From contig NZ_JAHKQD010000018.1 in assembly GCF_018860915.1 (NCBI RefSeq), positions 1 to 64,000 of the forward strand: DNA of 64,000 nucleotides, read 5' to 3'. How positions within the stretch are numbered: position 1 is the stretch's first letter; each line of letters begins with the position of its first letter. The stretch is from Colwellia sp. C2M11. Lineage in GTDB: Bacteria; Pseudomonadota; Gammaproteobacteria; Enterobacterales; Alteromonadaceae. The notes below the pieces were generated by a model. That model saw only the letters and a list, made by a program, of their open reading frames with translations. It had not been told where the DNA came from and made no database searches. The position numbers and the translations under genes were made by a program. Shown in pieces: positions 1 through 64,000 of this stretch.

Positions 1-247
1 ATACCAATCTCACTAACTATGTGATCATTTCTACTTGCTAAAATCACCAACTACATCGTTATTTATTTAATAATTAGAACAACTCGTTATTGAAATAAAT
101 GCCTTGTATTTGGCAATTTTTTCTACATATAAATTTGTTCACCTAATTAATGAAACTGATATTATTTTGTTGATTTTAATTTGTTTTTTAGTTGAGTGTT
201 ATGCGCTCATCTATTCAGCATAATGTCTATGCGTATGGAGTATTTCA

Positions 248-748
248 ATGCAGCTTGAACTTTTATCTAAGCACCATTTACAGCCGTTATTTGATTTTGA
301 GCTAGAAAATAGAGCATGGTTTGAATCATTAATTGAACCTCGAGAGAATAATTTTTATTCAGAGCAAGGTGTTGCACAACATATTGATGAAGAACTCGAT
401 AAAGTAATTTCTAGTACTGCGTTTTGTGGTTTACTTATTAAAGATAATGAAATTATCGCAAGAGCTAATTTAAGAGATATTAGTGCTAATAAAGCTTCTG
501 TAGGTTATAGGGTTTCAAAACGATTTTTATCTCAAGGCTATGCCAGCCTCTGTTTAGCTTCGCTAATTGAAATTGCAAAAAAAGAATTTGGTGTTCAATA
601 CCTTGAAGCTAAGGTACTAGCAAATAATCCAGCTTCTAAACATGTATTATTAAAACAAGGATTTGAAATTATTGGTAATGTACCTAATTTTATTACATTA
701 AATAATAAGTCATTAGCCTGTACAGAGTTTGGATTCAAATACACATAA
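248..748 (+). CDS. GNAT family N-acetyltransferase (RimJ/RimL-like)
   Basis: This 166-residue protein looks like a GNAT acetyltransferase, which moves an acetyl group from acetyl-CoA to an amine, often the N-terminal amine of a protein. Its length matches the RimJ/RimL group. The middle carries the acetyl-CoA-binding region (VGYRVSKRFLSQGYA, about residues 86-100), where the R/Q-x-x-G-x-A loop holds the pyrophosphate. It is followed by the typical EAKVLANNPASKHVLLKQGFE stretch in which the conserved N/S and the final 'GF' pack the fold. The ATG has a GGAG-like site about 6 bases upstream (tatggagtatttcaATG). It stands alone. The true substrate cannot be told from sequence. Confidence 0.85.
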   Translation: MQLELLSKHHLQPLFDFELENRAWFESLIEPRENNFYSEQGVAQHIDEELDKVISSTAFCGLLIKDNEIIARANLRDISANKASVGYRVSKRFLSQGYASLCLASLIEIAKKEFGVQYLEAKVLANNPASKHVLLKQGFEIIGNVPNFITLNNKSLACTEFGFKYT

Positions 749-1292
749 CAGGATAACTGGTCTCACTGGATTATGAGTTTTTAGCTACGCTTAATTACTT
801 TACTTTAATCAGGAGTCTTTTATTTTTAGTACAGTTGTTAGTGTGGATTTAGCTAAAATTTTTCAAGTTTGTATTTTTGATACATAACAATCAGTTTATC
901 GTTTAACACCATAAATTAAGGCGCACAATAAAACACTTTTTCGTCTGATGATTTTACATGGGCCATGTATTGGTTCTTTTGTCCTCGCCTTGAACCTTAT
1001 TCTACTTAATTAAATAGTTTGGTTGCGGTTTCTCCTAGTAATATCTTTATTAGCTTTTATGTGTGATATATAAGAATAAATAAGACTAATGCATTGATAA
1101 TTGGGATGGAATTCATGTCATAATGTCATCAATGATATACTATATCAAAATCATTCATGAATAATACAATGAAAAAAATCTGATAGCTTAGCTTCAATGT
1201 AATTAGGATTGATTTTTATGTATCAGAAATTTATTTGTTGAGTATTTAATAATAAAGTGTAAACAATATTTTAAGTTATTAAGGAAGTAACA
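749..1292. other. Intergenic region holding a transposase remnant
   Basis: No intact gene is visible in this 544-base gap. The left half carries a decayed IS110-like reading frame, listed separately. The right half is AT-rich and leads into the tricorn-like protease gene, whose ribosome site AAGGAAG lies at 1281-1287. Confidence 0.6.
831..1064 (+). pseudogene. Degraded IS110-family transposase N-terminus
   Basis: Read in the frame of 837 (gtt agt gtg gat...), this stretch gives VSVDLAKIFQVCIFD, then an in-frame stop, then further matches including NKTLFR. This resembles the start of IS110-family transposases, whose RuvC-like domain opens with a VDLAK(N)xFQVC motif containing the first catalytic Asp. 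After a frame change, 'LEPYST' and 'VAVSPSNIFISF' recall the EAC...HYW and VKLIPPxxVxxFV blocks that follow in the family. Stops and frame changes make it non-coding. No element ends or downstream transposase part were found. The family call rests on motif memory. Confidence 0.5.
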
Positions 1293-4200
1293 ATGGACAG
1301 AATAAAGTATATGTTGTCGGCTTTGGCTATGTTTGCCACGACAGCGACAGCGGCAGAGAAAAGCGAAGAATGGTTTTTACACAGTAGTATATCACCCGAC
1401 AGTAAAACGATCGCATTCTCTTACAAAGGCGATATATACACAGTCCCAGCTAATGGCGGAACAGCCCGTCCTTTAACTATTCATAGCGACTGGGATGGCC
1501 ATCCTATTTGGTCTCGTGATGGGAAACAAATTGCATTTGCAAGTGACAGAAATGGCAACTTAGATATTTATGTAATGCCAGCAAGTGGCGGAAAAGCAAA
1601 ACGGTTAACTTATCATTCATCGAATGATATTCCACAAGATTTCAGCAAAGATGGCAAAGAAGTCTTATTTATCTCAAGCCGTATGGATTCAAAGCAATCA
1701 ACGGTGTTTCCAACTTCTCGTTTAACTGAAAGTTATACCGTTTCAATAAAAGGCAGCACCCCTGAAATGCTTGCCACTATTCCAGCATCTGAGCTGCAGT
1801 ATTCTCCCAATGGCAAACAAGTGCTTTATCGTGATGAAAAATCCTATGAGAACCAATTTAGAAAGCATGATGTTTCAGCTTTTGCCCGTGACATTTGGTT
1901 ACAAGATCTTAAATCAGGCAAGCATCAGCAGTTAACCACATTTGAAGGTGGAGATCATAATCCTGTTTGGAAAGACAAAAACAGCTTTTATTATACGTCT
2001 GAAGAAAAGTCTGGCACTTTTAATGTTTGGCAAACAGACCTAGACGGTAGTAATAAAAAACAAGTAACTGCATTTAAAGAACACCCTGTTCGTAGTTTAT
2101 CGATAAGTGATAATGGTACATTAGCTTTTGTGCATCATGGTAGTGTGTATACGAGTAAAAGTGGCTCAGTTGCTCATGTAAAAATAGCGATAGCTAATGA
2201 TATACAAGAAGATGAATTACTCCCAATTTCTTTAGGTGGAAAAATTACTGAATATTCAGTATCGCCTGATGGAAAAGAAGTTGCCTTTGTCGCCCGTGGC
2301 GAAGTATTTGTTGCCAGTACAGAGTTTAAGACAACACGTGCCATTACGAATACACCGCAACAAGAGCGTTCAGTGTCTTTTCATAAAGATGGTAAAACAC
2401 TTTTATACGCTGCAGAACGTGAAGGGTATTGGGGGTTATACGAAACAAGTATTACAAACGAATCTGAACCATACTTTTTTGCAGCAACGACGTTAAAAGA
2501 AGAAGTGGTTCATTTAGCTGACTCTGATAGCTTCCAACCCGTTTATTCTCCCGATGGTAAAAAAATAGCTTTCTTATCAAATCGTGATGAAATTCAGGTT
2601 ATTGACCGTGAAAGTAAAAAGGTAAATGTTGCTTTAGGAAAAGAGCACAATTATTCCTACGCAGATGGTGACATATCGTTTGCTTGGGCACCTGACAGTT
2701 ATTGGATGACCGCAAGTTTCTCACCACGAAGCCGATTATTTGTTAATAATATTGGGGTTTTCCCGTCAGACGGTTCAGCTCAGCCTAAAGATATTAGCTT
2801 ATCTGGCTATAATAATGGTGCTCCAACCTGGCATAAAGATGGTGAAGCTGTGCTTTGGTGGAGTTCTCGTTTTGGTATGCGTGACCACGGTAGTTGGGGT
2901 CGTGAAGGTGATGTTTTAGCGGCATTTTTAACACAAGATAGTTACGATAAATTCCGTATGTCGAAGGAAGAATATGAGCTACAAAAAGAGTTAGAAACCA
3001 AAGAAGAAAAAGCATCGAATAAAGACCAAGAAGATAGCGCTAAAGAGACTAGCGAAGATACTGAAAAAGAGAAAGTTGAAGCGTCAAAAGTTGTAGATAT
3101 TGAATGGGATAATATTGAACGTCGCACTGTTCGTCTTACTGTTCATTCTTCAAACTTAAGCGAAGCATACCTTACTAAGGATACTACCGCGCTATATTAT
3201 TTAGCCCGCTTTGAGAAAGGTTATGATTTATGGCGTCAGTCTATTCGTGATAATAAAACAGAGCTAGTGGCAAAGCTTAATGCAAGATCGGCTAGTATGT
3301 CTTTTAGCGAAGATGGTAAAAAAATCTTTATTCTTGCAGACGGTCAGTTAAAGCAAGGCGATATTGGTGAAACCATCAGCTTAAAGCCAATTAGTGCTAA
3401 TCCTGTTATGCAGCTGAAAACCGCTTCAGAGCGTGCTTTTATGTTTGACCATAGCTGGCGCGTAATCAAAGATAAGTTCTACCGTGACGACTTCCACGGC
3501 ATAGACTGGGATGATGTTGGCAAATCTTACCGTCAGAAATTACCGTCAATTGGCCATGGTCGTGATTTTGCTAATATGTTTGCAGAAATGACAGGCGAAT
3601 TAAATGCGTCGCACATAGGTTCATCTTATCGACCAAAATCAACAAGCACTAACGACAGTACAGGTCGTATAGGCTTATTTTTTGATTACAGTAAAGGCTT
3701 ACTTGTTGAAGAGGTGCTGGCAAAAGGGCCATTCGATAAAGCGAATAGTAAAGTTAAACCTGGGGATAAGCTTGTCGCAGTAAATGGCGTTGAATTGACC
3801 AAAACACAAAACTTATACCAATTGTTAAATCATACAAATGGTAAACGTGTAAGGTTTACCTTTGAAAATGCTAAAGGTGATAGTTTTGAGGAAGTAATAA
3901 AACCAGTCTCCGGAGAAGAAATCAGTAATCTGTTATATGAACGTTGGGTAAGTACGCGAGAAGCGTTAGTTGAAAAACTCTCCAATGGTCGCCTTGCTTA
4001 TGTTCACGTAAGAAGTATGAATGATCCAAGCTTTAGAGCGGTGTATTCTAGTTTATTAGGAAAGCATTTTGATAAAGAAGCGGTAGTCGTTGATACACGC
4101 TTTAACGGTGGTGGCTGGTTACACAACGACTTAGCTAAACTGCTTAGTGGGAATGAATATTTCACCATGCACGTTCGTGGTCGTAAATACGCTGGTGACC

Positions 4201-4541
4201 CTATAGATCAATGGAATAAACCATCGGTATTACTTATCAATGAAGGTAACTACAGTGATGCACATGCTTTCTCTTACACTTATGATGAATTGAATTTAGG
4301 TGATATTGTAGGTATGCCAGTACCTGGCACAATGACAGCAGTATGGTGGGAAACAGGTATATCTGGTGACTTTCGTGCAGGTGTACCACAAGTTGGTATG
4401 AAAGACACTAAAGGTAATTACTTAGAAAACAATCAAACTATACCTGATCACATGGTCAAAAATGATCCAGAATCATCTGCAAATGGTCAAGACAAGCAAA
4501 TTGAGAAAGCTGTTGAAGTATTACTTAACAAATTAAAATAA
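1293..4541 (+). CDS. Tricorn-type S41 protease, secreted
   Basis: This 1082-residue protein matches bacterial tricorn protease homologues, which degrade peptides. An N-terminal signal peptide (MDRIKYMLSALAMFATTATAAEK) points to export. Residues of about 25-540 hold repeated WD40-like/PD40 blades (the 'SPDGKxIAF' motif recurs). A Glu/Lys-rich linker covers about 550-600. Next come a tricorn C1 domain, a PDZ domain (about 785-860) and an S41 peptidase domain. The catalytic Ser-His pair fits NASHIG (about S773-H774) and the nucleophile fits NYSDAHAF (about S988). The C-terminal block ending in QDKQIEKAVEVL is typical. AAGGAAG precedes the ATG by 5-6 bases. A terminator follows at once, so it is probably monocistronic. 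Confidence 0.93.
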   Translation: MDRIKYMLSALAMFATTATAAEKSEEWFLHSSISPDSKTIAFSYKGDIYTVPANGGTARPLTIHSDWDGHPIWSRDGKQIAFASDRNGNLDIYVMPASGGKAKRLTYHSSNDIPQDFSKDGKEVLFISSRMDSKQSTVFPTSRLTESYTVSIKGSTPEMLATIPASELQYSPNGKQVLYRDEKSYENQFRKHDVSAFARDIWLQDLKSGKHQQLTTFEGGDHNPVWKDKNSFYYTSEEKSGTFNVWQTDLDGSNKKQVTAFKEHPVRSLSISDNGTLAFVHHGSVYTSKSGSVAHVKIAIANDIQEDELLPISLGGKITEYSVSPDGKEVAFVARGEVFVASTEFKTTRAITNTPQQERSVSFHKDGKTLLYAAEREGYWGLYETSITNESEPYFFAATTLKEEVVHLADSDSFQPVYSPDGKKIAFLSNRDEIQVIDRESKKVNVALGKEHNYSYADGDISFAWAPDSYWMTASFSPRSRLFVNNIGVFPSDGSAQPKDISLSGYNNGAPTWHKDGEAVLWWSSRFGMRDHGSWGREGDVLAAFLTQDSYDKFRMSKEEYELQKELETKEEKASNKDQEDSAKETSEDTEKEKVEASKVVDIEWDNIERRTVRLTVHSSNLSEAYLTKDTTALYYLARFEKGYDLWRQSIRDNKTELVAKLNARSASMSFSEDGKKIFILADGQLKQGDIGETISLKPISANPVMQLKTASERAFMFDHSWRVIKDKFYRDDFHGIDWDDVGKSYRQKLPSIGHGRDFANMFAEMTGELNASHIGSSYRPKSTSTNDSTGRIGLFFDYSKGLLVEEVLAKGPFDKANSKVKPGDKLVAVNGVELTKTQNLYQLLNHTNGKRVRFTFENAKGDSFEEVIKPVSGEEISNLLYERWVSTREALVEKLSNGRLAYVHVRSMNDPSFRAVYSSLLGKHFDKEAVVVDTRFNGGGWLHNDLAKLLSGNEYFTMHVRGRKYAGDPIDQWNKPSVLLINEGNYSDAHAFSYTYDELNLGDIVGMPVPGTMTAVWWETGISGDFRAGVPQVGMKDTKGNYLENNQTIPDHMVKNDPESSANGQDKQIEKAVEVLLNKLK

Positions 4542-4572
4542 TAAGTTCTCATTTTATAAGCTTCATTAATAT

Positions 4573-4600
4573 AAAAATCCGCGTTTATCGCGGATTTTTT
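4573..4600 (+). terminator. Rho-independent terminator after the tricorn-like protease
   Basis: The stem AAAATCCGCG / CGCGGATTTT has a TTTAT loop and runs into T residues. It sits 31 bases after the stop codon. Confidence 0.9.
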
Positions 4601-4947
4601 ATTACCTGCTACAAGCAATAAAACTTACTTGTTAAGCTAAGCTCGGCCTAACAAGTATTCTCTAGTAGTTATTTTTCCTGACTTATCGTTAAATTTATTT
4701 GCAATTGATGAGTTTTCCACAAGAAATTACAGAGTGATCGATCACAAAAACTTTGCTTAAATTAACCAAATTAATAGCATTGTAAAGATAGCCTTTAAGC
4801 TAAGAAAAAGCACTTGGTTTTGTTGTTTGTTTATAAGTTATTTAGTTTTATATTTGATCTTTTTATAATGGGATAAACTATCCAGGGGTTGTCTCATCAT
4901 TTTTTATTGTTAGAATAAAGCATCAATAAATCTCAGTGAAAATTATA
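4601..4947. other. Intergenic region, possible promoter
   Basis: No gene is visible. A TATAAT hexamer at 4864-4869 could be the -10 element of the downstream DUF2058 gene, but no good -35 element lies 17 bases before it. Nothing else was recognised. Confidence 0.35.
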
Positions 4948-5499
4948 ATGTCCTCACTTCAAGATCAATTACTTAATGCCGGTTTAACAACCAAACAAAA
5001 AACACGTCAAGCAAATGCTGATAAACGAAAAAAAAATAAGCAAAAGCGTAGTGGTGTGCAGCATGGTGCGTCTTTGCAAGAGCAAGTTAAGCAAGATTTA
5101 GAAAAAGCTAAAGCAGAGAAGCAAGAAAGAGATAATGCTTTAAATGAAAAGAAAAAACAGTTGCTTGCAGATAAAGAACAAAACTTACGTATTAAACAAA
5201 TCTTAACGCACCACCAACTTACGCGTACTGATGGTGATAATGAATATAATTACACTTTTGGTAGTAAAATTAAAAAACTTTCTTTAGATTCTACTACGCA
5301 TAAAGCATTGGTTAATGGACGCTTATCTTTGTGTGGTTTAGAAGATGTGACTTATATTGTTACTCGAGAAACAGCTGAAAAACTAGCTGAATTAGATAAG
5401 GACGTGATATTAGTACAAAATGATAAGGCAGTTGATGAACAAATAGACGAAGATGATCCTTATGCGGATTATCAAATTCCAGATGATTTAATGTGGTAA
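4948..5499 (+). CDS. yaiL: DUF2058 / YaiL family nucleoprotein
   Basis: This protein of 183 residues belongs to the YaiL (DUF2058) family, small basic proteins linked to nucleic acid but without a settled function. It opens with SLQDQLLNAGL and a Lys/Arg-rich helix (about residues 14-70), likely a charged coiled coil. It then has the family core YNYTFGSKIKKL...GRLSLCGL...YIVT and ends in an acidic tail, DPYADYQIPDDLMW. The frame is open from a GTG at 4936, but the ATG at 4948 gives the start seen in relatives and was chosen. Its ribosome site is weak. Confidence 0.88.
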   Translation: MSSLQDQLLNAGLTTKQKTRQANADKRKKNKQKRSGVQHGASLQEQVKQDLEKAKAEKQERDNALNEKKKQLLADKEQNLRIKQILTHHQLTRTDGDNEYNYTFGSKIKKLSLDSTTHKALVNGRLSLCGLEDVTYIVTRETAEKLAELDKDVILVQNDKAVDEQIDEDDPYADYQIPDDLMW

Positions 5500-5641
5500 T
5501 ATCTTATTAATTCAGCATTATTTCTGATGTGAATATTTGTCATAGCTTAGTAATACTATTAATTCTGTAACTCACTATGTAATAATACATGTGTAGTAAC
5601 CAATGTTGATGGGCTTTATGCTCTATGAGGATAGAAATAAT

Positions 5642-5779
5642 ATGTTATTAAAAACTGAGTTAAGTGTTGAAAGCAGTGATAATGATCAAAAAACTATACA
5701 ACAACAACTAGCTGATGCAAATAATGAAATTGCTGATTTAAAGCTACAGTTGGCATGGTTAGAGCGCTCTTATGAATAA
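5642..5779 (+). CDS. Small coiled-coil protein, 45 residues, unknown
   Basis: This ORF codes for 45 residues beginning MLLKTELSVESS. The second half (QQQLADANNEIADLKLQLAWLE) has heptad spacing of hydrophobic residues and is very likely a short coiled coil. A strong ribosome site (GAGGAT) lies about 9 bases before the ATG, and a clear rho-independent terminator begins 34 bases after the stop. Such a self-contained layout supports a real gene. It loosely recalls SlyX-like small coiled-coil proteins, but no family match can be claimed. Confidence 0.6.
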   Translation: MLLKTELSVESSDNDQKTIQQQLADANNEIADLKLQLAWLERSYE

Positions 5780-5813
5780 CATTCGGTAACGAATAAAAAT
5801 AAATTTTAAATCG

Positions 5814-5848
5814 AAGGCTAGTATATTTATTTATACTAGCCTTTTTTA
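5814..5848 (+). terminator. Rho-independent terminator after the small ORF
   Basis: The perfect 12-base arms AAGGCTAGTATA (5814-5825) and TATACTAGCCTT (5832-5843) flank a 6-base loop, and a T run follows. Confidence 0.9.
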
Positions 5849-6031
5849 TTGGTTAAAATCTCAGATTTATATGATCTAATGTATGAAAGTTTACTTTTTA
5901 TATTACGTTGCAGTGATAATTAATACTCATTTGTTTTATCGAATACTTGCATTACCCTGTGTTCGTGGTATTTTCTTTGCTAATTATCAACCCTATATAA
6001 ATTTAATTATTCATTATTTAAGGAATTTTTC

Positions 6032-6607
6032 ATGCCAAAGGCTAGCGAAATAAAGAAAAACGCAGCGATAGAGCACAATGGTAAAGTGTTAATAGTACGA
6101 GATATAACTCGTTCAGTACCTCAAGGTAGAGCAGGCGGTAGTTTGTATCGTATGCGTTTATATGATGTGGTTACTGGTGCAAAAGTAGATGAAACGTTTA
6201 AAGCAGAAGATATGCTGAATTTTGCTGATTTAAGTCGCCGTCCATCAATGTTTTCATATATCGATGGTGATGAATATGTTTTCATGGACAATGAAGATTA
6301 CACGCCTTATAACTTACACAAAGATAGCCTTAGCGATGAACTTTTATTTATTAATGAAGAAACACAAGGTATGTCAATTATAATTGTTGACGATGTACCT
6401 GTTGCTGTTGACCTTCCTGCGAGTGTCGATTTGGTTATTACTGAAACTGATCCATCAATAAAAGGCGCATCGGCAAGTGCTCGTACTAAACCAGCAACAC
6501 TTTCAACTGGTTTAATCGTACAAGTACCTGAGCATATTTCTACAGGCGATAAAATTAAAGTGAATACAAGTGAACATAAATTTATGGGTCGCTCAGATTC
6601 TAAGTAA
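6032..6607 (+). CDS. efpL: Elongation factor P-like protein EfpL (YeiP)
   Basis: This 191-residue protein is the EF-P paralogue YeiP/EfpL, which binds stalled ribosomes and helps form difficult peptide bonds such as those in polyproline. It has the three-domain EF-P layout: a KOW-like N-domain (residues 1-65) and two OB-like domains, ending in the [16 protein letters not shown] block. The tip loop that reaches the peptidyl-transferase centre reads SVPQGRAGG with Arg33. This agrees with EfpL carrying Arg there instead of the modified Lys of EF-P. AAGGAAT lies a few bases before the ATG. It is followed after 34 bases by a peptidase gene on the same strand. Confidence 0.94.
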
Positions 6608-6641
6608 GTTCACAAATTAAAGGTAAAGATAACGAGGTAAT

Positions 6642-7589
6642 ATGACTAATAATCTTGAATGCACCATTGGTACATTAGGCCAGAAGTGGGATGCAGCTGA
6701 TAAAAAGCAATGGTTTGAGTTGCAAACAATAAAGCGTTCGTATCAAGATGAGGTTATTAGTAAAATTAATGCTTTATCTTCGCATTTTGATATTGTGCAA
6801 TATGGGGCGTTGTCAGTTGATGAACAGCGCTACCCATTATTTGCATTAAAAAGCAAGCACTGGCAAAGTGATAAAAGTACAGTGCTAATATCAGGTGGAG
6901 TACACGGTTATGAAACGAGTGGAGTACAAGGCGCATTACGTTTTTTACAAAATGAAGCCGCTAATCTAGATTCAGACTACAGTGAATATTTTAATGTGTT
7001 AGTTGTTCCTTGTGTCAGCCCTTGGGGGTATGAAACGATTAATCGATGGAACCCTGATGCAATTGATCCTAACCGATCATTTTATCAAGGGAGTCCTGCC
7101 CAAGAATCTGTAGCCTTAATAGACTTTATTCAATCACTGGATGTTGATATTTTAGTGCACATAGATTTACATGAAACGACTGATACAGACAATACTGTTT
7201 TCAGACCTGCACTTTCAGCACGCGATGCAATTGAACAAACTGTTTGGAATATTCCAGACGGCTTTTATTTGGTTGGCAATACTCTTAACCCTCAAGCTCA
7301 ATTTCAACAAGCGATAATTGATGCTGTTGAAAAAGTGACACATATTGCTCCAGCCGATGACAGTGGTAAGTTAATTGGGGTTGATATAGAGCAGTTTGGC
7401 GTTATAAATTATCCAGGCAGAGAGCTCGGTCTTTGTATGGGGTTAACTGATGCGAATTATGTTACTACAACTGAAGTTTATCCAGACAGTCCTAAATCTG
7501 ATGCTGAAAACTGTATTCTTGCTCAAGTAGCGGCAATAACTGGCGCACTTGATTTTATTCTCAAAAATAATGATTCAATATCACGTTAA
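6642..7589 (+). CDS. M14-family zinc carboxypeptidase / succinylglutamate desuccinylase-like
   Basis: This 315-residue protein fits the M14 metallopeptidase fold shared by carboxypeptidases and AstE/AspA-type deacylases. The zinc ligands fit ISGGVHGYETSG (H-x-x-E, about residues 87-94) and the later His in DILVHIDLHE. The Asn/Arg substrate-binding pair fits IDPNRSF. There is no signal peptide, so it should act in the cytoplasm. AACGAGGT precedes the ATG. It follows efpL closely and may share its transcript, and it ends at a terminator. Its substrate is not clear from sequence. Confidence 0.8.
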   Translation: MTNNLECTIGTLGQKWDAADKKQWFELQTIKRSYQDEVISKINALSSHFDIVQYGALSVDEQRYPLFALKSKHWQSDKSTVLISGGVHGYETSGVQGALRFLQNEAANLDSDYSEYFNVLVVPCVSPWGYETINRWNPDAIDPNRSFYQGSPAQESVALIDFIQSLDVDILVHIDLHETTDTDNTVFRPALSARDAIEQTVWNIPDGFYLVGNTLNPQAQFQQAIIDAVEKVTHIAPADDSGKLIGVDIEQFGVINYPGRELGLCMGLTDANYVTTTEVYPDSPKSDAENCILAQVAAITGALDFILKNNDSISR

Positions 7590-7602
7590 ATTTTGATCTA
7601 TT

Positions 7603-7624
7603 AGCCTAGTTATCTAGGCTTTTT
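7603..7624 (+). terminator. Rho-independent terminator after the M14 peptidase
   Basis: The arms AGCCTAG / CTAGGCT enclose a TTAT loop and are followed by TTTT. Confidence 0.85.
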
Positions 7625-7718
7625 AATTATTATCAGCTACTTTTTTAAGCACAATCTAAACATCTTTTTTAATTTATATTCTTTCAACAACTTTTAAATA
7701 GTCATTTGCTTATTATTT

Positions 7719-7736
7719 TGTGAGAGATCTCTTACA
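7719..7736 (+). promoter_or_regulatory. UvrY/GacA-type activator box for the CsrB-like RNA
   Basis: TGTGAGAGATCTCTTACA is a perfect 18-base palindrome. It equals the upstream site bound by the response regulator UvrY (GacA, VarA) before csrB/csrC genes (consensus TGTaAG-N6-CTTACA). It lies about 185 bases before the likely RNA start, the usual distance for these sites. Confidence 0.85.
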
Positions 7737-7903
7737 TAGGTGTGAGATATATTGTCTTTTTTCTCATGATTTATTTCTACCTCAATATACCTCATTGATT
7801 TAATAAGGATTTATTTGTTTTTTGCTGTTGTCGATAAGCTCCAAGCGTAAACCTATTTATTCGTGTCGTCCTAAATTATATTTTTAAGTGTATTATTAGT
7901 CTT

Positions 7904-8311
7904 GTCAGGAAGACAGAAAGCAGGAAGCTTTTTATAAGTATTGCTAAAGTATGGATTGCCTAGGTAATTATTTATAAAGTAAGGATTACTAGAATTTTAA
8001 GGACGATTTAAGGGATAAATCAGGTGAATAGGATTCTACCAAAGGATAACGAACAAGGATGTGATCAATTAAGGATAATTGATATTAGGAAGATATTGCT
8101 TAGGAAGCACATTTAAATGGAATTAATCTCAAAATGATTGAGAATATAATTTGCAAGGAAGTAAAAGGATTTATAGCTAGGGACAATGAGTAGGGTTTTA
8201 CTCAAAGGATATACTAAGGACAGTTTTTAAGGATGAATGAGAACACTAAATAAATGCAGGATGCATAACAAGCTAGTTAAAAAGTGCAGCCATTAAAGCT
8301 GCACTTTTTTT
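7904..8311 (+). ncRNA. csrB: CsrB/RsmB-family CsrA-sequestering RNA
   Basis: This stretch has no reading frame but holds 20 GGA triplets on the plus strand in about 375 bases of otherwise AT-rich DNA, mostly as AGGA or AAGGAT. Many sit in hairpin loops: ATCAATT-AAGGAT-AATTGAT at 8064-8083 is a perfect stem with a GGA hexaloop, and ATGC-AGGAT-GCAT and GCTT-AGG-AAGC are similar. Repeated GGA hairpins, a length near 400 bases, a strong 3' terminator and an upstream UvrY box are the marks of CsrB-type RNAs, which bind many copies of the translational regulator CsrA. The 5' end near 7904 is inferred from a TATTAT-like -10 at 7891. Confidence 0.88.
8279..8311 (+). terminator. Terminator of the CsrB-like RNA, bidirectional
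   Basis: The stem AAAAAGTGCAGC / GCTGCACTTTTT is followed by more T. It also serves the convergent exonuclease gene, whose stop codon lies inside its T run. Confidence 0.93.
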
Positions 8312-8906
8312 ATGTGTTAATTTTATAATTTGTCATTAAAGCTTTTTGTACACAAATAGCGGAGTGCGCATCGTTTGCGGCATACAAAATCTGACTATTC
8401 TTAAGTGGGTAGGCACTCCAATTAGACTTCTGAGCACCTTTTCCTAGTCTTAATTTAAGTACCATTGCTACAGCAGCACGAGCTCCAACACTATTTTTTT
8501 CATCGGCTAAGTTTTTCAATGTAATAGATAGGTCTTGTGTATTTGCTATTTCAATATTTAGTTTATTACGTAGCTCTTTGTTATCATTTTTAATACCAAA
8601 ACCTACTTTTTCTATTTTTGGATCACTCAATATCTTCCTAGCTGCTGCAACTGCAACAGGAAATCGTGTTGGAAAAAGGTAAGCTTTTTCTGGTGTTGAT
8701 AACTGTATCAAGGTTGGACCTGGGCTTTTCTCACCTTTATTAAAGATTGGCTTACTTTCTGTATCAAAACCAAGGCATACTTCAGTTTGCAATTTTTTTA
8801 ATGCATCATCAGCATCATGTTTGTTTTCAATGATGTTAATATCGTTAAGAGCAAGGCCTTTATACAAGGGCAGTTCTCTTATTTCTTCTTTAGTAGGGCG
8901 AATCAT
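8310..8906 (-). CDS. DEDDy 3'-5' exonuclease domain protein
   Basis: This 198-residue protein is a single exonuclease domain of the RNase D/WRN type, which removes nucleotides from 3' ends of RNA or DNA with two metal ions. Exo I is FDTES (about residues 47-51, Asp and Glu), Exo II is GFGIKND (Asp about 108) and Exo III is YAANDAH with the Tyr-x3-Asp spacing of the DEDDy subtype. It lacks the HRDC domain of true RNase D. It is transcribed towards the CsrB-like RNA and shares its terminator. The substrate is not known. Confidence 0.88.
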   Translation of the reverse strand: MIRPTKEEIRELPLYKGLALNDINIIENKHDADDALKKLQTEVCLGFDTESKPIFNKGEKSPGPTLIQLSTPEKAYLFPTRFPVAVAAARKILSDPKIEKVGFGIKNDNKELRNKLNIEIANTQDLSITLKNLADEKNSVGARAAVAMVLKLRLGKGAQKSNWSAYPLKNSQILYAANDAHSAICVQKALMTNYKINT

Positions 8907-9039
8907 AGTTTTGCCTTTAATTGTTAACGCTCAGAAAATTTTTATTTTCGTTAAACTACTGTAGTTATCGGGGAAACTGTAGATAAAGAAGGATTAAGGA
9001 AATAGTGCTGATTTTAACTTTCGTTCAATATAAATTAAT

Positions 9040-9345
9040 TTAAAACTTAATTTTACCCGTTAGTATATCTTTAAACATAACCCAGTCGCCTATTAAGCTA
9101 TATATAGGATAAGTAAATGTAGCGGGTTTGTTTTTCTCAAAGCTGAAGTGTCCTACCCAAGCGAAGCCATAGCCAATGAGTGGGATATACCATAATAAGT
9201 GTAACTTGCTAGATATCGAAACATATAATATCAACAGAATAATGCAGCAAGAGCCAAAAAAATGTAGTCGACGACACATTACATTAGTGTGCTGACTTAA
9301 ATAAAACGGATAAAATTCGTTAAAAGTTGTGTATTTTTTTGTCAT
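9040..9345 (-). CDS. DUF962 / Mpo1-like membrane protein
   Basis: This 101-residue protein matches the short bacterial DUF962 (Mpo1-like) family. The yeast member Mpo1 is an Fe(II)-dependent dioxygenase acting on 2-hydroxy fatty acids. Visible marks are FxxFYPFYLSQHTN, then CRRLHFFG, two membrane segments (about residues 28-45 and 48-65) and the GHFSFEKNKPATF block with conserved His. A weak AAGGCGAG-like site precedes the ATG. Whether the bacterial protein has the same activity is inference. Confidence 0.82.
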   Translation of the reverse strand: MTKKYTTFNEFYPFYLSQHTNVMCRRLHFFGSCCIILLILYVSISSKLHLLWYIPLIGYGFAWVGHFSFEKNKPATFTYPIYSLIGDWVMFKDILTGKIKF

Positions 9346-9409
9346 TTTTTCTCGCCTTTAATTGTTGCACAATAGAGGGTAACTAGCCGAGTATATAAAG
9401 TAAAATAAC

Positions 9410-9463
9410 AAAAAGCATATTAAGTTGCCAGGCAATAAGCTGACAACTTGTTATATGCTTTTA
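9410..9463. terminator. Long hairpin downstream of the DUF3297 gene
   Basis: The arms AAAAAGCATAT-TAAGTTG and CAACTTG-TT-ATATGCTTTT form a stem of about 17 pairs just after the stop codon of the minus-strand gene. T-rich DNA follows on the minus strand. Confidence 0.7.
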
Positions 9464-9470
9464 TAAAAAC

Positions 9471-9719
9471 TTATTTATAAAAAGCTTCAACAGTGCCTTT
9501 TAATTTTAGTAAAAGCGGTTGTCCACGGCGATCTAACGCTTTTGGTGAAGCAATTTTAACCCAGCCTTCACTAATACAATACTCTTCAACATCGTTACGC
9601 TCTTTACCGTTTAATCGAATGCCAATGTTGTGTTCAAAAATTTCTTCCACATGATGTGGGCTACGAGGATTACCTGAAAGGCGATCTGGTAAAGCGGGTA
9701 ATGATTTAGTATCGCTCAT
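9471..9719 (-). CDS. DUF3297 family protein
   Basis: This 82-residue protein has the DUF3297 signature: LPALPDRLSGNPRSPHHVEEIFEHNIGIRLNGKER, then GWVKIASPKALDRRGQPLL. It is a small soluble protein of unknown function that is conserved in proteobacteria. Some databases label members as glutathione peroxidase, which nothing in the sequence supports. It ends at a long hairpin and is probably transcribed alone. Confidence 0.85.
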   Translation of the reverse strand: MSDTKSLPALPDRLSGNPRSPHHVEEIFEHNIGIRLNGKERNDVEEYCISEGWVKIASPKALDRRGQPLLLKLKGTVEAFYK

Positions 9720-10310
9720 ATAATTAACCTAAATAAAATAAAAAGTACGTTATTTTAGACAATATCAACCTAGTGCTCAAGCACTTAGCATAGCTAAACA
9801 TACTGAAAATATTCGAAATTTTTACTTGCATTTGTTGCTAACCTTGCTAATAGCATGGTTTATATAGATAAGTTTATATTTGAACTATTACTCTACCTAC
9901 AAAGCTTTATAAACTTATTAGTATATAATTGAATGGGTAACCATATTTAAAATAATTGTTAAGTTAGTTTAAATCCGTTTAGCTTAGCTTCTAATCTAGA
10001 ATTTATAGTCTATGAGGCAGGTCTTATTAGCGTTTTAACCGAGAATTAACACCGAATGAGTCAGAAAAAAAGATACTGACTTGATTAAAGGTAACCCTTC
10101 AATTGAATCTTTATATAAACAAACAGATAAAACATTGTATATAGCTAAAAAAAGTGAAATAACTAAGGTGACTTTGAACCACATAAGTATGGTGTTTTAG
10201 TGGCGTGCTTAAGTTATTGCAAGAATAAATAACTTATTTAAGTATTAGCGAGTGATAAACATGGCAAGTTGGCATAGAATGCCTGTAAACCACATTGATA
10301 TTAATAGATT
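9720..10310. other. Intergenic region with a GGDEF remnant
   Basis: This gap of 591 bases separates the minus-strand DUF3297 gene from the plus-strand ABC exporter. Its right half holds a remnant of a GGDEF gene, listed separately. Short inverted repeats (GTTATT at 10213-10218 with AATAAC at 10228-10233) lie before the ABC gene. Nothing was recognised in 9720-10020. Confidence 0.5.
10031..10200 (+). pseudogene. C-terminal remnant of a GGDEF diguanylate cyclase
   Basis: Read in the frame of gac at 10078, this gives NRELTPNESEKKDTDLIKG, then LYKQTDKTLYIAKKSEITKV and a stop at 10198. That is the closing part of GGDEF domains, whose ends read ...LLxRADxALYxAKxxGRNxV. The preceding ISV (TISIG-like strand) is in another frame, so a frameshift is present. 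No GGDEF motif and no start were found upstream, so the gene has lost most of its length. Strong resemblance over about 25 residues supports the call. Confidence 0.65.
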
Positions 10311-12098
10311 ATGCGTCGCTCAAGCTATCCTGAACACGAAGTTACCACGCTAAATTGGAAAGCTTTTAAACTTATCCTACCGTATTTATTTGAATTTAAA
10401 ACACGAATTGCTATAGCTTTTTGTTGTTTAATTTTGACAAAAATTGCGAGTGTTTATTTACCTTTTATTTTAAAGGATATTGTTGATACCTTAGACGCTA
10501 AAGCACCTGAAAATGCACAAGCTTTAGTTGTACCTATAGGGTTAGTGCTAGCTTATGGCCTTGTACGGTTATCTATTGTGGTCTTTGCTGAAATTCGCGA
10601 CACTTTATTTGGGCGAGTAACCGAGCGAGCAATACGTCGCATTGGTTTGAAAGTCTTTCGTCATTTGCATCAACTTGATTTAGATTTTCACTTAAACCGT
10701 CAAACGGGTGGGCTATCTCGCGATATTGATCGTGGAACTTCGGGGATTAGCTTTTTAATGCGCTTTATGATTTTTAATATTGTACCTACCTTGCTTGAAA
10801 TCGTTATGGTGGTGACTATTTTATTTATTAATTACGGTATCTGGTTTGCATTAATTACTTTAGGATCAATTCTTAGTTATATTGCTTATTCAGTATACGC
10901 AACAGAGTTACGAACACGTTATGTTAGAGCGGCCAATAAAGCTGACTCTTCTAGTAATACACGTGCTATTGATAGCTTACTTAATTATGAAACAGTTAAA
11001 TATTTTACCAATGAAGATTATGAAGCGCAGGCGTACGACAAACAATTAAGTACGTGGGAACAAGCCAAAATTAAAAATCGCTTATCCTTGTTTGCTTTAA
11101 ATGGTGGACAAGCGCTTATTATCGCTATAGCGATGACGTCAATGTTGGCACTTGCTGCGGTACATGTTAGTGAAGATAAAATGACATTAGGTGACTTTGT
11201 TCTGATTAACGCTTTTATGATGCAGTTATTTATGCCGTTGAATTTTTTAGGTTTTGTTTATCGTGAGATTAAAGGCTCGTTAGCGAATATTGAAAATTTA
11301 TTTGGCTTATTAGATAAATCACCAAAAGTACAAGATTGCGTTGATGCAAATGAGTTAATTGTTGATCAAGCTGAGATTTGTTTTGATAATATCCATTTTG
11401 CATATAATAGCAAACGGCCGATTATTAAGGGTGTCAGCTTTAAGATAAAGGGAGGAGACAAGGTTGCCGTTGTTGGTGAAAGTGGCTCAGGAAAATCAAC
11501 ATTGGTTAAATTACTATTTCGTTTTTATGATATGAGTTCAGGCTCTATTAGTATTGATAATCAAGATATTAGCAAAGTGACACAACATTCATTGCGTCAA
11601 AACATCGGTATAGTACCGCAAGATACTGTGTTATTTAATGATACTTTATTTGCCAATGTGAATTATGGTAATCCAGACGCTAGTGCAGCACAAGTGATGC
11701 ACGCTATAGAATTAGCGCACTTAACCAAGTTTGTAAATAGTTTACCTGATGGTATAGAAACTATGGTAGGGGAGCGAGGTTTAAAGCTTTCAGGTGGTGA
11801 AAAACAACGGGTTGCCATTGCACGTACTATTTTAAAAAATCCACAAATTTTGGTGTTTGATGAAGCAACATCATCATTAGATAGCCATTCAGAACAAGCT
11901 ATTTTAAGGGCGATTAATGATGTTACCAAAAACCGTACAAGCTTGGTTATTGCCCATCGACTATCAACCATTATTGATAGTGATAATATTATTGTAATGA
12001 ATGATGGAGAAGTTGTGGAGCAAGGAAGTCATCAACAATTGTTGGCCTTGCAAGGTAAATACAGCAAAATGTGGCAATTACAGCAATCTATTAACTAA
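10311..12098 (+). CDS. ATM1/HMT-type ABC exporter (fused permease and ATPase)
   Basis: This 595-residue half-transporter would work as a dimer in the inner membrane. Residues 1-320 hold six membrane segments and the Type-1 exporter fold, with the conserved TGGLSRDIDRG and YETVKYFTNE blocks found in ATM1/HMT-like exporters of glutathione or metal-thiol conjugates. The ATPase part has Walker A GESGSGKST (about 389), signature LSGGEKQR (about 493), Walker B ILVFDEATSSLD and the H-loop IAHRLST. The ATG has no obvious ribosome site. The next gene starts 96 bases later on the same strand. Confidence 0.92.
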   Translation: MRRSSYPEHEVTTLNWKAFKLILPYLFEFKTRIAIAFCCLILTKIASVYLPFILKDIVDTLDAKAPENAQALVVPIGLVLAYGLVRLSIVVFAEIRDTLFGRVTERAIRRIGLKVFRHLHQLDLDFHLNRQTGGLSRDIDRGTSGISFLMRFMIFNIVPTLLEIVMVVTILFINYGIWFALITLGSILSYIAYSVYATELRTRYVRAANKADSSSNTRAIDSLLNYETVKYFTNEDYEAQAYDKQLSTWEQAKIKNRLSLFALNGGQALIIAIAMTSMLALAAVHVSEDKMTLGDFVLINAFMMQLFMPLNFLGFVYREIKGSLANIENLFGLLDKSPKVQDCVDANELIVDQAEICFDNIHFAYNSKRPIIKGVSFKIKGGDKVAVVGESGSGKSTLVKLLFRFYDMSSGSISIDNQDISKVTQHSLRQNIGIVPQDTVLFNDTLFANVNYGNPDASAAQVMHAIELAHLTKFVNSLPDGIETMVGERGLKLSGGEKQRVAIARTILKNPQILVFDEATSSLDSHSEQAILRAINDVTKNRTSLVIAHRLSTIIDSDNIIVMNDGEVVEQGSHQQLLALQGKYSKMWQLQQSIN

Positions 12099-12194
12099 AG
12101 AACTAGTACTCATTTGTTATTGAGTATTCACCGTATGATTTTACTGATATTCAGGATAAACTAGCGCGTATTTAGTTTAATTAGAATTACATTT

Positions 12195-12785
12195 ATGCCT
12201 ACAGGTAAAACGAACAGTTTGGACATTGGAAGTACAGATATACCTTCAGAAATTCAGGCGACTAAACAATGGCTAGAAGAAGTTATAATAGCGCTTAATT
12301 TTTGTCCGTTCGCTAAAAAAGAATTTGTGAATAACACTATTCATTATCATCATTCTAAGGCTGATCAAGTAAAGGCTGCTTTACATGAATTAATAGAGCA
12401 GTGTCGTTATTTACAAGCCCATGATGAAATAGAAACCACGCTAATTGTTTATAGTGATGGCTTTCGTAGTTTTGATCGTTATTTAGATTTGGTTGATTAT
12501 GGTAATGATCTACTTGTTGAATCTGGTTTTGAAGGTCTGTTTCAACTGGCAAGTATGCATCCAGAATATTGTTTTGAAGGGGAAGATTATGATGATAGTA
12601 GTAATTTTACCAACCGTTCACCATATCCCATTATTCATATAATTCGCGAAGCGAGTATGGCTCGAGTTTTATCTGTTTATAATGAACCAGAAAAAATTCC
12701 TGAAAATAATATTGCGTTGGCCAATGAAAAAGGCAGTAACTTTTTTCAGGAAATACTTCAACGTATCCATTCGAAGCACCCTTAA
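12195..12785 (+). CDS. DUF1415 family protein
   Basis: This 196-residue protein fits DUF1415, a soluble family of unknown function. Typical parts are TKQWLEEVIIALNFCPFAKKE near the start, DIETTL-like (EIETTLIVY), LVESGFEGLFQLASMHPEYCFEG and NRSPYPIIHIIREASM. It may be co-transcribed with the LysE-type gene, which begins 15 bases after its stop. No function can be assigned from sequence. Confidence 0.85.
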   Translation: MPTGKTNSLDIGSTDIPSEIQATKQWLEEVIIALNFCPFAKKEFVNNTIHYHHSKADQVKAALHELIEQCRYLQAHDEIETTLIVYSDGFRSFDRYLDLVDYGNDLLVESGFEGLFQLASMHPEYCFEGEDYDDSSNFTNRSPYPIIHIIREASMARVLSVYNEPEKIPENNIALANEKGSNFFQEILQRIHSKHP

Positions 12786-12800
12786 GTAAATAGAACCAGT

Positions 12801-13445
12801 ATGTCATATTTAGAACAGTTTTTTATTGTTGCAGCAGTACATTTACTTGCTGTTGCAAGTCCAGGTCCTGACTTTGCTATTATATTAAAGCAAAGTATTC
12901 GATACGATCGTCGAATTGCCATTTTTACAAGTTTAGGTATAGGTACCGGCATTTTATTACATGTTATTTATTCACTTGTTGGGGTAGGTGTGATTATTGC
13001 TAGTGATGAACGCTTATTTACGGCTCTAAAATATATTGCCGCTAGTTACTTTTGTTACATTGCTTGGCACGGTTTACGCGCGAAAAAGCCTTTGAACACT
13101 GTAAATGATGTAAATGTTTCCATGCTGAGTGATGAGAAAAAACCTTCGGCAAAAAATGCTTTTTTTACCGGTTTTTTGATTAATGGATTAAATGTCAAAG
13201 CAACTTTGTTTTTTGTTAGTGTGTATTCAGTTGTTATTTCACCAGAAACACCATTTTCAATTAAACTTGGCTATGGTTTATATATGGCTATCGCTACTGC
13301 AATTTGGTTTGTTTTTTTATCTTACTTACTAACCCACCATAAAATGAGAAATTTCTTACAAATAAAAGGTTACCTTATTGATCGGTTGATGGGTCTAGTA
13401 TTATTGCTATTAGCGATACAAATTGTAGCCAGTGATTTGAGCTAG
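12801..13445 (+). CDS. LysE/RhtB-family amino-acid exporter
   Basis: This 214-residue inner-membrane protein belongs to the LysE/RhtB translocators that export amino acids or their derivatives. The family start is plain: FFIVAAVHLLAVASPGPDFAIILKQSI, with the SPGPD motif at residues of about 19-23. Six hydrophobic segments follow, and a charged loop (about 92-115) sits between segments 3 and 4. It is very close behind the DUF1415 gene. The exported compound cannot be told. Confidence 0.9.
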   Translation: MSYLEQFFIVAAVHLLAVASPGPDFAIILKQSIRYDRRIAIFTSLGIGTGILLHVIYSLVGVGVIIASDERLFTALKYIAASYFCYIAWHGLRAKKPLNTVNDVNVSMLSDEKKPSAKNAFFTGFLINGLNVKATLFFVSVYSVVISPETPFSIKLGYGLYMAIATAIWFVFLSYLLTHHKMRNFLQIKGYLIDRLMGLVLLLLAIQIVASDLS

Positions 13446-13515
13446 ATAACATACCTCTGTCAACATTCTGTTTTATATTCGGGTATAATATCTAGCCATT
13501 TAATTCTTCACACGT

Positions 13516-14397
13516 ATGTTAGTGATAAAATCTAACGATAAAAAGCATAAAAGGATCATTGTTTTGCCAGAAAAAATAACTATTGTACAAGTCGGCGGTA
13601 ATATTGAAAGTGCCCTTAAAGGTGACTATCAAATTGATGTTAAAGGTATTTTTACCGAGGCATGGCAACAAACATTACAGTCTAGAATTTCAATGAATGT
13701 TGGTTTATTGTTTTCTGTGTTACTTGGTATGTTGGTTTCTTTTATTGGAAGCAATTATCTTGGTGGAATTGAAGCGGTATTAGCTGATCCTCAAGCAAGC
13801 ATGTTATTAAATGTAGTTGTTACTGTTGCCGTCTGGCCTTTTCTTGGTGCTGTTGAAATGATGGGGGTATCACACGCTGTGGGGATGAAAACTCATGCGA
13901 AAATGATTTTTTCTTTTTTACAACGAGCAAGTTGGGTTGTGTTATGTGCTTTATTTACTTCGGTATTAATTAGCATTGGCTTTCAGTTACTTGTATTACC
14001 AGGTATATTTTTAGCGATAACATTATCGTTAACAATTCCTTTGGTAATTGAGAAAAAAATGACACCAATGAAAGCGATTATTTTATCTATTCAAACGCTA
14101 CGTTTTAAGTTTTTTTCTTTACTCTATATTTATGTGGTTTTATTCCTCTCCTTAGTATTGTTATTTATGCCTTTAGCATTATTAATTGAATCAAGCTTCG
14201 CCCCATTAGGTATTATTGTTTTATTGATTGGTCTCTCATTTCTTGCTCCGCTTTATTATAATATTAAAGGGATCTTATACCGTGAAATCTTTGGTATTAG
14301 CATCGCAACTGATAAGTATGTCGGTAATCTGCAAGGTGTAACAAAAGTAGCGCCTAAAACGATTAAATCTGATTCAGATGATACATTCTCAGCCTAA
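13516..14397 (+). CDS. Polytopic membrane protein, unknown
   Basis: This product of up to 293 residues has about six hydrophobic segments in residues 60-260 and no recognised enzymatic motif. It loosely recalls YciC/UPF0259-type or DUF975-type membrane proteins. The start is unsure. The ATG at 13516 has no ribosome site, while the TTG at 13564 (giving PEKITIVQV) has AAGGA 8 bases upstream and would give 277 residues. A TATAAT at 13484-13489 could be its promoter -10. The Bax-like gene begins 32 bases after it. Confidence 0.65.
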   Translation: MLVIKSNDKKHKRIIVLPEKITIVQVGGNIESALKGDYQIDVKGIFTEAWQQTLQSRISMNVGLLFSVLLGMLVSFIGSNYLGGIEAVLADPQASMLLNVVVTVAVWPFLGAVEMMGVSHAVGMKTHAKMIFSFLQRASWVVLCALFTSVLISIGFQLLVLPGIFLAITLSLTIPLVIEKKMTPMKAIILSIQTLRFKFFSLLYIYVVLFLSLVLLFMPLALLIESSFAPLGIIVLLIGLSFLAPLYYNIKGILYREIFGISIATDKYVGNLQGVTKVAPKTIKSDSDDTFSA

Positions 14398-14429
14398 GCT
14401 CAGTAAATTCAATAGATTATGGATTGTTT

Positions 14430-15314
14430 ATGAAGATCACAATATTAATTAAAGTTGTATTAATATTATTTTTAATGCTTGCTTTGCTCGCTCCTTTTAC
14501 CTTCTTGAAACCAACGGTAGTCGATATAACGATTGATGAGCCATTAACTAAAGTTATAACAAGTAAAGCAAAAAAAGCGCCAATAGAAAAAGTAATAGAG
14601 AAGCCTTTACATGAGGTGAAACTACCTGATTTTGGTGCGATTTTAGATATACAAACTAAAAAGAAAAAGTTTTTTGATTTTATAAAACCTGCTGTTATCA
14701 AGCAGAATAAAAAATTATTAGAAACTAGAGCGAAACTAAATACTTGGCTTGAACATGTTTCATTAGAATTACCTCTATCAGAGCAAGAACATCAAGAATT
14801 AAAGCGTTTAGTTAAAAAATATCGGGTTAATAAAAACGCTTCGACTTTGTCACAATTAAACGCTTTACTCTTGCGTGTAGACATTATCCCTATGCCTTTA
14901 GTTTTAGTACAAGCGGCAAATGAATCGGCTTGGGGCACTTCACGTTTTTCTCGTATTGGATTAAATTTCTTTGGAATTTGGTGCTATCAAGAGGGCTGTG
15001 GCATGGTTCCAAATAGTAGAAATACTGGTGCAAGTCATGAGGTTGCCGCTTTTCAAAGCTTAGATGAAGCCGTTACCCGTTATTTTGATAATATTAATTC
15101 TCATAATGCATATCGTGTGTTTCGAACTATTCGGTTTGAATTAAGATCACAAGAGCAGGAGTTAAATCCTGAAGTGTTAGCTACAGGCTTATTACCTTAC
15201 TCTGAACGTGGTGTTGATTATGTTATCGACATTACCAAAATGCTTAGACAAAATGCACCTTTTTTAAGGGAGGAAGAAAAGGATGATTTGCCTGCTGAGC
15301 TTCTTGAAGGATAA
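14430..15314 (+). CDS. Bax-like glucosaminidase (peptidoglycan hydrolase)
   Basis: This 294-residue protein carries a C-terminal glucosaminidase domain (GH73-like) related to E. coli Bax, which cuts glycan strands of peptidoglycan. The domain (about residues 150-280) shows VQAANESAWGTSRFSRIGLNFFGIWCY, with the probable catalytic Glu in 'NESAWG', then RYFDNINSHNAYR. An N-terminal hydrophobic segment (residues 4-23) would anchor it facing the periplasm, followed by a Lys-rich stretch. The frame is open from a TTG at 14424, but the ATG at 14430 was chosen. Confidence 0.88.
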   Translation: MKITILIKVVLILFLMLALLAPFTFLKPTVVDITIDEPLTKVITSKAKKAPIEKVIEKPLHEVKLPDFGAILDIQTKKKKFFDFIKPAVIKQNKKLLETRAKLNTWLEHVSLELPLSEQEHQELKRLVKKYRVNKNASTLSQLNALLLRVDIIPMPLVLVQAANESAWGTSRFSRIGLNFFGIWCYQEGCGMVPNSRNTGASHEVAAFQSLDEAVTRYFDNINSHNAYRVFRTIRFELRSQEQELNPEVLATGLLPYSERGVDYVIDITKMLRQNAPFLREEEKDDLPAELLEG

Positions 15315-15443
15315 ATTTTACGGTCAGCTATAATATGAAGTATTTATTTCCTATTTAGTTTGACCGAATAACATTTATTTAGTGGTTGCAATTATATGAA
15401 AATTTATATTTACTCTTAATCTAAGTTAACTTAGTATGAAGTT

Positions 15444-15734
15444 ATGAACTTAAATTACCTTTTTCGATATTGCGCCATTTTATTGGTATTAGTCACTGCA
15501 TATAGTATTGCAGAGAATAAAAACGCCTTTGATATTGAAAATGCTGATTCTGCTATTGTTCACTTATCTATCGATAATAGTGAAGTAAACGACCAACCTA
15601 CCGATGCATTACCTACAGTATCGGGTCTTTATCAAATCAACAAATATCATCCAGTACGTACTTTAAATAAAAGTACGTCGTTTGTTACCGCTACTCGTTT
15701 TGTAGCTCATCCTAGAGCCCCACCTATTTCATAA
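15444..15734 (+). CDS. Small exported protein, unknown
   Basis: This 96-residue ORF starts with a signal-like segment (LFRYCAILLVLVTAYSIAEN) and ends in a polar domain with the tail HPRAPPIS. It has no recognised domain. It ends 129 bases downstream of the Bax-like gene on the same strand. The ribosome site is weak. Plausible as a periplasmic protein, but its reality depends on conservation that cannot be checked here. Confidence 0.5.
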   Translation: MNLNYLFRYCAILLVLVTAYSIAENKNAFDIENADSAIVHLSIDNSEVNDQPTDALPTVSGLYQINKYHPVRTLNKSTSFVTATRFVAHPRAPPIS

Positions 15735-15978
15735 TTCTTTATGCTGAAATATAAATAGACCTTATACCTTTAACTATTTTATTTAACAATAATCAATAGT
15801 GATAATGCTGTGTAAGCGACCTTCATATTTTTTAGCGTAGTCAAATCTTTTATCAAACATACAACGAATTAATCAAATTGTAGTTATTATTGTGAAAATA
15901 TAGTTATGATTTTGGTTGCTTCGTTCATAAAATTTATTGAATTATCTGTAGTAAATTAGAACAGATAAAGAGGCTATT

Positions 15979-16539
15979 ATGAAAACACTTTCTCTTCTTG
16001 ATTTAGACAAAATCGATCAAATTGCAACACCTGAACAGTTTCAAGATATAAATATGCATTCACCTGCAATTAATATTTTTACTGATTTTAATCAGCATAA
16101 ACCCCTTATGATTGACGCGAGTACGTTAGCTGTCGATGCAATAAAGTTAATGATGAAAGAACATGTTCATATGAAAATAGTAGTGACAGATGAAGATGAA
16201 TTTTTAGGTGTTATCACCAGTAATGAAGTTAGCGAACAGAATATTATGGCAAAAATAGCACAAGGCTTTACACGCGAAGAGTTATTAGTGTCTGATGTTA
16301 TGATTACCAGAGCGTCATTAAATGCATTTAACTTTGAAGAGCTGGAAAAAGCTAAAGTGAGTGATGTTATTGAAGCATTAAAACATTATAAAGTTCGCCA
16401 TTGTTTGGTGCTCGATCAAAGTCATCATCATATTCGAGGGGTAATTTCATCTAGTGATATTGCTAGAAAATTAAAATTGCCAATTACTATCGATGTAGCA
16501 ACATCGTTTAGTAAAATATTTAACTCTATAAATGATTAA
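15979..16539 (+). CDS. CBS-domain pair protein
   Basis: This 186-residue protein has two CBS domains in tandem, at about residues 45-100 and 108-170, which usually bind adenine nucleotides. The repeats show 'AVDAIKLMMKEHVHMKIVVTDEDEFLGVITSNEV' and 'VSDVIEALKHYKVRHCLVLDQSHHHIRGVISSSDIAR', the latter ending in the classic G-V-I-S-S-x-D-I. AAAGAGG lies about 8 bases before the ATG. There is no attached catalytic domain, so it may act as a stand-alone sensor. A strong hairpin follows it. Confidence 0.88.
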   Translation: MKTLSLLDLDKIDQIATPEQFQDINMHSPAINIFTDFNQHKPLMIDASTLAVDAIKLMMKEHVHMKIVVTDEDEFLGVITSNEVSEQNIMAKIAQGFTREELLVSDVMITRASLNAFNFEELEKAKVSDVIEALKHYKVRHCLVLDQSHHHIRGVISSSDIARKLKLPITIDVATSFSKIFNSIND

Positions 16540-16549
16540 CTACTAGAAC

Positions 16550-16590
16550 AGCCATACTGTTTTTATTTTAAATATAAAAACAGTATGGCT
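16550..16590. terminator. Perfect 17-bp stem-loop after the CBS gene
   Basis: AGCCATACTGTTTTTAT (16550-16566) pairs fully with ATAAAAACAGTATGGCT (16574-16590) around a 7-base loop. No T run follows on the plus strand, so it may be a weak terminator or an RNA-stabilising 3' end. The T tract lies within the stem. Confidence 0.55.
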
Positions 16591-17577
16591 CGATCAATAA
16601 CTTAAAAAGGTTCTATTCATTAGCACCTTTTTTATTTTTATTAAGTTAAATAACGGTATTTTAGTATAAGTTGTTTACTTCACCATAATTAATCTATATA
16701 CTTGCCGTGTTATTTACTCTCCTCTCGTTTATCTAACAGTTTACCTTCCACGGTAATCATTGTTTTGTCTTTCCCTTTCACAGTTAGTCATCACTCAAAT
16801 TATTAAGCTTCAATTATTGTCTGAGTTATCGAGATATATTCTCGTATTGAGTTGATATTTATAAATATCGAAAAGTTTTCACACAATAATATAGCTTTTA
16901 TTATTCATGCGTTTAAACGCAAATTAAAAGAGTTTTATTATGTCTTATACATATAAAGGTATGATTTATTCAATTAAATCACCTGTACAATCTATTTCAG
17001 TTAACAAAAATAATATTGTTGTTACTGATCAAAACGGTTCAAAATTAATTAAATTTACTAATGTAATCGATTCAAAATGTTTTTTAGCATGGATCTATAA
17101 CAGTTAATAAATTTATAATTAATTTGTTAAGTTAATTAGTTTTTTAATTAATCGCCCCCTATAAAGAACACAAAGAACACAAAGAACATATAACAAAAGA
17201 AGTATAGGTAATAGCCTTTTATCTATACTTCACAGGTTGTTCATGCTTACTATTCTTTTCCCTCAAGTAATCACTTAATCAAAATACTCGCTCACGAATC
17301 AGTAAGCCAGTTTCAATACCGCTAATATCTTAATAAGCAAGGTTATAGTTACCTCAATAACCTTAAATTATTGTTAACTTATGATGGCTGAAATAAGCCG
17401 TGTTGTCAGTGCTCCAATTAAGAGTTTCCCCCTGATTTATCTTAAGAAACGCAATAAACATATGCATCTAATGAAATGCTACTGATAGACTTCTCTAAAT
17501 AATTTTTATTGTACGTTATAATAACGGCTGTAAAGCATTATTTCTGCCATGTTATATTAGTTAAGGGGTCAAAAAGT
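16591..17577. other. Long intergenic region with one small ORF
   Basis: This stretch of about 1 kb contains a 55-codon ORF (listed separately), a 14-base palindrome TGCGTTTAAACGCA at 16908-16921, three tandem copies of AAAGAACAC at 17163-17189 (the third ends in T) and a hairpin GAAGTATAG / CTATACTTC at 17199-17231. No further gene was recognised. The last 100 bases lead into gabD. Confidence 0.5.
16940..17107 (+). CDS. Possible small protein, 55 residues
   Basis: The frame begins MSYTYKGMIYSIKSPVQS and ends CFLAWIYNS. It is rich in beta-forming residues and has no membrane segment. AAAGAG lies about 9 bases before the ATG, and a 14-base palindrome lies 18 bases before it, which might be an operator or a leader hairpin. 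No family was recognised. Codon use is like that of neighbouring genes, which are also AT-rich, so this is weak evidence. Confidence 0.4.
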   Translation: MSYTYKGMIYSIKSPVQSISVNKNNIVVTDQNGSKLIKFTNVIDSKCFLAWIYNS

Positions 17578-19035
17578 ATGCAACATTTAAACGATCGAAA
17601 ATTAGTAAAATACGCTTCTTATATCAATGGCTGTTGGCACACAGGTATAAATGAAATAGAAATTTTGAATCCTGCTACAGGCAAGCAAGTGGCTAAAGTG
17701 TGTAATGCTGGCGTAATTGAAACTGAATTAGCGATACAGTCAGCTAAAAAAGCGTTAAAAGCATGGTCAGCAAAATCAGCAAATGAACGCTCTACGTTAT
17801 TACGTAATTGGTTTGACTTAATGATGGAAAATCAAGATGATTTAGGTCGTATTTTAACTCTAGAGCAAGGTAAACCTTTAACTGAAGCTTTAGGTGAAAT
17901 TGCTTATGGTGCTGCTTTTATTGAATGGTTTGCTGAAGAAGGTAAGCGAATTTATGGTGATACAATTCCTGCGTCATCAGGTGATAAGCGTATTGTTGTG
18001 ATCAAACAACCAATCGGTGTGGTTGCTGCTATTACGCCATGGAATTTTCCTAATGCAATGATTGCTCGTAAGGCAGCAGCGGCACTTGCTGCGGGTTGTA
18101 CATTTGTCGTTAGACCTGCAACACAAACACCTTTATCTGCACTTGCTATGGCAGAGCTTGCTGAAAGGGCTGGTATTCCAGCAGGTGTTTTTAATGTTGT
18201 TGTTGGTGATGATGCTCGTGGTATGGGAAAGGTGCTAACTGAGCATAAAGATATAGCTAAGTTTACTTTTACCGGCTCTACAGAGGTTGGTAAGTCGCTT
18301 ATTAGTCAATGTGCCTCTACCGTGAAAAAAGTATCAATGGAGTTAGGTGGTAATGCGCCGTTTATTGTCTTTGATGATGCTGATATTGATGCCGCTGTTG
18401 CTGGTGCGTTAGTATCAAAGTACCGAAATGCTGGTCAAACGTGTGTTTGTACTAATCGTATTCTAGTGCAGGAAAATGTATTAGTAGAGTTTACTGAAAA
18501 ATTTATTGAAGCAGTCAAAGGTTTATCTATTGGGAATGGTTTAGATAAAGGCGTTACGGTTGGCCCTATGATCACAGCACAGGCAGTTAAAGATGTTAAA
18601 AAGCTTATAGATGAGTCTATTAGTCAGGGAGCAGAGATGTCTTTTGGTGATTATGATTTATCTATCGGCGAAAACTTTTTAGCGCCTATAGTACTTTCTA
18701 AAGTTACGAACGATATGCCAGTAGCGCATTATGAAATTTTTGGCCCAGTAGCACCAATTATTAGCTTTAAAGATGAAAGTGAAGCTATTAGTATCGCGAA
18801 TGATACAGAATTTGGCTTAGCTGCTTATTTTTACTCTCGTGATATTGGTCGAATTTGGCGTGTTGCTGAAGGTTTAGATTTTGGTATGGTTGGTATTAAC
18901 GAAGGATTGATTTCTAATGCAGCAGCGCCGTTTGGTGGTATGAAACAATCAGGTAATGGTCGCGAAGGCTCTAAGTATGGCTTAGATGATTATTTAGAAA
19001 TAAAATACTTGTGTATGGGCGGTTTAGATAAATAG
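17578..19035 (+). CDS. gabD: NAD(P)-dependent succinate-semialdehyde dehydrogenase
   Basis: This 485-residue enzyme oxidises succinate semialdehyde to succinate, the last step of the GABA shunt. It is an aldehyde dehydrogenase of the GabD group: TPWNFPNAMIARKAAAALAAGC at the cofactor site, MELGGNAPF with the general base Glu (about 255) and NAGQTCVCTNR with catalytic Cys (about 289), positions matching E. coli GabD. The frame is open from a TTG at 17509, but the ATG at 17578 has AAGGGG 9 bases upstream and gives the family length. No gabT neighbour is visible. A terminator follows. Confidence 0.93.
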   Translation: MQHLNDRKLVKYASYINGCWHTGINEIEILNPATGKQVAKVCNAGVIETELAIQSAKKALKAWSAKSANERSTLLRNWFDLMMENQDDLGRILTLEQGKPLTEALGEIAYGAAFIEWFAEEGKRIYGDTIPASSGDKRIVVIKQPIGVVAAITPWNFPNAMIARKAAAALAAGCTFVVRPATQTPLSALAMAELAERAGIPAGVFNVVVGDDARGMGKVLTEHKDIAKFTFTGSTEVGKSLISQCASTVKKVSMELGGNAPFIVFDDADIDAAVAGALVSKYRNAGQTCVCTNRILVQENVLVEFTEKFIEAVKGLSIGNGLDKGVTVGPMITAQAVKDVKKLIDESISQGAEMSFGDYDLSIGENFLAPIVLSKVTNDMPVAHYEIFGPVAPIISFKDESEAISIANDTEFGLAAYFYSRDIGRIWRVAEGLDFGMVGINEGLISNAAAPFGGMKQSGNGREGSKYGLDDYLEIKYLCMGGLDK

Positions 19036-19086
19036 CGCAATTATGATCGTCAAATTGGCGTCGTGATTAATATAGTACTGAAAAAT

Positions 19087-19134
19087 AAAAAACAGCTAGT
19101 TTATAGAGTAAATCTATAATCTAGCTGTTTTTTT
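19087..19134. terminator. Strong terminator between gabD and pykA
   Basis: AAAACAGCTAG...CTAGCTGTTTT with an inner TTATAGA/TCTATAA extension forms a long stem, with T7 on the right and an A-rich left side. It can serve gabD and possibly the convergent pykA. Confidence 0.88.
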
Positions 19135-19207
19135 ATTAGGTTAGCTATTTAGTCTTAGTAACTGACCATTAGTATGTAGCTAAAGACTAGTATTTAACTA
19201 TTACTAA

Positions 19208-20659
19208 TTAACTAAAGTGCTTTTCAGCAAGCGTTAATACTTTTAATGTATTTGAAGCGCCAACTGTTTCCATTAAGTCACCGTGGGTTAATATAATTTT
19301 ATCGCCAACGGCCAACTCTGAGTTTTTACAAACAACTTTTAATAGATCATCACTTAATGCCTCAACACTGCTGTCAGTTGAATCAAAAGCAATAGGGTAA
19401 ACGCCACGGTAAATAGCTGTTTTATTTAATGTTTTAGCATGGCGAGATAATGAATAAATAGGTAAGCCAGAAGTAATGCGAGACATTAATTTACTGGTTT
19501 GTCCTGATTCTGTTAATGCAATAATTGCAGTAACACCATTTAAGTGGTTTGCTGCATACATAGCAGAAAGGGCAACCGTTTCAGATATTTCATCGAAGGT
19601 TAGATCCATTCTGTGATTTGATATATTTACCGAACGGTGTTTTTCTGCACCGACACAAACATTGGCCATGGCCGTCACTGTTTCTACTGGATATTTACCA
19701 GCAGCTGTTTCAGCACTTAACATTACAGCATCAGTACCATCTAGCACTGCGTTTGCAACATCCATAACTTCAGCACGTGTTGGCATTGGTTGCTCAATCA
19801 TGGTTTCCATCATTTGTGTGGCTGTAATAACAACACGGTTTAATCGACGAGAGCGAGCAATAATGTGTTTTTGTTTACCAACAAGTTCAGCATCACCAAT
19901 TTCAACACCTAAATCACCACGAGCAACCATAACAACATCAGAGGCTAAAATAATACCATCAAGCACGTCATTGTCATTTACAGCTTCTGCACGTTCAATC
20001 TTTGAAACTAAGCGTGCATCACAGCCAGCTGCTTCTGCTAAAGAGCGAGCTTCTCGCATATCGGCAGCATCACGAGGGAAAGAAACAGCTAAGAAGTCAA
20101 CATTGATTTTAGCGGCTAATTTAATGTCTTCTTTATCTTTTGCTGTTAATGCTGGAGCCGTTAAACCGCCACCTTGGCGATTAATGCCTTTATTGTTTGA
20201 TAATGGTCCACCAACAGTTACTTCAGTAAATACTGAGGTATCTGAAGTTGATAATACTCTTAGTTGAACACGACCATCATCAAGTAATAAAATGTCATTT
20301 TCGTTAACATCTTGTACAAGTTTTTTATAATCAATGCCTACTTTTTCTTGACAGCCTTGGCCTTTCTCTAATGTTGCATCAAGTTCAAATTTATCACCAA
20401 TAGCTAATTTAATAGGGCCATCTTTAAACGTAGATATTCGGATTTTAGGTCCTTGTAAATCACCTAAAATACCAACATATATACCTAATTCTTTCGCCGC
20501 TTCACGTACATTATTAGCTCTGTCAATGTGATCTTGTGGTACGCCGTGAGAAAAATTAAGTCTTACTACGTTTACACCGGCAGCAAGAACTGCTTTTAAT
20601 TTTGCTTTATCATCAGTTGCTGGACCAAGGGTAGCAACAATCTTCGTTCTTCTAGGCAT
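19208..20659 (-). CDS. pykA: Pyruvate kinase, PykA type
   Basis: This 483-residue enzyme converts phosphoenolpyruvate and ADP to pyruvate and ATP. It closely follows PykA of enterobacteria: [13 protein letters not shown] at the start, [29 protein letters not shown] with the catalytic Lys, [13 protein letters not shown] for metal binding, and [44 protein letters not shown]. It lies 80 bases after hexR on the same strand and is likely in its transcript or under a promoter in that gap. HexR commonly controls pykA in this order. Confidence 0.96.
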
Positions 20660-20739
20660 GTTAATCCTTATAACTTTTTAATGTGTCTAAAAATATATTT
20701 TATTTTGGTTTTTTCAATTTTTGTACAATGAGTTTACTA

Positions 20740-21588
20740 TTAATCTTTTCGGTCGAATCGTGAGCTTCTTAGGCTATCTTTTACTTTCTTTAGGTTATCT
20801 CTAAACTTACTACCGCGTCTTAAAGTAAAACCTGTTGCAAGCACGTCTATCAGTGCTAATTGCGCTATCCTTGAAGACATTGGCATATAAAGATCAGTAT
20901 CTTCAGCAACATCTACAGATAAAACAATACTGCATTCTTTAGCAAGTGGTGTGTCTTTAGTTGTGATCCCAATGACGGTAGCATCATTTTCTTTTGCTAA
21001 ACTAGCAACCTCAACTAATGATTTTGTTCTTCCTGTATGTGATATCACAATAACAACATCACCTTGACGACTATTTATAGCACTCATACGTTGCATTAAT
21101 ATGTCATCAAAATAAACGACAGGAACATTAAAGCGGAAAAATTTATTTTGGGCATCATGAGCAACAATGGCTGAAGCACCTAACCCGAAAAACGATATTT
21201 TATTAGCTTGGGTAAGCACATCGACAGAGCGGTTAATCAAGGATGAATCTAAACTTTTACGTGCTAACTCAAGATTAGCCATAGTTGATTCAAAAATTTT
21301 ATCGGTATAATCTTCAGCGCTATCATTTTCATCTACATGACGGTTAACATAAGGAGTACCGTTAGCTAAGCTTTGTGCTAAATGTAGTTTAAAATCAGGA
21401 TAACCTTTTGTATCTAATCGACGGCAGAAACGATTGACTGTTGGCTCACTTATATTCGCTTGTTTTGCTAACGCAGCTATACTTGAGTGAATAACAGTAT
21501 TGGGTGAAGAGAGTATAACTTCTGCCACTTTTCGTTCAGATTTACTTAGGGTGTCCAGCTCGTTAGTGATCTTTTCTAATATATTCAT
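20740..21588 (-). CDS. hexR: HexR, RpiR-family repressor of carbon metabolism
   Basis: This 282-residue regulator has an N-terminal RpiR helix-turn-helix (residues 1-77; AALAKQANISEPTVNRFCRRL) and a C-terminal SIS domain (about 125-255; VVIVISHTGRTKSLVEVASLAKEN) that binds a sugar phosphate. HexR senses KDPG and controls Entner-Doudoroff, pentose phosphate and pyruvate kinase genes. It is divergent from zwf-pgl-edd-eda and upstream of pykA, the expected context. A perfect HexR consensus box lies in the intergenic region. Confidence 0.95.
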   Translation of the reverse strand: MNILEKITNELDTLSKSERKVAEVILSSPNTVIHSSIAALAKQANISEPTVNRFCRRLDTKGYPDFKLHLAQSLANGTPYVNRHVDENDSAEDYTDKIFESTMANLELARKSLDSSLINRSVDVLTQANKISFFGLGASAIVAHDAQNKFFRFNVPVVYFDDILMQRMSAINSRQGDVVIVISHTGRTKSLVEVASLAKENDATVIGITTKDTPLAKECSIVLSVDVAEDTDLYMPMSSRIAQLALIDVLATGFTLRRGSKFRDNLKKVKDSLRSSRFDRKD

Positions 21589-21727
21589 TATTTTGTGACC
21601 TTGGCCCTACTTATTACTAGCCACTTATTGGCGTGATAATATTGAAATTATATAACTAATAATAGTTACTGCATTATAACTGTATATGCTTACTGTAATT
21701 TATTTTCTTTTTTAGTAACATAAAAAA

Positions 21728-21742
21728 TGAAATTTTATTTCA
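21728..21742. promoter_or_regulatory. Possible second HexR-like operator
   Basis: TGAAATTTTATTTCA is a perfect 6-3-6 inverted repeat of the same length as a HexR site, with changes at the third base of each arm and in the centre. It is closer to hexR and might serve autoregulation. The fit is weaker than that of the site at 21904. Confidence 0.4.
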
Positions 21743-21903
21743 TAAATTAACGTTAATATAATGTAAAACACAGTGACTTTGCAAATTTTTAATAAATAAA
21801 GCGAGATTTGATTTGTTTTGTTTGTAATATTAACGCATTAAATTCGAACAATCTTATAGTTCAGGTCAGTTTTTTAATATTTTTAGGCTTTTTATAAATA
21901 AAA

Positions 21904-21918
21904 TGTAGTAAAATTACA
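21904..21918. promoter_or_regulatory. HexR operator before zwf
   Basis: TGTAGTAAAATTACA agrees at all 15 positions with the HexR consensus TGTARTWAAATTACA recalled for Shewanella and related genera. It lies about 200 bases before the zwf start. Confidence 0.82.
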
Positions 21919-22116
21919 GAAAGTTCTTTACTGATTAACACTCAAACGCTAAATTAGATGCATATGTAGCTAAGTTACAATTCTACTGTTTTATTTAAAT
22001 TATGAGAGAGTCGTTGTATATGGGTGAGAATTTTACTGTTCATCATTCCCATGAAGTAAAATGATAGTTATCATCAGTATAATTGTACTGAGGTATTAAG
22101 AGGTCAGAGAGTTTTT

Positions 22117-23586
22117 ATGAATAAATTAGATAGTCAATCTGCCAGTGAAATCGTTATTTTTGGTGCTTTAGGTGATTTATCTCGCCGTAAATTATTGCCG
22201 GCACTATATCAATTAGAAGCGTGTGGGTTAATTAATGAGAATAGCCGTATTGTTGGAGTTGCTCGCCCAACGCACGATTTAGATGAATTTAAAGCTTTTG
22301 TGCTAGAAAATATCAATACTTTTGTTAAAGAATCATTAGATGAGTCTGTGTTGGCCCGCTTTATGGCGCGTTTAGTTTATCAACAACTTGATTTAGTAAA
22401 AGTTGATGCCTACAAAGATTTAGCAAAAACATTATCAACTGGGAATGATACCCGTGTTTATTATTTCTCTACATCACCTGCCATTTACGGCAATATTTGT
22501 GACGGTTTGAATCATGCAGATCTTGTTACTGATAAAGATCGTGTGGTGATGGAAAAGCCAATTGGTCATTGCTTAGAATCTTCTAGAGTCATTAATAATC
22601 AAGTAGCCCGTTTCTTTAAAGAAAATCAAATTTACCGTATTGATCATTATTTAGGTAAAGAAACAGTTTTAAATTTGTTGGTTCTGCGTTTTGCTAATTC
22701 ACTATTTACGACCAATTGGGATCGAAATAGCATTGACCATGTTCAAATTACTGTTGCTGAAAGTGTTGGTATAGAAGGGCGTTGGGGCTTTTACGACGAA
22801 GCTGGACAAATGCGCGACATGATTCAAAACCATTTATTACAAGTATTATCTCTGTTAGCTATGGAACCGCCTGCTGATTTAAGTGCAGAAAGTATTCGTG
22901 CTGAAAAATTAAAAGCGGTTAAAGCACTTTCCCCTATTGATCGTACTAATGTAAAAGAAAAAACAGTACGTGGCCAATATGCTGATGGTTATTTAAATGG
23001 TGTTGGCGTACCTGGTTATTTGAATGAAGAAGGTGCGAATACTAATAGTAAAACAGAAACCTTTGTTGCTATTAAAGCTGAAATTAATAATTGGCGTTGG
23101 TCAGGTGTACCTTTCTATTTAAGAACTGGTAAGCGTATGCCAGCTAAACATAGTGAGATAGTTGTTCATTTTAAAGAGCAACCACATAATATCTTCAAAG
23201 ATAGCTACAGTGATTTACCTGCAAATAAATTAACTATTCGTCTGCAACCTGATGAAGGGGTTGAATTGCAAATGATGAATAAGATTCCTGGTATTGCTTC
23301 ACAAATGAACATTCAGGAAAACAAATTAGATTTAAGCTTTAATGATACATATAAAGATCAACGTGTTATTGATGCTTATGAGCGCTTAATGCTTGAAGTT
23401 TTAAATGGTAACCAGTCGTTATTTGTTAGTCGCGATGAAGTTGAAGCTGCTTGGACATGGGCTGATAGTATTATTGATGCATGGAAATCAACGAATGAAG
23501 CACCTAAGCCATATGCTGCGGGATCATGGGGACCGGTTTCTTCTATTTCTTTAATTGCGCGAGATGATCGCCAGTGGGTTGAATAA
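22117..23586 (+). CDS. zwf: Glucose-6-phosphate dehydrogenase
   Basis: This 489-residue cytosolic enzyme oxidises glucose 6-phosphate to 6-phosphogluconolactone with NADP(+). It has the dinucleotide-binding GALGDLSRRKLLPALYQLE near residue 15 and the substrate-binding signature RIDHYLGKE (about 174-182), with its catalytic His. FANSLFTTNWDRNSIDHVQITVAE is also typical. AGAGGTCAGAGAG precedes the ATG. It heads an operon: pgl begins 2 bases after its stop, followed by edd and eda. A HexR box lies upstream. Confidence 0.97.
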   Translation: MNKLDSQSASEIVIFGALGDLSRRKLLPALYQLEACGLINENSRIVGVARPTHDLDEFKAFVLENINTFVKESLDESVLARFMARLVYQQLDLVKVDAYKDLAKTLSTGNDTRVYYFSTSPAIYGNICDGLNHADLVTDKDRVVMEKPIGHCLESSRVINNQVARFFKENQIYRIDHYLGKETVLNLLVLRFANSLFTTNWDRNSIDHVQITVAESVGIEGRWGFYDEAGQMRDMIQNHLLQVLSLLAMEPPADLSAESIRAEKLKAVKALSPIDRTNVKEKTVRGQYADGYLNGVGVPGYLNEEGANTNSKTETFVAIKAEINNWRWSGVPFYLRTGKRMPAKHSEIVVHFKEQPHNIFKDSYSDLPANKLTIRLQPDEGVELQMMNKIPGIASQMNIQENKLDLSFNDTYKDQRVIDAYERLMLEVLNGNQSLFVSRDEVEAAWTWADSIIDAWKSTNEAPKPYAAGSWGPVSSISLIARDDRQWVE

Positions 23587-23588
23587 TC

Positions 23589-24284
23589 ATGTATCAATTA
23601 AATAACTTTGATAGCAGAGAACAATTAGACGAGTCATTAGCAGATAAGATTAGTAAAATACTGCAGTCGGCTATTAGCTTAACAGGCAAGGCAAGTCTTG
23701 CTGTTTCAGGTGGTTCAACCCCTAAAGGTTTTTTTAAGGCGCTTTCTAATAAGTCAATTGAGTGGAAGAAAGTAACGATAACGCTGGCTGATGAACGTTG
23801 GGTTGATATAAATTCAGATGATAGTAATACTAAATTAGTTCACGAAAATCTACTCATTAATAAAGCTGCTTCGGCAAAGTTTTTTCACCTTAAGCAGGGT
23901 GATGAATTATGTGACGAGACTTTAGCAGATCTTAATTTGGCTGCTAATCATGCATTATTACCATTAGATGTTGTTATTTTAGGTATGGGAGAAGATGGTC
24001 ACACTGCATCGCTTTTTCCTTGCAGTGATGAAATTGAACAAGGCCTAGATGTTAATAATGTTAATTCATTAATGAAAGTTCAACCAAAAACAGCGCCTCA
24101 TCAACGTATAACGTTTAGTTTTTCGGCATTAAAAGCCAGTAAAAATGTGTTTTTGCATGTGTGTGGTGATAATAAAAAACAAGTATTAGATAAAGCTCTG
24201 AGCACTCACGATATTTTTGAAATGCCAATTAGAGCTTTTTTACACAATGATGTGATAGATACCCAAATATATTGGGCTAAATAA
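23589..24284 (+). CDS. pgl: 6-phosphogluconolactonase
   Basis: This 231-residue enzyme hydrolyses 6-phosphogluconolactone to 6-phosphogluconate, the step after Zwf. It has the NagB-like fold with AVSGGSTPKGFF (about 41-52), VTITLADERWV and VILGMGEDGHTASLFP (about 132-147), all family signatures. It lies 2 bases after zwf, so the two are translationally linked. Length is usual. Confidence 0.95.
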   Translation: MYQLNNFDSREQLDESLADKISKILQSAISLTGKASLAVSGGSTPKGFFKALSNKSIEWKKVTITLADERWVDINSDDSNTKLVHENLLINKAASAKFFHLKQGDELCDETLADLNLAANHALLPLDVVILGMGEDGHTASLFPCSDEIEQGLDVNNVNSLMKVQPKTAPHQRITFSFSALKASKNVFLHVCGDNKKQVLDKALSTHDIFEMPIRAFLHNDVIDTQIYWAK

Positions 24285-24361
24285 GGAATATTATCTGCAA
24301 ATTAATATTCATTAAAAATATTAATTTAATAATTTACCGTTAAAAATCAAGAAGTAGGCCT

Positions 24362-26188
24362 ATGAAAATAGCAATGAAGCAAGAAATAGTAGATATTACA
24401 GAACGTATTATCACTCGAAGTGCGACAACTCGAAAAGAGTACTTAGCTAAAATAGCGGCAGCAAAATCAAATACTGTTCATCGTGCAAGTTTATCTTGTG
24501 GTAATTTAGCGCATGGTTTTGCGGCTTGTAATAAAGAAGATAAACAAGCGATTAAAGGCTTAAACCATTCAGATGTTGCCATTGTTTCCGCATACAATGA
24601 TATGTTGAGTGCACATCAGCCTTATGAGACATACCCTCAAATTATCAAAGATGCAATTAAAGCGACAGGTGGTGTAGCTCAATTTGCAGGTGGTGTTCCT
24701 GCAATGTGTGACGGTGTTACACAAGGTCAGCCTGGCATGGATTTAAGCCTAATGAGCCGTGATGTTATTGCTATGGCCACAGCAGTTGGCTTATCTCATA
24801 ACATGTTTGATGGCGCATTAATGTTGGGTATCTGCGATAAAATTGTACCCGGTTTACTTATTGCCAGTATGACATTTGGCCATTTGCCAACAGCTTTTAT
24901 TCCTGCTGGACCTATGCCATCAGGTATTCCTAATAAAGAAAAAGCACGAGTACGTCAACAATATGCACAAGGTGAAGTTGACGAAGCTGCCTTGTTAGAG
25001 GCTGAGTCTGCGTCTTATCATGCTGCAGGTACTTGTACTTTCTTCGGTACAGCTAACTCTAATCAGTTAGTCGTTGAGGTGATGGGGTTACATTTACCGG
25101 GTGCTTCTTTTGTTGCGCCTAATACGCCATTACGTGAAGAATTAACAAAAGCCGCAGCCCGTCAAGTAACTCGTCTAACACAACAGTCAGGCAATTATAT
25201 GCCTATTGGTAAAATGGTTGACGAACGCTCTATTGTTAATGCAATTGTAGCGTTATTAGCAACAGGCGGTTCTACTAATTTAACGATGCATATTATCGCA
25301 TTTGCGCGTGCTGCCGGTATTATTATTAATTTCCAGGATTTTAATGATTTATCTCAAGCTGTACCGTTAATCACTCGTATTTATCCAAATGGTCACGCTG
25401 ATATTAACCACTTTCAAGAAGCGGGTGGTATGGCATTATTATTCAAAGAGCTTATTAACTCGGGGTTATTGCACGAAGATGTTGAAACAATTTGTGGTCG
25501 TGGTTTAACACGTTATACCCAAAAACCAATATTGGATAATGGTCAACTTAAGTGGGTTGATGGCGTTGAAAAATCATTAGACGAAGCGGTAATTACAACC
25601 GTTGCCAAACCATTTAAAGCTGATGGCGGTTTAAAAACGTTGAAAGGTAATTTAGGTACGTCAGTATTAAAAACTTCATCTTTAAGTGATGATCATCTTG
25701 TAATAAAGGCTCCTGCGATTGTTTTTGAAGATCAACATGAGCTTCAATCGGCGTTTGATAACGGTGAGTTAGAGAAAGACTTTGTTGCGGTAGTTCGTTT
25801 CCAAGGACCCAAAGCTCGTGGCATGCCTGAATTACATAAATTAACGCCACCATTAGGAGTGTTACAAGACAAGGGCTTTAAAGTTGCTTTAGTGACTGAT
25901 GGTCGTATGTCTGGTGCATCAGGTAAAGTACCTGCAGCCATTCATTTATGTCCTGAAGGTTTAGATGGAGGTCTAATTGCCAAAGTTAAAACGGGTGACA
26001 TGATCAATGTAGATGGTGTGACGGGAGAATTAACGTTATTAGTTGACGAACAAGAATTAGCTGCTCGTGATAATGCTCTATTCCAAAAAAATGGACATCA
26101 TCAAGGCATGGGGCGTGAACTGTTTGGGTTTATGCGTCGTAACTTAAGCTCAGCAGAAACAGGTGCATGTTCTCTGTTTGATGAGTAA
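24362..26188 (+). CDS. edd: Phosphogluconate dehydratase
   Basis: This 608-residue iron-sulfur enzyme dehydrates 6-phosphogluconate to KDPG, the first special step of the Entner-Doudoroff pathway. It matches the IlvD/Edd family: [11 protein letters not shown] near the start, [41 protein letters not shown] (the CDGVTQG Cys is a cluster ligand), [21 protein letters not shown] and the end [21 protein letters not shown]. The ATG at 24362 has AGTAGG about 5 bases upstream, and another ATG occurs 4 codons later. It lies 77 bases after pgl. Confidence 0.96.
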
Positions 26189-26299
26189 GCCTCTGCTAAA
26201 GAAAAGTATTGGTCAACCAAGCTAAATTAATACATTTAAAAAACTAAAAATTACACATTAAATTGAATTATATTAAATAAAAAATAGAATAGAGGATTT

Positions 26300-26947
26300 A
26301 TGACATCAATAAATAATTGGCAAATTATGCCAAAAGATCTTTTTGCAATGGGACCTATCGTTCCTGTACTAGTGATTGATAAAGTTGAAGATGCTTTACC
26401 CATTGCGGAAGCACTTTTGGCTGCGGGTATTAAAGTATTAGAAGTGACCTTACGTACGCCTGCTGCATTAGATGTAATTAGCACTATTGCTAAAGAGTTG
26501 CCAGAGGCCGTTGTTGGGGCAGGTACTGTTACTAACCGTCTACACTTACAGCAATCAATTGATGCAGGAGCTAAGTTTGCCTTAAGCCCAGGTTTAACGC
26601 CAGATTTATTAAAAGCAGGGAGTGAAAGTAGTATTGCTTTAATTCCTGGTGTTTCTTCTGTTTCAGATTTAATGAGCGCAGCAGATTTAGGTTATGATCA
26701 CTTGAAATTTTTCCCAGCAGAAGCTTCAGGTGGTGTTAATGCTATTAAAGCTATTGGTGGTCCATTCCCTAATATTACTTTTTGCCCTACAGGCGGAATT
26801 AATTTAAAGAATGTTCGTGATTATTTAGCATTATCAAATGTTGCTTGTTGTGGTGGCTCTTGGTTGGTTCCTAGTCAAGTTGTAGCAACGAAAAATTGGT
26901 CTGAAATAACGAAACTATCTAACGAAGTACTTAACCTCGTTAAATAA
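26300..26947 (+). CDS. eda: KDPG aldolase (2-dehydro-3-deoxyphosphogluconate aldolase)
   Basis: This 215-residue enzyme splits KDPG into pyruvate and glyceraldehyde 3-phosphate, completing the Entner-Doudoroff pathway. Marks are VPVLVIDKVEDALPIAEALLAAGIKVLEVTLRTPAAL, VGAGTVTN and HLKFFPAEASGG, in which Lys136 would form the Schiff base, then FCPTGGI for phosphate binding. AGAGGAT precedes the ATG. The 111-base gap after edd may hold an extra promoter. It ends 28 bases from the convergent S4 gene, with no clear terminator between. Confidence 0.95.
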   Translation: MTSINNWQIMPKDLFAMGPIVPVLVIDKVEDALPIAEALLAAGIKVLEVTLRTPAALDVISTIAKELPEAVVGAGTVTNRLHLQQSIDAGAKFALSPGLTPDLLKAGSESSIALIPGVSSVSDLMSAADLGYDHLKFFPAEASGGVNAIKAIGGPFPNITFCPTGGINLKNVRDYLALSNVACCGGSWLVPSQVVATKNWSEITKLSNEVLNLVK

Positions 26948-26975
26948 TTTCTTATATTGATATTTTAGTACGAAA

Positions 26976-27380
26976 CTAAAAAGAAATAGGTTTTCTTTTA
27001 GAGAGCCTAGCGGTGCCATCAACTGTTGGTACTGCTGCTTTTACTTCATTTTTTGATGATTTCGTACTTACTGATTGAGTATTTTCATTTAAATCTTCAG
27101 CAGTTGTTATTATTTCATTAGGAACATAATCAAAAACATCATCTTCACTTAGCTCTTCATTTATAACAACTTGTATTCTTTCACCATTAAACTCAACAAT
27201 ATCATCATGGTAAACTTTTTTCCTTTTTTGATATTCGACTTCACCGTTGAGTAAAACATATCCCTCACTAATAACAACTTTCGCTTCACCACCCCCTGCA
27301 ACAAGATCAGCAATTTTAAGTAATTTACATAACTCTATTGGTTGTTTATCTAACTGTATTTCTAAATAACTTTCTGACAT
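26976..27380 (-). CDS. S4-domain RNA-binding protein, YbcJ-like with a long tail
   Basis: This 134-residue protein begins with a YbcJ-type S4 domain (residues 1-70): ELCKLLKIADLVAGGGEAKVVISEGYVLLNGEVEYQKRKKVYHDDIVEFNG. The G-G-G-E-A-K and N-G-E-V-E-x-R/K-K-x-K are typical. YbcJ itself has about 70 residues, so the acidic, Ser/Thr-rich and then basic tail (about 75-134) is extra and looks disordered. Its RNA target is unknown. Confidence 0.85.
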   Translation of the reverse strand: MSESYLEIQLDKQPIELCKLLKIADLVAGGGEAKVVISEGYVLLNGEVEYQKRKKVYHDDIVEFNGERIQVVINEELSEDDVFDYVPNEIITTAEDLNENTQSVSTKSSKNEVKAAVPTVDGTARLSKRKPISF

Positions 27381-27530
27381 ATATCTTTTTAGCCCTTAAA
27401 AAGAGTTGTTTCTACTGCTTATTTTATCACTTTTTCAAACTAAGGTTTGACTATTTTATTTTATAAAAAACAGTACGTTATTAATAAATATTAATGTTGA
27501 TAAGAAAAAATACTAAAAAACAACTTGTGT

Positions 27531-27547
27531 TGGTGGTATGACCAGTG
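27531..27547. promoter_or_regulatory. FadR-like operator before the acyl-CoA dehydrogenase
   Basis: The core TGGTATGACCA (27534-27544), with a following GTG, matches the E. coli FadR-box layout (TGGTNNGACCAG) closely. It lies about 130 bases before an acyl-CoA dehydrogenase gene, so fatty-acid control is likely. This is recognised by eye only. Confidence 0.5.
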
Positions 27548-27578
27548 TTCTAATCTCTGTTATTATTTATAGTGATCA

Positions 27579-27617
27579 CCGTTAAGTAAACATAACTAAA
27601 AGGTGTTTAGTTAACGG
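27579..27617. repeat. Inverted repeat before the acyl-CoA dehydrogenase
   Basis: CCGTTAAGTAAACA (27579-27592) and TGTTTAGTTAACGG (27604-27617) are inverted copies with one mismatch around an 11-base loop. A direct repeat TGATCACCG flanks it at 27573-27581 and 27630-27638. It may be a leader hairpin or an operator pair. Confidence 0.6.
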
Positions 27618-27671
27618 CAATTATTAATATGATCACCGCATCATCAATTACTTCAGTGGTAGGAGAAAACT

Positions 27672-29492
27672 ATGCTTAGTTATAAAGCACCGATAGCAGA
27701 CATTAAATTTTTAATAGAAGATGTATTTGATTATTATGGACATTACCAAAAATACCCTGAATTTGTCGAAGCAACCCCTGATTTAAATGATGCAATTTTA
27801 CAAGAATGTGCAAAGTTTTGTGAGAATGAACTATTACCTTTATATCAAAGTGGTGACAAGGAAGGTTGTACCTTTAACAATGGTGCTGTAACGACACCTA
27901 AGGGCTTTAAAGAAGCTTATAACAAATATGTTGAAGGTGGTTGGCAAAGCTTATCTCATCCTATTGAACATGGCGGTCAGGGCTTACCACCGTCATTAGG
28001 TATGGCTAAATCAGAAATGATGGGTACCGCTAACTGGTCTTGGGCTATGTATCCAGGATTAAGCCATGGTGCCATGAATACAGTACAATCGCATGGCAGC
28101 GAAGCACAAAAAGAGCTTTATTTAACGCGTTTAACTGAAGGTAGCTGGACAGGTACTATGTGCTTAACTGAGCCACAATGTGGTACTGATTTAGGGCAAG
28201 TTAAAACGAAAGCTGAGCCAAATGAAGATGGCACATATAATATTACCGGTACTAAAATTTTTATTTCAGCGGGTGAGCATGACCTAACAGAGAATATTAT
28301 CCATATTGTGTTAGCTAGGCTTCCAAATGCGCCAGCAGGTACACGGGGGATCTCTTTATTTATTGTTCCTAAAGTTAAAACGGATGCGCAAGGTAATTTA
28401 GGCGAAAGCAATCATGTTACTTGCGGCTCTATTGAAGATAAAATGGGTATTAAAGCTTCTGCAACTGCGGTGCTAAATTTTGATAATGCTGTTGGTGAAC
28501 TCATTGGACCGGAACATAAAGGTCTAGAATGTATGTTTACTTTTATGAATACCGCCCGTGTAGGTACTGCATTACAAGGTGTATGTACTGCAGAATTGGC
28601 ATATCAAAATTCATTAATTTACGCAAAAGAGCGTCTATCAATGCGCTCGCTTACAGGTAAGAAATTTCCTGAGCAAGTAGCAGATCCTATTATTGTTCAT
28701 CCTGATGTTCGTAAAATGTTAATGACGCAGAAGGCTATTTCTGAAGGTGGTCGTGCCATGATCTATTATACGGCTAAAATTGTTGATGAAATTGAAATGG
28801 CAAAAACTGATGCTGAAAAAGAAGCAGCAGATGAACGTTTAGGTTTTATTACACCTATCCTTAAAGCTTTCTTAACTGAACTTGGCTCAGAAAGTGCGAA
28901 CCATGGTTTACAGATATTCGGCGGTCACGGCTTTATAAAAGAGTGGGGAATGGAGCAAATTGTTCGTGATGCACGTATTGCAACACTGTATGAAGGTACA
29001 ACAGGTATACAGGCGTTAGATTTGCTGGGTCGTAAGATCTTACTAACGCGTGGAAAATCATTAAAAGCCTTTACTAAAGAAATACTAACGTTTTGTAAAG
29101 ATAAAAGTATGATTTCAAATAGCCCGCATAAGCGTCAAATGAATAAGTTTATTTGGCCATTAAGTAAAGCAACAGCTAATTGGCAGCAGTATTCTCTTAG
29201 GTTAGCACTTAAAGCCAAGAAAGATAGAGATATCATTGGTTCAGCGTCAGTTGATTATTTAATGTTTTCTGGTTATATCGTGATGGCTTATTTTTGGGCT
29301 CAAATGGCACAAGCTGCTTACGAGAAGTTAGCAACAGATGTTGAAAATCGTGATTTTTACCGTGCAAAAATTAAAACAGCAGAGTTTTATTTTGAACGCA
29401 TGTTACCAAGAACTAAGTCGTTAGCGAAAACTATGATGGCAGACCCTAAAACCTTGATGCAGCTTGACCAAGAGTTGTTATCGTTTTTGTAG
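27672..29492 (+). CDS. Acyl-CoA dehydrogenase, DmdC/FadE-like
   Basis: This 606-residue flavoprotein would introduce the double bond into an acyl-CoA. It resembles the long acyl-CoA dehydrogenases that include DmdC (methylmercaptopropionyl-CoA dehydrogenase) and others. The N-terminal extension, then MCLTEPQCGTDLGQVKTKA at the flavin site, GTKIFISAGEHDLTENIIH, and the C-terminal core with HGLQIFGGHGFIKEWGMEQIVRDARIATLYEGTTGIQALDLLGRK are clear. The Glu in LYEGTTG is the probable catalytic base. A further C-terminal domain follows. AGGAG precedes the ATG. Whether the substrate is a fatty acyl or a sulfur compound cannot be decided. Confidence 0.9.
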   Translation: MLSYKAPIADIKFLIEDVFDYYGHYQKYPEFVEATPDLNDAILQECAKFCENELLPLYQSGDKEGCTFNNGAVTTPKGFKEAYNKYVEGGWQSLSHPIEHGGQGLPPSLGMAKSEMMGTANWSWAMYPGLSHGAMNTVQSHGSEAQKELYLTRLTEGSWTGTMCLTEPQCGTDLGQVKTKAEPNEDGTYNITGTKIFISAGEHDLTENIIHIVLARLPNAPAGTRGISLFIVPKVKTDAQGNLGESNHVTCGSIEDKMGIKASATAVLNFDNAVGELIGPEHKGLECMFTFMNTARVGTALQGVCTAELAYQNSLIYAKERLSMRSLTGKKFPEQVADPIIVHPDVRKMLMTQKAISEGGRAMIYYTAKIVDEIEMAKTDAEKEAADERLGFITPILKAFLTELGSESANHGLQIFGGHGFIKEWGMEQIVRDARIATLYEGTTGIQALDLLGRKILLTRGKSLKAFTKEILTFCKDKSMISNSPHKRQMNKFIWPLSKATANWQQYSLRLALKAKKDRDIIGSASVDYLMFSGYIVMAYFWAQMAQAAYEKLATDVENRDFYRAKIKTAEFYFERMLPRTKSLAKTMMADPKTLMQLDQELLSFL

Positions 29493-29540
29493 GGGGATAC
29501 TCAGGTAATTAAACAACCTTTATTCGCTTAAATAGATATT

Positions 29541-29583
29541 AACCACAATCAATAGTTATAATCATTGATTGTGGTTTTTTTTT
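29541..29583 (+). terminator. Rho-independent terminator after the acyl-CoA dehydrogenase
   Basis: AACCACAATCAAT and ATTGATTGTGGTT form a 13-base stem followed by a long T run. Confidence 0.92.
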
Positions 29584-29702
29584 AACCTACGGTTACTATA
29601 TGTTTCTTTAATCATCGTCCGTTATAGTAAAGGTATTGATTAGATTCGCTAAGTTCTATACTATCTACTTCTAAATAGGATATAAAATGTAGATGGATCT
29701 TC

Positions 29703-30233
29703 ATGATAAAAATTATTTCTTGGCTATTATTAATTAGCTTTTCATTCCCCAGTACTGCCAAATCACCCCTTGTCGACTCAACTTATGTTGGTGTTGATTA
29801 TATATTATCTTCTATTGAACTTCGTGATGAACGTGCGAAACCTAGTGCAACTGCCTTTCGCATAGGAGCAAATAAAGAACGTATTGGCTTGGAAGCTCAG
29901 TATCTAAGAGGTAACAATACCGATAATATTTATCGTATGGAATTCGATTTAGAACAAAGTATTGCTCTTTACCTTGTACTGCAATCAAAGACTATCAGTG
30001 GTTTTGGTTTAGATGTATCACTAGGCTATGCTGTAACCGATATGACGGTGCAGGGGCCTGCAGAAACGTATAACGGCGAAGATACCTATTCTGGTTTTTC
30101 TTGGGGCATCACTTTTCATCAAAAAATATCTTATATCGAAAATACCCAACTTAGGTTTGGTTATCAATCACTCTATAAAGATGATGATATATCCATATCT
30201 GGTATTTCTCTTGGTGTAATCTACCAATTCTAG
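29703..30233 (+). CDS. Outer-membrane beta-barrel protein, unknown
   Basis: This 176-residue protein has a signal peptide (MIKIISWLLLISFSFPSTAKS), then alternating beta-strand patterns and a C-terminal aromatic residue (GVIYQF), typical of an outer-membrane barrel of about eight strands. No specific family was recognised. It lies 64 bases before a lipoprotein gene on the same strand and may act with it at the cell surface. Confidence 0.7.
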   Translation: MIKIISWLLLISFSFPSTAKSPLVDSTYVGVDYILSSIELRDERAKPSATAFRIGANKERIGLEAQYLRGNNTDNIYRMEFDLEQSIALYLVLQSKTISGFGLDVSLGYAVTDMTVQGPAETYNGEDTYSGFSWGITFHQKISYIENTQLRFGYQSLYKDDDISISGISLGVIYQF

Positions 30234-30297
30234 TTATTAATCATGCTATTTGAATGTATAAAAGTTCATAAAAAGCATTTGCGGTGAAAATTAAACA

Positions 30298-31596
30298 ATG
30301 AAAGCTAATACAATGAAAAGTAACAAAATCAAAAGCAACGCTATAGCTTATTTTATTGCTATATGCCTAACGAACATCATGTTATTTGGTTGCGATACGG
30401 ATAATAACGCTAGCGAACTCGGTCAAGCAGTTACGTTTGAAAAATTGCGTGAGCAAGGGCTATTTATTGAGTCACTTACGATCAACGATGATCATATTCG
30501 ATTAACGAAAGGTGAAACTCATCAACTTAGCGCAATGGCTTTAACTAATAGTGGTGATGTTATCGACGTAACGGAAAGTATTGATTGGAGTTCAAGTGAT
30601 AACAGCATCGCTACTGTTAATGAGCAAGGTTTAGTTACCGCTGTCGCCAATTCCTCGAATAATCAAGGTATTGTTATTATTATGGGAACAAGCATTAATG
30701 GGATTGTGGATGAAGGAGAAATTTCAGTTAGTGACGTTGCGGTAAGCGCTATTAACTTAATTCATCCTCAGCCGGAAGAGGGTACTATTGGTACCTGTGT
30801 GGCGACCAACATTACTGCAAATGTAAATTATGAAGATGGTTATATTTCAATGAATACGATCAAAGATATCAGCTTTAGTCTTGATAGCAATACTAGTGCG
30901 ACTATTGATAAAAACGGTACCTTGTATACCTCATCACCTGACATTGAAACCACCATAATAACGGGGACTTTAGACGATATTACCGACTCATTAACCGTTG
31001 TTGCCGACCCACTCAATGTAGGCCATCTTGATATTTTACTTGATGATATAGTTACCGATGATATTACGCTCGCAATAGGAGAACGTATTTTAGTTAACGG
31101 TCAGGCCACGTTAACCAATACTACTTTGCCATCTTCTATTGATAATACTATTGTTTGGTCACAAGAAAGTGGTGACTATCTCGGCATTACGACAACAGGT
31201 GATAACAAAGGCACCCTAGTTGGCCTTATTGCGGGTACAACGCAACTTGTTGGCTCTTGTGGAGGCAATCAAACTACGGCAACCGTATCAGTAACAGGAA
31301 CAGCTGAACTTGACTCTATAAAAATTAATAAAGGTAGTGATATTACCTTGGCATCATCAGAGTCGGTAGACTTAACCTTAACGGCTTATTATACCGACAC
31401 CCCAACAAGCTTGAATGTTTCTGAGTTTGCACATTGGTCAGTTAGCGATACTAGTTTAGTCACGGTGGAATTGATTGATTTAGGTACAAACACAGCGAGT
31501 TATCAGTTAACGAATATTTCAAAAAGTACCGATGAAGTGATTGTTACGGTGACTTATGCTGGAGAAAGTAGCACTATAAATATCACTCTTGAATAA
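30298..31596 (+). CDS. Lipoprotein with Big_2-type Ig-like domains
   Basis: This 432-residue protein begins with a charged segment and a lipobox (NIMLFGCDTD; Cys about 32), so it should be a lipoprotein. Residues of about 60-120 form a bacterial Ig-like Big_2 domain: 'IRLTKGETHQLSAMALTNSGDVIDVTESIDWSSSDNSIATVNEQGLVTAVANSS', and weaker copies follow towards the C-terminus. Such domains occur in adhesins and surface proteins. An in-frame ATG at 30313 is an alternative start. It is 64 bases behind the barrel protein. Confidence 0.85.
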   Translation: MKANTMKSNKIKSNAIAYFIAICLTNIMLFGCDTDNNASELGQAVTFEKLREQGLFIESLTINDDHIRLTKGETHQLSAMALTNSGDVIDVTESIDWSSSDNSIATVNEQGLVTAVANSSNNQGIVIIMGTSINGIVDEGEISVSDVAVSAINLIHPQPEEGTIGTCVATNITANVNYEDGYISMNTIKDISFSLDSNTSATIDKNGTLYTSSPDIETTIITGTLDDITDSLTVVADPLNVGHLDILLDDIVTDDITLAIGERILVNGQATLTNTTLPSSIDNTIVWSQESGDYLGITTTGDNKGTLVGLIAGTTQLVGSCGGNQTTATVSVTGTAELDSIKINKGSDITLASSESVDLTLTAYYTDTPTSLNVSEFAHWSVSDTSLVTVELIDLGTNTASYQLTNISKSTDEVIVTVTYAGESSTINITLE

Positions 31597-31713
31597 ATAC
31601 AGGTAATAAAAACGAATAAACCCAACCAAACACTTAGCTTTATATAAAGGTTATCTCAATATAGTAAGGTTTTGATGGTTCAGACGGTTTATAAGTTACA
31701 CCAGATGCATTCA

Positions 31714-31744
31714 ATAGGGGAACACACGTTTGTGTGTTCCCTAT
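31714..31744. terminator. Hairpin between the convergent lipoprotein gene and ttcA
   Basis: ATAGGGGAACACAC and GTGTGTTCCCTAT pair with one bulged G around a short TTT-containing loop. No T run follows. It sits 6 bases from the ttcA stop and could end both transcripts weakly. Confidence 0.5.
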
Positions 31745-31750
31745 ATTCGA

Positions 31751-32632
31751 TCAAGAAGCGTCGATTATTTCTATGTTTTTAACGTCAATTAAATTTGACG
31801 ACGAGATGTCAGCGCCTCCAAACTCTTGTTCTTTTGGCTCGGCGGTTCTATCGATGGTAAGCGCTGAAAAGTCGTATAAATTATGGTCAGATAATTGAGA
31901 AAGACTAACACTTTGCGTACTTTTAAAAACACTTTCTACGCGCCCTGGAGACTCTTGGTCCCAAGTATTGAGCATTTTTTTTATTTGTTTTCTTTGTAAG
32001 TTTTCTTGTGACCCACAGAGGTTACAAGGAATAATAGGGTAGCTCTTTACCTCGGATAGTTGCTCAATATCTTTCTCTCTGCAATATGATAGCGGTCTTA
32101 TGACTACATTTCGTTTATCGTCACTTAGTAGTTTGGGTGGCATAGCCTTTAATTTTGCATTATTAAACATGTTCATCATTAAGGTTTCAACGATGTCATC
32201 CATATGATGACCTAATGCTATTTTTGTTGCACCAATCTTTTCAGCAAAACCATATAATGATCCTCTTCTGAGTCTTGAACATAAAGCGCACGTTGTTTTG
32301 CCTTCAGGTACTTTTTGTTTTACTACTGAGTAGGTGTCTTTATCAATAATGTAGTAGTCAATGCCTTTTTCTTCGAGGTAATTAGGTAGTATATGTTCAG
32401 GAAAGCCAGGCTGTTTTTGATCGAGATTGACAGCTATAACGTCAAATTTAATGGGCGCTACACGTTTTAAGTGTAAAAGGGTATCAAGCATGACAAAAGA
32501 ATCTTTACCTCCACTTATGGCACAAAGAATTTTATCGCCTTCTTCAATCATGTTGTAATCAGAAACGGCTTTGCCTGTTAGGTGTCTGATTTTTTTTTCT
32601 AGCTTATTGCTAATAGCTTGTTGAGTATTCAT
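31751..32632 (-). CDS. ttcA: tRNA 2-thiocytidine synthetase TtcA
   Basis: This 293-residue enzyme thiolates cytidine 32 of some tRNAs. The PP-loop ATP-binding motif is AISGGKDSF (about 38-46), and the two CxxC pairs that hold the Fe-S cluster are [12 protein letters not shown] and PCNLCGSQ. The remaining TtcA signatures, such as [18 protein letters not shown], are present. It lies near uspE and fnr, an order known in enteric and Shewanella-type genomes. A hairpin follows it. Confidence 0.95.
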
Positions 32633-32822
32633 TAAAAACTACTTACCACTTAATCACATTAGATATTTTATTTTCGATGGTAAATTCTATCATAGGTTAA
32701 AAGTTTAAAGTGCTATTAAAGTTGTTTGAAAGGGGATTATTTCGACGTTATATTAGCTTAATAAAGACTGAAAAAGGTTACATACCTCTTTCAGTCTTTG
32801 ATTTCAGTATGAGAGAATACTT

Positions 32823-33761
32823 TTACTGTAGTGGCGACACATAACCCTCAGGTTTTAGCGCAAGTACATCACAGTTAAGTTGGTCAATGACATGCTCTGC
32901 GGTATTACCAATTAATGCTGCAGAAATACCCGTTCGGCCTATTGTGCCTAGCACAACTAGCTCAGCATCAATTTTATCTGCGACTTCTTCAATGACTCTT
33001 TCAGGTAAGCCTTCTTCAACGTGAGTGTTAGTGATATCAATTTCAAATTCAGTCGCATGTGCTGCCATCGACTTTTTATGATGTTGCAGCATAGTATTAT
33101 TGTATTCACTAGAGTTAAACTCTGGTATTTCAATTGCAATGTTAACAGGTGTGCCAGGAAATGAATTTACTAAATGAACGTTTCCTTGAATCAGCTGTGC
33201 TAAATTTTTTGCTTCTTTAGTAATTTTATTATTAAGTGAATTGTGCTCTGTTTCATCACTTCCAACATTAATTGCCGCAAGTATGTTCCCATTGCTTGGC
33301 CATTCATGTTCTTTTACTAATAATACTGGACATGGACATTTACGCAATATATGCCAATCGGTAGGAGTAAAAATTACCGATTTGAATCTGTCATGTTGAT
33401 GAGTCCCTTTAATGACTAGATCGTAATTATTTTGGATTACTTGTTCAATAATAGATTCAAAAGGGCGATTATGCCAAACAACTAAGTTACTAATATCAAT
33501 ATCAGGCTTTAAATCACTTATAATACCTTCTAGCCAAAGCTCTTTATCTTTAATAACAGATTGTCGCATAGCGCCACGATCATCGTTGGAAAGGATAGTA
33601 GTCATCTCATAAGAGAAGTCAAAGATACTTAGAAAAGCAGTTATTTCCACCTGACCGCCACTTGCTTTAATATTGGCAGCTAAGTCTATTGCTCTTTGTA
33701 ATGCTTTTTGTTCATCAGTTGATGGGTCGATAACGACTAGAATTTTTTGATAGGTTTTCAT
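32823..33761 (-). CDS. uspE: Universal stress protein UspE
   Basis: This 312-residue protein is a tandem Usp protein. Domain 1 (about 1-150) starts with KILVVIDPSTDEQKALQRAIDLA, and domain 2 (about 160-305) ends with the ATP-loop motif VVLGTIGRTGISAALIGNTAEHVI. UspE supports stress survival and lies next to fnr in enteric bacteria too. It runs in the same direction as fnr, 152 bases downstream of it. A partial FNR-type half-site (TTGAT) lies in the gap. Confidence 0.93.
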   Translation of the reverse strand: MKTYQKILVVIDPSTDEQKALQRAIDLAANIKASGGQVEITAFLSIFDFSYEMTTILSNDDRGAMRQSVIKDKELWLEGIISDLKPDIDISNLVVWHNRPFESIIEQVIQNNYDLVIKGTHQHDRFKSVIFTPTDWHILRKCPCPVLLVKEHEWPSNGNILAAINVGSDETEHNSLNNKITKEAKNLAQLIQGNVHLVNSFPGTPVNIAIEIPEFNSSEYNNTMLQHHKKSMAAHATEFEIDITNTHVEEGLPERVIEEVADKIDAELVVLGTIGRTGISAALIGNTAEHVIDQLNCDVLALKPEGYVSPLQ

Positions 33762-33913
33762 GATAATTCTCCCTGTTGTTATACATTGGTTAAACTTTAT
33801 TAAAGCTTAAGTAATTTATATCAAAAGTGTGAGATTAATGCTTGTTTTAAATCAAAGTATAAGGGATTTAAAACAAGCATTATAAATTATAACGCTAGAA
33901 AGCCTTTGAGGAG

Positions 33914-34633
33914 CTAAAGTTCGGCACAATTAACAAGTTCATTGAGGTTTATGATAGTAATAAGTTTACCATCAACCTTAATTAAGCCTGTTTTATGAAA
34001 ACGATTTAATAAACGGCTGATTGTTTCAACGGTAAGTCCAATGTAATTACCAATATCGCTTCGTGTCATTGTAAGGCGAAATTCATTGGCTGATAAACCT
34101 CTGGCACGATAGCGTTTGCTTAAGCTGACTAAAAAAGTAGCAACACGCTGTTCGGCATTCTTTCTGTTCAACAACGTAAGCATTTCTTGATCGGTTCTAA
34201 TTTCGTTACTCATTAAGCGTAAAACTTGTTTCTTAAGTTTTGGCATAGTATTAGATAAAGTATCTAAATTATCGTAAGGAATTTCACATATCATCGATGT
34301 TTCTAAAGCTTGAGCAAAACTTTTATGTTCTGATTCGGCAATAGCGTCAAATCCTAGTAAATCTCCAGCTAAGTGAAAGCCAGTGATTTGTTCTTCACCT
34401 TGTTCATTAACGGTAAAAGTTTTAAATGTACCAGAACGAATAGCATAAAGCGCCTGCATTTCTTGACCATCAGTGAATATTTTATCACCTTTGTGGAAAG
34501 GACGTTTACGATCAATAATTTGATCAAGCGTATTAAGTTCTTGATCATTTAAGGTAAAAGGTAGACAAAGTTCACTAATACTACAGTTTTGACAGTTAAT
34601 ATGCTGTGCACCAGGGGAACTATTATTTAACAT
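33914..34633 (-). CDS. fnr: FNR/EtrA oxygen-sensing regulator
   Basis: This 239-residue regulator of the Crp-Fnr family senses oxygen through a [4Fe-4S] cluster. The ligands are Cys14, Cys17 and Cys23 in [10 protein letters not shown], plus Cys116 in SMICEIP, which match the four essential Cys of E. coli FNR with a shift of six. A cyclic-nucleotide-like domain (about 25-150) leads to a helix-turn-helix, [23 protein letters not shown], with the E-x-x-S-R recognition helix. It lies upstream of uspE and ttcA and downstream of the cbb3 genes it would control. Confidence 0.96.
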
Positions 34634-34713
34634 AGGCTACTCATTTATTTTATAGGAATAGGGTAAATTTTCATTTATGTATTTACTCTAATTTCTAGGA
34701 TAATGCTATGGTA

Positions 34714-35451
34714 TTAGAACATCTGGTGGTATGCAACAATAAAACTATAAATACCAAAGGTTATTAGTACTAACGCCATTACCTTTTTGAACGATGGTTT
34801 AGTTAAAGTATTTTTAATGCTACTAAACCCAATAGAAAGAGTTAACAGTGCGGGAAGAGTACCTAAGCCAAAAAAGAACATAATACTCGCCCCAGTATAT
34901 ATGCTACCGCTTGCTAGTGCCCAAGTTAAGGTTGAGTAGACTAATCCGCAAGGTAACCAGCCCCAAATGGCGCCAAGAGTAAGTGCTTTTATTGGTGAAT
35001 TTACAGGGATGGCTTTACTGGCTAAAGGTGATATGTAACGCCATAAATGCTTACCTAGGGCTTCTATTCGATTTAACCACATCAACCACTGACCTAAATA
35101 TAAACCAAGTAAGATCATAAAGGTTGCCGAAATTAACCGTAGACCAGCAAGTGGCATTCCAATATTTTTTGCCGCGATAGAGCCGGTAAATCCCACAATT
35201 GCGCCGATAAAAGCATAGGAAGAAATACGACCAATATTGTATAAAATTACTAAGGCGGTTTTACTACGAGTAATTGAGGATGCTGTTGAGTGCTTAATAG
35301 GTCTCTGATTATTAACAGGTATTTGATTATTATATTTATTTGACTCAGGAAGGGCTGAAGTGAGCATGGTGGTAATCCCACCGCACATCACAATACAATG
35401 CCCTGAGCCAAGTAATCCTATTACAAATGCGGAGAATAAGTCTAGGTTCAT
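34714..35451 (-). CDS. TauE/SafE-like membrane protein of the cbb3 cluster
   Basis: This 245-residue inner-membrane protein begins LFSAFVIGLLGSGHCIVMCGGI, a GxGHCxxMCGG motif typical of the TauE/SafE-like (HsgA-like) proteins next to ccoS. Six hydrophobic segments follow, interrupted by a polar loop at about 35-65. The DsbD/CcdA-like Cys pair in the first segment suggests a redox or copper role in oxidase assembly. It ends 80 bases before fnr and follows ccoS on the same strand. Confidence 0.85.
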   Translation of the reverse strand: MNLDLFSAFVIGLLGSGHCIVMCGGITTMLTSALPESNKYNNQIPVNNQRPIKHSTASSITRSKTALVILYNIGRISSYAFIGAIVGFTGSIAAKNIGMPLAGLRLISATFMILLGLYLGQWLMWLNRIEALGKHLWRYISPLASKAIPVNSPIKALTLGAIWGWLPCGLVYSTLTWALASGSIYTGASIMFFFGLGTLPALLTLSIGFSSIKNTLTKPSFKKVMALVLITFGIYSFIVAYHQMF

Positions 35452-35486
35452 TGAGTTAGTTACCGTTATGAGAACTGCTGACTTTG

Positions 35487-35684
35487 TTAGCCATGATTTG
35501 TACTGTCAGGTTTATCACTACTTTGTTTGGTTGTTTTATCATCCTCTTTATTATCAAAAAGAATACTCATACCTTCTTTTTCAAGGTCATCAAACTGTTC
35601 AGTTTTTACTGCCCAAAAGAACATATAAATACCCAGTGCTGTTAGTAATACTGCGATTGGAATTAAAAAATAAATAATGCTCAT
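35487..35684 (-). CDS. ccoS: cbb3 oxidase assembly protein CcoS
   Basis: This 65-residue protein has one N-terminal membrane segment (IIYFLIPIAVLLTALGIYMFFWAV) followed by KTEQFDDLEKEGMSILFDN, the usual CcoS signature. CcoS helps insert cofactors into the cbb3 oxidase. It lies between ccoI and the TauE/SafE-like gene on one strand. Confidence 0.94.
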   Translation of the reverse strand: MSIIYFLIPIAVLLTALGIYMFFWAVKTEQFDDLEKEGMSILFDNKEDDKTTKQSSDKPDSTNHG

Positions 35685-35711
35685 TTTTGTTTCTCTTGAT
35701 CTTAAGGGCTA

Positions 35712-38204
35712 TTATCTGAGTAAGCGTAGTGAATTACTGATCACTAAAATTGAGCTAACAGACATACCAATAACAGCCATGTAAGGTGTAATGTAACCGG
35801 CTACAGCTAATGGTAATACAATAGCATTGTAGCCAAAAGCCCATAAATAATTCTGAAAAATAATGCGTTTAGTCTTTATTGATACATCATTTAAGGTATT
35901 AATACTTGTTAGTTTACTATTAAGTAAAATAACATCAGCACCGCTTTTGGCTATATCAGTTCCGCAGCCCATTGCCATAGATACATGTGCAGCACCAAAT
36001 ACTGGAGAATCATTAACACCATCGCCTACCATAGCAATGTTAATATTGTTCTTTTGTTGTTCTTTGATTATTGACATTTTATCTGTGGCGCTTAAGTTAC
36101 CATGACATTGAGTTACAGATAAGGTTTTACCTACTTTGTCACAGGCGCTTTGATTGTCACCAGACAGCATCATTGTTTGATGGCTGGCATTAAGCGTGTT
36201 TAATAAAATATAGGCGTCTTCTCTGATCTTATCGACCAGATAAAATGCTGCAATAAGTTTATTTTCAAAAACGAGTACACAAGAAGCGCTCATTAACGAT
36301 TGATCATTTTTATGCTCTGTAGCTGTTAACAGCCAGCTAGCTTTGCCAATACGATAAGGGTGCTCATTAACAATACCAGTTACACCTAATCCAGACTGAA
36401 CTTGGATTTCTTTTGTCGGAAGATTAAAGTCTCTATGTTGTTTGAAAGGCTTAGCTAAAGGATGTTCAGAATGAGATTCTAAAGCTGCCGCTATCACTAA
36501 TGCTTCGGCTTTAGTGTATTGATTATCATAGATTTCAACTCTATCTATCGCAAACTCACCTGTTGTTAACGTGCCTGTTTTATCAAAAGCGAAGCAATCT
36601 ATTTTAGGCATGGTTTCCATGACATGAGCTGACTTTATCATTATACCATCACGATTTAATCGAGTTGTGGCACAAGTTAAGGCAGTTGGTGTTGCCAAAG
36701 ATAATGCACAGGGGCAGGTCGCAACTAATACGGATAAGGTAATCCAAAAAGCTTCTTCGGGTAAATGGTGATGCCAATAAAGTGCGGTACCAATGGCTGT
36801 AATTAAAATAATAGCGACAAAATATTGTGCTACCTTATCAGAAAAACGTGCCAATTTAGGCTTATACGCTTGAGATTTCTCACTTAAACGAATTAATTGA
36901 CTTAAAAATGATTGATTACTTGGTTGTTGTACTTTGACGGTAAGGTTTCCATCACCATTAATGGTTCCTGCAAAAACCACATCATCAATTGTTTTTGATA
37001 CTGGCGTTTGCTCGCCAGATAACATTGCTTCATTAATTTGGCTGGCGCCACTAATAATAATACCGTCTGCTGGAATAGCTTCACCTGGTTTAATTAACAC
37101 TAGATCATCTTTAATTAATTGTTTGGCAGCAATAAGCTCTTCATTACTTATATTTTCAACATCATTCGCTGACTTTTGTAATTCACTATTCTTTGTGTGA
37201 ACTGTTTCATTAATTGCAGGAGAGTTACTTCCTATTTTTTTTAATCTAGTCGCCGTCATTGGCATCAACTTTAACAAATTTGCTGAAACTTGAGCAGCAT
37301 ATGAGCGTGCTCTAAATTCTAAAAACTTACCGATAAGCAATAAGAAAGTAAACATAGATACGGACTCAAAATAGACTTCTCCTTGCTCAGTTATTGTTGC
37401 CCAAGCACTGGCAGTAAAGGCTAAAATAATAGCAATTGATACCGGAACGTCCATCGACAATCTTTTAATCTTTAAAGCATTTATTGCGCCAATATAAAAA
37501 GGGAAAGCTCCGTATGAAACAATAGGGATGGCTAGAATAAAACTAACCCAACGCAGGTATATTTTATGATCTTCATCCATATCAGAAAAAGCGCCAAAAT
37601 ATAACCCGACAGCAATCATCATAACTTGCATCATTAAAATGCCACTGATGCCTAAACGCTTGATAAATACTTTGCTGGTTTTCTTATTACGTTGTTCTAT
37701 TTCATTTGCTTTAAAGGGAAGGGCTTGATAACCAATGTCTTCTATGGCATCAAGTATTTCACTTAATTGTAAAACCTTATCTTGCCACTTTAAGGTTGCA
37801 CGTTGTGTCGTTGCATTGACACTTATTTCGTTAATCCCCTTAAGCTTGGTAAGTTGCATTTCAATTAACCAAGCACAAGCAGCACAATTAATCCCTTCAA
37901 TCGTTAAAATAGCTTCTTTTGCACCTTGATCTTGATAAATAAATTCACTTTGCAGCATTTCTTCATTAAGTAATTTATTTTTTTTCGATTGTAAGCTTTT
38001 TAATTCTTCAGGTATTAGCTCGGCGCCTTTTTGGGCTGGCTCAGTTCTAAATTGATAATACTGGGTCAAGTTATTATCAAAAATAGTTTGCGCAACAGCT
38101 TGACAACCTATGCAACACATAGGTTGTTCTTTTTGATTAATGGTAACGTAAAGGTTTATACCGGATGGAATAACTTCATTACAATGAAAACAAGAAGTGG
38201 ACAT
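35712..38204 (-). CDS. ccoI: Copper-transporting P-type ATPase CcoI
   Basis: This 830-residue P1B-type ATPase provides copper for the cbb3 oxidase. The N-terminus holds an unusual Cys-rich segment (CFHCNEV, CCIGCQAV) typical of CcoI, then a heavy-metal-associated domain with GINCAACAW. Membrane segments follow, with the metal-binding ATCPCALSLATP and the phosphorylation site DKTGTLTTGE, and AMVGDGVNDSPVFG near the end. It overlaps no gene but lies 3 bases after ccoH on the minus strand, so it is in one transcript with ccoH and ccoS. Confidence 0.95.
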   Translation of the reverse strand: MSTSCFHCNEVIPSGINLYVTINQKEQPMCCIGCQAVAQTIFDNNLTQYYQFRTEPAQKGAELIPEELKSLQSKKNKLLNEEMLQSEFIYQDQGAKEAILTIEGINCAACAWLIEMQLTKLKGINEISVNATTQRATLKWQDKVLQLSEILDAIEDIGYQALPFKANEIEQRNKKTSKVFIKRLGISGILMMQVMMIAVGLYFGAFSDMDEDHKIYLRWVSFILAIPIVSYGAFPFYIGAINALKIKRLSMDVPVSIAIILAFTASAWATITEQGEVYFESVSMFTFLLLIGKFLEFRARSYAAQVSANLLKLMPMTATRLKKIGSNSPAINETVHTKNSELQKSANDVENISNEELIAAKQLIKDDLVLIKPGEAIPADGIIISGASQINEAMLSGEQTPVSKTIDDVVFAGTINGDGNLTVKVQQPSNQSFLSQLIRLSEKSQAYKPKLARFSDKVAQYFVAIILITAIGTALYWHHHLPEEAFWITLSVLVATCPCALSLATPTALTCATTRLNRDGIMIKSAHVMETMPKIDCFAFDKTGTLTTGEFAIDRVEIYDNQYTKAEALVIAAALESHSEHPLAKPFKQHRDFNLPTKEIQVQSGLGVTGIVNEHPYRIGKASWLLTATEHKNDQSLMSASCVLVFENKLIAAFYLVDKIREDAYILLNTLNASHQTMMLSGDNQSACDKVGKTLSVTQCHGNLSATDKMSIIKEQQKNNINIAMVGDGVNDSPVFGAAHVSMAMGCGTDIAKSGADVILLNSKLTSINTLNDVSIKTKRIIFQNYLWAFGYNAIVLPLAVAGYITPYMAVIGMSVSSILVISNSLRLLR

Positions 38205-38207
38205 AGT

Positions 38208-38702
38208 TTATTGTGCTTTAGTTGGATCGGGAATGATGTCAATAACAGTACTTTGAGGTAATACAATGGTTTCTTGGATTTTCCAGTCATTATCAAATGG
38301 AGACATAGTTATTTTCCATTTCCCCGAAATATCATGATCAAAACTATGTCTAAAATAACCATTACCATCAGGTGTTAAAGCTAAAGAAAAGTCTTTGCTT
38401 TCTTGCGTTGGGTGAAAAAAACTAACATTGAGCAATGAAAATGTTTTTTCAATACCCGTTGGCTCTATTATAAGTTCATTATTAGTAAGCTGTAATGTAA
38501 AGCGTATTCCTAGCTTTTGTGCTCGTTTAACCTTTGCAACTTGTAAATTAATGGCTTTACCTGTTTTGTAATAGTCACCAACAACAAGCGTATCCGGATC
38601 AGTATTGGCAATTACATAAGTGATAGTTCCTGCAACAACAGCAGAAAATGGAAGAAAAAAAACTAACCAAGCCCAAGGCTCACGATACCAAGATGTTTTC
38701 AT
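38208..38702 (-). CDS. ccoH: cbb3 oxidase assembly protein CcoH (FixH)
   Basis: This 164-residue membrane-anchored protein belongs to the FixH/CcoH family, which stabilises the oxidase during assembly. It begins SWYREPWAWLVFFLPFSAVVAGTITYVIAN, a membrane anchor, then DTLVVGDYYKTGKAINLQ, the family signature. The frame is open from a TTG at 38714, but the ATG at 38702 gives the usual start. A TATAAT (38741-38746, minus strand) could be the -10 of a separate promoter for ccoH-I-S, since ccoP is followed by a terminator. Confidence 0.9.
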   Translation of the reverse strand: MKTSWYREPWAWLVFFLPFSAVVAGTITYVIANTDPDTLVVGDYYKTGKAINLQVAKVKRAQKLGIRFTLQLTNNELIIEPTGIEKTFSLLNVSFFHPTQESKDFSLALTPDGNGYFRHSFDHDISGKWKITMSPFDNDWKIQETIVLPQSTVIDIIPDPTKAQ

Positions 38703-38740
38703 AATATATAACAATATTCAATAGGTTAAATTTGACGCAT

Positions 38741-38746
38741 ATTATA
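38741..38746 (-). promoter_or_regulatory. Possible -10 element of the ccoH-ccoI-ccoS unit
   Basis: Read on the minus strand this is TATAAT, about 38 bases before the ccoH start and after the ccoP terminator. No good -35 lies upstream, so it is a weak call. Confidence 0.4.
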
Positions 38747-38794
38747 GCGCTTATCTACCTTTTGAGCTACTTTTCTTTAGTAAGATTTAATAAT

Positions 38795-38832
38795 AAAAAA
38801 CCCTAGTTAACAATGTGTTACCTAGGGTTTTT
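38795..38832 (-). terminator. Rho-independent terminator after ccoP
   Basis: AAAAACCCTAG and CTAGGGTTTTT form a stem that extends with GTTA/TAAC. It separates ccoNOQP from the assembly genes. Confidence 0.9.
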
Positions 38833-38886
38833 GTAACTTACATAGGTTGTTACAAACTATGTAATGTTTTGATTATTTCTTAAATT

Positions 38887-39858
38887 TTAATCTTGAGAAA
38901 GTGAGTAAACATAAGCACTTATTACATGTACTTTCTGTTCACCTAAAATATCTTTCCAAGGAGGCATAACGCCAGCACGACCATTGCGAATTGATTCTTC
39001 AATTGCGCGTTGAGAGCCACCATATAACCAAATATTATCAGATAAGTTTGGAGCACCCATAGGTAAACCAAGTGCTAAACTACCTTGTCCATCAGGACCA
39101 TGACAACTTGCACAAAGAGCAAACTTCTCTTTACCTGCTTTTGCAAGATCAGGGTTAACTGAACGGCCGCTTAAGCTAATAACATAAGCTGCTACTTCTT
39201 TAACACCTGATTCACCACCAAGAACGTTAGACCATGCCGCCATTCCTGATGCTTTTCGACCATGCATGATAGTTTCTTTGATTTTCTCTGGTGTACCACC
39301 ATATAACCAATCTTTATCAGCTAAGTTAGGGAAGCCTGTTGTACCGTGAGCATCAGAGCCATGACATTGAGCACAGTTCTGAATAAATAAACGTTGACCT
39401 ACTTTTAATGCTTCGCTATCTGTCGACAAGTCTTCAATTGTACGTGCAGCATAAGCTTCAAAAATTGGACCATATTTTTCGTTTGCTTGCGCAACTTCAC
39501 GGTCATATTGAACTAAAACACCTGAATCTTTAGCTAAATTTTCTATTGTTTTTGCCTTTGATTCAGCAATATTTAGAATACCTTGGTTTGAACTCTTCCA
39601 ACCTAAAAGACCAGACCAGCCTCCTAAACCGTAAAGAGCAATATAACCAAATGCCCAAATAATTGTTAATAAGAAAAACGTACTCCACCACTTAGGTAGC
39701 GGATTGTTTAATTCTTCAATGCCATCGAAGCTGTGTCCCATTGACTCACCTTCTTTAACACCTGTAAAGTTCTTTAAACACCAACGTAGTAGAAAAACAT
39801 AAGCTACTAGTGATCCCAAGGTAAGAACCCAAACCCAAATACTCCAGAAGCTAGACAT
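38887..39858 (-). CDS. ccoP: cbb3 oxidase subunit III, CcoP (dihaem cytochrome c)
   Basis: This 323-residue subunit carries electrons to the catalytic subunit. It starts with two membrane segments and a long charged link, then two cytochrome c domains with CAQCH and CASCH haem sites and distal Met candidates in 'KASGMAAW' and 'AGVMPPW'. The frame is open from a TTG at 39891, but the ATG at 39858 has AGGAG upstream and starts MSSFWSIWVW, as in relatives. It overlaps the ccoQ stop by 8 bases, as expected in a ccoNOQP operon. Confidence 0.95.
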   Translation of the reverse strand: MSSFWSIWVWVLTLGSLVAYVFLLRWCLKNFTGVKEGESMGHSFDGIEELNNPLPKWWSTFFLLTIIWAFGYIALYGLGGWSGLLGWKSSNQGILNIAESKAKTIENLAKDSGVLVQYDREVAQANEKYGPIFEAYAARTIEDLSTDSEALKVGQRLFIQNCAQCHGSDAHGTTGFPNLADKDWLYGGTPEKIKETIMHGRKASGMAAWSNVLGGESGVKEVAAYVISLSGRSVNPDLAKAGKEKFALCASCHGPDGQGSLALGLPMGAPNLSDNIWLYGGSQRAIEESIRNGRAGVMPPWKDILGEQKVHVISAYVYSLSQD

Positions 39859-40075
39859 TATTATTAGTCTCCTGTTTGCTATCTGTATCAAAATGGCGTG
39901 TTTTATCGTTTTTCATAGTTTGTTCTTTTAAAACGTCGTCTTCTTCAAAAATAGAGTTAGCAACTTTATCAAATGAAGACTTACGTTTTTTTGAATATGA
40001 CCAAACTACAATTATAATAAATAATGCCAATATAAGGAGGGCAATTAACCCTCTAAGTGTTCCATATTCCATCAT
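39851..40075 (-). CDS. ccoQ: cbb3 oxidase small subunit CcoQ (FixQ)
   Basis: This 74-residue protein has one membrane segment (LRGLIALLILALFIIIVVWSYS) followed by KKRKSSFDKVANSIFEEDD, as in CcoQ. CcoQ stabilises the oxidase complex. Two ATGs stand at the start. It lies between ccoO and ccoP and overlaps the latter by 8 bases. The polar tail after about residue 50 is longer than in many CcoQ. Confidence 0.93.
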   Translation of the reverse strand: MMEYGTLRGLIALLILALFIIIVVWSYSKKRKSSFDKVANSIFEEDDVLKEQTMKNDKTRHFDTDSKQETNNNV

Positions 40076-40082
40076 AATCAGT

Positions 40083-40727
40083 TTACTTCAATGCGTGGCC
40101 AAGTGATTGCAAGTAGGCAATCAAGGCACTCATTTCAGTTTTACCTTTAACCGCATCTTTAGCGCCATCAATCTCTTCCTGAGTATAAAGAGGAATAGGG
40201 TTCCCATTCTCATCTTTATGGCTACGATTACGTGTTAACCAATTAAATGTTTCAAGCTTTTTACCTGTTAACTCACCATCAAGTGTATTAACGTTTAACC
40301 AGCTATAAGCAGGCATATTTGACTCAGGTACAACTGAACGAGGATCAGTTAGATGAGCAATATGCCAATCATCACTGTAACGACCGCCAACACGAGCTAA
40401 ATCAGGACCAGTACGTTTAGAACCCCATAAGAAAGGGTGTTCCCAAACTGATTCACCGGCAACGCTATAGTGACCATAACGCTCAGTTTCAGCTCTGAAT
40501 GGACGGATCATTTGACTATGACAGTTACTACAACCTTCGCGTATGTAAATGTCACGGCCTTCCATTTGTAATGCTGTATATGGCTTTAAATTATCAACAG
40601 GTGTTGTTGTTTCTTTTTGAAAAAACAAAGGTGTTATTTCTACTAATCCACCAATGCTGATAGCCAACACAGTGAAAAGAAAGAACAAACCAACATTTTT
40701 TTCAACTTTTTCATGGTTATTTTTCAT
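40083..40727 (-). CDS. ccoO: cbb3 oxidase subunit II, CcoO (monohaem cytochrome c)
   Basis: This 214-residue subunit passes electrons from CcoP to CcoN. It has an N-terminal membrane anchor ([25 protein letters not shown]), then the haem c site [39 protein letters not shown] and a Met ligand in ESNMPAY. All are CcoO signatures. AAGGAGAAT precedes the ATG. It lies 11 bases after ccoN. Confidence 0.96.
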
Positions 40728-40738
40728 GTTTATTCTCC

Positions 40739-42163
40739 TTAAGCTGTTTCAATGGCTTTAAGACTTCCGTCTTTAGCACCAATAGTTTTAAACATGTTGT
40801 AAGCCATTAAGATGAAACCTGCTACAACGAGAACACCACCTAAGAAACGAATAAAGTAGAATGGGTATGAAGCTGTTAAGCTCTCAACAAAGCTGTAAGT
40901 TAAGGTACCGTCAGTATTTACTGCACGCCACATTAATCCTTGCATAACACCTGAAATCCACATAGCCACAATATAAAGTACTATACCTGCTGTATGCATC
41001 CAAAAATGAACGTTGATTAAGCGTATGCTGTACATGCGACCTTGATTAAATAGTAACGGAATTAAGTGATACATTGCACCAATTGAAACCATTGCAACCC
41101 AACCTAAAGCACCTGAATGTACGTGACCAACAGTCCAATCTGTGTAGTGAGATAACGCGTTTACTGACTTAATTGCCATCATTGGTCCTTCGAAGGTAGA
41201 CATACCGTAGAAAGAAAGAGAAACGATTAAGAAGCGTAAAATAGGATCATGACGAAGTTTATGCCAAGCACCAGATAGTGTCATTATACCGTTAATCATA
41301 CCACCCCAAGATGGAAGGAATAATACAATAGACATAACCATACCAACAGATTGAGCCCAATCAGGTAAAGCAGTGTAATGCAAATGATGTGGACCAGCCC
41401 AAATGTATAGTGAAACTAATGCCCAAAAGTGAACAATAGATAAACGGTAAGAATATACAGGACGTTCCGCTTGTTTTGGAACAAAGTAATACATTATGCC
41501 CAAGAAACCTGCGGTTAATAAGAAGCCTACGGCATTATGTCCATACCACCACTGCATCATGGCATCAATTGCTCCAGGATAGATGGAGTATGATTTCATA
41601 CCTGCAATAGGAATAACCATTGAATTACCAATATGTAAAACAGCTACAGTGATAATGAAAGCGCCGAAGAACCAGTTAGCAACATAAATATGTGAAACTT
41701 TACGCTTAATTAACGTACCGAAAAATACGATAGCGTATGAAACCCAAACGATAGTAATAAGAATGTCGATTGGCCATTCTAACTCTGCGTATTCTTTCGT
41801 TGAAGTATAACCTAAAGGTAAGGATATAATCGCGGATAGAATAACCGCTTGCCAACCCCAAAAAGTGAAAGCAGCTAACTTACCACCAAACAATCGTACT
41901 TGAGAGGTTCGTTGTACCACATAATAGGAAGTTGCAAATAAGGCACTTGTACCAAAGGCAAAAATTACCGCATTAGTATGAAGTGGGCGAAGACGAGAGT
42001 AGGTTAACCAAGGTGTATCGAAGTTTAACGCAGGCCAAATTAATTGTGCCGCGATGAGTACACCTACCAGTGTACCAACGATCCCCCAGATTACGGTCAT
42101 TACAGTAAATTGACGTACAACATTGAAGTTGTAGTCTACTGCTGACGTATTACTTTGAGTCAT
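40739..42163 (-). CDS. ccoN: cbb3 oxidase catalytic subunit I, CcoN
   Basis: This 474-residue inner-membrane subunit reduces oxygen to water at a haem b3-CuB site and pumps protons. It has about twelve membrane segments and the His ligands of the family: [13 protein letters not shown] (low-spin haem), [19 protein letters not shown] (CuB), [15 protein letters not shown] and [26 protein letters not shown]. It starts the ccoNOQP operon. An FNR-type box lies about 210 bases upstream, in line with induction at low oxygen. Confidence 0.97.
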
Positions 42164-43043
42164 GTTTTGTATTCCGCAGTGTTATTATTAAGAGAATAGT
42201 TTTTACAACGTCGTTATCATTAAATTCAGTTATAAAAACGAACTATATTTTTACTATTTATATTTGCATGTCAAATGGCATTGATATATTCAAAAAATCG
42301 AGCTAAATGGTATATATGCAAAGCAATTTTACCTCTTGGTGGTGTTATAAATCAACTGTTGCATTCGTTTAAATTTGACTTAGATCAAGTTACAGGGCTA
42401 TTAACTCCATTAAAACAAAACATTTAAACTTGTTGTCTAATTACTGACTTATTGTTTTGATAAATAAAAAATATAAAAGCCAGACAAGATTAGTCAGTAA
42501 AAAACAATCATCTCATTCGTTCATAATTTTATATATTGACTTAAGTTTATGAAAAGTTTATTTATTTTAAGTTTTTTGTTTTTTAGGTGCATATTGTCGG
42601 TTTTGTTTAAATGTGAAATAAAACGCGTATGTTAAGTTTATTCTCTTTCAATACTATTGTGTAAAAGCGCAATCTTTTATAGTTATCAGTATAACTAATA
42701 TTTCTTTTGATAATATAGAAAAAAAATATTAGTTATAAAGCAAGTAATGGGCTTTATTTAAATTGATTTTTATATTTTTTGAATAAAAGCACTAATTATT
42801 GAAATGAAACCTTAGTTGTAATGTTCTTATAAATAGTTGCGGGCTTGAGGTATCATAACCTGACATTATTTTAGGTCTGATTATTTCACTCTTGGTTGTC
42901 TCAATGTTGGTAACCAGGACGATATGGTATCTTAATGTTATTACGTGTATGTTTATGTTAATTGAAGTGGCATAAGTATGTATTTTTTTAGTTTAATGGA
43001 GTCAAGTAAGTATTCGCTTTTTGCTTGAACTTAGAAAGTTATA
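42164..43043. other. Long intergenic region between ccoN and a lipoprotein gene
   Basis: This gap of 880 bases separates divergent genes. It has an FNR-type box, listed separately, and AT-rich DNA with short repeats such as TTGGTAACCAG near 42908. No gene or known RNA was recognised, so most of it is unexplained. Confidence 0.4.
42375..42388. promoter_or_regulatory. FNR-type box before ccoN
   Basis: TTGACTTAGATCAA differs by one base from the FNR consensus TTGAT-N4-ATCAA and lies about 212 bases before the ccoN start. An fnr gene lies in the same cluster. Confidence 0.7.
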
Positions 43044-43526
43044 ATGAACAGAATTTTTGTTTTTTTAGCATTTATTTTTACGATATTTGCTTGTAAACCA
43101 GTAACACCAGTTTCTACCAATGATATCAAATTGCAACCTTCTTCATTTGTTTGTTTAGCTAGTCAAAGCCAGTGTCGGGTAAGTGTTGATACAGGTCATT
43201 TTGATATTCAATTTTCGCAAGTGGCTCAAGAAGGAAAAATTAAAACAGAATTGCCTTTTTATATACAGTTGCATTTTGATGCTTTAGGTGAAAAATATAA
43301 AATACAGAGCATCGCAAGTTATCTTGAAGGTAAAAGTATGTTTATGGGAAAGATACCTGTTTTTTTCAAAGAGGGCCAAAATAATGGCATGGTTGCTGAA
43401 AGTTTACTTGCTAATTGTAGTGAAGATGTGATGACGTGGCGATTATGGTTTACGGTAAAAATTCTTATTGCAGACAAGGTTCAACAACAAGATTTTTTCA
43501 TTGATTTTGATAGTCAGCGCTTATAA
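43044..43526 (+). CDS. Small lipoprotein, unknown
   Basis: This 160-residue protein begins MNRIFVFLAFIFTIFACKPV, a lipoprotein signal with Cys17. The mature part holds four Cys or more (FVCLASQSQCRV, LANC) and beta-rich patterns but no recognised domain. It is divergent from ccoN and convergent with mltD. A role tied to the oxidase cannot be claimed. The ribosome site is weak (GAAAG-like). Confidence 0.7.
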   Translation: MNRIFVFLAFIFTIFACKPVTPVSTNDIKLQPSSFVCLASQSQCRVSVDTGHFDIQFSQVAQEGKIKTELPFYIQLHFDALGEKYKIQSIASYLEGKSMFMGKIPVFFKEGQNNGMVAESLLANCSEDVMTWRLWFTVKILIADKVQQQDFFIDFDSQRL

Positions 43527-43551
43527 CGCTAACTAAGTTATATGAGTAAAA

Positions 43552-43604
43552 GGTATTTATTCACGTTTAATATGACATCTTATTAAAATAGATGAATAAA
43601 TACC
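43552..43604. terminator. Long-loop hairpin between the convergent lipoprotein gene and mltD
   Basis: GGTATTTATTCA (43552-43563) and TGAATAAATACC (43593-43604) form a 12-base stem with a 29-base loop. It may act as a bidirectional terminator, but lacks a T run directly after the arm. Confidence 0.4.
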
Positions 43605-43625
43605 CTTAAAGCTTTAAGCGTATAT

Positions 43626-45269
43626 TTAAATATTATTTGTCACATCAATAGACAGTTTTAGTTTTTGTCCAGGTTGTAAATATTTACTTCTGCTTAAACT
43701 ATTCCAACGTTCAATATCACTGATACGCACATTAAACTTACTTGCGATTCGTGCAAAAGAGTCTCCGCTGCGAACTTTATAAGTGATATTGCGCATAACA
43801 GCTTGTTCTACACTTGCATTAATTCTTGTTACTTCATCACGTTTAGTGGATGCTTGTGTCTTTTGCCAAATAACAAGTTTTTGGCCTAGTTTTAATGTGT
43901 CACGTGGCGCAATGCCGTTCCATTTAGCTATATTATTGCTGTTAACTTTATAAAGGCGTCCAATATCCCAAAGGTTATCTCCAGCGACAACAGTATGAGT
44001 TTTTTTCAATCCTTGCTGTGGTTTAGCTTGTTTTGAAGCAATACGTTGATCTTGAGATAAAATATAACTATCAAGTGATTTGGCTGCAACAGGAATCAAT
44101 AAATGCTTTCCAGCTCTTATTTGATTACCTTCAATGTTATTTACTTTTCGGATTAAGTCTATGTTAGTATGAAACTTTTTAGCAATTCGACCTAAATTAT
44201 CACCTGACTTTATCTTATAACGTTGCCAATCTAATCGTTCACTTTTTTCCAGTTTTGCTAAGTTAACTTCAAAACTATCAACTTTATGTTTAGGTAAAAC
44301 TAAGCGGTGAGGGCCTTCAGGATCTGTTGACCAGCGGTTAAAACCGGGATTTAAACGTTGTAATTCAGTTAATGATAAGCCAGCTAAACTAGCGGCTTTA
44401 GCTAAATCGAGCTGTGATCCTATATCAACTTGGCTAATTACTTCTTCATTCGATATTTTATAAAGGCTAAGGTTAAACTGTTCAGGACGCTTAATGATAT
44501 CAGCGAGCGCTAATAATTTAGGGACGTAGGCTTTAGTCTCTTTAGGTAAATCTAATGACCAAAAGTCTGTATTTTTACCCATTCTTTTATTTTTTCTTAC
44601 CGCACGTTGTACTCGGCCTTCACCTGAGTTGTAAGCTGCTAGGGCAAGTAGCCAATCTCCATCGAAGAATTTATGCAAATATTTCATATACGCTATAGCA
44701 CCTTCAGTAGATGCAATAACATCACGGCGGCCGTCATACCACCAGTTTTGCTTCATACCAAAACGTGTTCCGGTACCTGGAATAAATTGCCACATCCCGG
44801 AAGCTCTACCATGAGAATAAGCAAAAGGGTCAAATGCACTTTCAACAATCGGTAATAAAGCAAGTTCGATAGGAACATTGTTTTTCTCTAATTCCTCTAC
44901 GATATAGTACAAGAATGGCTCAGCTCGTTTACCTATTCGTGTTAAATAGCTTGGGTGTTTTACGTACCAATCACGTTGCGCTATAACACGCTCGTTTTCA
45001 GGTACATCAAAAGTAAATTGCTGCCTAATTCGATGCCAAACATTATTTTGTTGTAATGTCGTTTTGTTTGACAATGAAAAATCTACATCGTCAACAGGAT
45101 GCATAACATCAATATTTTCATCAAAGAGTAGCGCTTGGTTTATTTCAGTGGCAGAAGCTATATATTCTGCTTGGTTAGTGTTGTTTTCTGTGTTGTTATT
45201 ATCGTGCGACAATAATGTGCTTTGGCAGCCACTAAGAAAAATGAATGCAGGGAATAAAAAATATTTCAT
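43626..45269 (-). CDS. mltD: Membrane-bound lytic transglycosylase D
   Basis: This 547-residue lipoprotein cuts peptidoglycan glycan strands. The lipobox is PAFIFLSGC near the start. A GH23 lytic transglycosylase domain (about 100-240) shows ALLPIVESAFDP with the catalytic Glu, SGMWQFIPGTGTRFG and ALAAYNSGEGRV. Three LysM repeats follow (about 345-390, 425-470 and 500-545), such as YKIKSGDNLGRIAKKF. The frame is open from 45326, but the ATG at 45269 starts a proper lipoprotein signal. It lies near gloB and a YafS-like gene as in E. coli. Confidence 0.94.
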   Translation of the reverse strand: MKYFLFPAFIFLSGCQSTLLSHDNNNTENNTNQAEYIASATEINQALLFDENIDVMHPVDDVDFSLSNKTTLQQNNVWHRIRQQFTFDVPENERVIAQRDWYVKHPSYLTRIGKRAEPFLYYIVEELEKNNVPIELALLPIVESAFDPFAYSHGRASGMWQFIPGTGTRFGMKQNWWYDGRRDVIASTEGAIAYMKYLHKFFDGDWLLALAAYNSGEGRVQRAVRKNKRMGKNTDFWSLDLPKETKAYVPKLLALADIIKRPEQFNLSLYKISNEEVISQVDIGSQLDLAKAASLAGLSLTELQRLNPGFNRWSTDPEGPHRLVLPKHKVDSFEVNLAKLEKSERLDWQRYKIKSGDNLGRIAKKFHTNIDLIRKVNNIEGNQIRAGKHLLIPVAAKSLDSYILSQDQRIASKQAKPQQGLKKTHTVVAGDNLWDIGRLYKVNSNNIAKWNGIAPRDTLKLGQKLVIWQKTQASTKRDEVTRINASVEQAVMRNITYKVRSGDSFARIASKFNVRISDIERWNSLSRSKYLQPGQKLKLSIDVTNNI

Positions 45270-45345
45270 GAATAACCAGTGATAATTTGTAAGGGAAAGA
45301 ACATTAAGTAGCACTTTACAGCGCACAAGCTTTTAGACTAACACG

Positions 45346-46161
45346 TTAAAATTGGTCTTTCCAGCGTCTAATTGTAGTGAAAGCACCTAAACTATTCGCT
45401 TGAGTGTTATTATCAAAAGTCATAGCACTGGATTGAATTGTCGCCTTATGACTTCGTAAAAAGGGATTAATTTGTTTTTCAACTTTAATAGTGGTTGGAA
45501 TAGTGCTTTGTTTATTATTACGTAACTTATTAACTTGCTGACTATAGTTTATTAAATTTTCGTTGTTTGGCTCTACTGCTAATGCAAACTTTAGATTAGC
45601 TTGTGTATACTCATGGGCACAGTAGACTTTTGTATTTTCAGGTAAGTTTGCTAATTTGGTTAGTGACGTTAGCATTTGTCTGGGAGTGCCTTCAAAAAGT
45701 CGACCACAACCACCAGAAAATAAAGTATCACCACAAAACAGAATTGGTGTAGTTTGTTCTTGAGTAAAGTAAGCAATATGACCAGCAGTATGTCCAGGTA
45801 AATCTATAACGGTAAAACTTACTTCAAGTTCAGGTAACGTGACAATGTCATTTTCAGTTAATTTAACATCGCAGTGTGGTATGGTCTCTTTTGCTGGCCC
45901 ATAAATGGTGAGAGGCCATTGTTGCTGTTGGCAATAAGCGACTAATTTCTTTATACCGCCTGTATGGTCTGCATGATGATGAGTGATTAAAATAGCATTA
46001 AGTATGAGTTGGTTTTCTTCTAAAAAAGTAATGCAAACATCAGCATCACCAGGGTCAACGAATGCAGCTTTAGTGCTATTAGTAATGCCCCAGATATAAT
46101 TATCAGCGAATGCAGGCAAAGCCTTGATGATATCTGTATTATTCGATTTGATTGTGCTCAT
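45346..46161 (-). CDS. gloB: Hydroxyacylglutathione hydrolase (glyoxalase II)
   Basis: This 271-residue metallo-beta-lactamase-fold enzyme hydrolyses S-lactoylglutathione to D-lactate and glutathione in methylglyoxal removal. The metal motif THHHADHTGG (about 60-69), DLPGHTAGHIAYF, LFCGDTLFSGGCGRLFEGTP and VYCAHEYTQANLKFA are all GloB signatures. The C-terminal KxNPFLR substrate-binding block appears as QINPFLRSH. It is divergent from the YafS-like gene (80 bases apart) and 76 bases upstream of mltD. Confidence 0.95.
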   Translation of the reverse strand: MSTIKSNNTDIIKALPAFADNYIWGITNSTKAAFVDPGDADVCITFLEENQLILNAILITHHHADHTGGIKKLVAYCQQQQWPLTIYGPAKETIPHCDVKLTENDIVTLPELEVSFTVIDLPGHTAGHIAYFTQEQTTPILFCGDTLFSGGCGRLFEGTPRQMLTSLTKLANLPENTKVYCAHEYTQANLKFALAVEPNNENLINYSQQVNKLRNNKQSTIPTTIKVEKQINPFLRSHKATIQSSAMTFDNNTQANSLGAFTTIRRWKDQF

Positions 46162-46241
46162 TTATAATTTCCAACTTGCTTAAGAATCAGAGTTAATTAT
46201 ACTGAGATTATCAGTAATACCAATTGAAATAACTTGTATTT

Positions 46242-47027
46242 ATGAAACCTGCTCTAGCATTTCGACAACCCCATTATCCTAAATCTTGGCAAGACTTACC
46301 CAATGGCGATATAATTTTATCAGCTATTGAAAACGTTTTAGAACCATGGTGGCAAAAGTTTTTTGGTTATCATTTATTGAAAATAGGTGCTTTAAGTCAT
46401 GAAATATCTTGCGAGCACAGCCCAATAAAAAACCAAGTTAGCTGTAGCCCGAATCCTTGTTCTGGTTCGCAACAAAATTACAATACAGATATTGTTTGTG
46501 AGCTTGATGATTTACCTTTACTTGAGCATAGTGTCGATGTTTGCTTACTTAGCCATGTATTAGAATTTTCTCTTGATCCTCATCATGTTATTCGCGAAGC
46601 AAATAGAGCATTAATTCCTAATGGTTATCTTGTTATTACTGGTTTTAACCCATTTTCTTTAGCTGGACTTAATCGTATTATTCCTTATAGAAGAAAAACA
46701 ATGCCTTGGAATGAACATTTCTTTTCGCCTATGCGGGTAAAAGACTGGTTACAATTAATGGGTTTTGAAATTCTTAGTGATGAACGTTGTCTGTATAGTA
46801 GTTTAGCAGGAAAAATGAATGAGCATGGTTTGGCTAATTACTGGCATAGTTTTGCAAAAAATTATTTAACAAGTGTCGGTTCAGTATATGTCATTATAGC
46901 GAAAAAAAGGGTGTTACCTTTGACACCAATAAAACCGAAATGGCAAATAAGAGCTAAATTTAATCCTGTTAAAATTCCTAGCATGAATGTTAACTCCGAA
47001 AATAAGAACAATATTCCCCATAAATAA
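46242..47027 (+). CDS. YafS-like SAM-dependent methyltransferase
   Basis: This 261-residue protein is a class I methyltransferase-like protein of the YafS type, found beside gloB. The cofactor fold is partial: the glycine-rich loop region is replaced by FGYHLLKIGAL, but the later parts ELDDLPLLEHSVDVCLLSHVLEFSLDPHHVIREANRALIPNGYLVITGFNPFSLAGL are typical. The substrate is unknown. In E. coli yafS is followed by rnhA and dnaQ, which are not here; a receptor gene follows instead. Confidence 0.86.
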   Translation: MKPALAFRQPHYPKSWQDLPNGDIILSAIENVLEPWWQKFFGYHLLKIGALSHEISCEHSPIKNQVSCSPNPCSGSQQNYNTDIVCELDDLPLLEHSVDVCLLSHVLEFSLDPHHVIREANRALIPNGYLVITGFNPFSLAGLNRIIPYRRKTMPWNEHFFSPMRVKDWLQLMGFEILSDERCLYSSLAGKMNEHGLANYWHSFAKNYLTSVGSVYVIIAKKRVLPLTPIKPKWQIRAKFNPVKIPSMNVNSENKNNIPHK

Positions 47028-47355
47028 AAACTGCCTATTATTGATAAATGAACTATTTTGATAATATTGAAGCTTGGTGGTTAATCAGCTAAATAAGCTT
47101 AATATTGAATGCTCAAAATAATTCATATTCTATTACTAGACGTTACTTATAATGAAAAGACACGAGAATTGACTGAATTCCATGTCATTATAATCGACGT
47201 ATTTGTTTATTAATTCTTCAAGTACATTCCAAACGTTGTCTTTAGGTAAAATTTAGAGAGAAACTTTCTAATCTATCACTAAATTTGTTGCAATGATTAA
47301 TGCAAATCATTATCATTCGTGAAAAATTGGTACTTAACCCCAAAGACTATACATA
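47028..47355. other. Intergenic region with a Fur box
   Basis: This gap of 328 bases leads to the siderophore receptor gene and holds a Fur-type site at 47296-47314. Nothing else was recognised. Confidence 0.6.
47296..47314. promoter_or_regulatory. Fur box before the siderophore receptor
   Basis: ATTAATGCAAATCATTATC agrees at 15 of 19 positions with the Fur consensus GATAATGATAATCATTATC. It lies about 40 bases before the ATG, where Fur with iron would block transcription. Confidence 0.75.
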
Positions 47356-49767
47356 ATGAACTTTAAATTGAAAAAAACATGGCCTATTGCTGCTGCAGTC
47401 GCCAGTATCCTAGTAACTGTTTCTCTTCCAACTTTCGCCGGTGAAACTAATACAGTTAATTCTGAAGAAAAGAAAGTTGAAAAAATAACCATTTACGGCA
47501 GACACAATCAATTGATCTTAGAGTCAGGCACTGCAACTAAATCTAATATGAGTTTGATGCAAACACCTGCAGCTGTAGTTGTAGTCGACAAACTGTTAAT
47601 TAGTGAACAAGCAGGGGCTACATTACAAGAAAGTTTACGAAATGTAAGTGGTTTATCTCAAGATGGTAATAATTATGGCGTTGGAGATAATTTAGCTATC
47701 AGGGGCTTAGGTGTAAACTACGCGTACGATGGTATGTATGGTGGCGCAGATTTAGACAATAGTTACAACCCTACACGCTCAATGACAAACATTGAAAGTA
47801 TTGAAGTATTAAAAGGTCCTGCTACCGGGCTTTATGGCATGGGATCAGCGGGTGGTGTAATTAACTTAATTGAAAAAAAACCACAACAAGAAGAAGCTTA
47901 TCAAATAAGAGCCGTTGTTGGTCAATGGGATAATTACGGTGTTATGTTCGATGCTACAGCGGGTATAACAGAAGATACTGCTTATCGCGTAGTAGCTAAT
48001 TATGAAACTTCAGATGGGTATCGTGGTTTAAGCTCTGAACGTTCAGAGCTATACACATCATTAAGCCATGCATTTTCAAACGACAATACAATACTTTTAT
48101 CTGCTGCTTATATTGATGATGCGGTACAAATAGATTCTATCGGTGATCCGGTTCGACTAATTGATTTAACTTTAGTGGATTCATTACCTGGAAATATTAC
48201 TGCTGCTGACTTGGTAAATGGCGACATTGACAGTGGCGGCCTACAGCTAACTGATTCACAACGCCAAGAGCTTGCAGGTACTTTAGCTTCTACTGATGGT
48301 TGGCAACCTTTTGATTTAGGTGAAACTGGTTTGATTTCACCTATCTCTACGCCGAATGAAGGTAAAGAGTTTAGAATCAAACTTCGTCAAGATCTTAATA
48401 TTACCGATGATTGGACCCTTACTCATCAATTGCAATATCGAACTTACTCTACAGATTATATTCGTCAAACATCAGCCTACAATTATATTTATCATGATCG
48501 TAATGGCACTATCAATCTTGATCCTAGAGCACCTTTAGTGCTTGATGACGTACTTTATCCTTATGCCGCACGCCGCCAAGAATATCGAAAAATAAATGCT
48601 GATGAAAAAACAATACAGTATTTTGCCGATTTATCTAATACTTGGAGTCTTGGTAACTTAAGAGGTGAACACTTATTAAGTGCTAATTACGAAAAACGTG
48701 ACATGGAATATCAACAATATTCAATTTGGGATGCTGATGACACCAGAAGTGATGCTGTTCCTTATATTTTAGATATTCGTGATCCTAATTGGCCAACGGG
48801 AACTTTCGAAGATTATAGCCCGTCGTTACGTAGTAAATATGATAAATCTGCAACAGCCTGGGGTTTGAGTTTACAGGAAGTTCTTTATTTTAATGAAGCA
48901 CTAACGGCGCGAATAGGCGGTGCTTATAGTTCTGTTAAGCAAACATATCAAAATCAATTTAGTGACGGTAGTCCTGAGCTTGATGCTGATGATGATGGTT
49001 TTACTTATAATTTAGGAGTGAACTATCAATTCTCTAAGTATTTCTCCGCATTTATTAACCATTCAAAAGGGAGAACTGCTTACAGTGTTTTGGGCAGTTT
49101 GACTGAAGATGATAACCGTCCAGATTCGGAGTCGATATCTTGGGATTTAGGTGTACGTTTTACCGCTTTAGATGAAGATTTATTAGGATCGATCGTCTTG
49201 TTTGATACTGCTCGGACTAACTTACGTTACGACAATCCATTGTATGAAGATGATCCAGCTGATGCTGCTTTTAATATTGATGTACCAGAATATTATTATG
49301 ACGAGCAAGATAGCACGCAGGGTATTGAAGTTGATATTAACTTTGCTGTTAACGAACAATGGTCAATGAATTTTAATGCGACTTACCAAGAGCCTGTTAC
49401 TGAGCCAGGTGGAAATGCACTAAGTTTGGCCGATGAACAAACAAAAGGTATTGCTGAAAAATTTGCAAGTATTTGGACCAACTATAGCCACCAGTTTGAT
49501 GGTTTAGCTAGCCCGATAAAATTTAGTATAGGTATGACCTATGAAGATGAACGCTCTATTTCTTCATCTTCATTTGGTATTAACTATGCAATTATCGAAG
49601 CTTATACTGTTTGGGATAGTGCGATTAGCTATGCTGGTGAAGACTTTGATGTTCAACTAAATCTACGAAATTTAGCCAACGAAACTTATTATAGTAAGGC
49701 TATGTTCTTAGGTGGCTTACCAGGTGAAAGCCGAAATGCTAAGCTGACAGTTACGTATAGTTTTTAA
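47356..49767 (+). CDS. TonB-dependent siderophore receptor
   Basis: This 803-residue outer-membrane receptor would take up a ferric siderophore. It has a signal peptide (about residues 1-28), then a plug domain: KITIYG (TonB-box-like), PAAVVVVDKLLISEQAGATLQESLRNVSGL, IRGLG and IESIEVLKGPATGLYGMGSAGGVINLIEKKP. The 22-strand barrel ends NLANETYY...RNAKLTVTYSF with the usual terminal Phe. A Fur box lies just upstream. Downstream DNA holds broken remnants of DUF3649 and PepSY accessory genes that often accompany such receptors. The exact siderophore is unknown. Confidence 0.94.
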   Translation: MNFKLKKTWPIAAAVASILVTVSLPTFAGETNTVNSEEKKVEKITIYGRHNQLILESGTATKSNMSLMQTPAAVVVVDKLLISEQAGATLQESLRNVSGLSQDGNNYGVGDNLAIRGLGVNYAYDGMYGGADLDNSYNPTRSMTNIESIEVLKGPATGLYGMGSAGGVINLIEKKPQQEEAYQIRAVVGQWDNYGVMFDATAGITEDTAYRVVANYETSDGYRGLSSERSELYTSLSHAFSNDNTILLSAAYIDDAVQIDSIGDPVRLIDLTLVDSLPGNITAADLVNGDIDSGGLQLTDSQRQELAGTLASTDGWQPFDLGETGLISPISTPNEGKEFRIKLRQDLNITDDWTLTHQLQYRTYSTDYIRQTSAYNYIYHDRNGTINLDPRAPLVLDDVLYPYAARRQEYRKINADEKTIQYFADLSNTWSLGNLRGEHLLSANYEKRDMEYQQYSIWDADDTRSDAVPYILDIRDPNWPTGTFEDYSPSLRSKYDKSATAWGLSLQEVLYFNEALTARIGGAYSSVKQTYQNQFSDGSPELDADDDGFTYNLGVNYQFSKYFSAFINHSKGRTAYSVLGSLTEDDNRPDSESISWDLGVRFTALDEDLLGSIVLFDTARTNLRYDNPLYEDDPADAAFNIDVPEYYYDEQDSTQGIEVDINFAVNEQWSMNFNATYQEPVTEPGGNALSLADEQTKGIAEKFASIWTNYSHQFDGLASPIKFSIGMTYEDERSISSSSFGINYAIIEAYTVWDSAISYAGEDFDVQLNLRNLANETYYSKAMFLGGLPGESRNAKLTVTYSF

Positions 49768-49778
49768 TACTTAATTAG

Positions 49779-50030
49779 TTGAATTATGAACATAAACATG
49801 ATGTTTTGCTACGTACAATAGTCGCCATTTTTGGCGGTTATTTTATTTCGATTGCTTTTAGTTTCACATGTGTTCCTGTTTTAGTTTGGTTATAAATATG
49901 CTCAGTTACCTTGTTTACTTCACCGTTATTATTATTATGAGCTTTAGTCGTTAAAGCTCATGGCTACTTTGGTGAGGTATGGTGTTATCTCTTTGCCTTT
50001 TATTGATTACTTTTGGTTGATGGATGACGT
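49779..50030 (+). pseudogene. Broken DUF3649-like membrane protein gene
   Basis: One frame reads LLRTIVAIFGGYFISIAFSF, then carries stops at 49893, about 49950 and about 50013, and between them membrane-like text (ALVVKAHGYFGEVWCYLFAFY, then LLLVDG). DUF3649 proteins start with a similar 'AAxxGGYxxAxAFxxLL' and end in a second membrane helix, and they follow TonB receptors in siderophore loci. No intact ATG is present. The stops show it is non-functional. The family call is by motif resemblance and position. Confidence 0.55.
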
Positions 50031-50123
50031 ATGAAACCTGACTTTAGAAAGTCAATGATTTGGCTAAATACCTATTCTGGCTTGCTTATTGTTTTTTTTT
50101 GTCTGTTAATACTTTATTTGTAG
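50031..50123 (+). pseudogene. Truncated PepSY-type membrane protein gene
   Basis: An ATG at 50031 opens a 30-codon frame, MKPDFRKSMIWLNTYSGLLI then VFFCLLILYL and a stop. It matches the start of PepSY-associated membrane proteins, which begin 'M..xFRxSMAWLHTWSGLLxGWLLFxIF'. These proteins, which include iron reductases, follow receptor and DUF3649 genes. Here everything after the first membrane helix is gone. Confidence 0.65.
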
Positions 50124-50357
50124 TGCTTATTTACAGTTCTGTTTCGGCAAAAAAATAATCATCTACAAAGTTATATAACTATTCACTACAGCTATTCATT
50201 ACGGAGCTAAAGAGTCGCTTATCCCAAATTTACATATCATTTTTACCTAATTAATTATCATGTACAGTGGTTAGATCTAATGTTAACGCATGATAAATGC
50301 CTGATGATCTAGTATCATATTTTTATTCTTAGTACGTTTTATAAAAGATTAAAAATA

Positions 50358-51116
50358 ATGACTAGAAATGAGTTAGAGCAATATTTAGATAAGTTATTAA
50401 CGCCCGCAATAATAAAGGATTACGCGCCTAATGGGCTGCAAATACAAGGCAAAGAAGAAATAACTAAAATAGTTACGGGTGTAACAGCGTCGCAAGCATT
50501 AATTAATAAAGCTATCGATGAGAAAGCTGATGCAATACTCGTTCATCATGGATATTTTTGGAAGAATGAGTCTTATGTTATTCGAGGTATGAAGCATAAG
50601 CGTATTAAAGCGTTACTTGATAACGACATTAGTTTATTCGCCTACCATTTACCGTTAGATATTCATCCTACGTTAGGTAATAACGCACAATTAGCAAAAC
50701 TGTTAAACATTGATATCACTGGACCACTTGAGTTAGGTAATAAGTTAAGTGTTGCTATACAAGGCGAGTTAACTGAAGAATATTCAAGTGATGTATTCGC
50801 TCAAAAAATTAGTGAAAAACTTAATCGAACTTGCTTACATATTGCGCCTCCATCAAATAAGCCAATTAAAACGGTTGCTTGGTGTACTGGCGGTGGACAA
50901 GATTATATTGAGTTAGCAGCAGAGCAGGGCATTGACGCCTTTATTTCTGGTGAAGCTTCAGAAAAGACTACACATATTGCTCATGAAATGGATATACATT
51001 TTTTTGCTGCAGGTCATCATGCAACTGAGCGTTATGGCGTTAAAGCTTTAGGTGAATACTTAGCAAAAGAGCAAAATATCGATGTTGTTTTTGTGGATAT
51101 CGATAACCCAGTCTAG
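50358..51116 (+). CDS. Nif3-like dinuclear metal-centre protein (YbgI type)
   Basis: This 252-residue protein belongs to the Nif3/YbgI family with a two-metal centre, sometimes annotated as a GTP cyclohydrolase I type 2 homologue. Marks are DYAPNGLQIQGKEEITKIVTGVTAS, ILVHHGYFWKNE with two His ligands, FAYHLPLDIHPTLGNNAQLA, GGGQDYIELAAEQGIDAFISGEASE and AAGHHATERYGVKALGEYL. The true role is unsettled. It is followed by a terminator shared with the convergent lipoprotein gene. Confidence 0.93.
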   Translation: MTRNELEQYLDKLLTPAIIKDYAPNGLQIQGKEEITKIVTGVTASQALINKAIDEKADAILVHHGYFWKNESYVIRGMKHKRIKALLDNDISLFAYHLPLDIHPTLGNNAQLAKLLNIDITGPLELGNKLSVAIQGELTEEYSSDVFAQKISEKLNRTCLHIAPPSNKPIKTVAWCTGGGQDYIELAAEQGIDAFISGEASEKTTHIAHEMDIHFFAAGHHATERYGVKALGEYLAKEQNIDVVFVDIDNPV

Positions 51117-51175
51117 CGTGTAAGCACGAGCCGATAGACCTTGTTATTAGTTTACCATTATTGATTTTTTAGCAT

Positions 51176-51214
51176 AAAAAAAGCCTACTTAATTATTTTA
51201 AGTAGGCTTTTTCA
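51176..51214. terminator. Bidirectional terminator after the Nif3-like gene
   Basis: AAAGCCTACTTAA and TTAAGTAGGCTTT form a 13-base stem with T residues on the right and A residues on the left. It can serve both convergent genes. Confidence 0.9.
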
Positions 51215-51244
51215 TTTCTATATTCAGTTACTTATCTAATAATA

Positions 51245-52765
51245 TTAATTATTACTTTGATTAGTAAATGTCATTTTATATCCAGTTGCACTATCAGCAT
51301 CTTTCTCTAAAATAATAAATTGGTTTGTACTATCTTCATCAAGTGTTAACTGAGTTGATGCTAGCACTATGTTACTACTATCAAGGCTACCAATAGCATA
51401 AATAGAATATGTATTGTTAAGTAGTTGAGCTGTAGTAGGTACTGCAAAAATAGTCGTTAAACTTTGTGATGCTGTTTCAATGATTTCATCATTTAAAACA
51501 AAATATACTTTAACACTAGAGAAATCATCAATGATTTCATCTTGGTCAATTAAGTTAATTACAGTCATTTCATGACTATAAATATTCTCAGAAGTACTAT
51601 TAGTAACAACAAGTGAATTTAGTGTAATGTCTAATTCATCAATATAACCATCACCATTTTCATCGATATCGCCATCACCATCTTCATCTACAGCTTCTTC
51701 TAATAAATAAAGGAAGATTGTTTTATCAGTATTTTCATTCAATGGTAATAAGTGGTTACTGATGATTTTAGTTTGATTCTCAGTTGAAACGACATTCATG
51801 CTGTAATCACCTGATTCAATAATTGTTGATGGACTAAATTCGCCATAACCAAGTGAAGCAACTTCCGGTGAATCATCAATTGCATTAATATGAAAGTCGA
51901 TATTTTTTTCATAACCAGGTAGTAAATCATTTTCTACAATACCATTGTATACACGGTAGCTTGCTTCAGCACCAGAATCTGTAAATTCTTGTGTCGTTGA
52001 AGTAGATACGATATCAATAAGGAATGGCGATGAACCTACACCTGTGTTTTCTCTAATTACAATAATATACTCAGATGCATAAGGAAATGAGATATCTTCT
52101 GAAGTGAATAAAACGTCACTTTCACCTGCTGAGGTGATGTAGAAAATATAGCTATCTTGATCTAATTTTTGATTCTCAGATAATTCAGTATAGCTTGTTT
52201 TATTTAGTAATTGAGCTTCATTAAATGTTTCATCAGCTTCAGAATAATAAAAGTCTAAACCAGCAGACCAGTTATGCATGTTAAGAACTTTAATATTGAA
52301 AAGATCATCATCACTATCATCATTTAGTTCATCATCATCTCTAACAGGAATTTCATAAACTAAAACTTGTGGCGCTTTAATATCTTCTGAGATAACAATA
52401 AATTCAACACTCTCGTTGCTGATTTTTAGTTGGTCTTGATAAACAATTTCTAAATCGCTTTGATTTCCAAACTCATTTTGCCAAGCTAATTCAATATCAT
52501 AAGTGTCAGGTTCATAAGAGAAACGACTACTAGTATTAGAAAATGTAATTGCAGAATATGTTTGTTCAACATAATCGTCATCATCATACTGATCTATTGT
52601 TAAATAAATTCCAGGGGCATTTGGCGATAAGTTATATAACTGCACATAGCCTGTTTTAGAGCTTGAACTACCACCACAACTCATTAAGGTGAATGAAAAT
52701 AGTAGAACACACCATAGCGGTATATTTTGTTTAAATTGAAAATATAGAGAATTATTGTTTGTCAT
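51245..52765 (-). CDS. Lipoprotein with DUF4397-like repeats
   Basis: This 506-residue protein has a lipoprotein signal (WCVLLFSFTLMSCGGSSSS) and several beta-rich units that begin like DUF4397 domains (GYVQLYNLSPNAPGIYLTID; IKVLNMHNWSAGLDFYY; ASYRVYNG). An acidic insert, DEDGDGDIDENGDGYIDELD (about 370-390), looks like a calcium-binding loop as in thrombospondin-3 or EF-hand-like repeats. It is likely a surface or periplasmic lipoprotein of unknown role. There is no clear operon partner. Confidence 0.8.
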   Translation of the reverse strand: MTNNNSLYFQFKQNIPLWCVLLFSFTLMSCGGSSSSKTGYVQLYNLSPNAPGIYLTIDQYDDDDYVEQTYSAITFSNTSSRFSYEPDTYDIELAWQNEFGNQSDLEIVYQDQLKISNESVEFIVISEDIKAPQVLVYEIPVRDDDELNDDSDDDLFNIKVLNMHNWSAGLDFYYSEADETFNEAQLLNKTSYTELSENQKLDQDSYIFYITSAGESDVLFTSEDISFPYASEYIIVIRENTGVGSSPFLIDIVSTSTTQEFTDSGAEASYRVYNGIVENDLLPGYEKNIDFHINAIDDSPEVASLGYGEFSPSTIIESGDYSMNVVSTENQTKIISNHLLPLNENTDKTIFLYLLEEAVDEDGDGDIDENGDGYIDELDITLNSLVVTNSTSENIYSHEMTVINLIDQDEIIDDFSSVKVYFVLNDEIIETASQSLTTIFAVPTTAQLLNNTYSIYAIGSLDSSNIVLASTQLTLDEDSTNQFIILEKDADSATGYKMTFTNQSNN

Positions 52766-53085
52766 TTGTTTACCTTTTGTAAATTACCACTATCAGAACA
52801 TTAAATTTAGGGCAATATGCACCCTTAGCTAGATTACTCAAATTTTAAGCAGTTAAGTTAACCTGGTTATTATTGTACTTGCAGATAGAGTGTATTGCTC
52901 GTAATAAGTTCATCATATAATAACTGATTTAGTGAAATTTACATAACTTTACATAACTTTACAATATTAACGGTATTACAAGCATGATTAAAAGCAAATA
53001 ACACTACTCTTCGGTCATTTATAAATGTCAGGCTATAATTTTTAATCTAGCGGTAGTCGCTCATAAAATTGTCACTAGTCGTATG
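52766..53085. other. Intergenic region with a short tandem repeat
   Basis: This gap of 320 bases lies between two minus-strand genes. It holds two tandem copies of ACATAACTTT (52941-52960) and no recognised gene or motif beyond the likely promoter of the lipoprotein gene. Confidence 0.4.
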
Positions 53086-54402
53086 TTAAGCCCCTATTAT
53101 ATTTAACCCACAAACTCGAAGAGTTTGTCCTGATATAGCAAAACTATGTTCATCACCTAAAAAACTAACGGCTTCTGCAACATCAATAGGTAAACCACCT
53201 TGCCCTAAGGCATTCATTCTTCTTCCCATTTCTCGAGTAAAAAAAGGCATTTTTTTCGTCATTTGTGTTTCGATAAAACCTGGAGCTATGGCATTGATCG
53301 TAATTTTCTCACGGGCTAACTTGGTATTCATACTCTGAACATAGCCAATTATGCCCGCCTTAGAGCAAGCGTAATTAGTTTGACCACCTTGACCGGCAAT
53401 ACCATTCATAGAAGATAAGCAAATGATACGCCCTCCTGGATTAATAGCTTGCTCATATAATAGCGTTTTATTAATACGCATGACGGCAAGTAAGTTAATA
53501 TTTAGGGTTTGTTGCCAAAAATTTTCTGGCATTTTAGCTAATGTTTTATCTCGGGTTATGCCGGCATTATGTACGATTAAATCAAAACCGCCGTGCTTTT
53601 GAGCTAAGGTGACCAGTTTATTTCCTGCCTCCTTTGCGGAGACATCTAAAATGACACTTTCACCTTGTAAGGTATTCATTACCTTGTTTAGCTGTATCTT
53701 CATTGGCTCTATATCAATGCCGATTACAAAATATCCATCATCAGATAGCTTTGTCGCTATCGCTGCGCCAATACCTTGCCCAACACCTGTGACTACCGCA
53801 GTTTTTTTAATCTTTGATGTCACCGAAGGAGGGGTTATTAAATTATTTTCAGCGTTTATTGTTAAGGTTTGACCACTAATAAAGGAAGATTTGCTCGATA
53901 AAAAAAAGTTTATAGGATTTGATAATGCTGAGTGAGTCGCATAGGCTTCATCATTAATAAAAATAACATTAGTGGTGCTGCCTTTTCTGCCAACTTCTTT
54001 CGCTAAACTTTTACTAAAGCCGATTAATGACTGGCTAAAGGTATTTTCATCTTCACTTCTATTGGTTGATTGTGGGTGAGCAATAATTAATATTTTTGCA
54101 TTGTTATCTAGCTGTTTAAGTGTGCTTTTAATCGTTGTATATAATTGTTGGTAGCTACTTTCATCAAGATAATCGGTTGCATCAATAATAACCGCTTTAA
54201 TAGGCCTTATGGTTAAATCAGCTATACTTTTAATTATATGCGTTGGTAGCTGGAATAAGGCCTGTTCAATATTTGGGTTAATATGCTGACTTATACTTAA
54301 TAGGGCAACGTTTTCAGGCAGTGAATTTTTACTATTGAAGCGCTGCAGAGCAATAGGCTCAGGAAAGCCAAGCAACGAAAAAAACTTATTTGTTAAGCTC
54401 AT
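53086..54402 (-). CDS. Two-domain 3-oxoacyl-ACP reductase (FabG4-like)
   Basis: This 438-residue protein joins a degenerate N-terminal SDR-like domain (about 1-195) to a full C-terminal ketoreductase domain, as in the high-molecular-weight FabG proteins. The C-terminal domain (about 200-438) has the NAD(P) motif VTGVGQGIGAAIATKLSDDGYFV, the NAG motif VHNAGITRDKTLAKM, the catalytic YACSKAG and IAPGFIETQM. It would reduce a 3-ketoacyl-ACP or -CoA. It follows pdsS by 115 bases on the same strand. Confidence 0.92.
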   Translation of the reverse strand: MSLTNKFFSLLGFPEPIALQRFNSKNSLPENVALLSISQHINPNIEQALFQLPTHIIKSIADLTIRPIKAVIIDATDYLDESSYQQLYTTIKSTLKQLDNNAKILIIAHPQSTNRSEDENTFSQSLIGFSKSLAKEVGRKGSTTNVIFINDEAYATHSALSNPINFFLSSKSSFISGQTLTINAENNLITPPSVTSKIKKTAVVTGVGQGIGAAIATKLSDDGYFVIGIDIEPMKIQLNKVMNTLQGESVILDVSAKEAGNKLVTLAQKHGGFDLIVHNAGITRDKTLAKMPENFWQQTLNINLLAVMRINKTLLYEQAINPGGRIICLSSMNGIAGQGGQTNYACSKAGIIGYVQSMNTKLAREKITINAIAPGFIETQMTKKMPFFTREMGRRMNALGQGGLPIDVAEAVSFLGDEHSFAISGQTLRVCGLNIIGA

Positions 54403-54517
54403 GCGTTTTATTTTTAATAGGGTGATATTTTCAGTTTAACAAATTATTTTGTATAAGTGCCTAACTTTTCTTTAACTTTAGTGCTTCACTTAATTCACCT
54501 AGTTTTAGCCATTATAC

Positions 54518-56737
54518 TTAGCGGTTAAACTTTAATGGTAAGCAAATATCTATCGTTACACCATCAGGTGAGCGATGGTTATATGCGCTAATTTTACCTT
54601 GGTGAAATTGACAGATCAATCGAGCTATATATAAACCCAAGCCAAGGTGAGGCTGTTCGGTGATTTTTTTATTAGCTGAATAATGTTCACGTAAGGAAAC
54701 CATTGAATCAAACAAGCTTTCATTTAGTTGCTTAGGTAATAGAATACCATTGTTATGAACTAATAAAGTCACTTGTTCATCATGTCGTTTTAAGTCAAAG
54801 GTGATAACATTATCTTCACTAAATTCAACGGCGTTATTAACGACTTTATCTAGTAATTGTACAATATGCTCAGGTGAGCCTTTAAATGTTAACTTAGCAA
54901 GATCAGTATTCAATATAAAAGTATGCTCTTTATATACTTGTTGATATCCAGCAATACAGCCAGAAATAACGGTTTTTAAATCAAAATCAATTTTTTCTGT
55001 ACTCGATAACATCTGCTCAAGCCGGGTCGCTTCGCTCATATTTGTTAAAATTAAATTTAATGTATTAATGCCTGTTTGTGCTCGTTCAATATAAGGATTA
55101 CTTTCGATTGATTTATCTGCTGAGTTATCAGCTAATAATTTTTGTTTTTCTTGTATCGCCAGGTTTTCTAAAGATGTTTTTACTACCGCAATCGGTGTTC
55201 TTAATTCGTGAGATAAACGTGATGACATGCTTTCTAAGTAGTGATTATATTCGCTAAGTCGATTAACGGCAGTAGTAAAACTACGCGACAAATCACCTAT
55301 TTCATCATGACTGTTAGATGGCGATATTTTGCCAATAATACGTCCCTGGGGATCAATAGCATGTTCTGCCTGGTTAGATAAGTGTCGAATACGTGATGAA
55401 ATGCGTGTGGCAAAAATAATAAAGGTTAATGCCCCTAAAGTCATTATGGCTAAAATTACGGTAAATAACTTTTCTAAAGCTCTATTTCTTAATGTGCGTA
55501 TACCATTTGTTGTTTCTTCTACAATTACAGCACCTTGCACTTGATTATTAATGAAAATAGGGTAAGCAGCAGATAGCACTAATGCTTGTTTGTCTGTTGT
55601 TAATCGCCATTGAGACTTAGCTTTGCCTGATAAGGCATGGACAATATGTTCGCCACTTAAGTGCCCAGCATCGTAAATTTTGTCAATGAAATCTGTTGGC
55701 GGTTTAGTCAGTATTTTATAATACAGAGGAAGTAATAAATGCTGTTTAAATCGATACCAAAGACTTTTTTCTTCTTGATCATTTAAGGGGTCGGTTTTTG
55801 TTTGCCAAACGCCACTAGCTGATTTTAACGAGCCTGCACTGGCGAGTACTCTATGATGTTGGTCAACAACCCAAATACTCGAATTAGTATAGCGCATACC
55901 TTTTACAATACGCTCAATTTCAGGCGAAGGAACTAATATGGTGCCTAAACTGTTGAGCTTGCTTGGATCAGCAGAGCCTATAGCTGAAGTAACTTCGCCA
56001 CCAGGGCTATCTACATCAAAAAAAGCAAAGGCAATTTTATCGCCTAGCGTTTTTAAGGGAACACGTAATTCAATATTATAACCTTGGGGAGTTATTAACC
56101 AATGCCCTTGGATCTGAGGCGCTGGCTTTGGGATATCATCAGGATCATCTGTAATGTTAAAGGCTGATATCCAACCGGCTTGTTTATTACTGATAATAAA
56201 ACGATTTAATTCATTGTTAGTGTCGCTAAATGATAGAGCTAAATGATCATTGTTGGTGATGCTGCGGTTATTTTTACCACGAAATATAACTTTATTATCA
56301 ACGACCTGAAAAAATAAATATAAATATTTGTCATATTTACCAACACTTGCCTTAAAGTTTAAACTTAATGCATCTTTTGCAAATAGTTGCTGTTGTTGAT
56401 TATAAAAATGAGCTCGTTGTGAAAAATTTGTCCAATCATTAGATAAGCCATCGAGTTGGATCGCTTCAGTGAACTGATAGCCATATAAATCTTTACCTTG
56501 CTCTACGCTAGGTAAAAAACTGGCTTGGTTGTTAAATAAATTTTCACGTTCATGTAATGCTGTCGCTAGTGCTCTAGCAGTACCTACCAGTGTTTGCTCT
56601 TGTCCAAAACGTAAATACTTTTCCATTTCCCATACATATTGATAGCCAAACCAAGGAATGACAAATAGAAAGCTAGAAAGTAATAATACTTTGGCTCTTA
56701 AACCAACGCGTAATTGAAAAAACTTGTTATTGGGCAT
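54518..56737 (-). CDS. pdsS: Dedicated sortase system histidine kinase PdsS
   Basis: This 739-residue sensor kinase fits the proteobacterial dedicated sortase system histidine kinases. A membrane segment (about 14-34) and a long periplasmic region with a carbohydrate-binding-like fold (EAIQLDGLSNDW...YLYLFFQVVD) precede a second membrane segment (about 420-445) and a HAMP-like linker. The kinase core has SSRLSHELRTPIAVVKTSLE (His510), NNAVEFS and HLGLGLYIARLI. It overlaps pdsR by 11 bases, so the pair is translated together. Its partner sortase genes are not seen nearby. Confidence 0.85.
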   Translation of the reverse strand: MPNNKFFQLRVGLRAKVLLLSSFLFVIPWFGYQYVWEMEKYLRFGQEQTLVGTARALATALHERENLFNNQASFLPSVEQGKDLYGYQFTEAIQLDGLSNDWTNFSQRAHFYNQQQQLFAKDALSLNFKASVGKYDKYLYLFFQVVDNKVIFRGKNNRSITNNDHLALSFSDTNNELNRFIISNKQAGWISAFNITDDPDDIPKPAPQIQGHWLITPQGYNIELRVPLKTLGDKIAFAFFDVDSPGGEVTSAIGSADPSKLNSLGTILVPSPEIERIVKGMRYTNSSIWVVDQHHRVLASAGSLKSASGVWQTKTDPLNDQEEKSLWYRFKQHLLLPLYYKILTKPPTDFIDKIYDAGHLSGEHIVHALSGKAKSQWRLTTDKQALVLSAAYPIFINNQVQGAVIVEETTNGIRTLRNRALEKLFTVILAIMTLGALTFIIFATRISSRIRHLSNQAEHAIDPQGRIIGKISPSNSHDEIGDLSRSFTTAVNRLSEYNHYLESMSSRLSHELRTPIAVVKTSLENLAIQEKQKLLADNSADKSIESNPYIERAQTGINTLNLILTNMSEATRLEQMLSSTEKIDFDLKTVISGCIAGYQQVYKEHTFILNTDLAKLTFKGSPEHIVQLLDKVVNNAVEFSEDNVITFDLKRHDEQVTLLVHNNGILLPKQLNESLFDSMVSLREHYSANKKITEQPHLGLGLYIARLICQFHQGKISAYNHRSPDGVTIDICLPLKFNR

Positions 56738-57446
56738 ATGGGTCTGTGTTAGTCATTTCACTTAACCAGCGATAGCCCATACCATAAACTGTTTCAATAC
56801 AGTCAAAATGTTCATCGGTTTTAATAAACTTTTTACGAATACGTTTAATATGAGATGTTATGGTGCTGTCATCAACGTAAATTTTTGAATCAGTCATTAA
56901 TTGCGTACGGTTTTTAACATGTCCTGGGTGCTTGGCTAGTGCATGTACTAACCAAAACTCAGTAATCGTTAAGTCAATGGCTTTACTTTGCCATGTAATG
57001 GTCATGCGTTGACTATCAATTGTTAACGATCCTGTTTGGGTTATATGATCATTATTAATAGGCTGTTTAAAAGCTTCTTGGCGACGAAATAGGGCAGATA
57101 TCCGCGCAGTTAAGTGCGGTAAACTAATATCTTTTGTTAAATAATCATCGGCACCAATACGAAGCCCGGACACCGTATCAAAGTCGTTATCGCGAGCGGT
57201 TAAAAAAATGATAGGTAAACTCGCTGATTTGGCCCGCAATTGCTGACATAAAACAAATCCCCCTTCATATTCTTGATTCAAACCAATATCTAAAATAACT
57301 AAATTAGGTAAACGTAAATTGAAAGCTTGTGTCGCTGTTTCTCGACAGGCATAAGTTTGCACTTGATAACCTTGGCTACGCAATACATCAGCATAATTTT
57401 CACGTATGGCGGCTTCATCTTCAACAATAGCAATTCGTTTGGTCAT
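56727..57446 (-). CDS. pdsR: Dedicated sortase system response regulator PdsR
   Basis: This 239-residue OmpR-type regulator has a receiver domain (residues 1-120; acidic pocket E-D at about 9-11, phospho-acceptor Asp53 in LVILDIGLN, and Lys in LTKDISLPHL) and a winged-helix DNA-binding domain (about 140-235) ending VYGMGYRWLSE. It overlaps pdsS, and the divergent pdsO gene lies beyond a 298-base gap that should hold both promoters. Assignment to the sortase group rests on its place between pdsS and pdsO. Confidence 0.88.
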   Translation of the reverse strand: MTKRIAIVEDEAAIRENYADVLRSQGYQVQTYACRETATQAFNLRLPNLVILDIGLNQEYEGGFVLCQQLRAKSASLPIIFLTARDNDFDTVSGLRIGADDYLTKDISLPHLTARISALFRRQEAFKQPINNDHITQTGSLTIDSQRMTITWQSKAIDLTITEFWLVHALAKHPGHVKNRTQLMTDSKIYVDDSTITSHIKRIRKKFIKTDEHFDCIETVYGMGYRWLSEMTNTDPYAQ

Positions 57447-57744
57447 TTATAAATACTTTAATAATTTTTGATAGAGATAAGTAGTTAACAACAATTATCT
57501 CTATGTTACAGAAAACAATGCCTTGAATGGTCAATACATTACAAACAATAGCGCTGTCTCGGACTATATCTAACTTTTACTCTTTTCGCGCCTTATTTTT
57601 GAAATTGCCATATTGTTGCCACAATTGCTCAGCAATTTGCCTTTATTACAGCATATCACTGCCTTTTTATTACGTTTTAATAGCTTACGTCAACCAACAA
57701 CAAGCAAACTTTACTTAATTAAAACTGATATAAAAAAGGAAAAT
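57447..57744. promoter_or_regulatory. pdsR-pdsO divergent promoter region
   Basis: The two genes point away from each other across 298 bases, so both promoters are probably here. No clear operator was recognised. A frame opens at 57613 and joins pdsO in frame, but it is probably not translated. Confidence 0.5.
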
Positions 57745-58620
57745 ATGATGACCAAGATGCAATCTACTATGTTAAAAGAGCAACTAAAAGAGCAACAAAC
57801 AACACACTTAAAATATAATTCCTCACGTAATTATACAAAAATATTACTTTCAACAATGCTTGTTACTGTGATTACCAGCACCTCTGTTTCAGCATTTGAA
57901 AATGATATTGATAAACAATTAACATTAACTGAAAAGCAACAATCAAAAACGAATAATGAAAACATCGGCTTTGGTACTGGAGCTTTAATTGGTGGTATTG
58001 CTGCTGGACCTGTAGGTGCTTTTATTGCAGGTTTAGGTGGCACTTTAATTGCGAAACTAATGAATGCAAACGATGAAAATGAAGCACTAACTGCAACCCT
58101 ATTACAAGAAAAGCAAACTTATCAATTATCGAGTAAACAGGCCGAACAACAATATCAAGAAAAATTGCAGCACGTAGAAGAATCTTATCAATACCAGTTA
58201 GCTGCACTTGAAAATCAACAAAAACAAGAAGGTCAGTTACAAGCCGATAAACTATTAATGAGCCTACAATTTTCGACAGGTTCAAGTGATATTGCTGCCC
58301 ACTACCAAGAGCAAGTAGCTGCACTAGCAAGCATATTAAATAACTCTCCAAGCATGAAAATTGATTTGTCAGGCTATACCGATTTAACGGGGGAAGAAGC
58401 ACATAATCAAGCATTGTCGAAAGCTAGGGTTAATTCAGTAAAAACACTGTTAATGGCACAAGGTGTTGATGAGCAACAAATTGCCACTTTTGCTTTTGGA
58501 GAAAAGTCACCTGTTGTCGCAAATAACGAACAAAAAATGAGTTTTTATGATCGCCGAGTATTGCTCAAATTATATAAACCATCAATGTTAGAGCATAACC
58601 AGATGGCAAATAATCACTAA
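57745..58620 (+). CDS. pdsO: Sortase-associated OmpA-like protein PdsO
   Basis: This protein of about 291 residues matches PdsO of proteobacterial dedicated sortase systems. A signal segment (ILLSTMLVTVITSTSVSAF, about 33-51) and a Gly-rich hydrophobic hairpin (GFGTGALIGGIAAGPVGAFIAGLGGTLI) are followed by a Gln-rich coiled coil (about 125-165) and a C-terminal OmpA-like domain: LQFSTGSSDIAAHYQEQVAALASIL...IDLSGYTDLTGEEAHNQALSKARVNSVKTLL. AAAGGA lies before the ATGs at 57745 and 57748; either may be used. The longer frame from 57613 lacks a ribosome site. No sortase gene follows. Confidence 0.85.
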   Translation: MMTKMQSTMLKEQLKEQQTTHLKYNSSRNYTKILLSTMLVTVITSTSVSAFENDIDKQLTLTEKQQSKTNNENIGFGTGALIGGIAAGPVGAFIAGLGGTLIAKLMNANDENEALTATLLQEKQTYQLSSKQAEQQYQEKLQHVEESYQYQLAALENQQKQEGQLQADKLLMSLQFSTGSSDIAAHYQEQVAALASILNNSPSMKIDLSGYTDLTGEEAHNQALSKARVNSVKTLLMAQGVDEQQIATFAFGEKSPVVANNEQKMSFYDRRVLLKLYKPSMLEHNQMANNH

Positions 58621-58778
58621 TTATTAGAGTTAACTTAGCCATCATAGTTAGCTATATTTTGTGTAATGAATAGAAAAACTATGTTTTTACTTGATAAAGG
58701 TGTCTATTTCATAATATGTCTAGGCACTACTTTTAATTTTGATTAAACTAACAGAAATTTAAGTAAAAGTAGTTTGTC

Positions 58779-59276
58779 ATGGAAAAGCACCAAGAATTAT
58801 TAATTGCTTTAAGAAAAGTGATTAGAGCGATAGATTTACATTCCAAGCACTTGAGTAAAACCTCAGGTTTAACCAGCCCACAATTATTAATTATGTTAGA
58901 AATTGATAAAATGTCAGGGGTAAACTCTAGTCAAGTTGCCAAAAGTGTTAACTTAAGTGCGGCAACGGTAACTAATATTCTTGACCGTTTAGAAAATAAA
59001 AATCTTGTTTCAAGAGTTAGAGATACACAAGATAAACGTAAAGTTGGTTTGTATTTAACGGATCAAGGCAAAGCACTTTTACTTAATGCACCACAAGCAC
59101 TTCAAGAGCATTTTATTGAAAAATTTTCGAGTTTAGCTGGTTGGGAACAGTCACAATTATTATCTTCACTTGAGCGCCTTGCTGAAATGATGGATGCTAA
59201 TGAAATTGATGCTGCGCCCGTATTAGAGCTAAATGCAATGAACGCCAGTATTGCTAACAAAACTGACGTTTCATAG
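58779..59276 (+). CDS. MarR-family transcription regulator
   Basis: This 165-residue protein has the MarR winged-helix fold: GLTSPQLLIMLEIDKMSGVNSSQVAKSVNLSAATVTNILDRLENKNLVSRVRDTQDKRKVGLYLTDQGKALL (about 25-105). The D-x-R/K-x-K wing is typical. It is convergent with the BCCT transporter gene, whose stop lies 2 bases beyond. It may sense a small ligand, perhaps one linked to that transporter, but the sequence does not show this. Confidence 0.9.
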   Translation: MEKHQELLIALRKVIRAIDLHSKHLSKTSGLTSPQLLIMLEIDKMSGVNSSQVAKSVNLSAATVTNILDRLENKNLVSRVRDTQDKRKVGLYLTDQGKALLLNAPQALQEHFIEKFSSLAGWEQSQLLSSLERLAEMMDANEIDAAPVLELNAMNASIANKTDVS

Positions 59277-59278
59277 GA

Positions 59279-61228
59279 CTAACGTAATAAATGTAAAAAG
59301 TGCAAATGTTTATGATATTGATCAATAATGTTATTGATCACTGAGGTTTTAGACCAACCCATAATATCATAATCTTGCCCACCTTCACTTAAGTGAACTT
59401 CTGCACGGTAATAACTTTGTTCATCATCATCGGCTTCGTTGATAAAGTCAGGTTGCGCATATTTGCGTGCAAGTACACGGTAAATAAACTCCTGCTCTTC
59501 ACCATGATTAACAATTAATGTCAGGCCATCATCATTAGATATATCTACTTGTATTTGATTTGTTTGTAGCTCTTTAGCGACTAAATCAAATGCAGGTTTA
59601 ACCGTTTGACTAATAAATTTATTTACATTGGTTTTATTTGGAAAATCGACAATGTTTTTTAAACGTAATTGCCAGCTATCGTTATTTTCATTATTTGTAT
59701 GAGGGATGGCTGAAATTAGTTGACTATCTTGCTTAAAGGCTTCAATCCTTAATGATTTGATTAAACCGAAAATGGCTAATAATAACACCACAGAAAAAGG
59801 TAATGCGCTGGCAATGGTCATTGTTTGTAGTGCATTTAGTCCTCCAACGAGTAAAAGTATACTGGCAACTACACCAATCCCTACAGCCCAATAAATACGC
59901 TGCCAAAGAGGTGTATTGTTTTTGCCATAAGAACAAAGCATATCAACCACCATGGCACCAGAGTCGCATGAGGTAACAAAAAATATTATGATCATTAAAA
60001 CACTAAAAAAAGAAAGTACTTGGCTTAGAGGGAAATTTTCAAGAAATACAAACAAAGCTACAGAAGAATCTTTACTTACCATTTCGCCTAAGGCGACAAC
60101 TCCTTGATCATGAACTAAATCAATCGCACTGTTACCAAAAATAGTCATCCAAAATAAGGTAAATACTGTTGGTATCAGCATTACGCCGATAATAAATTCT
60201 CTAATGGTACGTCCACGAGAAATTCGGGCAATAAATAAGCCAACAAATGGCGCCCAAGCAAGCCACCATCCCCAATAAAAAATAGTCCAACCGCCAATCC
60301 AGTTCGTCTTTTTATAAGCAAATAAATTAAAAGTGTTGTGTACTATATCAGCCAAATAGTCGCCCATGTTTTGCAAATATGCCTGCAATAAAAACACGGT
60401 TGGGCCTAGAATAAAAACTAATAATAATAATATTACGGCCAGAATCATGTTGGTTTCGGATAGGATCTTTATACCTTTATCTAGCCCCGTTGCTACAGAG
60501 ATAACAGCTAATCCAGTTATAGCGAACATAATAATTATTTGGTTTGTGAGCGATATATCAATATTAAATAAATAACTAAAACCAGAGTTAACTTGAGAAG
60601 CGCCTAAGCCGAGCGAAGTAGCAACGCCGAACACGGTACCAACAACGGCAAAAATATCCACTAAATGCCCTGGCCATTGATAAATTCTATCGCCAATTAA
60701 AGGGTATAAAGCAGAGCGTAAAGTTAGCGGTAAATTATGACGATAACTAAAATAGGCTAATACTAATGCTACAACAGCATAAATTGCCCAAGCGTGAAGT
60801 CCCCAATGGAAGAATGTCATTTTCATTGCTTCACGAACGGCTTCAATTGAACCTGTTTCAGCTGTTGGCGGCGATAAATAATGCATTAATGGTTCAGCGA
60901 CACCAAAAAACATTAAACCAATGCCCATACCTGCAGCAAAAAGCATAGAAAGCCAGGTGGTTATAGAGTAATCGGGGGTAGCATGATCAGGCCCTAAACG
61001 AATATCTCCATAACGAGAGAAGCCTAAAAAGACAACAAAAAAGAAAATAAAAGCAACGGTAAGTACATAAAACCAACTTCCGTTATCGATAATGCTCGCT
61101 TGTATAAGTGTAAATAAGTTTTGTGCTTGTTTAGGAAGCAAAGCGGTATAAAGTAAAAGGGCAATGATCACTGACGAAGCCCCAACAAATACTTTCTTAT
61201 TTAAGTGGCCCTGAACTGTAGTAGGCAA
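59279..61228 (-). CDS. BCCT-family transporter (betaine/choline/carnitine type)
   Basis: This 649-residue inner-membrane transporter takes up quaternary or related compounds such as glycine betaine, choline or DMSP with sodium or protons. It has twelve membrane segments, the Trp-rich region TIFYWGWWLAWAPFVGLFIARISRGRTIREF (about 310-340) and the MTFFHWGLHAWAIYAVV signature. A long C-terminal cytosolic domain (from about 510) is like that of BetT and CaiT relatives and may sense osmotic or ligand state. Substrate choice cannot be told from sequence. Confidence 0.93.
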   Translation of the reverse strand: MPTTVQGHLNKKVFVGASSVIIALLLYTALLPKQAQNLFTLIQASIIDNGSWFYVLTVAFIFFFVVFLGFSRYGDIRLGPDHATPDYSITTWLSMLFAAGMGIGLMFFGVAEPLMHYLSPPTAETGSIEAVREAMKMTFFHWGLHAWAIYAVVALVLAYFSYRHNLPLTLRSALYPLIGDRIYQWPGHLVDIFAVVGTVFGVATSLGLGASQVNSGFSYLFNIDISLTNQIIIMFAITGLAVISVATGLDKGIKILSETNMILAVILLLLVFILGPTVFLLQAYLQNMGDYLADIVHNTFNLFAYKKTNWIGGWTIFYWGWWLAWAPFVGLFIARISRGRTIREFIIGVMLIPTVFTLFWMTIFGNSAIDLVHDQGVVALGEMVSKDSSVALFVFLENFPLSQVLSFFSVLMIIIFFVTSCDSGAMVVDMLCSYGKNNTPLWQRIYWAVGIGVVASILLLVGGLNALQTMTIASALPFSVVLLLAIFGLIKSLRIEAFKQDSQLISAIPHTNNENNDSWQLRLKNIVDFPNKTNVNKFISQTVKPAFDLVAKELQTNQIQVDISNDDGLTLIVNHGEEQEFIYRVLARKYAQPDFINEADDDEQSYYRAEVHLSEGGQDYDIMGWSKTSVINNIIDQYHKHLHFLHLLR

Positions 61229-61456
61229 TTTAATTCCTCTGATTTAATTTGTATTGATATTATTTTTATCTTAGTCACGCTGTAGATAATCATACATTAT
61301 ATATAACTTCTCCATAAAGTTTAACATTATATGCGTCTTTGAAAAAGAACGCTTATTTTGTTAAGCTAGCGCTCATAAAAATTTAATTAGTACACTAATA
61401 ATATCAACTCGAAACATAATTAAAAAATAGAATCACAATACTAAAGGGATAATAAT

Positions 61457-64000
61457 ATGAAATTAACAAAGCTGCATGCGGCAGTGTTAACAGCGATAGC
61501 AGCTTCTGGCTCTCTCTATGCTGAAGAAGTAAAAACACAAGAAAAATCAAAAATTGAAGTTATTGAAGTCACATCAACTAAACGAGCAGAGTCTATTCAA
61601 GAAGTACCTGTTACTGTTACAGCCTTAACAGGTGATAGTTTAGAAAAACTAGGTGTATCAAACTTTGACCAATATGTAGAGTTTTTACCTAATGTTGTTT
61701 TTCAGGGGACAGGCCCTGGGCAAAATGAAATATATATTCGTGGCGCTGCAACGACACAAACAAATATTTCAGTTTCATCAGTGCAAGCATTACAGCCTTC
61801 AGTTGCTTTTTATTTAGATGAACAACCTGTATCAATGCAAGGTCGTAATTTAGATGTTTATGCGAGTGATGTTGAGCGTGTGGAAGTTTTACCTGGCCCT
61901 CAAGGCACGCTTTTTGGGGCTAGCTCTCAATCAGGTACAGTACGTATAATCACTAACAAACCTAGCCATGATGGTTTTTCTGCTGGTTTTGATACGAGCA
62001 CTGGCTCTACGTCAGGCGGTGATATGAGTAACTCTGTTGAAGCCTACTTTAATATGTCGTTAACAGATTCATTAGCTATACGTGTTGCAACGTATAATGA
62101 TCATCAAGGTGGTTGGATAGACAATATACTCAACACTCCTGGTGAAGGTGGCTATACTGGTAGTGCTGAAGTTATTAGCAGAATTTCTGGTGGTGTTTTA
62201 ACAAATCCTCAAGACGTGCCTGTTATCGCTCCACAAAATGCTGCTTTAGTAGAGGATGACTTTAATACTGCGGATTACGCTGGTGCACGTTTTGGCTTAT
62301 CTTACATTATTAATGATGAATGGAACCTTTTAGTTCAACATACTCAGCAGTCACTCGATACTGAAGGTGTTTTTGCTTACGATCCTAACTTGGAAGGTGA
62401 AACTTCAACGAATCGTTTTATCCCAGAAAACAATAATGATGATTTTGGTCTTACAACCTGGACCCTTGAAGGTCGTCTTCAGAATCTTGACATTGTTTAT
62501 ACGGGTGGTTATCTAGATAGAGATATCAATTCAACGATTGATTACACTGGTTATACTAATGGTGGTTCATTCTCTGCTTACTACGTTTGTAATTATGCAG
62601 GCATAGTTGAATCAGAACAAGAATGTCTTGACCCAACTAAATACTATAAAGAAGAAACTAGTACCTCACGAATTACGCATGAACTTAGATTTAGCACCGC
62701 TGCTGAAAACCGCTGGCGTGTTACTGCTGGTGTTTTTTATGATTCTCAAGAATTATCAACTGTGGGTCAATTCAAAATAGCGAGTACAGATAAATTCCCT
62801 GATATGGCAAGAACGCTTGCAGGCTCTGAAGGCACTAATAGTAATGGAGGACCTTTTCCTTCAGAAGTAAGTTTTGTCAATGATGTTACTCATACTATTG
62901 ACCAAATTGCTGTCTTTGGTCAATTAGAATTTGATATAACTGATACGGTTACAGCAAGTTTTGGTGCCCGTTGGTATCAAATAGATGATATTTATAAAGG
63001 CGCGACTACCGGGGATGATGTTAGTGGTCGATTAAGAGCCTTTGGTGATGGTAGCGATGAAGCCTTAACTGAGTTTTTCGGCGCAGAAGAAGCTGCTGCT
63101 ATACAAGCAGCTATTGCTAGCGGTCAATTAGACACTAGCTTACTTGACGATGACGGTACACTAACTGTAGATGATACCATTATAAAAGCTTCAATTGATT
63201 GGAAAATATCAGATGAAGTGATGGTATTTGCTTCATATTCAGAAGGCTTTAGACCTCCAGTGACTAACCGAGTAGGCGGCGGAGCAGCGACAAGTCAAGA
63301 AGGCGCTTTTGATGGCTTCCGTATTCCAGTGTACTCAACAACGGATAGTTTGGATAACTTTGAAATTGGTTTTAAATCAACATTATTTGATCAATCACTA
63401 CGTTTTAATGCTACAGCTTATTATTCAGAGATATCTGATTTACAAACATCGCGTTATGACCCTACTAACATTAGTTTCTTAGTGTTTACCGACAATGTTG
63501 GTGAAGCAGAAATAAGAGGTATTGATGGTGACTTTACATGGGCAGCAACAGATAACTTAATTATATCCGGTGCCTTTAGCTTTATTGATAGTGAGCTAAC
63601 ATCTGTTAATAGTCAACTTGCCGGTATTGCTCCAGCGGTTGGCAGTCAATTACCTTATTCCGCCGAGTTCTCAGGTAATTTACAAGCACAATATTTTTAT
63701 TCAATTGCTAATGATATGACAGGTTATATTAACGGCTCGATAAGTTACACTGGCGATAGACTTGCTGGTATGTCTATGGATGCTTATGTGGTAGAAGACG
63801 CTACTAATTTGATTTACGGTACGGGGTCAGGTTTAAGTATACAAAAAGAAGCCGATGTTTTCTCAGGTGTTAATTATCAAGACCGAAATGGTGAAACCTT
63901 TGCCGGTGGTCGTTACATACAAGATAGTTATGTTTTGGCTAATTTAAGCTTTGGTGTTACTAATGATGAATGGAAAGCAGAAATATTTATCGATAATGTA
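61457..64000 (+). CDS. TonB-dependent receptor, cut at the window end
   Basis: This frame opens at an ATG behind AAAGGGAT and stays open to the last base, giving 848 residues without a stop, so its end is outside the window. It has a signal peptide (MKLTKLHAAVLTAIAASGSLYA), a TonB-box-like IEVIEVTSTKR, the plug (SIQEVPVTVTALTGDSLEKLGVSNFDQYVEFLPNV; IYIRGAA; VERVEVLPGPQGTLFGASSQSGTVRIITNKPS) and beta-barrel strands. It resembles the large receptors of marine and Sphingomonad-type bacteria that import iron complexes or carbohydrate-like compounds. The ligand is unknown. Its promoter lies in 61229-61456. Confidence 0.93.
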   Translation, partial: MKLTKLHAAVLTAIAASGSLYAEEVKTQEKSKIEVIEVTSTKRAESIQEVPVTVTALTGDSLEKLGVSNFDQYVEFLPNVVFQGTGPGQNEIYIRGAATTQTNISVSSVQALQPSVAFYLDEQPVSMQGRNLDVYASDVERVEVLPGPQGTLFGASSQSGTVRIITNKPSHDGFSAGFDTSTGSTSGGDMSNSVEAYFNMSLTDSLAIRVATYNDHQGGWIDNILNTPGEGGYTGSAEVISRISGGVLTNPQDVPVIAPQNAALVEDDFNTADYAGARFGLSYIINDEWNLLVQHTQQSLDTEGVFAYDPNLEGETSTNRFIPENNNDDFGLTTWTLEGRLQNLDIVYTGGYLDRDINSTIDYTGYTNGGSFSAYYVCNYAGIVESEQECLDPTKYYKEETSTSRITHELRFSTAAENRWRVTAGVFYDSQELSTVGQFKIASTDKFPDMARTLAGSEGTNSNGGPFPSEVSFVNDVTHTIDQIAVFGQLEFDITDTVTASFGARWYQIDDIYKGATTGDDVSGRLRAFGDGSDEALTEFFGAEEAAAIQAAIASGQLDTSLLDDDGTLTVDDTIIKASIDWKISDEVMVFASYSEGFRPPVTNRVGGGAATSQEGAFDGFRIPVYSTTDSLDNFEIGFKSTLFDQSLRFNATAYYSEISDLQTSRYDPTNISFLVFTDNVGEAEIRGIDGDFTWAATDNLIISGAFSFIDSELTSVNSQLAGIAPAVGSQLPYSAEFSGNLQAQYFYSIANDMTGYINGSISYTGDRLAGMSMDAYVVEDATNLIYGTGSGLSIQKEADVFSGVNYQDRNGETFAGGRYIQDSYVLANLSFGVTNDEWKAEIFIDNV

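Follow-up and report, generated by a model that had tools for sequence, protein, structure and literature searches.

Which product, if any, is encoded by the GGA-studded intergenic DNA at positions 7904 to 8311 of this Colwellia contig? The first-pass annotation of the window (the whole 64,000-nt stretch of DNA analyzed here) read the locus as an unannotated regulatory RNA of the CsrB type, a class that sequesters CsrA. We find this reading very probably right: positions 7904–8311 would constitute the Colwellia csrB gene, encoding a BarA/UvrY-activated RNA that sequesters CsrA. The case goes beyond a count of GGA triplets, since it also draws on an upstream inverted repeat that matches the UvrY site of E. 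coli csrB in every letter and lies at a near-equal distance, on the presence of CsrA, BarA, and UvrY in the genome, on a unit conserved across the genus, and on covarying stems.

Anatomy of the candidate RNA and predicted exposure of its GGA motifs

The candidate RNA is about 408 nt long on the plus strand, with 7904 as its presumed 5' end. It carries 20 GGA motifs spread over 7908–8261 (16 AGGA, 9 AGGAT), and the same strand has no TCC. Our recount agrees with that of the first-pass annotation, which had proposed shuffled sequences of the same composition as the yardstick. The count exceeds every shuffle: 20 GGA were found in none of 5000 mononucleotide shuffles and in none of 5000 dinucleotide shuffles (mean 10.5, SD 2.1, maximum 19). 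A 400-base scan of the window returns the RNA locus as its GGA-densest place (20), followed by separate places with 9 on the plus strand and 8 on the minus strand.

The locus is intergenic and non-coding, and it carries its own intrinsic terminator. The longest ORF within it encodes 30 aa, in line with the earlier remark that it holds no ORF; a 198-aa ORF on the opposite strand overlaps it only at the final bases, 8310–8311. Both proposed ends coincide with structural landmarks: the start at 7904 with a conserved 5' hairpin, GTCAGGAAGAC, and the end at 8311 with the terminator T run. The strong terminator noticed at first pass is indeed present: the terminator scan places it, T run included, at 8279–8311 (plus strand), with a hairpin of 12 pairs at 8279–8309 followed by T. 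This terminator hairpin (8279–8311) lies between the RNA and a convergent exonuclease ORF (8310–8906, minus strand) and may serve both.

The predicted fold compares favorably with those of shuffled sequences (z −2.86; 1 of 100 equally good), and it leaves most of the GGA motifs unpaired or in hairpin loops; folding to count GGA loops was among the checks that the first-pass annotation had proposed. Their mean unpaired probability is 0.764, versus 0.530 (SD 0.046) in 150 controls in which the GGAs were fixed in place and the remaining bases shuffled; none of the controls equaled the observed value. The GGA at 8031 is predicted to be paired, and those at 8103 and 8119 lie near one half. Three hairpins on the plus strand illustrate the display of GGA. 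The first, GTC-AGGAA-GAC (7904–7914), presents the first GGA and is conserved, as judged from the genus alignment and covariation. The second (8064–8083) is a perfect 7-bp hairpin with the loop AAGGAT between the arms ATCAATT and AATTGAT; it had been singled out by eye in the sequence and recurs in the predicted fold. The third, TGCAGGATGCA (8255–8265), holds the last GGA and is supported by sequence, fold, alignment, and covariation. The same partition holds in all 32 RNAs collected from the genus, the window's included: G in GGA is 0.70–0.90 unpaired, versus 0.21–0.35 for other G.

Covariation was measured on 14 aligned Colwellia RNAs, those of the 32 that are closest to the window's. Across 40 local pairs (of 44 predicted; a 4-pair long-range helix was omitted), standard pairing is retained in 96.9% of cells. 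Double-sided changes occur at 11 of the 40 pairs, against a shuffle mean of 4.9, and 1 of 500 shuffles equals that number. Slid versions of the structure bring pairing down to 34–45%, a control over which the consensus structure is favored in that it was derived from the same alignment. These data bear on one alternative: that the locus is AT-rich intergenic DNA whose purine bias yields GGA by chance. The plus strand is in fact purine-rich, with A or G at 252 of 408 bases. However, same-composition shuffles match neither the GGA count nor the accessibility, and the locus shows genus-wide conservation as well as covariation; we consider chance scarcely credible.

Upstream control region and regulatory partners

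A further feature lies outside the span 7904–8311, and the first-pass annotation was silent on it. An 18-bp inverted repeat at 7719–7736 (plus strand), TGTGAGAGATCTCTTACA, is letter-for-letter the 18-mer upstream of E. coli csrB, an identity that marks it as a probable UvrY (GacA) binding site. It stands 185 nt from position 7904; the corresponding distance to the annotated 5' end of E. coli csrB is 191 nt. In E. coli, UvrY binds the csrB palindrome, centred at −183/−182, and a partial site lies 5 bp downstream, according to the available part of the report (PMC4682653). A second half-site is recognizable here by sequence comparison as well: TGTGAGATA, at 7741–7749 (plus strand), follows the inverted repeat after 4 bp, whereas the E. 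coli half-site, TGTAGGAGA, follows after 5 bp. The UvrY-type palindrome has a single match in the 64,000-nt window. Chance alone would supply about 0.6 matches with at most 1 mismatch per sequence of this size, so the weight of the palindrome comes from its position and conservation. One other match within 1 mismatch exists in the genome; it falls inside a coding sequence, a U32-type peptidase by eye, and we take it as chance.

Between the palindrome and the RNA, a probable −10 element, TATTAT (7891–7896, plus strand), ends 7 nt before 7904. It belongs to a GTAnTAT block (7890–7896) that is invariant across 16 aligned upstream regions. A generic sigma-70 scan of 7580–8360 listed zero plus-strand promoters, TATTAT included. 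At the level of sequence, the locus has the order expected of this functional class: a UvrY/GacA site upstream of a probable promoter.

This control region also weighs on a second alternative, in which the GGA-rich sequence is a long 3' UTR of the upstream gene and there is no independent RNA. The RNA does lie downstream of a co-directional M14-like gene that ends at 7589. Yet a terminator-like site (7603–7620) follows that gene, the palindrome and the GTAnTAT block with its probable −10 element intervene, the downstream gene is on the opposite strand, and each of the 28 genus loci read has its own palindrome at 177–188 nt. We judge a 3' UTR very unlikely.

The genome encodes CsrA together with the BarA/UvrY pair, as a CsrB-type reading requires of the host. 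By NCBIfam models, CsrA (64 aa) scores 119.4 bits against a cut-off of 73, UvrY 388.7 bits against 280, and BarA 1143.8 bits against 890. UvrY is 66% identical to its E. coli counterpart; BarA is 43% identical over residues 6–917 of 918. The uvrY gene has uvrC and pgsA for neighbors, an arrangement shared with E. coli; these two were recognized by eye, and the names uvrC, pgsA, alaS, and rlmD all derive from translations and E. coli gene order, not from family searches. CsrD is unconfirmed in the genome, its best candidate reaching 212 bits against a cut-off of 663 (NCBIfam). Locus L106 (3245–5158, plus strand) encodes a GGDEF-EAL protein of 637 aa that scores 214.6 bits for LapD and 212.3 for CsrD, both far below the cut-offs; it is possibly a diverged CsrD.

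A DNA search of the genome gave one place only for the RNA gene, a search that copies with a weaker palindrome could escape. Given that one copy was found, the proposal in the first-pass annotation that the RNA is a main regulator of CsrA in this organism is plausible.

Conservation in Colwellia and the relation to RF00018

The unit is widespread in the genus. With positions 7700–8320 as a DNA query, matches appear in 34 of 36 other Colwellia genomes (G024 and G035 have none), several of them short blocks that cover only the palindrome or the 5' end. We read loci from 28 of the 34 matching genomes, and all 28 contain the complete unit: palindrome, a distance of 177–188 nt, a GTCAGGAAGAC-like 5' hairpin, 15–39 GGA, and a terminator. 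In the unit search, the palindrome could differ by 2 substitutions and the 5' block by 5. Both elements were present in 35 units, the window's included; omission of 3 with no terminator in the stretch leaves 32 RNAs, of 309–665 nt and with 15–39 GGA (median 26). Two neighboring units, each with its own palindrome and 5' block, occur in 6 of the 28 loci (L019, L023, L027, L029, L030, and L032); in three of these (L023, L029, and L032), no terminator follows the second unit within the stretch read. The loci span about 3 kb, and more distant second copies would escape. The longest RNA (L023, 947–1614) has 39 GGA in 665 nt, compared with 22 in 369 nt for E. coli csrB. To our knowledge, 39 exceeds any GGA count in the CsrB class.

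Conservation in the 14-RNA alignment is highest over roughly the last 100 bases. There, directly before the terminator, lies a linker free of GGA, AAGCTAG (8270–8276, plus strand), that is kept in 32 of 32 RNAs. Such conserved non-GGA stretches at the 3' end seem to exceed the needs of titration, and they lend some appeal to a third alternative: a GGA-rich RNA that binds CsrA but exerts its main effect by another route, such as pairing with mRNAs. However, 20 mostly accessible GGAs combined with a UvrY-type site reproduce the design of the E. coli, Shewanella, and Pseudoalteromonas RNAs, as far as the available parts of those reports describe it. Moreover, the linker sits where E. coli CsrB has its RNase E site; according to the available text, the enzyme cleaves there within unstructured RNA that separates the final CsrA site from the terminator (PMC5027483). 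We give this third alternative a very small chance, marginally below that of a 3' UTR, and retain the CsrA-sequestering reading. The coincidence of position makes AAGCTAG a candidate decay (RNase E) element, or it may be a recognition element.

Is this RNA a member of the CsrB family as curated? At gathering scores, Rfam reports zero families within the 64,000-nt window. The Infernal search with the CsrB covariance model, suggested at first pass as a check, fell short: RF00018 scores 11.6 bits in the window against a gathering cut-off of 71 (E 0.86), lower than many other-family matches that we take as chance. The outcome bears out the accompanying forecast that similarity searches may miss the RNA. 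Those other-family Rfam matches are weak, lie mostly at the terminator hairpin, and are in many cases on the opposite strand. Searched against the whole genome at E up to 10, RF00018 has its sole match at the RNA locus (11.2 bits, E 1.25), and at E up to 0.01 it has zero. The laxer of these thresholds (E up to 10) yields a match in 8 of 14 control genomes as well, archaea included, so the RF00018 score itself proves nothing. Rfam cut-offs are reached by none of the 20 Colwellia loci searched (of 29, the window's own included).

Homology to CsrB is nonetheless indicated through an intermediate sequence. An nhmmer profile of 14 Colwellia RNAs was run against 25 other loci; it finds only L109, from another genus of the same family, well (3.2e-30), with one more locus at E 0.93, and zero matches were listed among 500 mononucleotide shuffles. 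By blastn, the 3' end of L109 aligns (77% over 109 bases). L109 in turn matches RF00018 at 3.6e-15 and 59.3 bits, itself under the cut-off, and this is its only Rfam match at E up to 0.001. The chain from the Colwellia RNA to L109 to RF00018 argues that the Colwellia RNA is homologous to CsrB, yet outside RF00018 as curated.

Genomes of other families of the order give a DNA match in 2 of 24 cases, and the 3 matches found outside the genus (one in G055, two in G056) all span the palindrome, each lying 138–251 nt upstream of an above-cut-off RF00018 match (85–90 bits). Among 12 places with RF00018 matches, 8 have the palindrome (at most 2 substitutions). Locus L033, of another family, has the palindrome and lacks the complete unit. 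In a survey of 148 genomes at E up to 0.01, RF00018 matches 81, 50 of them above the cut-off; among the genomes listed, from which 47 match-free genomes are absent, 10 are of the same family (our own included), with matches in 4 and none above the cut-off. At this threshold, individual genomes of the order can carry 5 to 8 RF00018 matches (for example, G139 with 8, and G113, G037, and G044). The number of CsrB-type RNAs per genome therefore seems to differ widely across the order, in a count that leaves overlapping and partial matches unsorted.

Proposed mechanism and comparison with known systems

From the observed anatomy, conservation, covariation, and csrA, uvrY, and barA genes, we infer that the RNA is transcribed, that UvrY activates the gene, and that CsrA is bound and titrated, guided by analogues in E. 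coli (PMC4682653, PMC5027483), Shewanella oneidensis (PMC3171408), and Pseudoalteromonas (PMC9927453, PMC11882849), each as described in the available parts of these sources. In this scheme, BarA would drive phosphorylation of UvrY, and phosphorylated UvrY would bind the palindrome at 7719–7736 to promote transcription from about position 7904. The resulting RNA of about 408 nt would present most of its 20 GGAs unpaired, many of them in the loops of small hairpins. These exposed GGAs would bind several CsrA dimers and keep them from mRNA targets until the RNA decays.

The least ordinary features are the long and the paired Colwellia copies and the AAGCTAG common to 32 of 32 RNAs. We tentatively suggest, as a conjecture that could well prove wrong, that Colwellia holds a separate, fast-diverging CsrB branch missed by Rfam, in part of the genus enlarged (up to 39 GGA in 665 nt) and duplicated side by side, in which the AAGCTAG 3' module serves specifically for decay or for recognition by a protein, apart from CsrA binding.

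The locus would extend to the marine genus Colwellia a CsrA switch that many gammaproteobacteria use; model-based annotation probably misses such RNAs there, as none of the 20 loci reaches the Rfam cut-off. It also offers a simple recipe for such genes: a UvrY palindrome, about 185 nt, a GGA-dense RNA, and a terminator. None of the papers found in our literature searches on Colwellia is, by its title, about a Csr RNA of that genus; an earlier prediction may exist. A 2006 NAR paper reportedly predicts RNAs of the CsrB-type class. A Shewanella sRNA study, in its available part, uses C. psychrerythraea 34H as a comparison, and a 2026 preprint that treats Csr throughout the gammaproteobacteria makes no mention of Colwellia, Pseudoalteromonas, Shewanella, or CsrB in its main text.

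Among known systems, E. coli CsrB (RF00018) shares the density and exposure of GGA: 22 motifs in 369 nt, mostly unpaired (G in GGA 0.81, other G 0.28). It also shares the identical UvrY palindrome with a second half-site just after it. The two differ in sequence to the point that blastn (E up to 1) aligns the UvrY site only and not the RNA. Likened by description, from the available part of the report, CsrB1 and CsrB2 of Shewanella oneidensis are 420 and 421 bp, hold AGGA/ARGGA motifs mainly in single-stranded form, and have UvrY boxes; their BarA/UvrY-dependent expression was shown experimentally (PMC3171408). The two genes are neighbors (PMC3171408), as in part of Colwellia, whereas the search of this genome gave a single copy. 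Pf1, Pf2, and Pf3 of Pseudoalteromonas fuliginea, also likened by description, are marine gammaproteobacterial Csr RNAs. The available portions of the two papers describe, for Pf1, a GacA-type box (CGTGAGACATCTCTTACA) and 21 or 25 GGA, depending on the paper; all 260 of its reported matches are in Pseudoalteromonas, and its authors report that it regulates glycogen in E. coli (PMC9927453, PMC11882849). Systems of this kind are well known; what is new is a Colwellia member unseen by the standard model.
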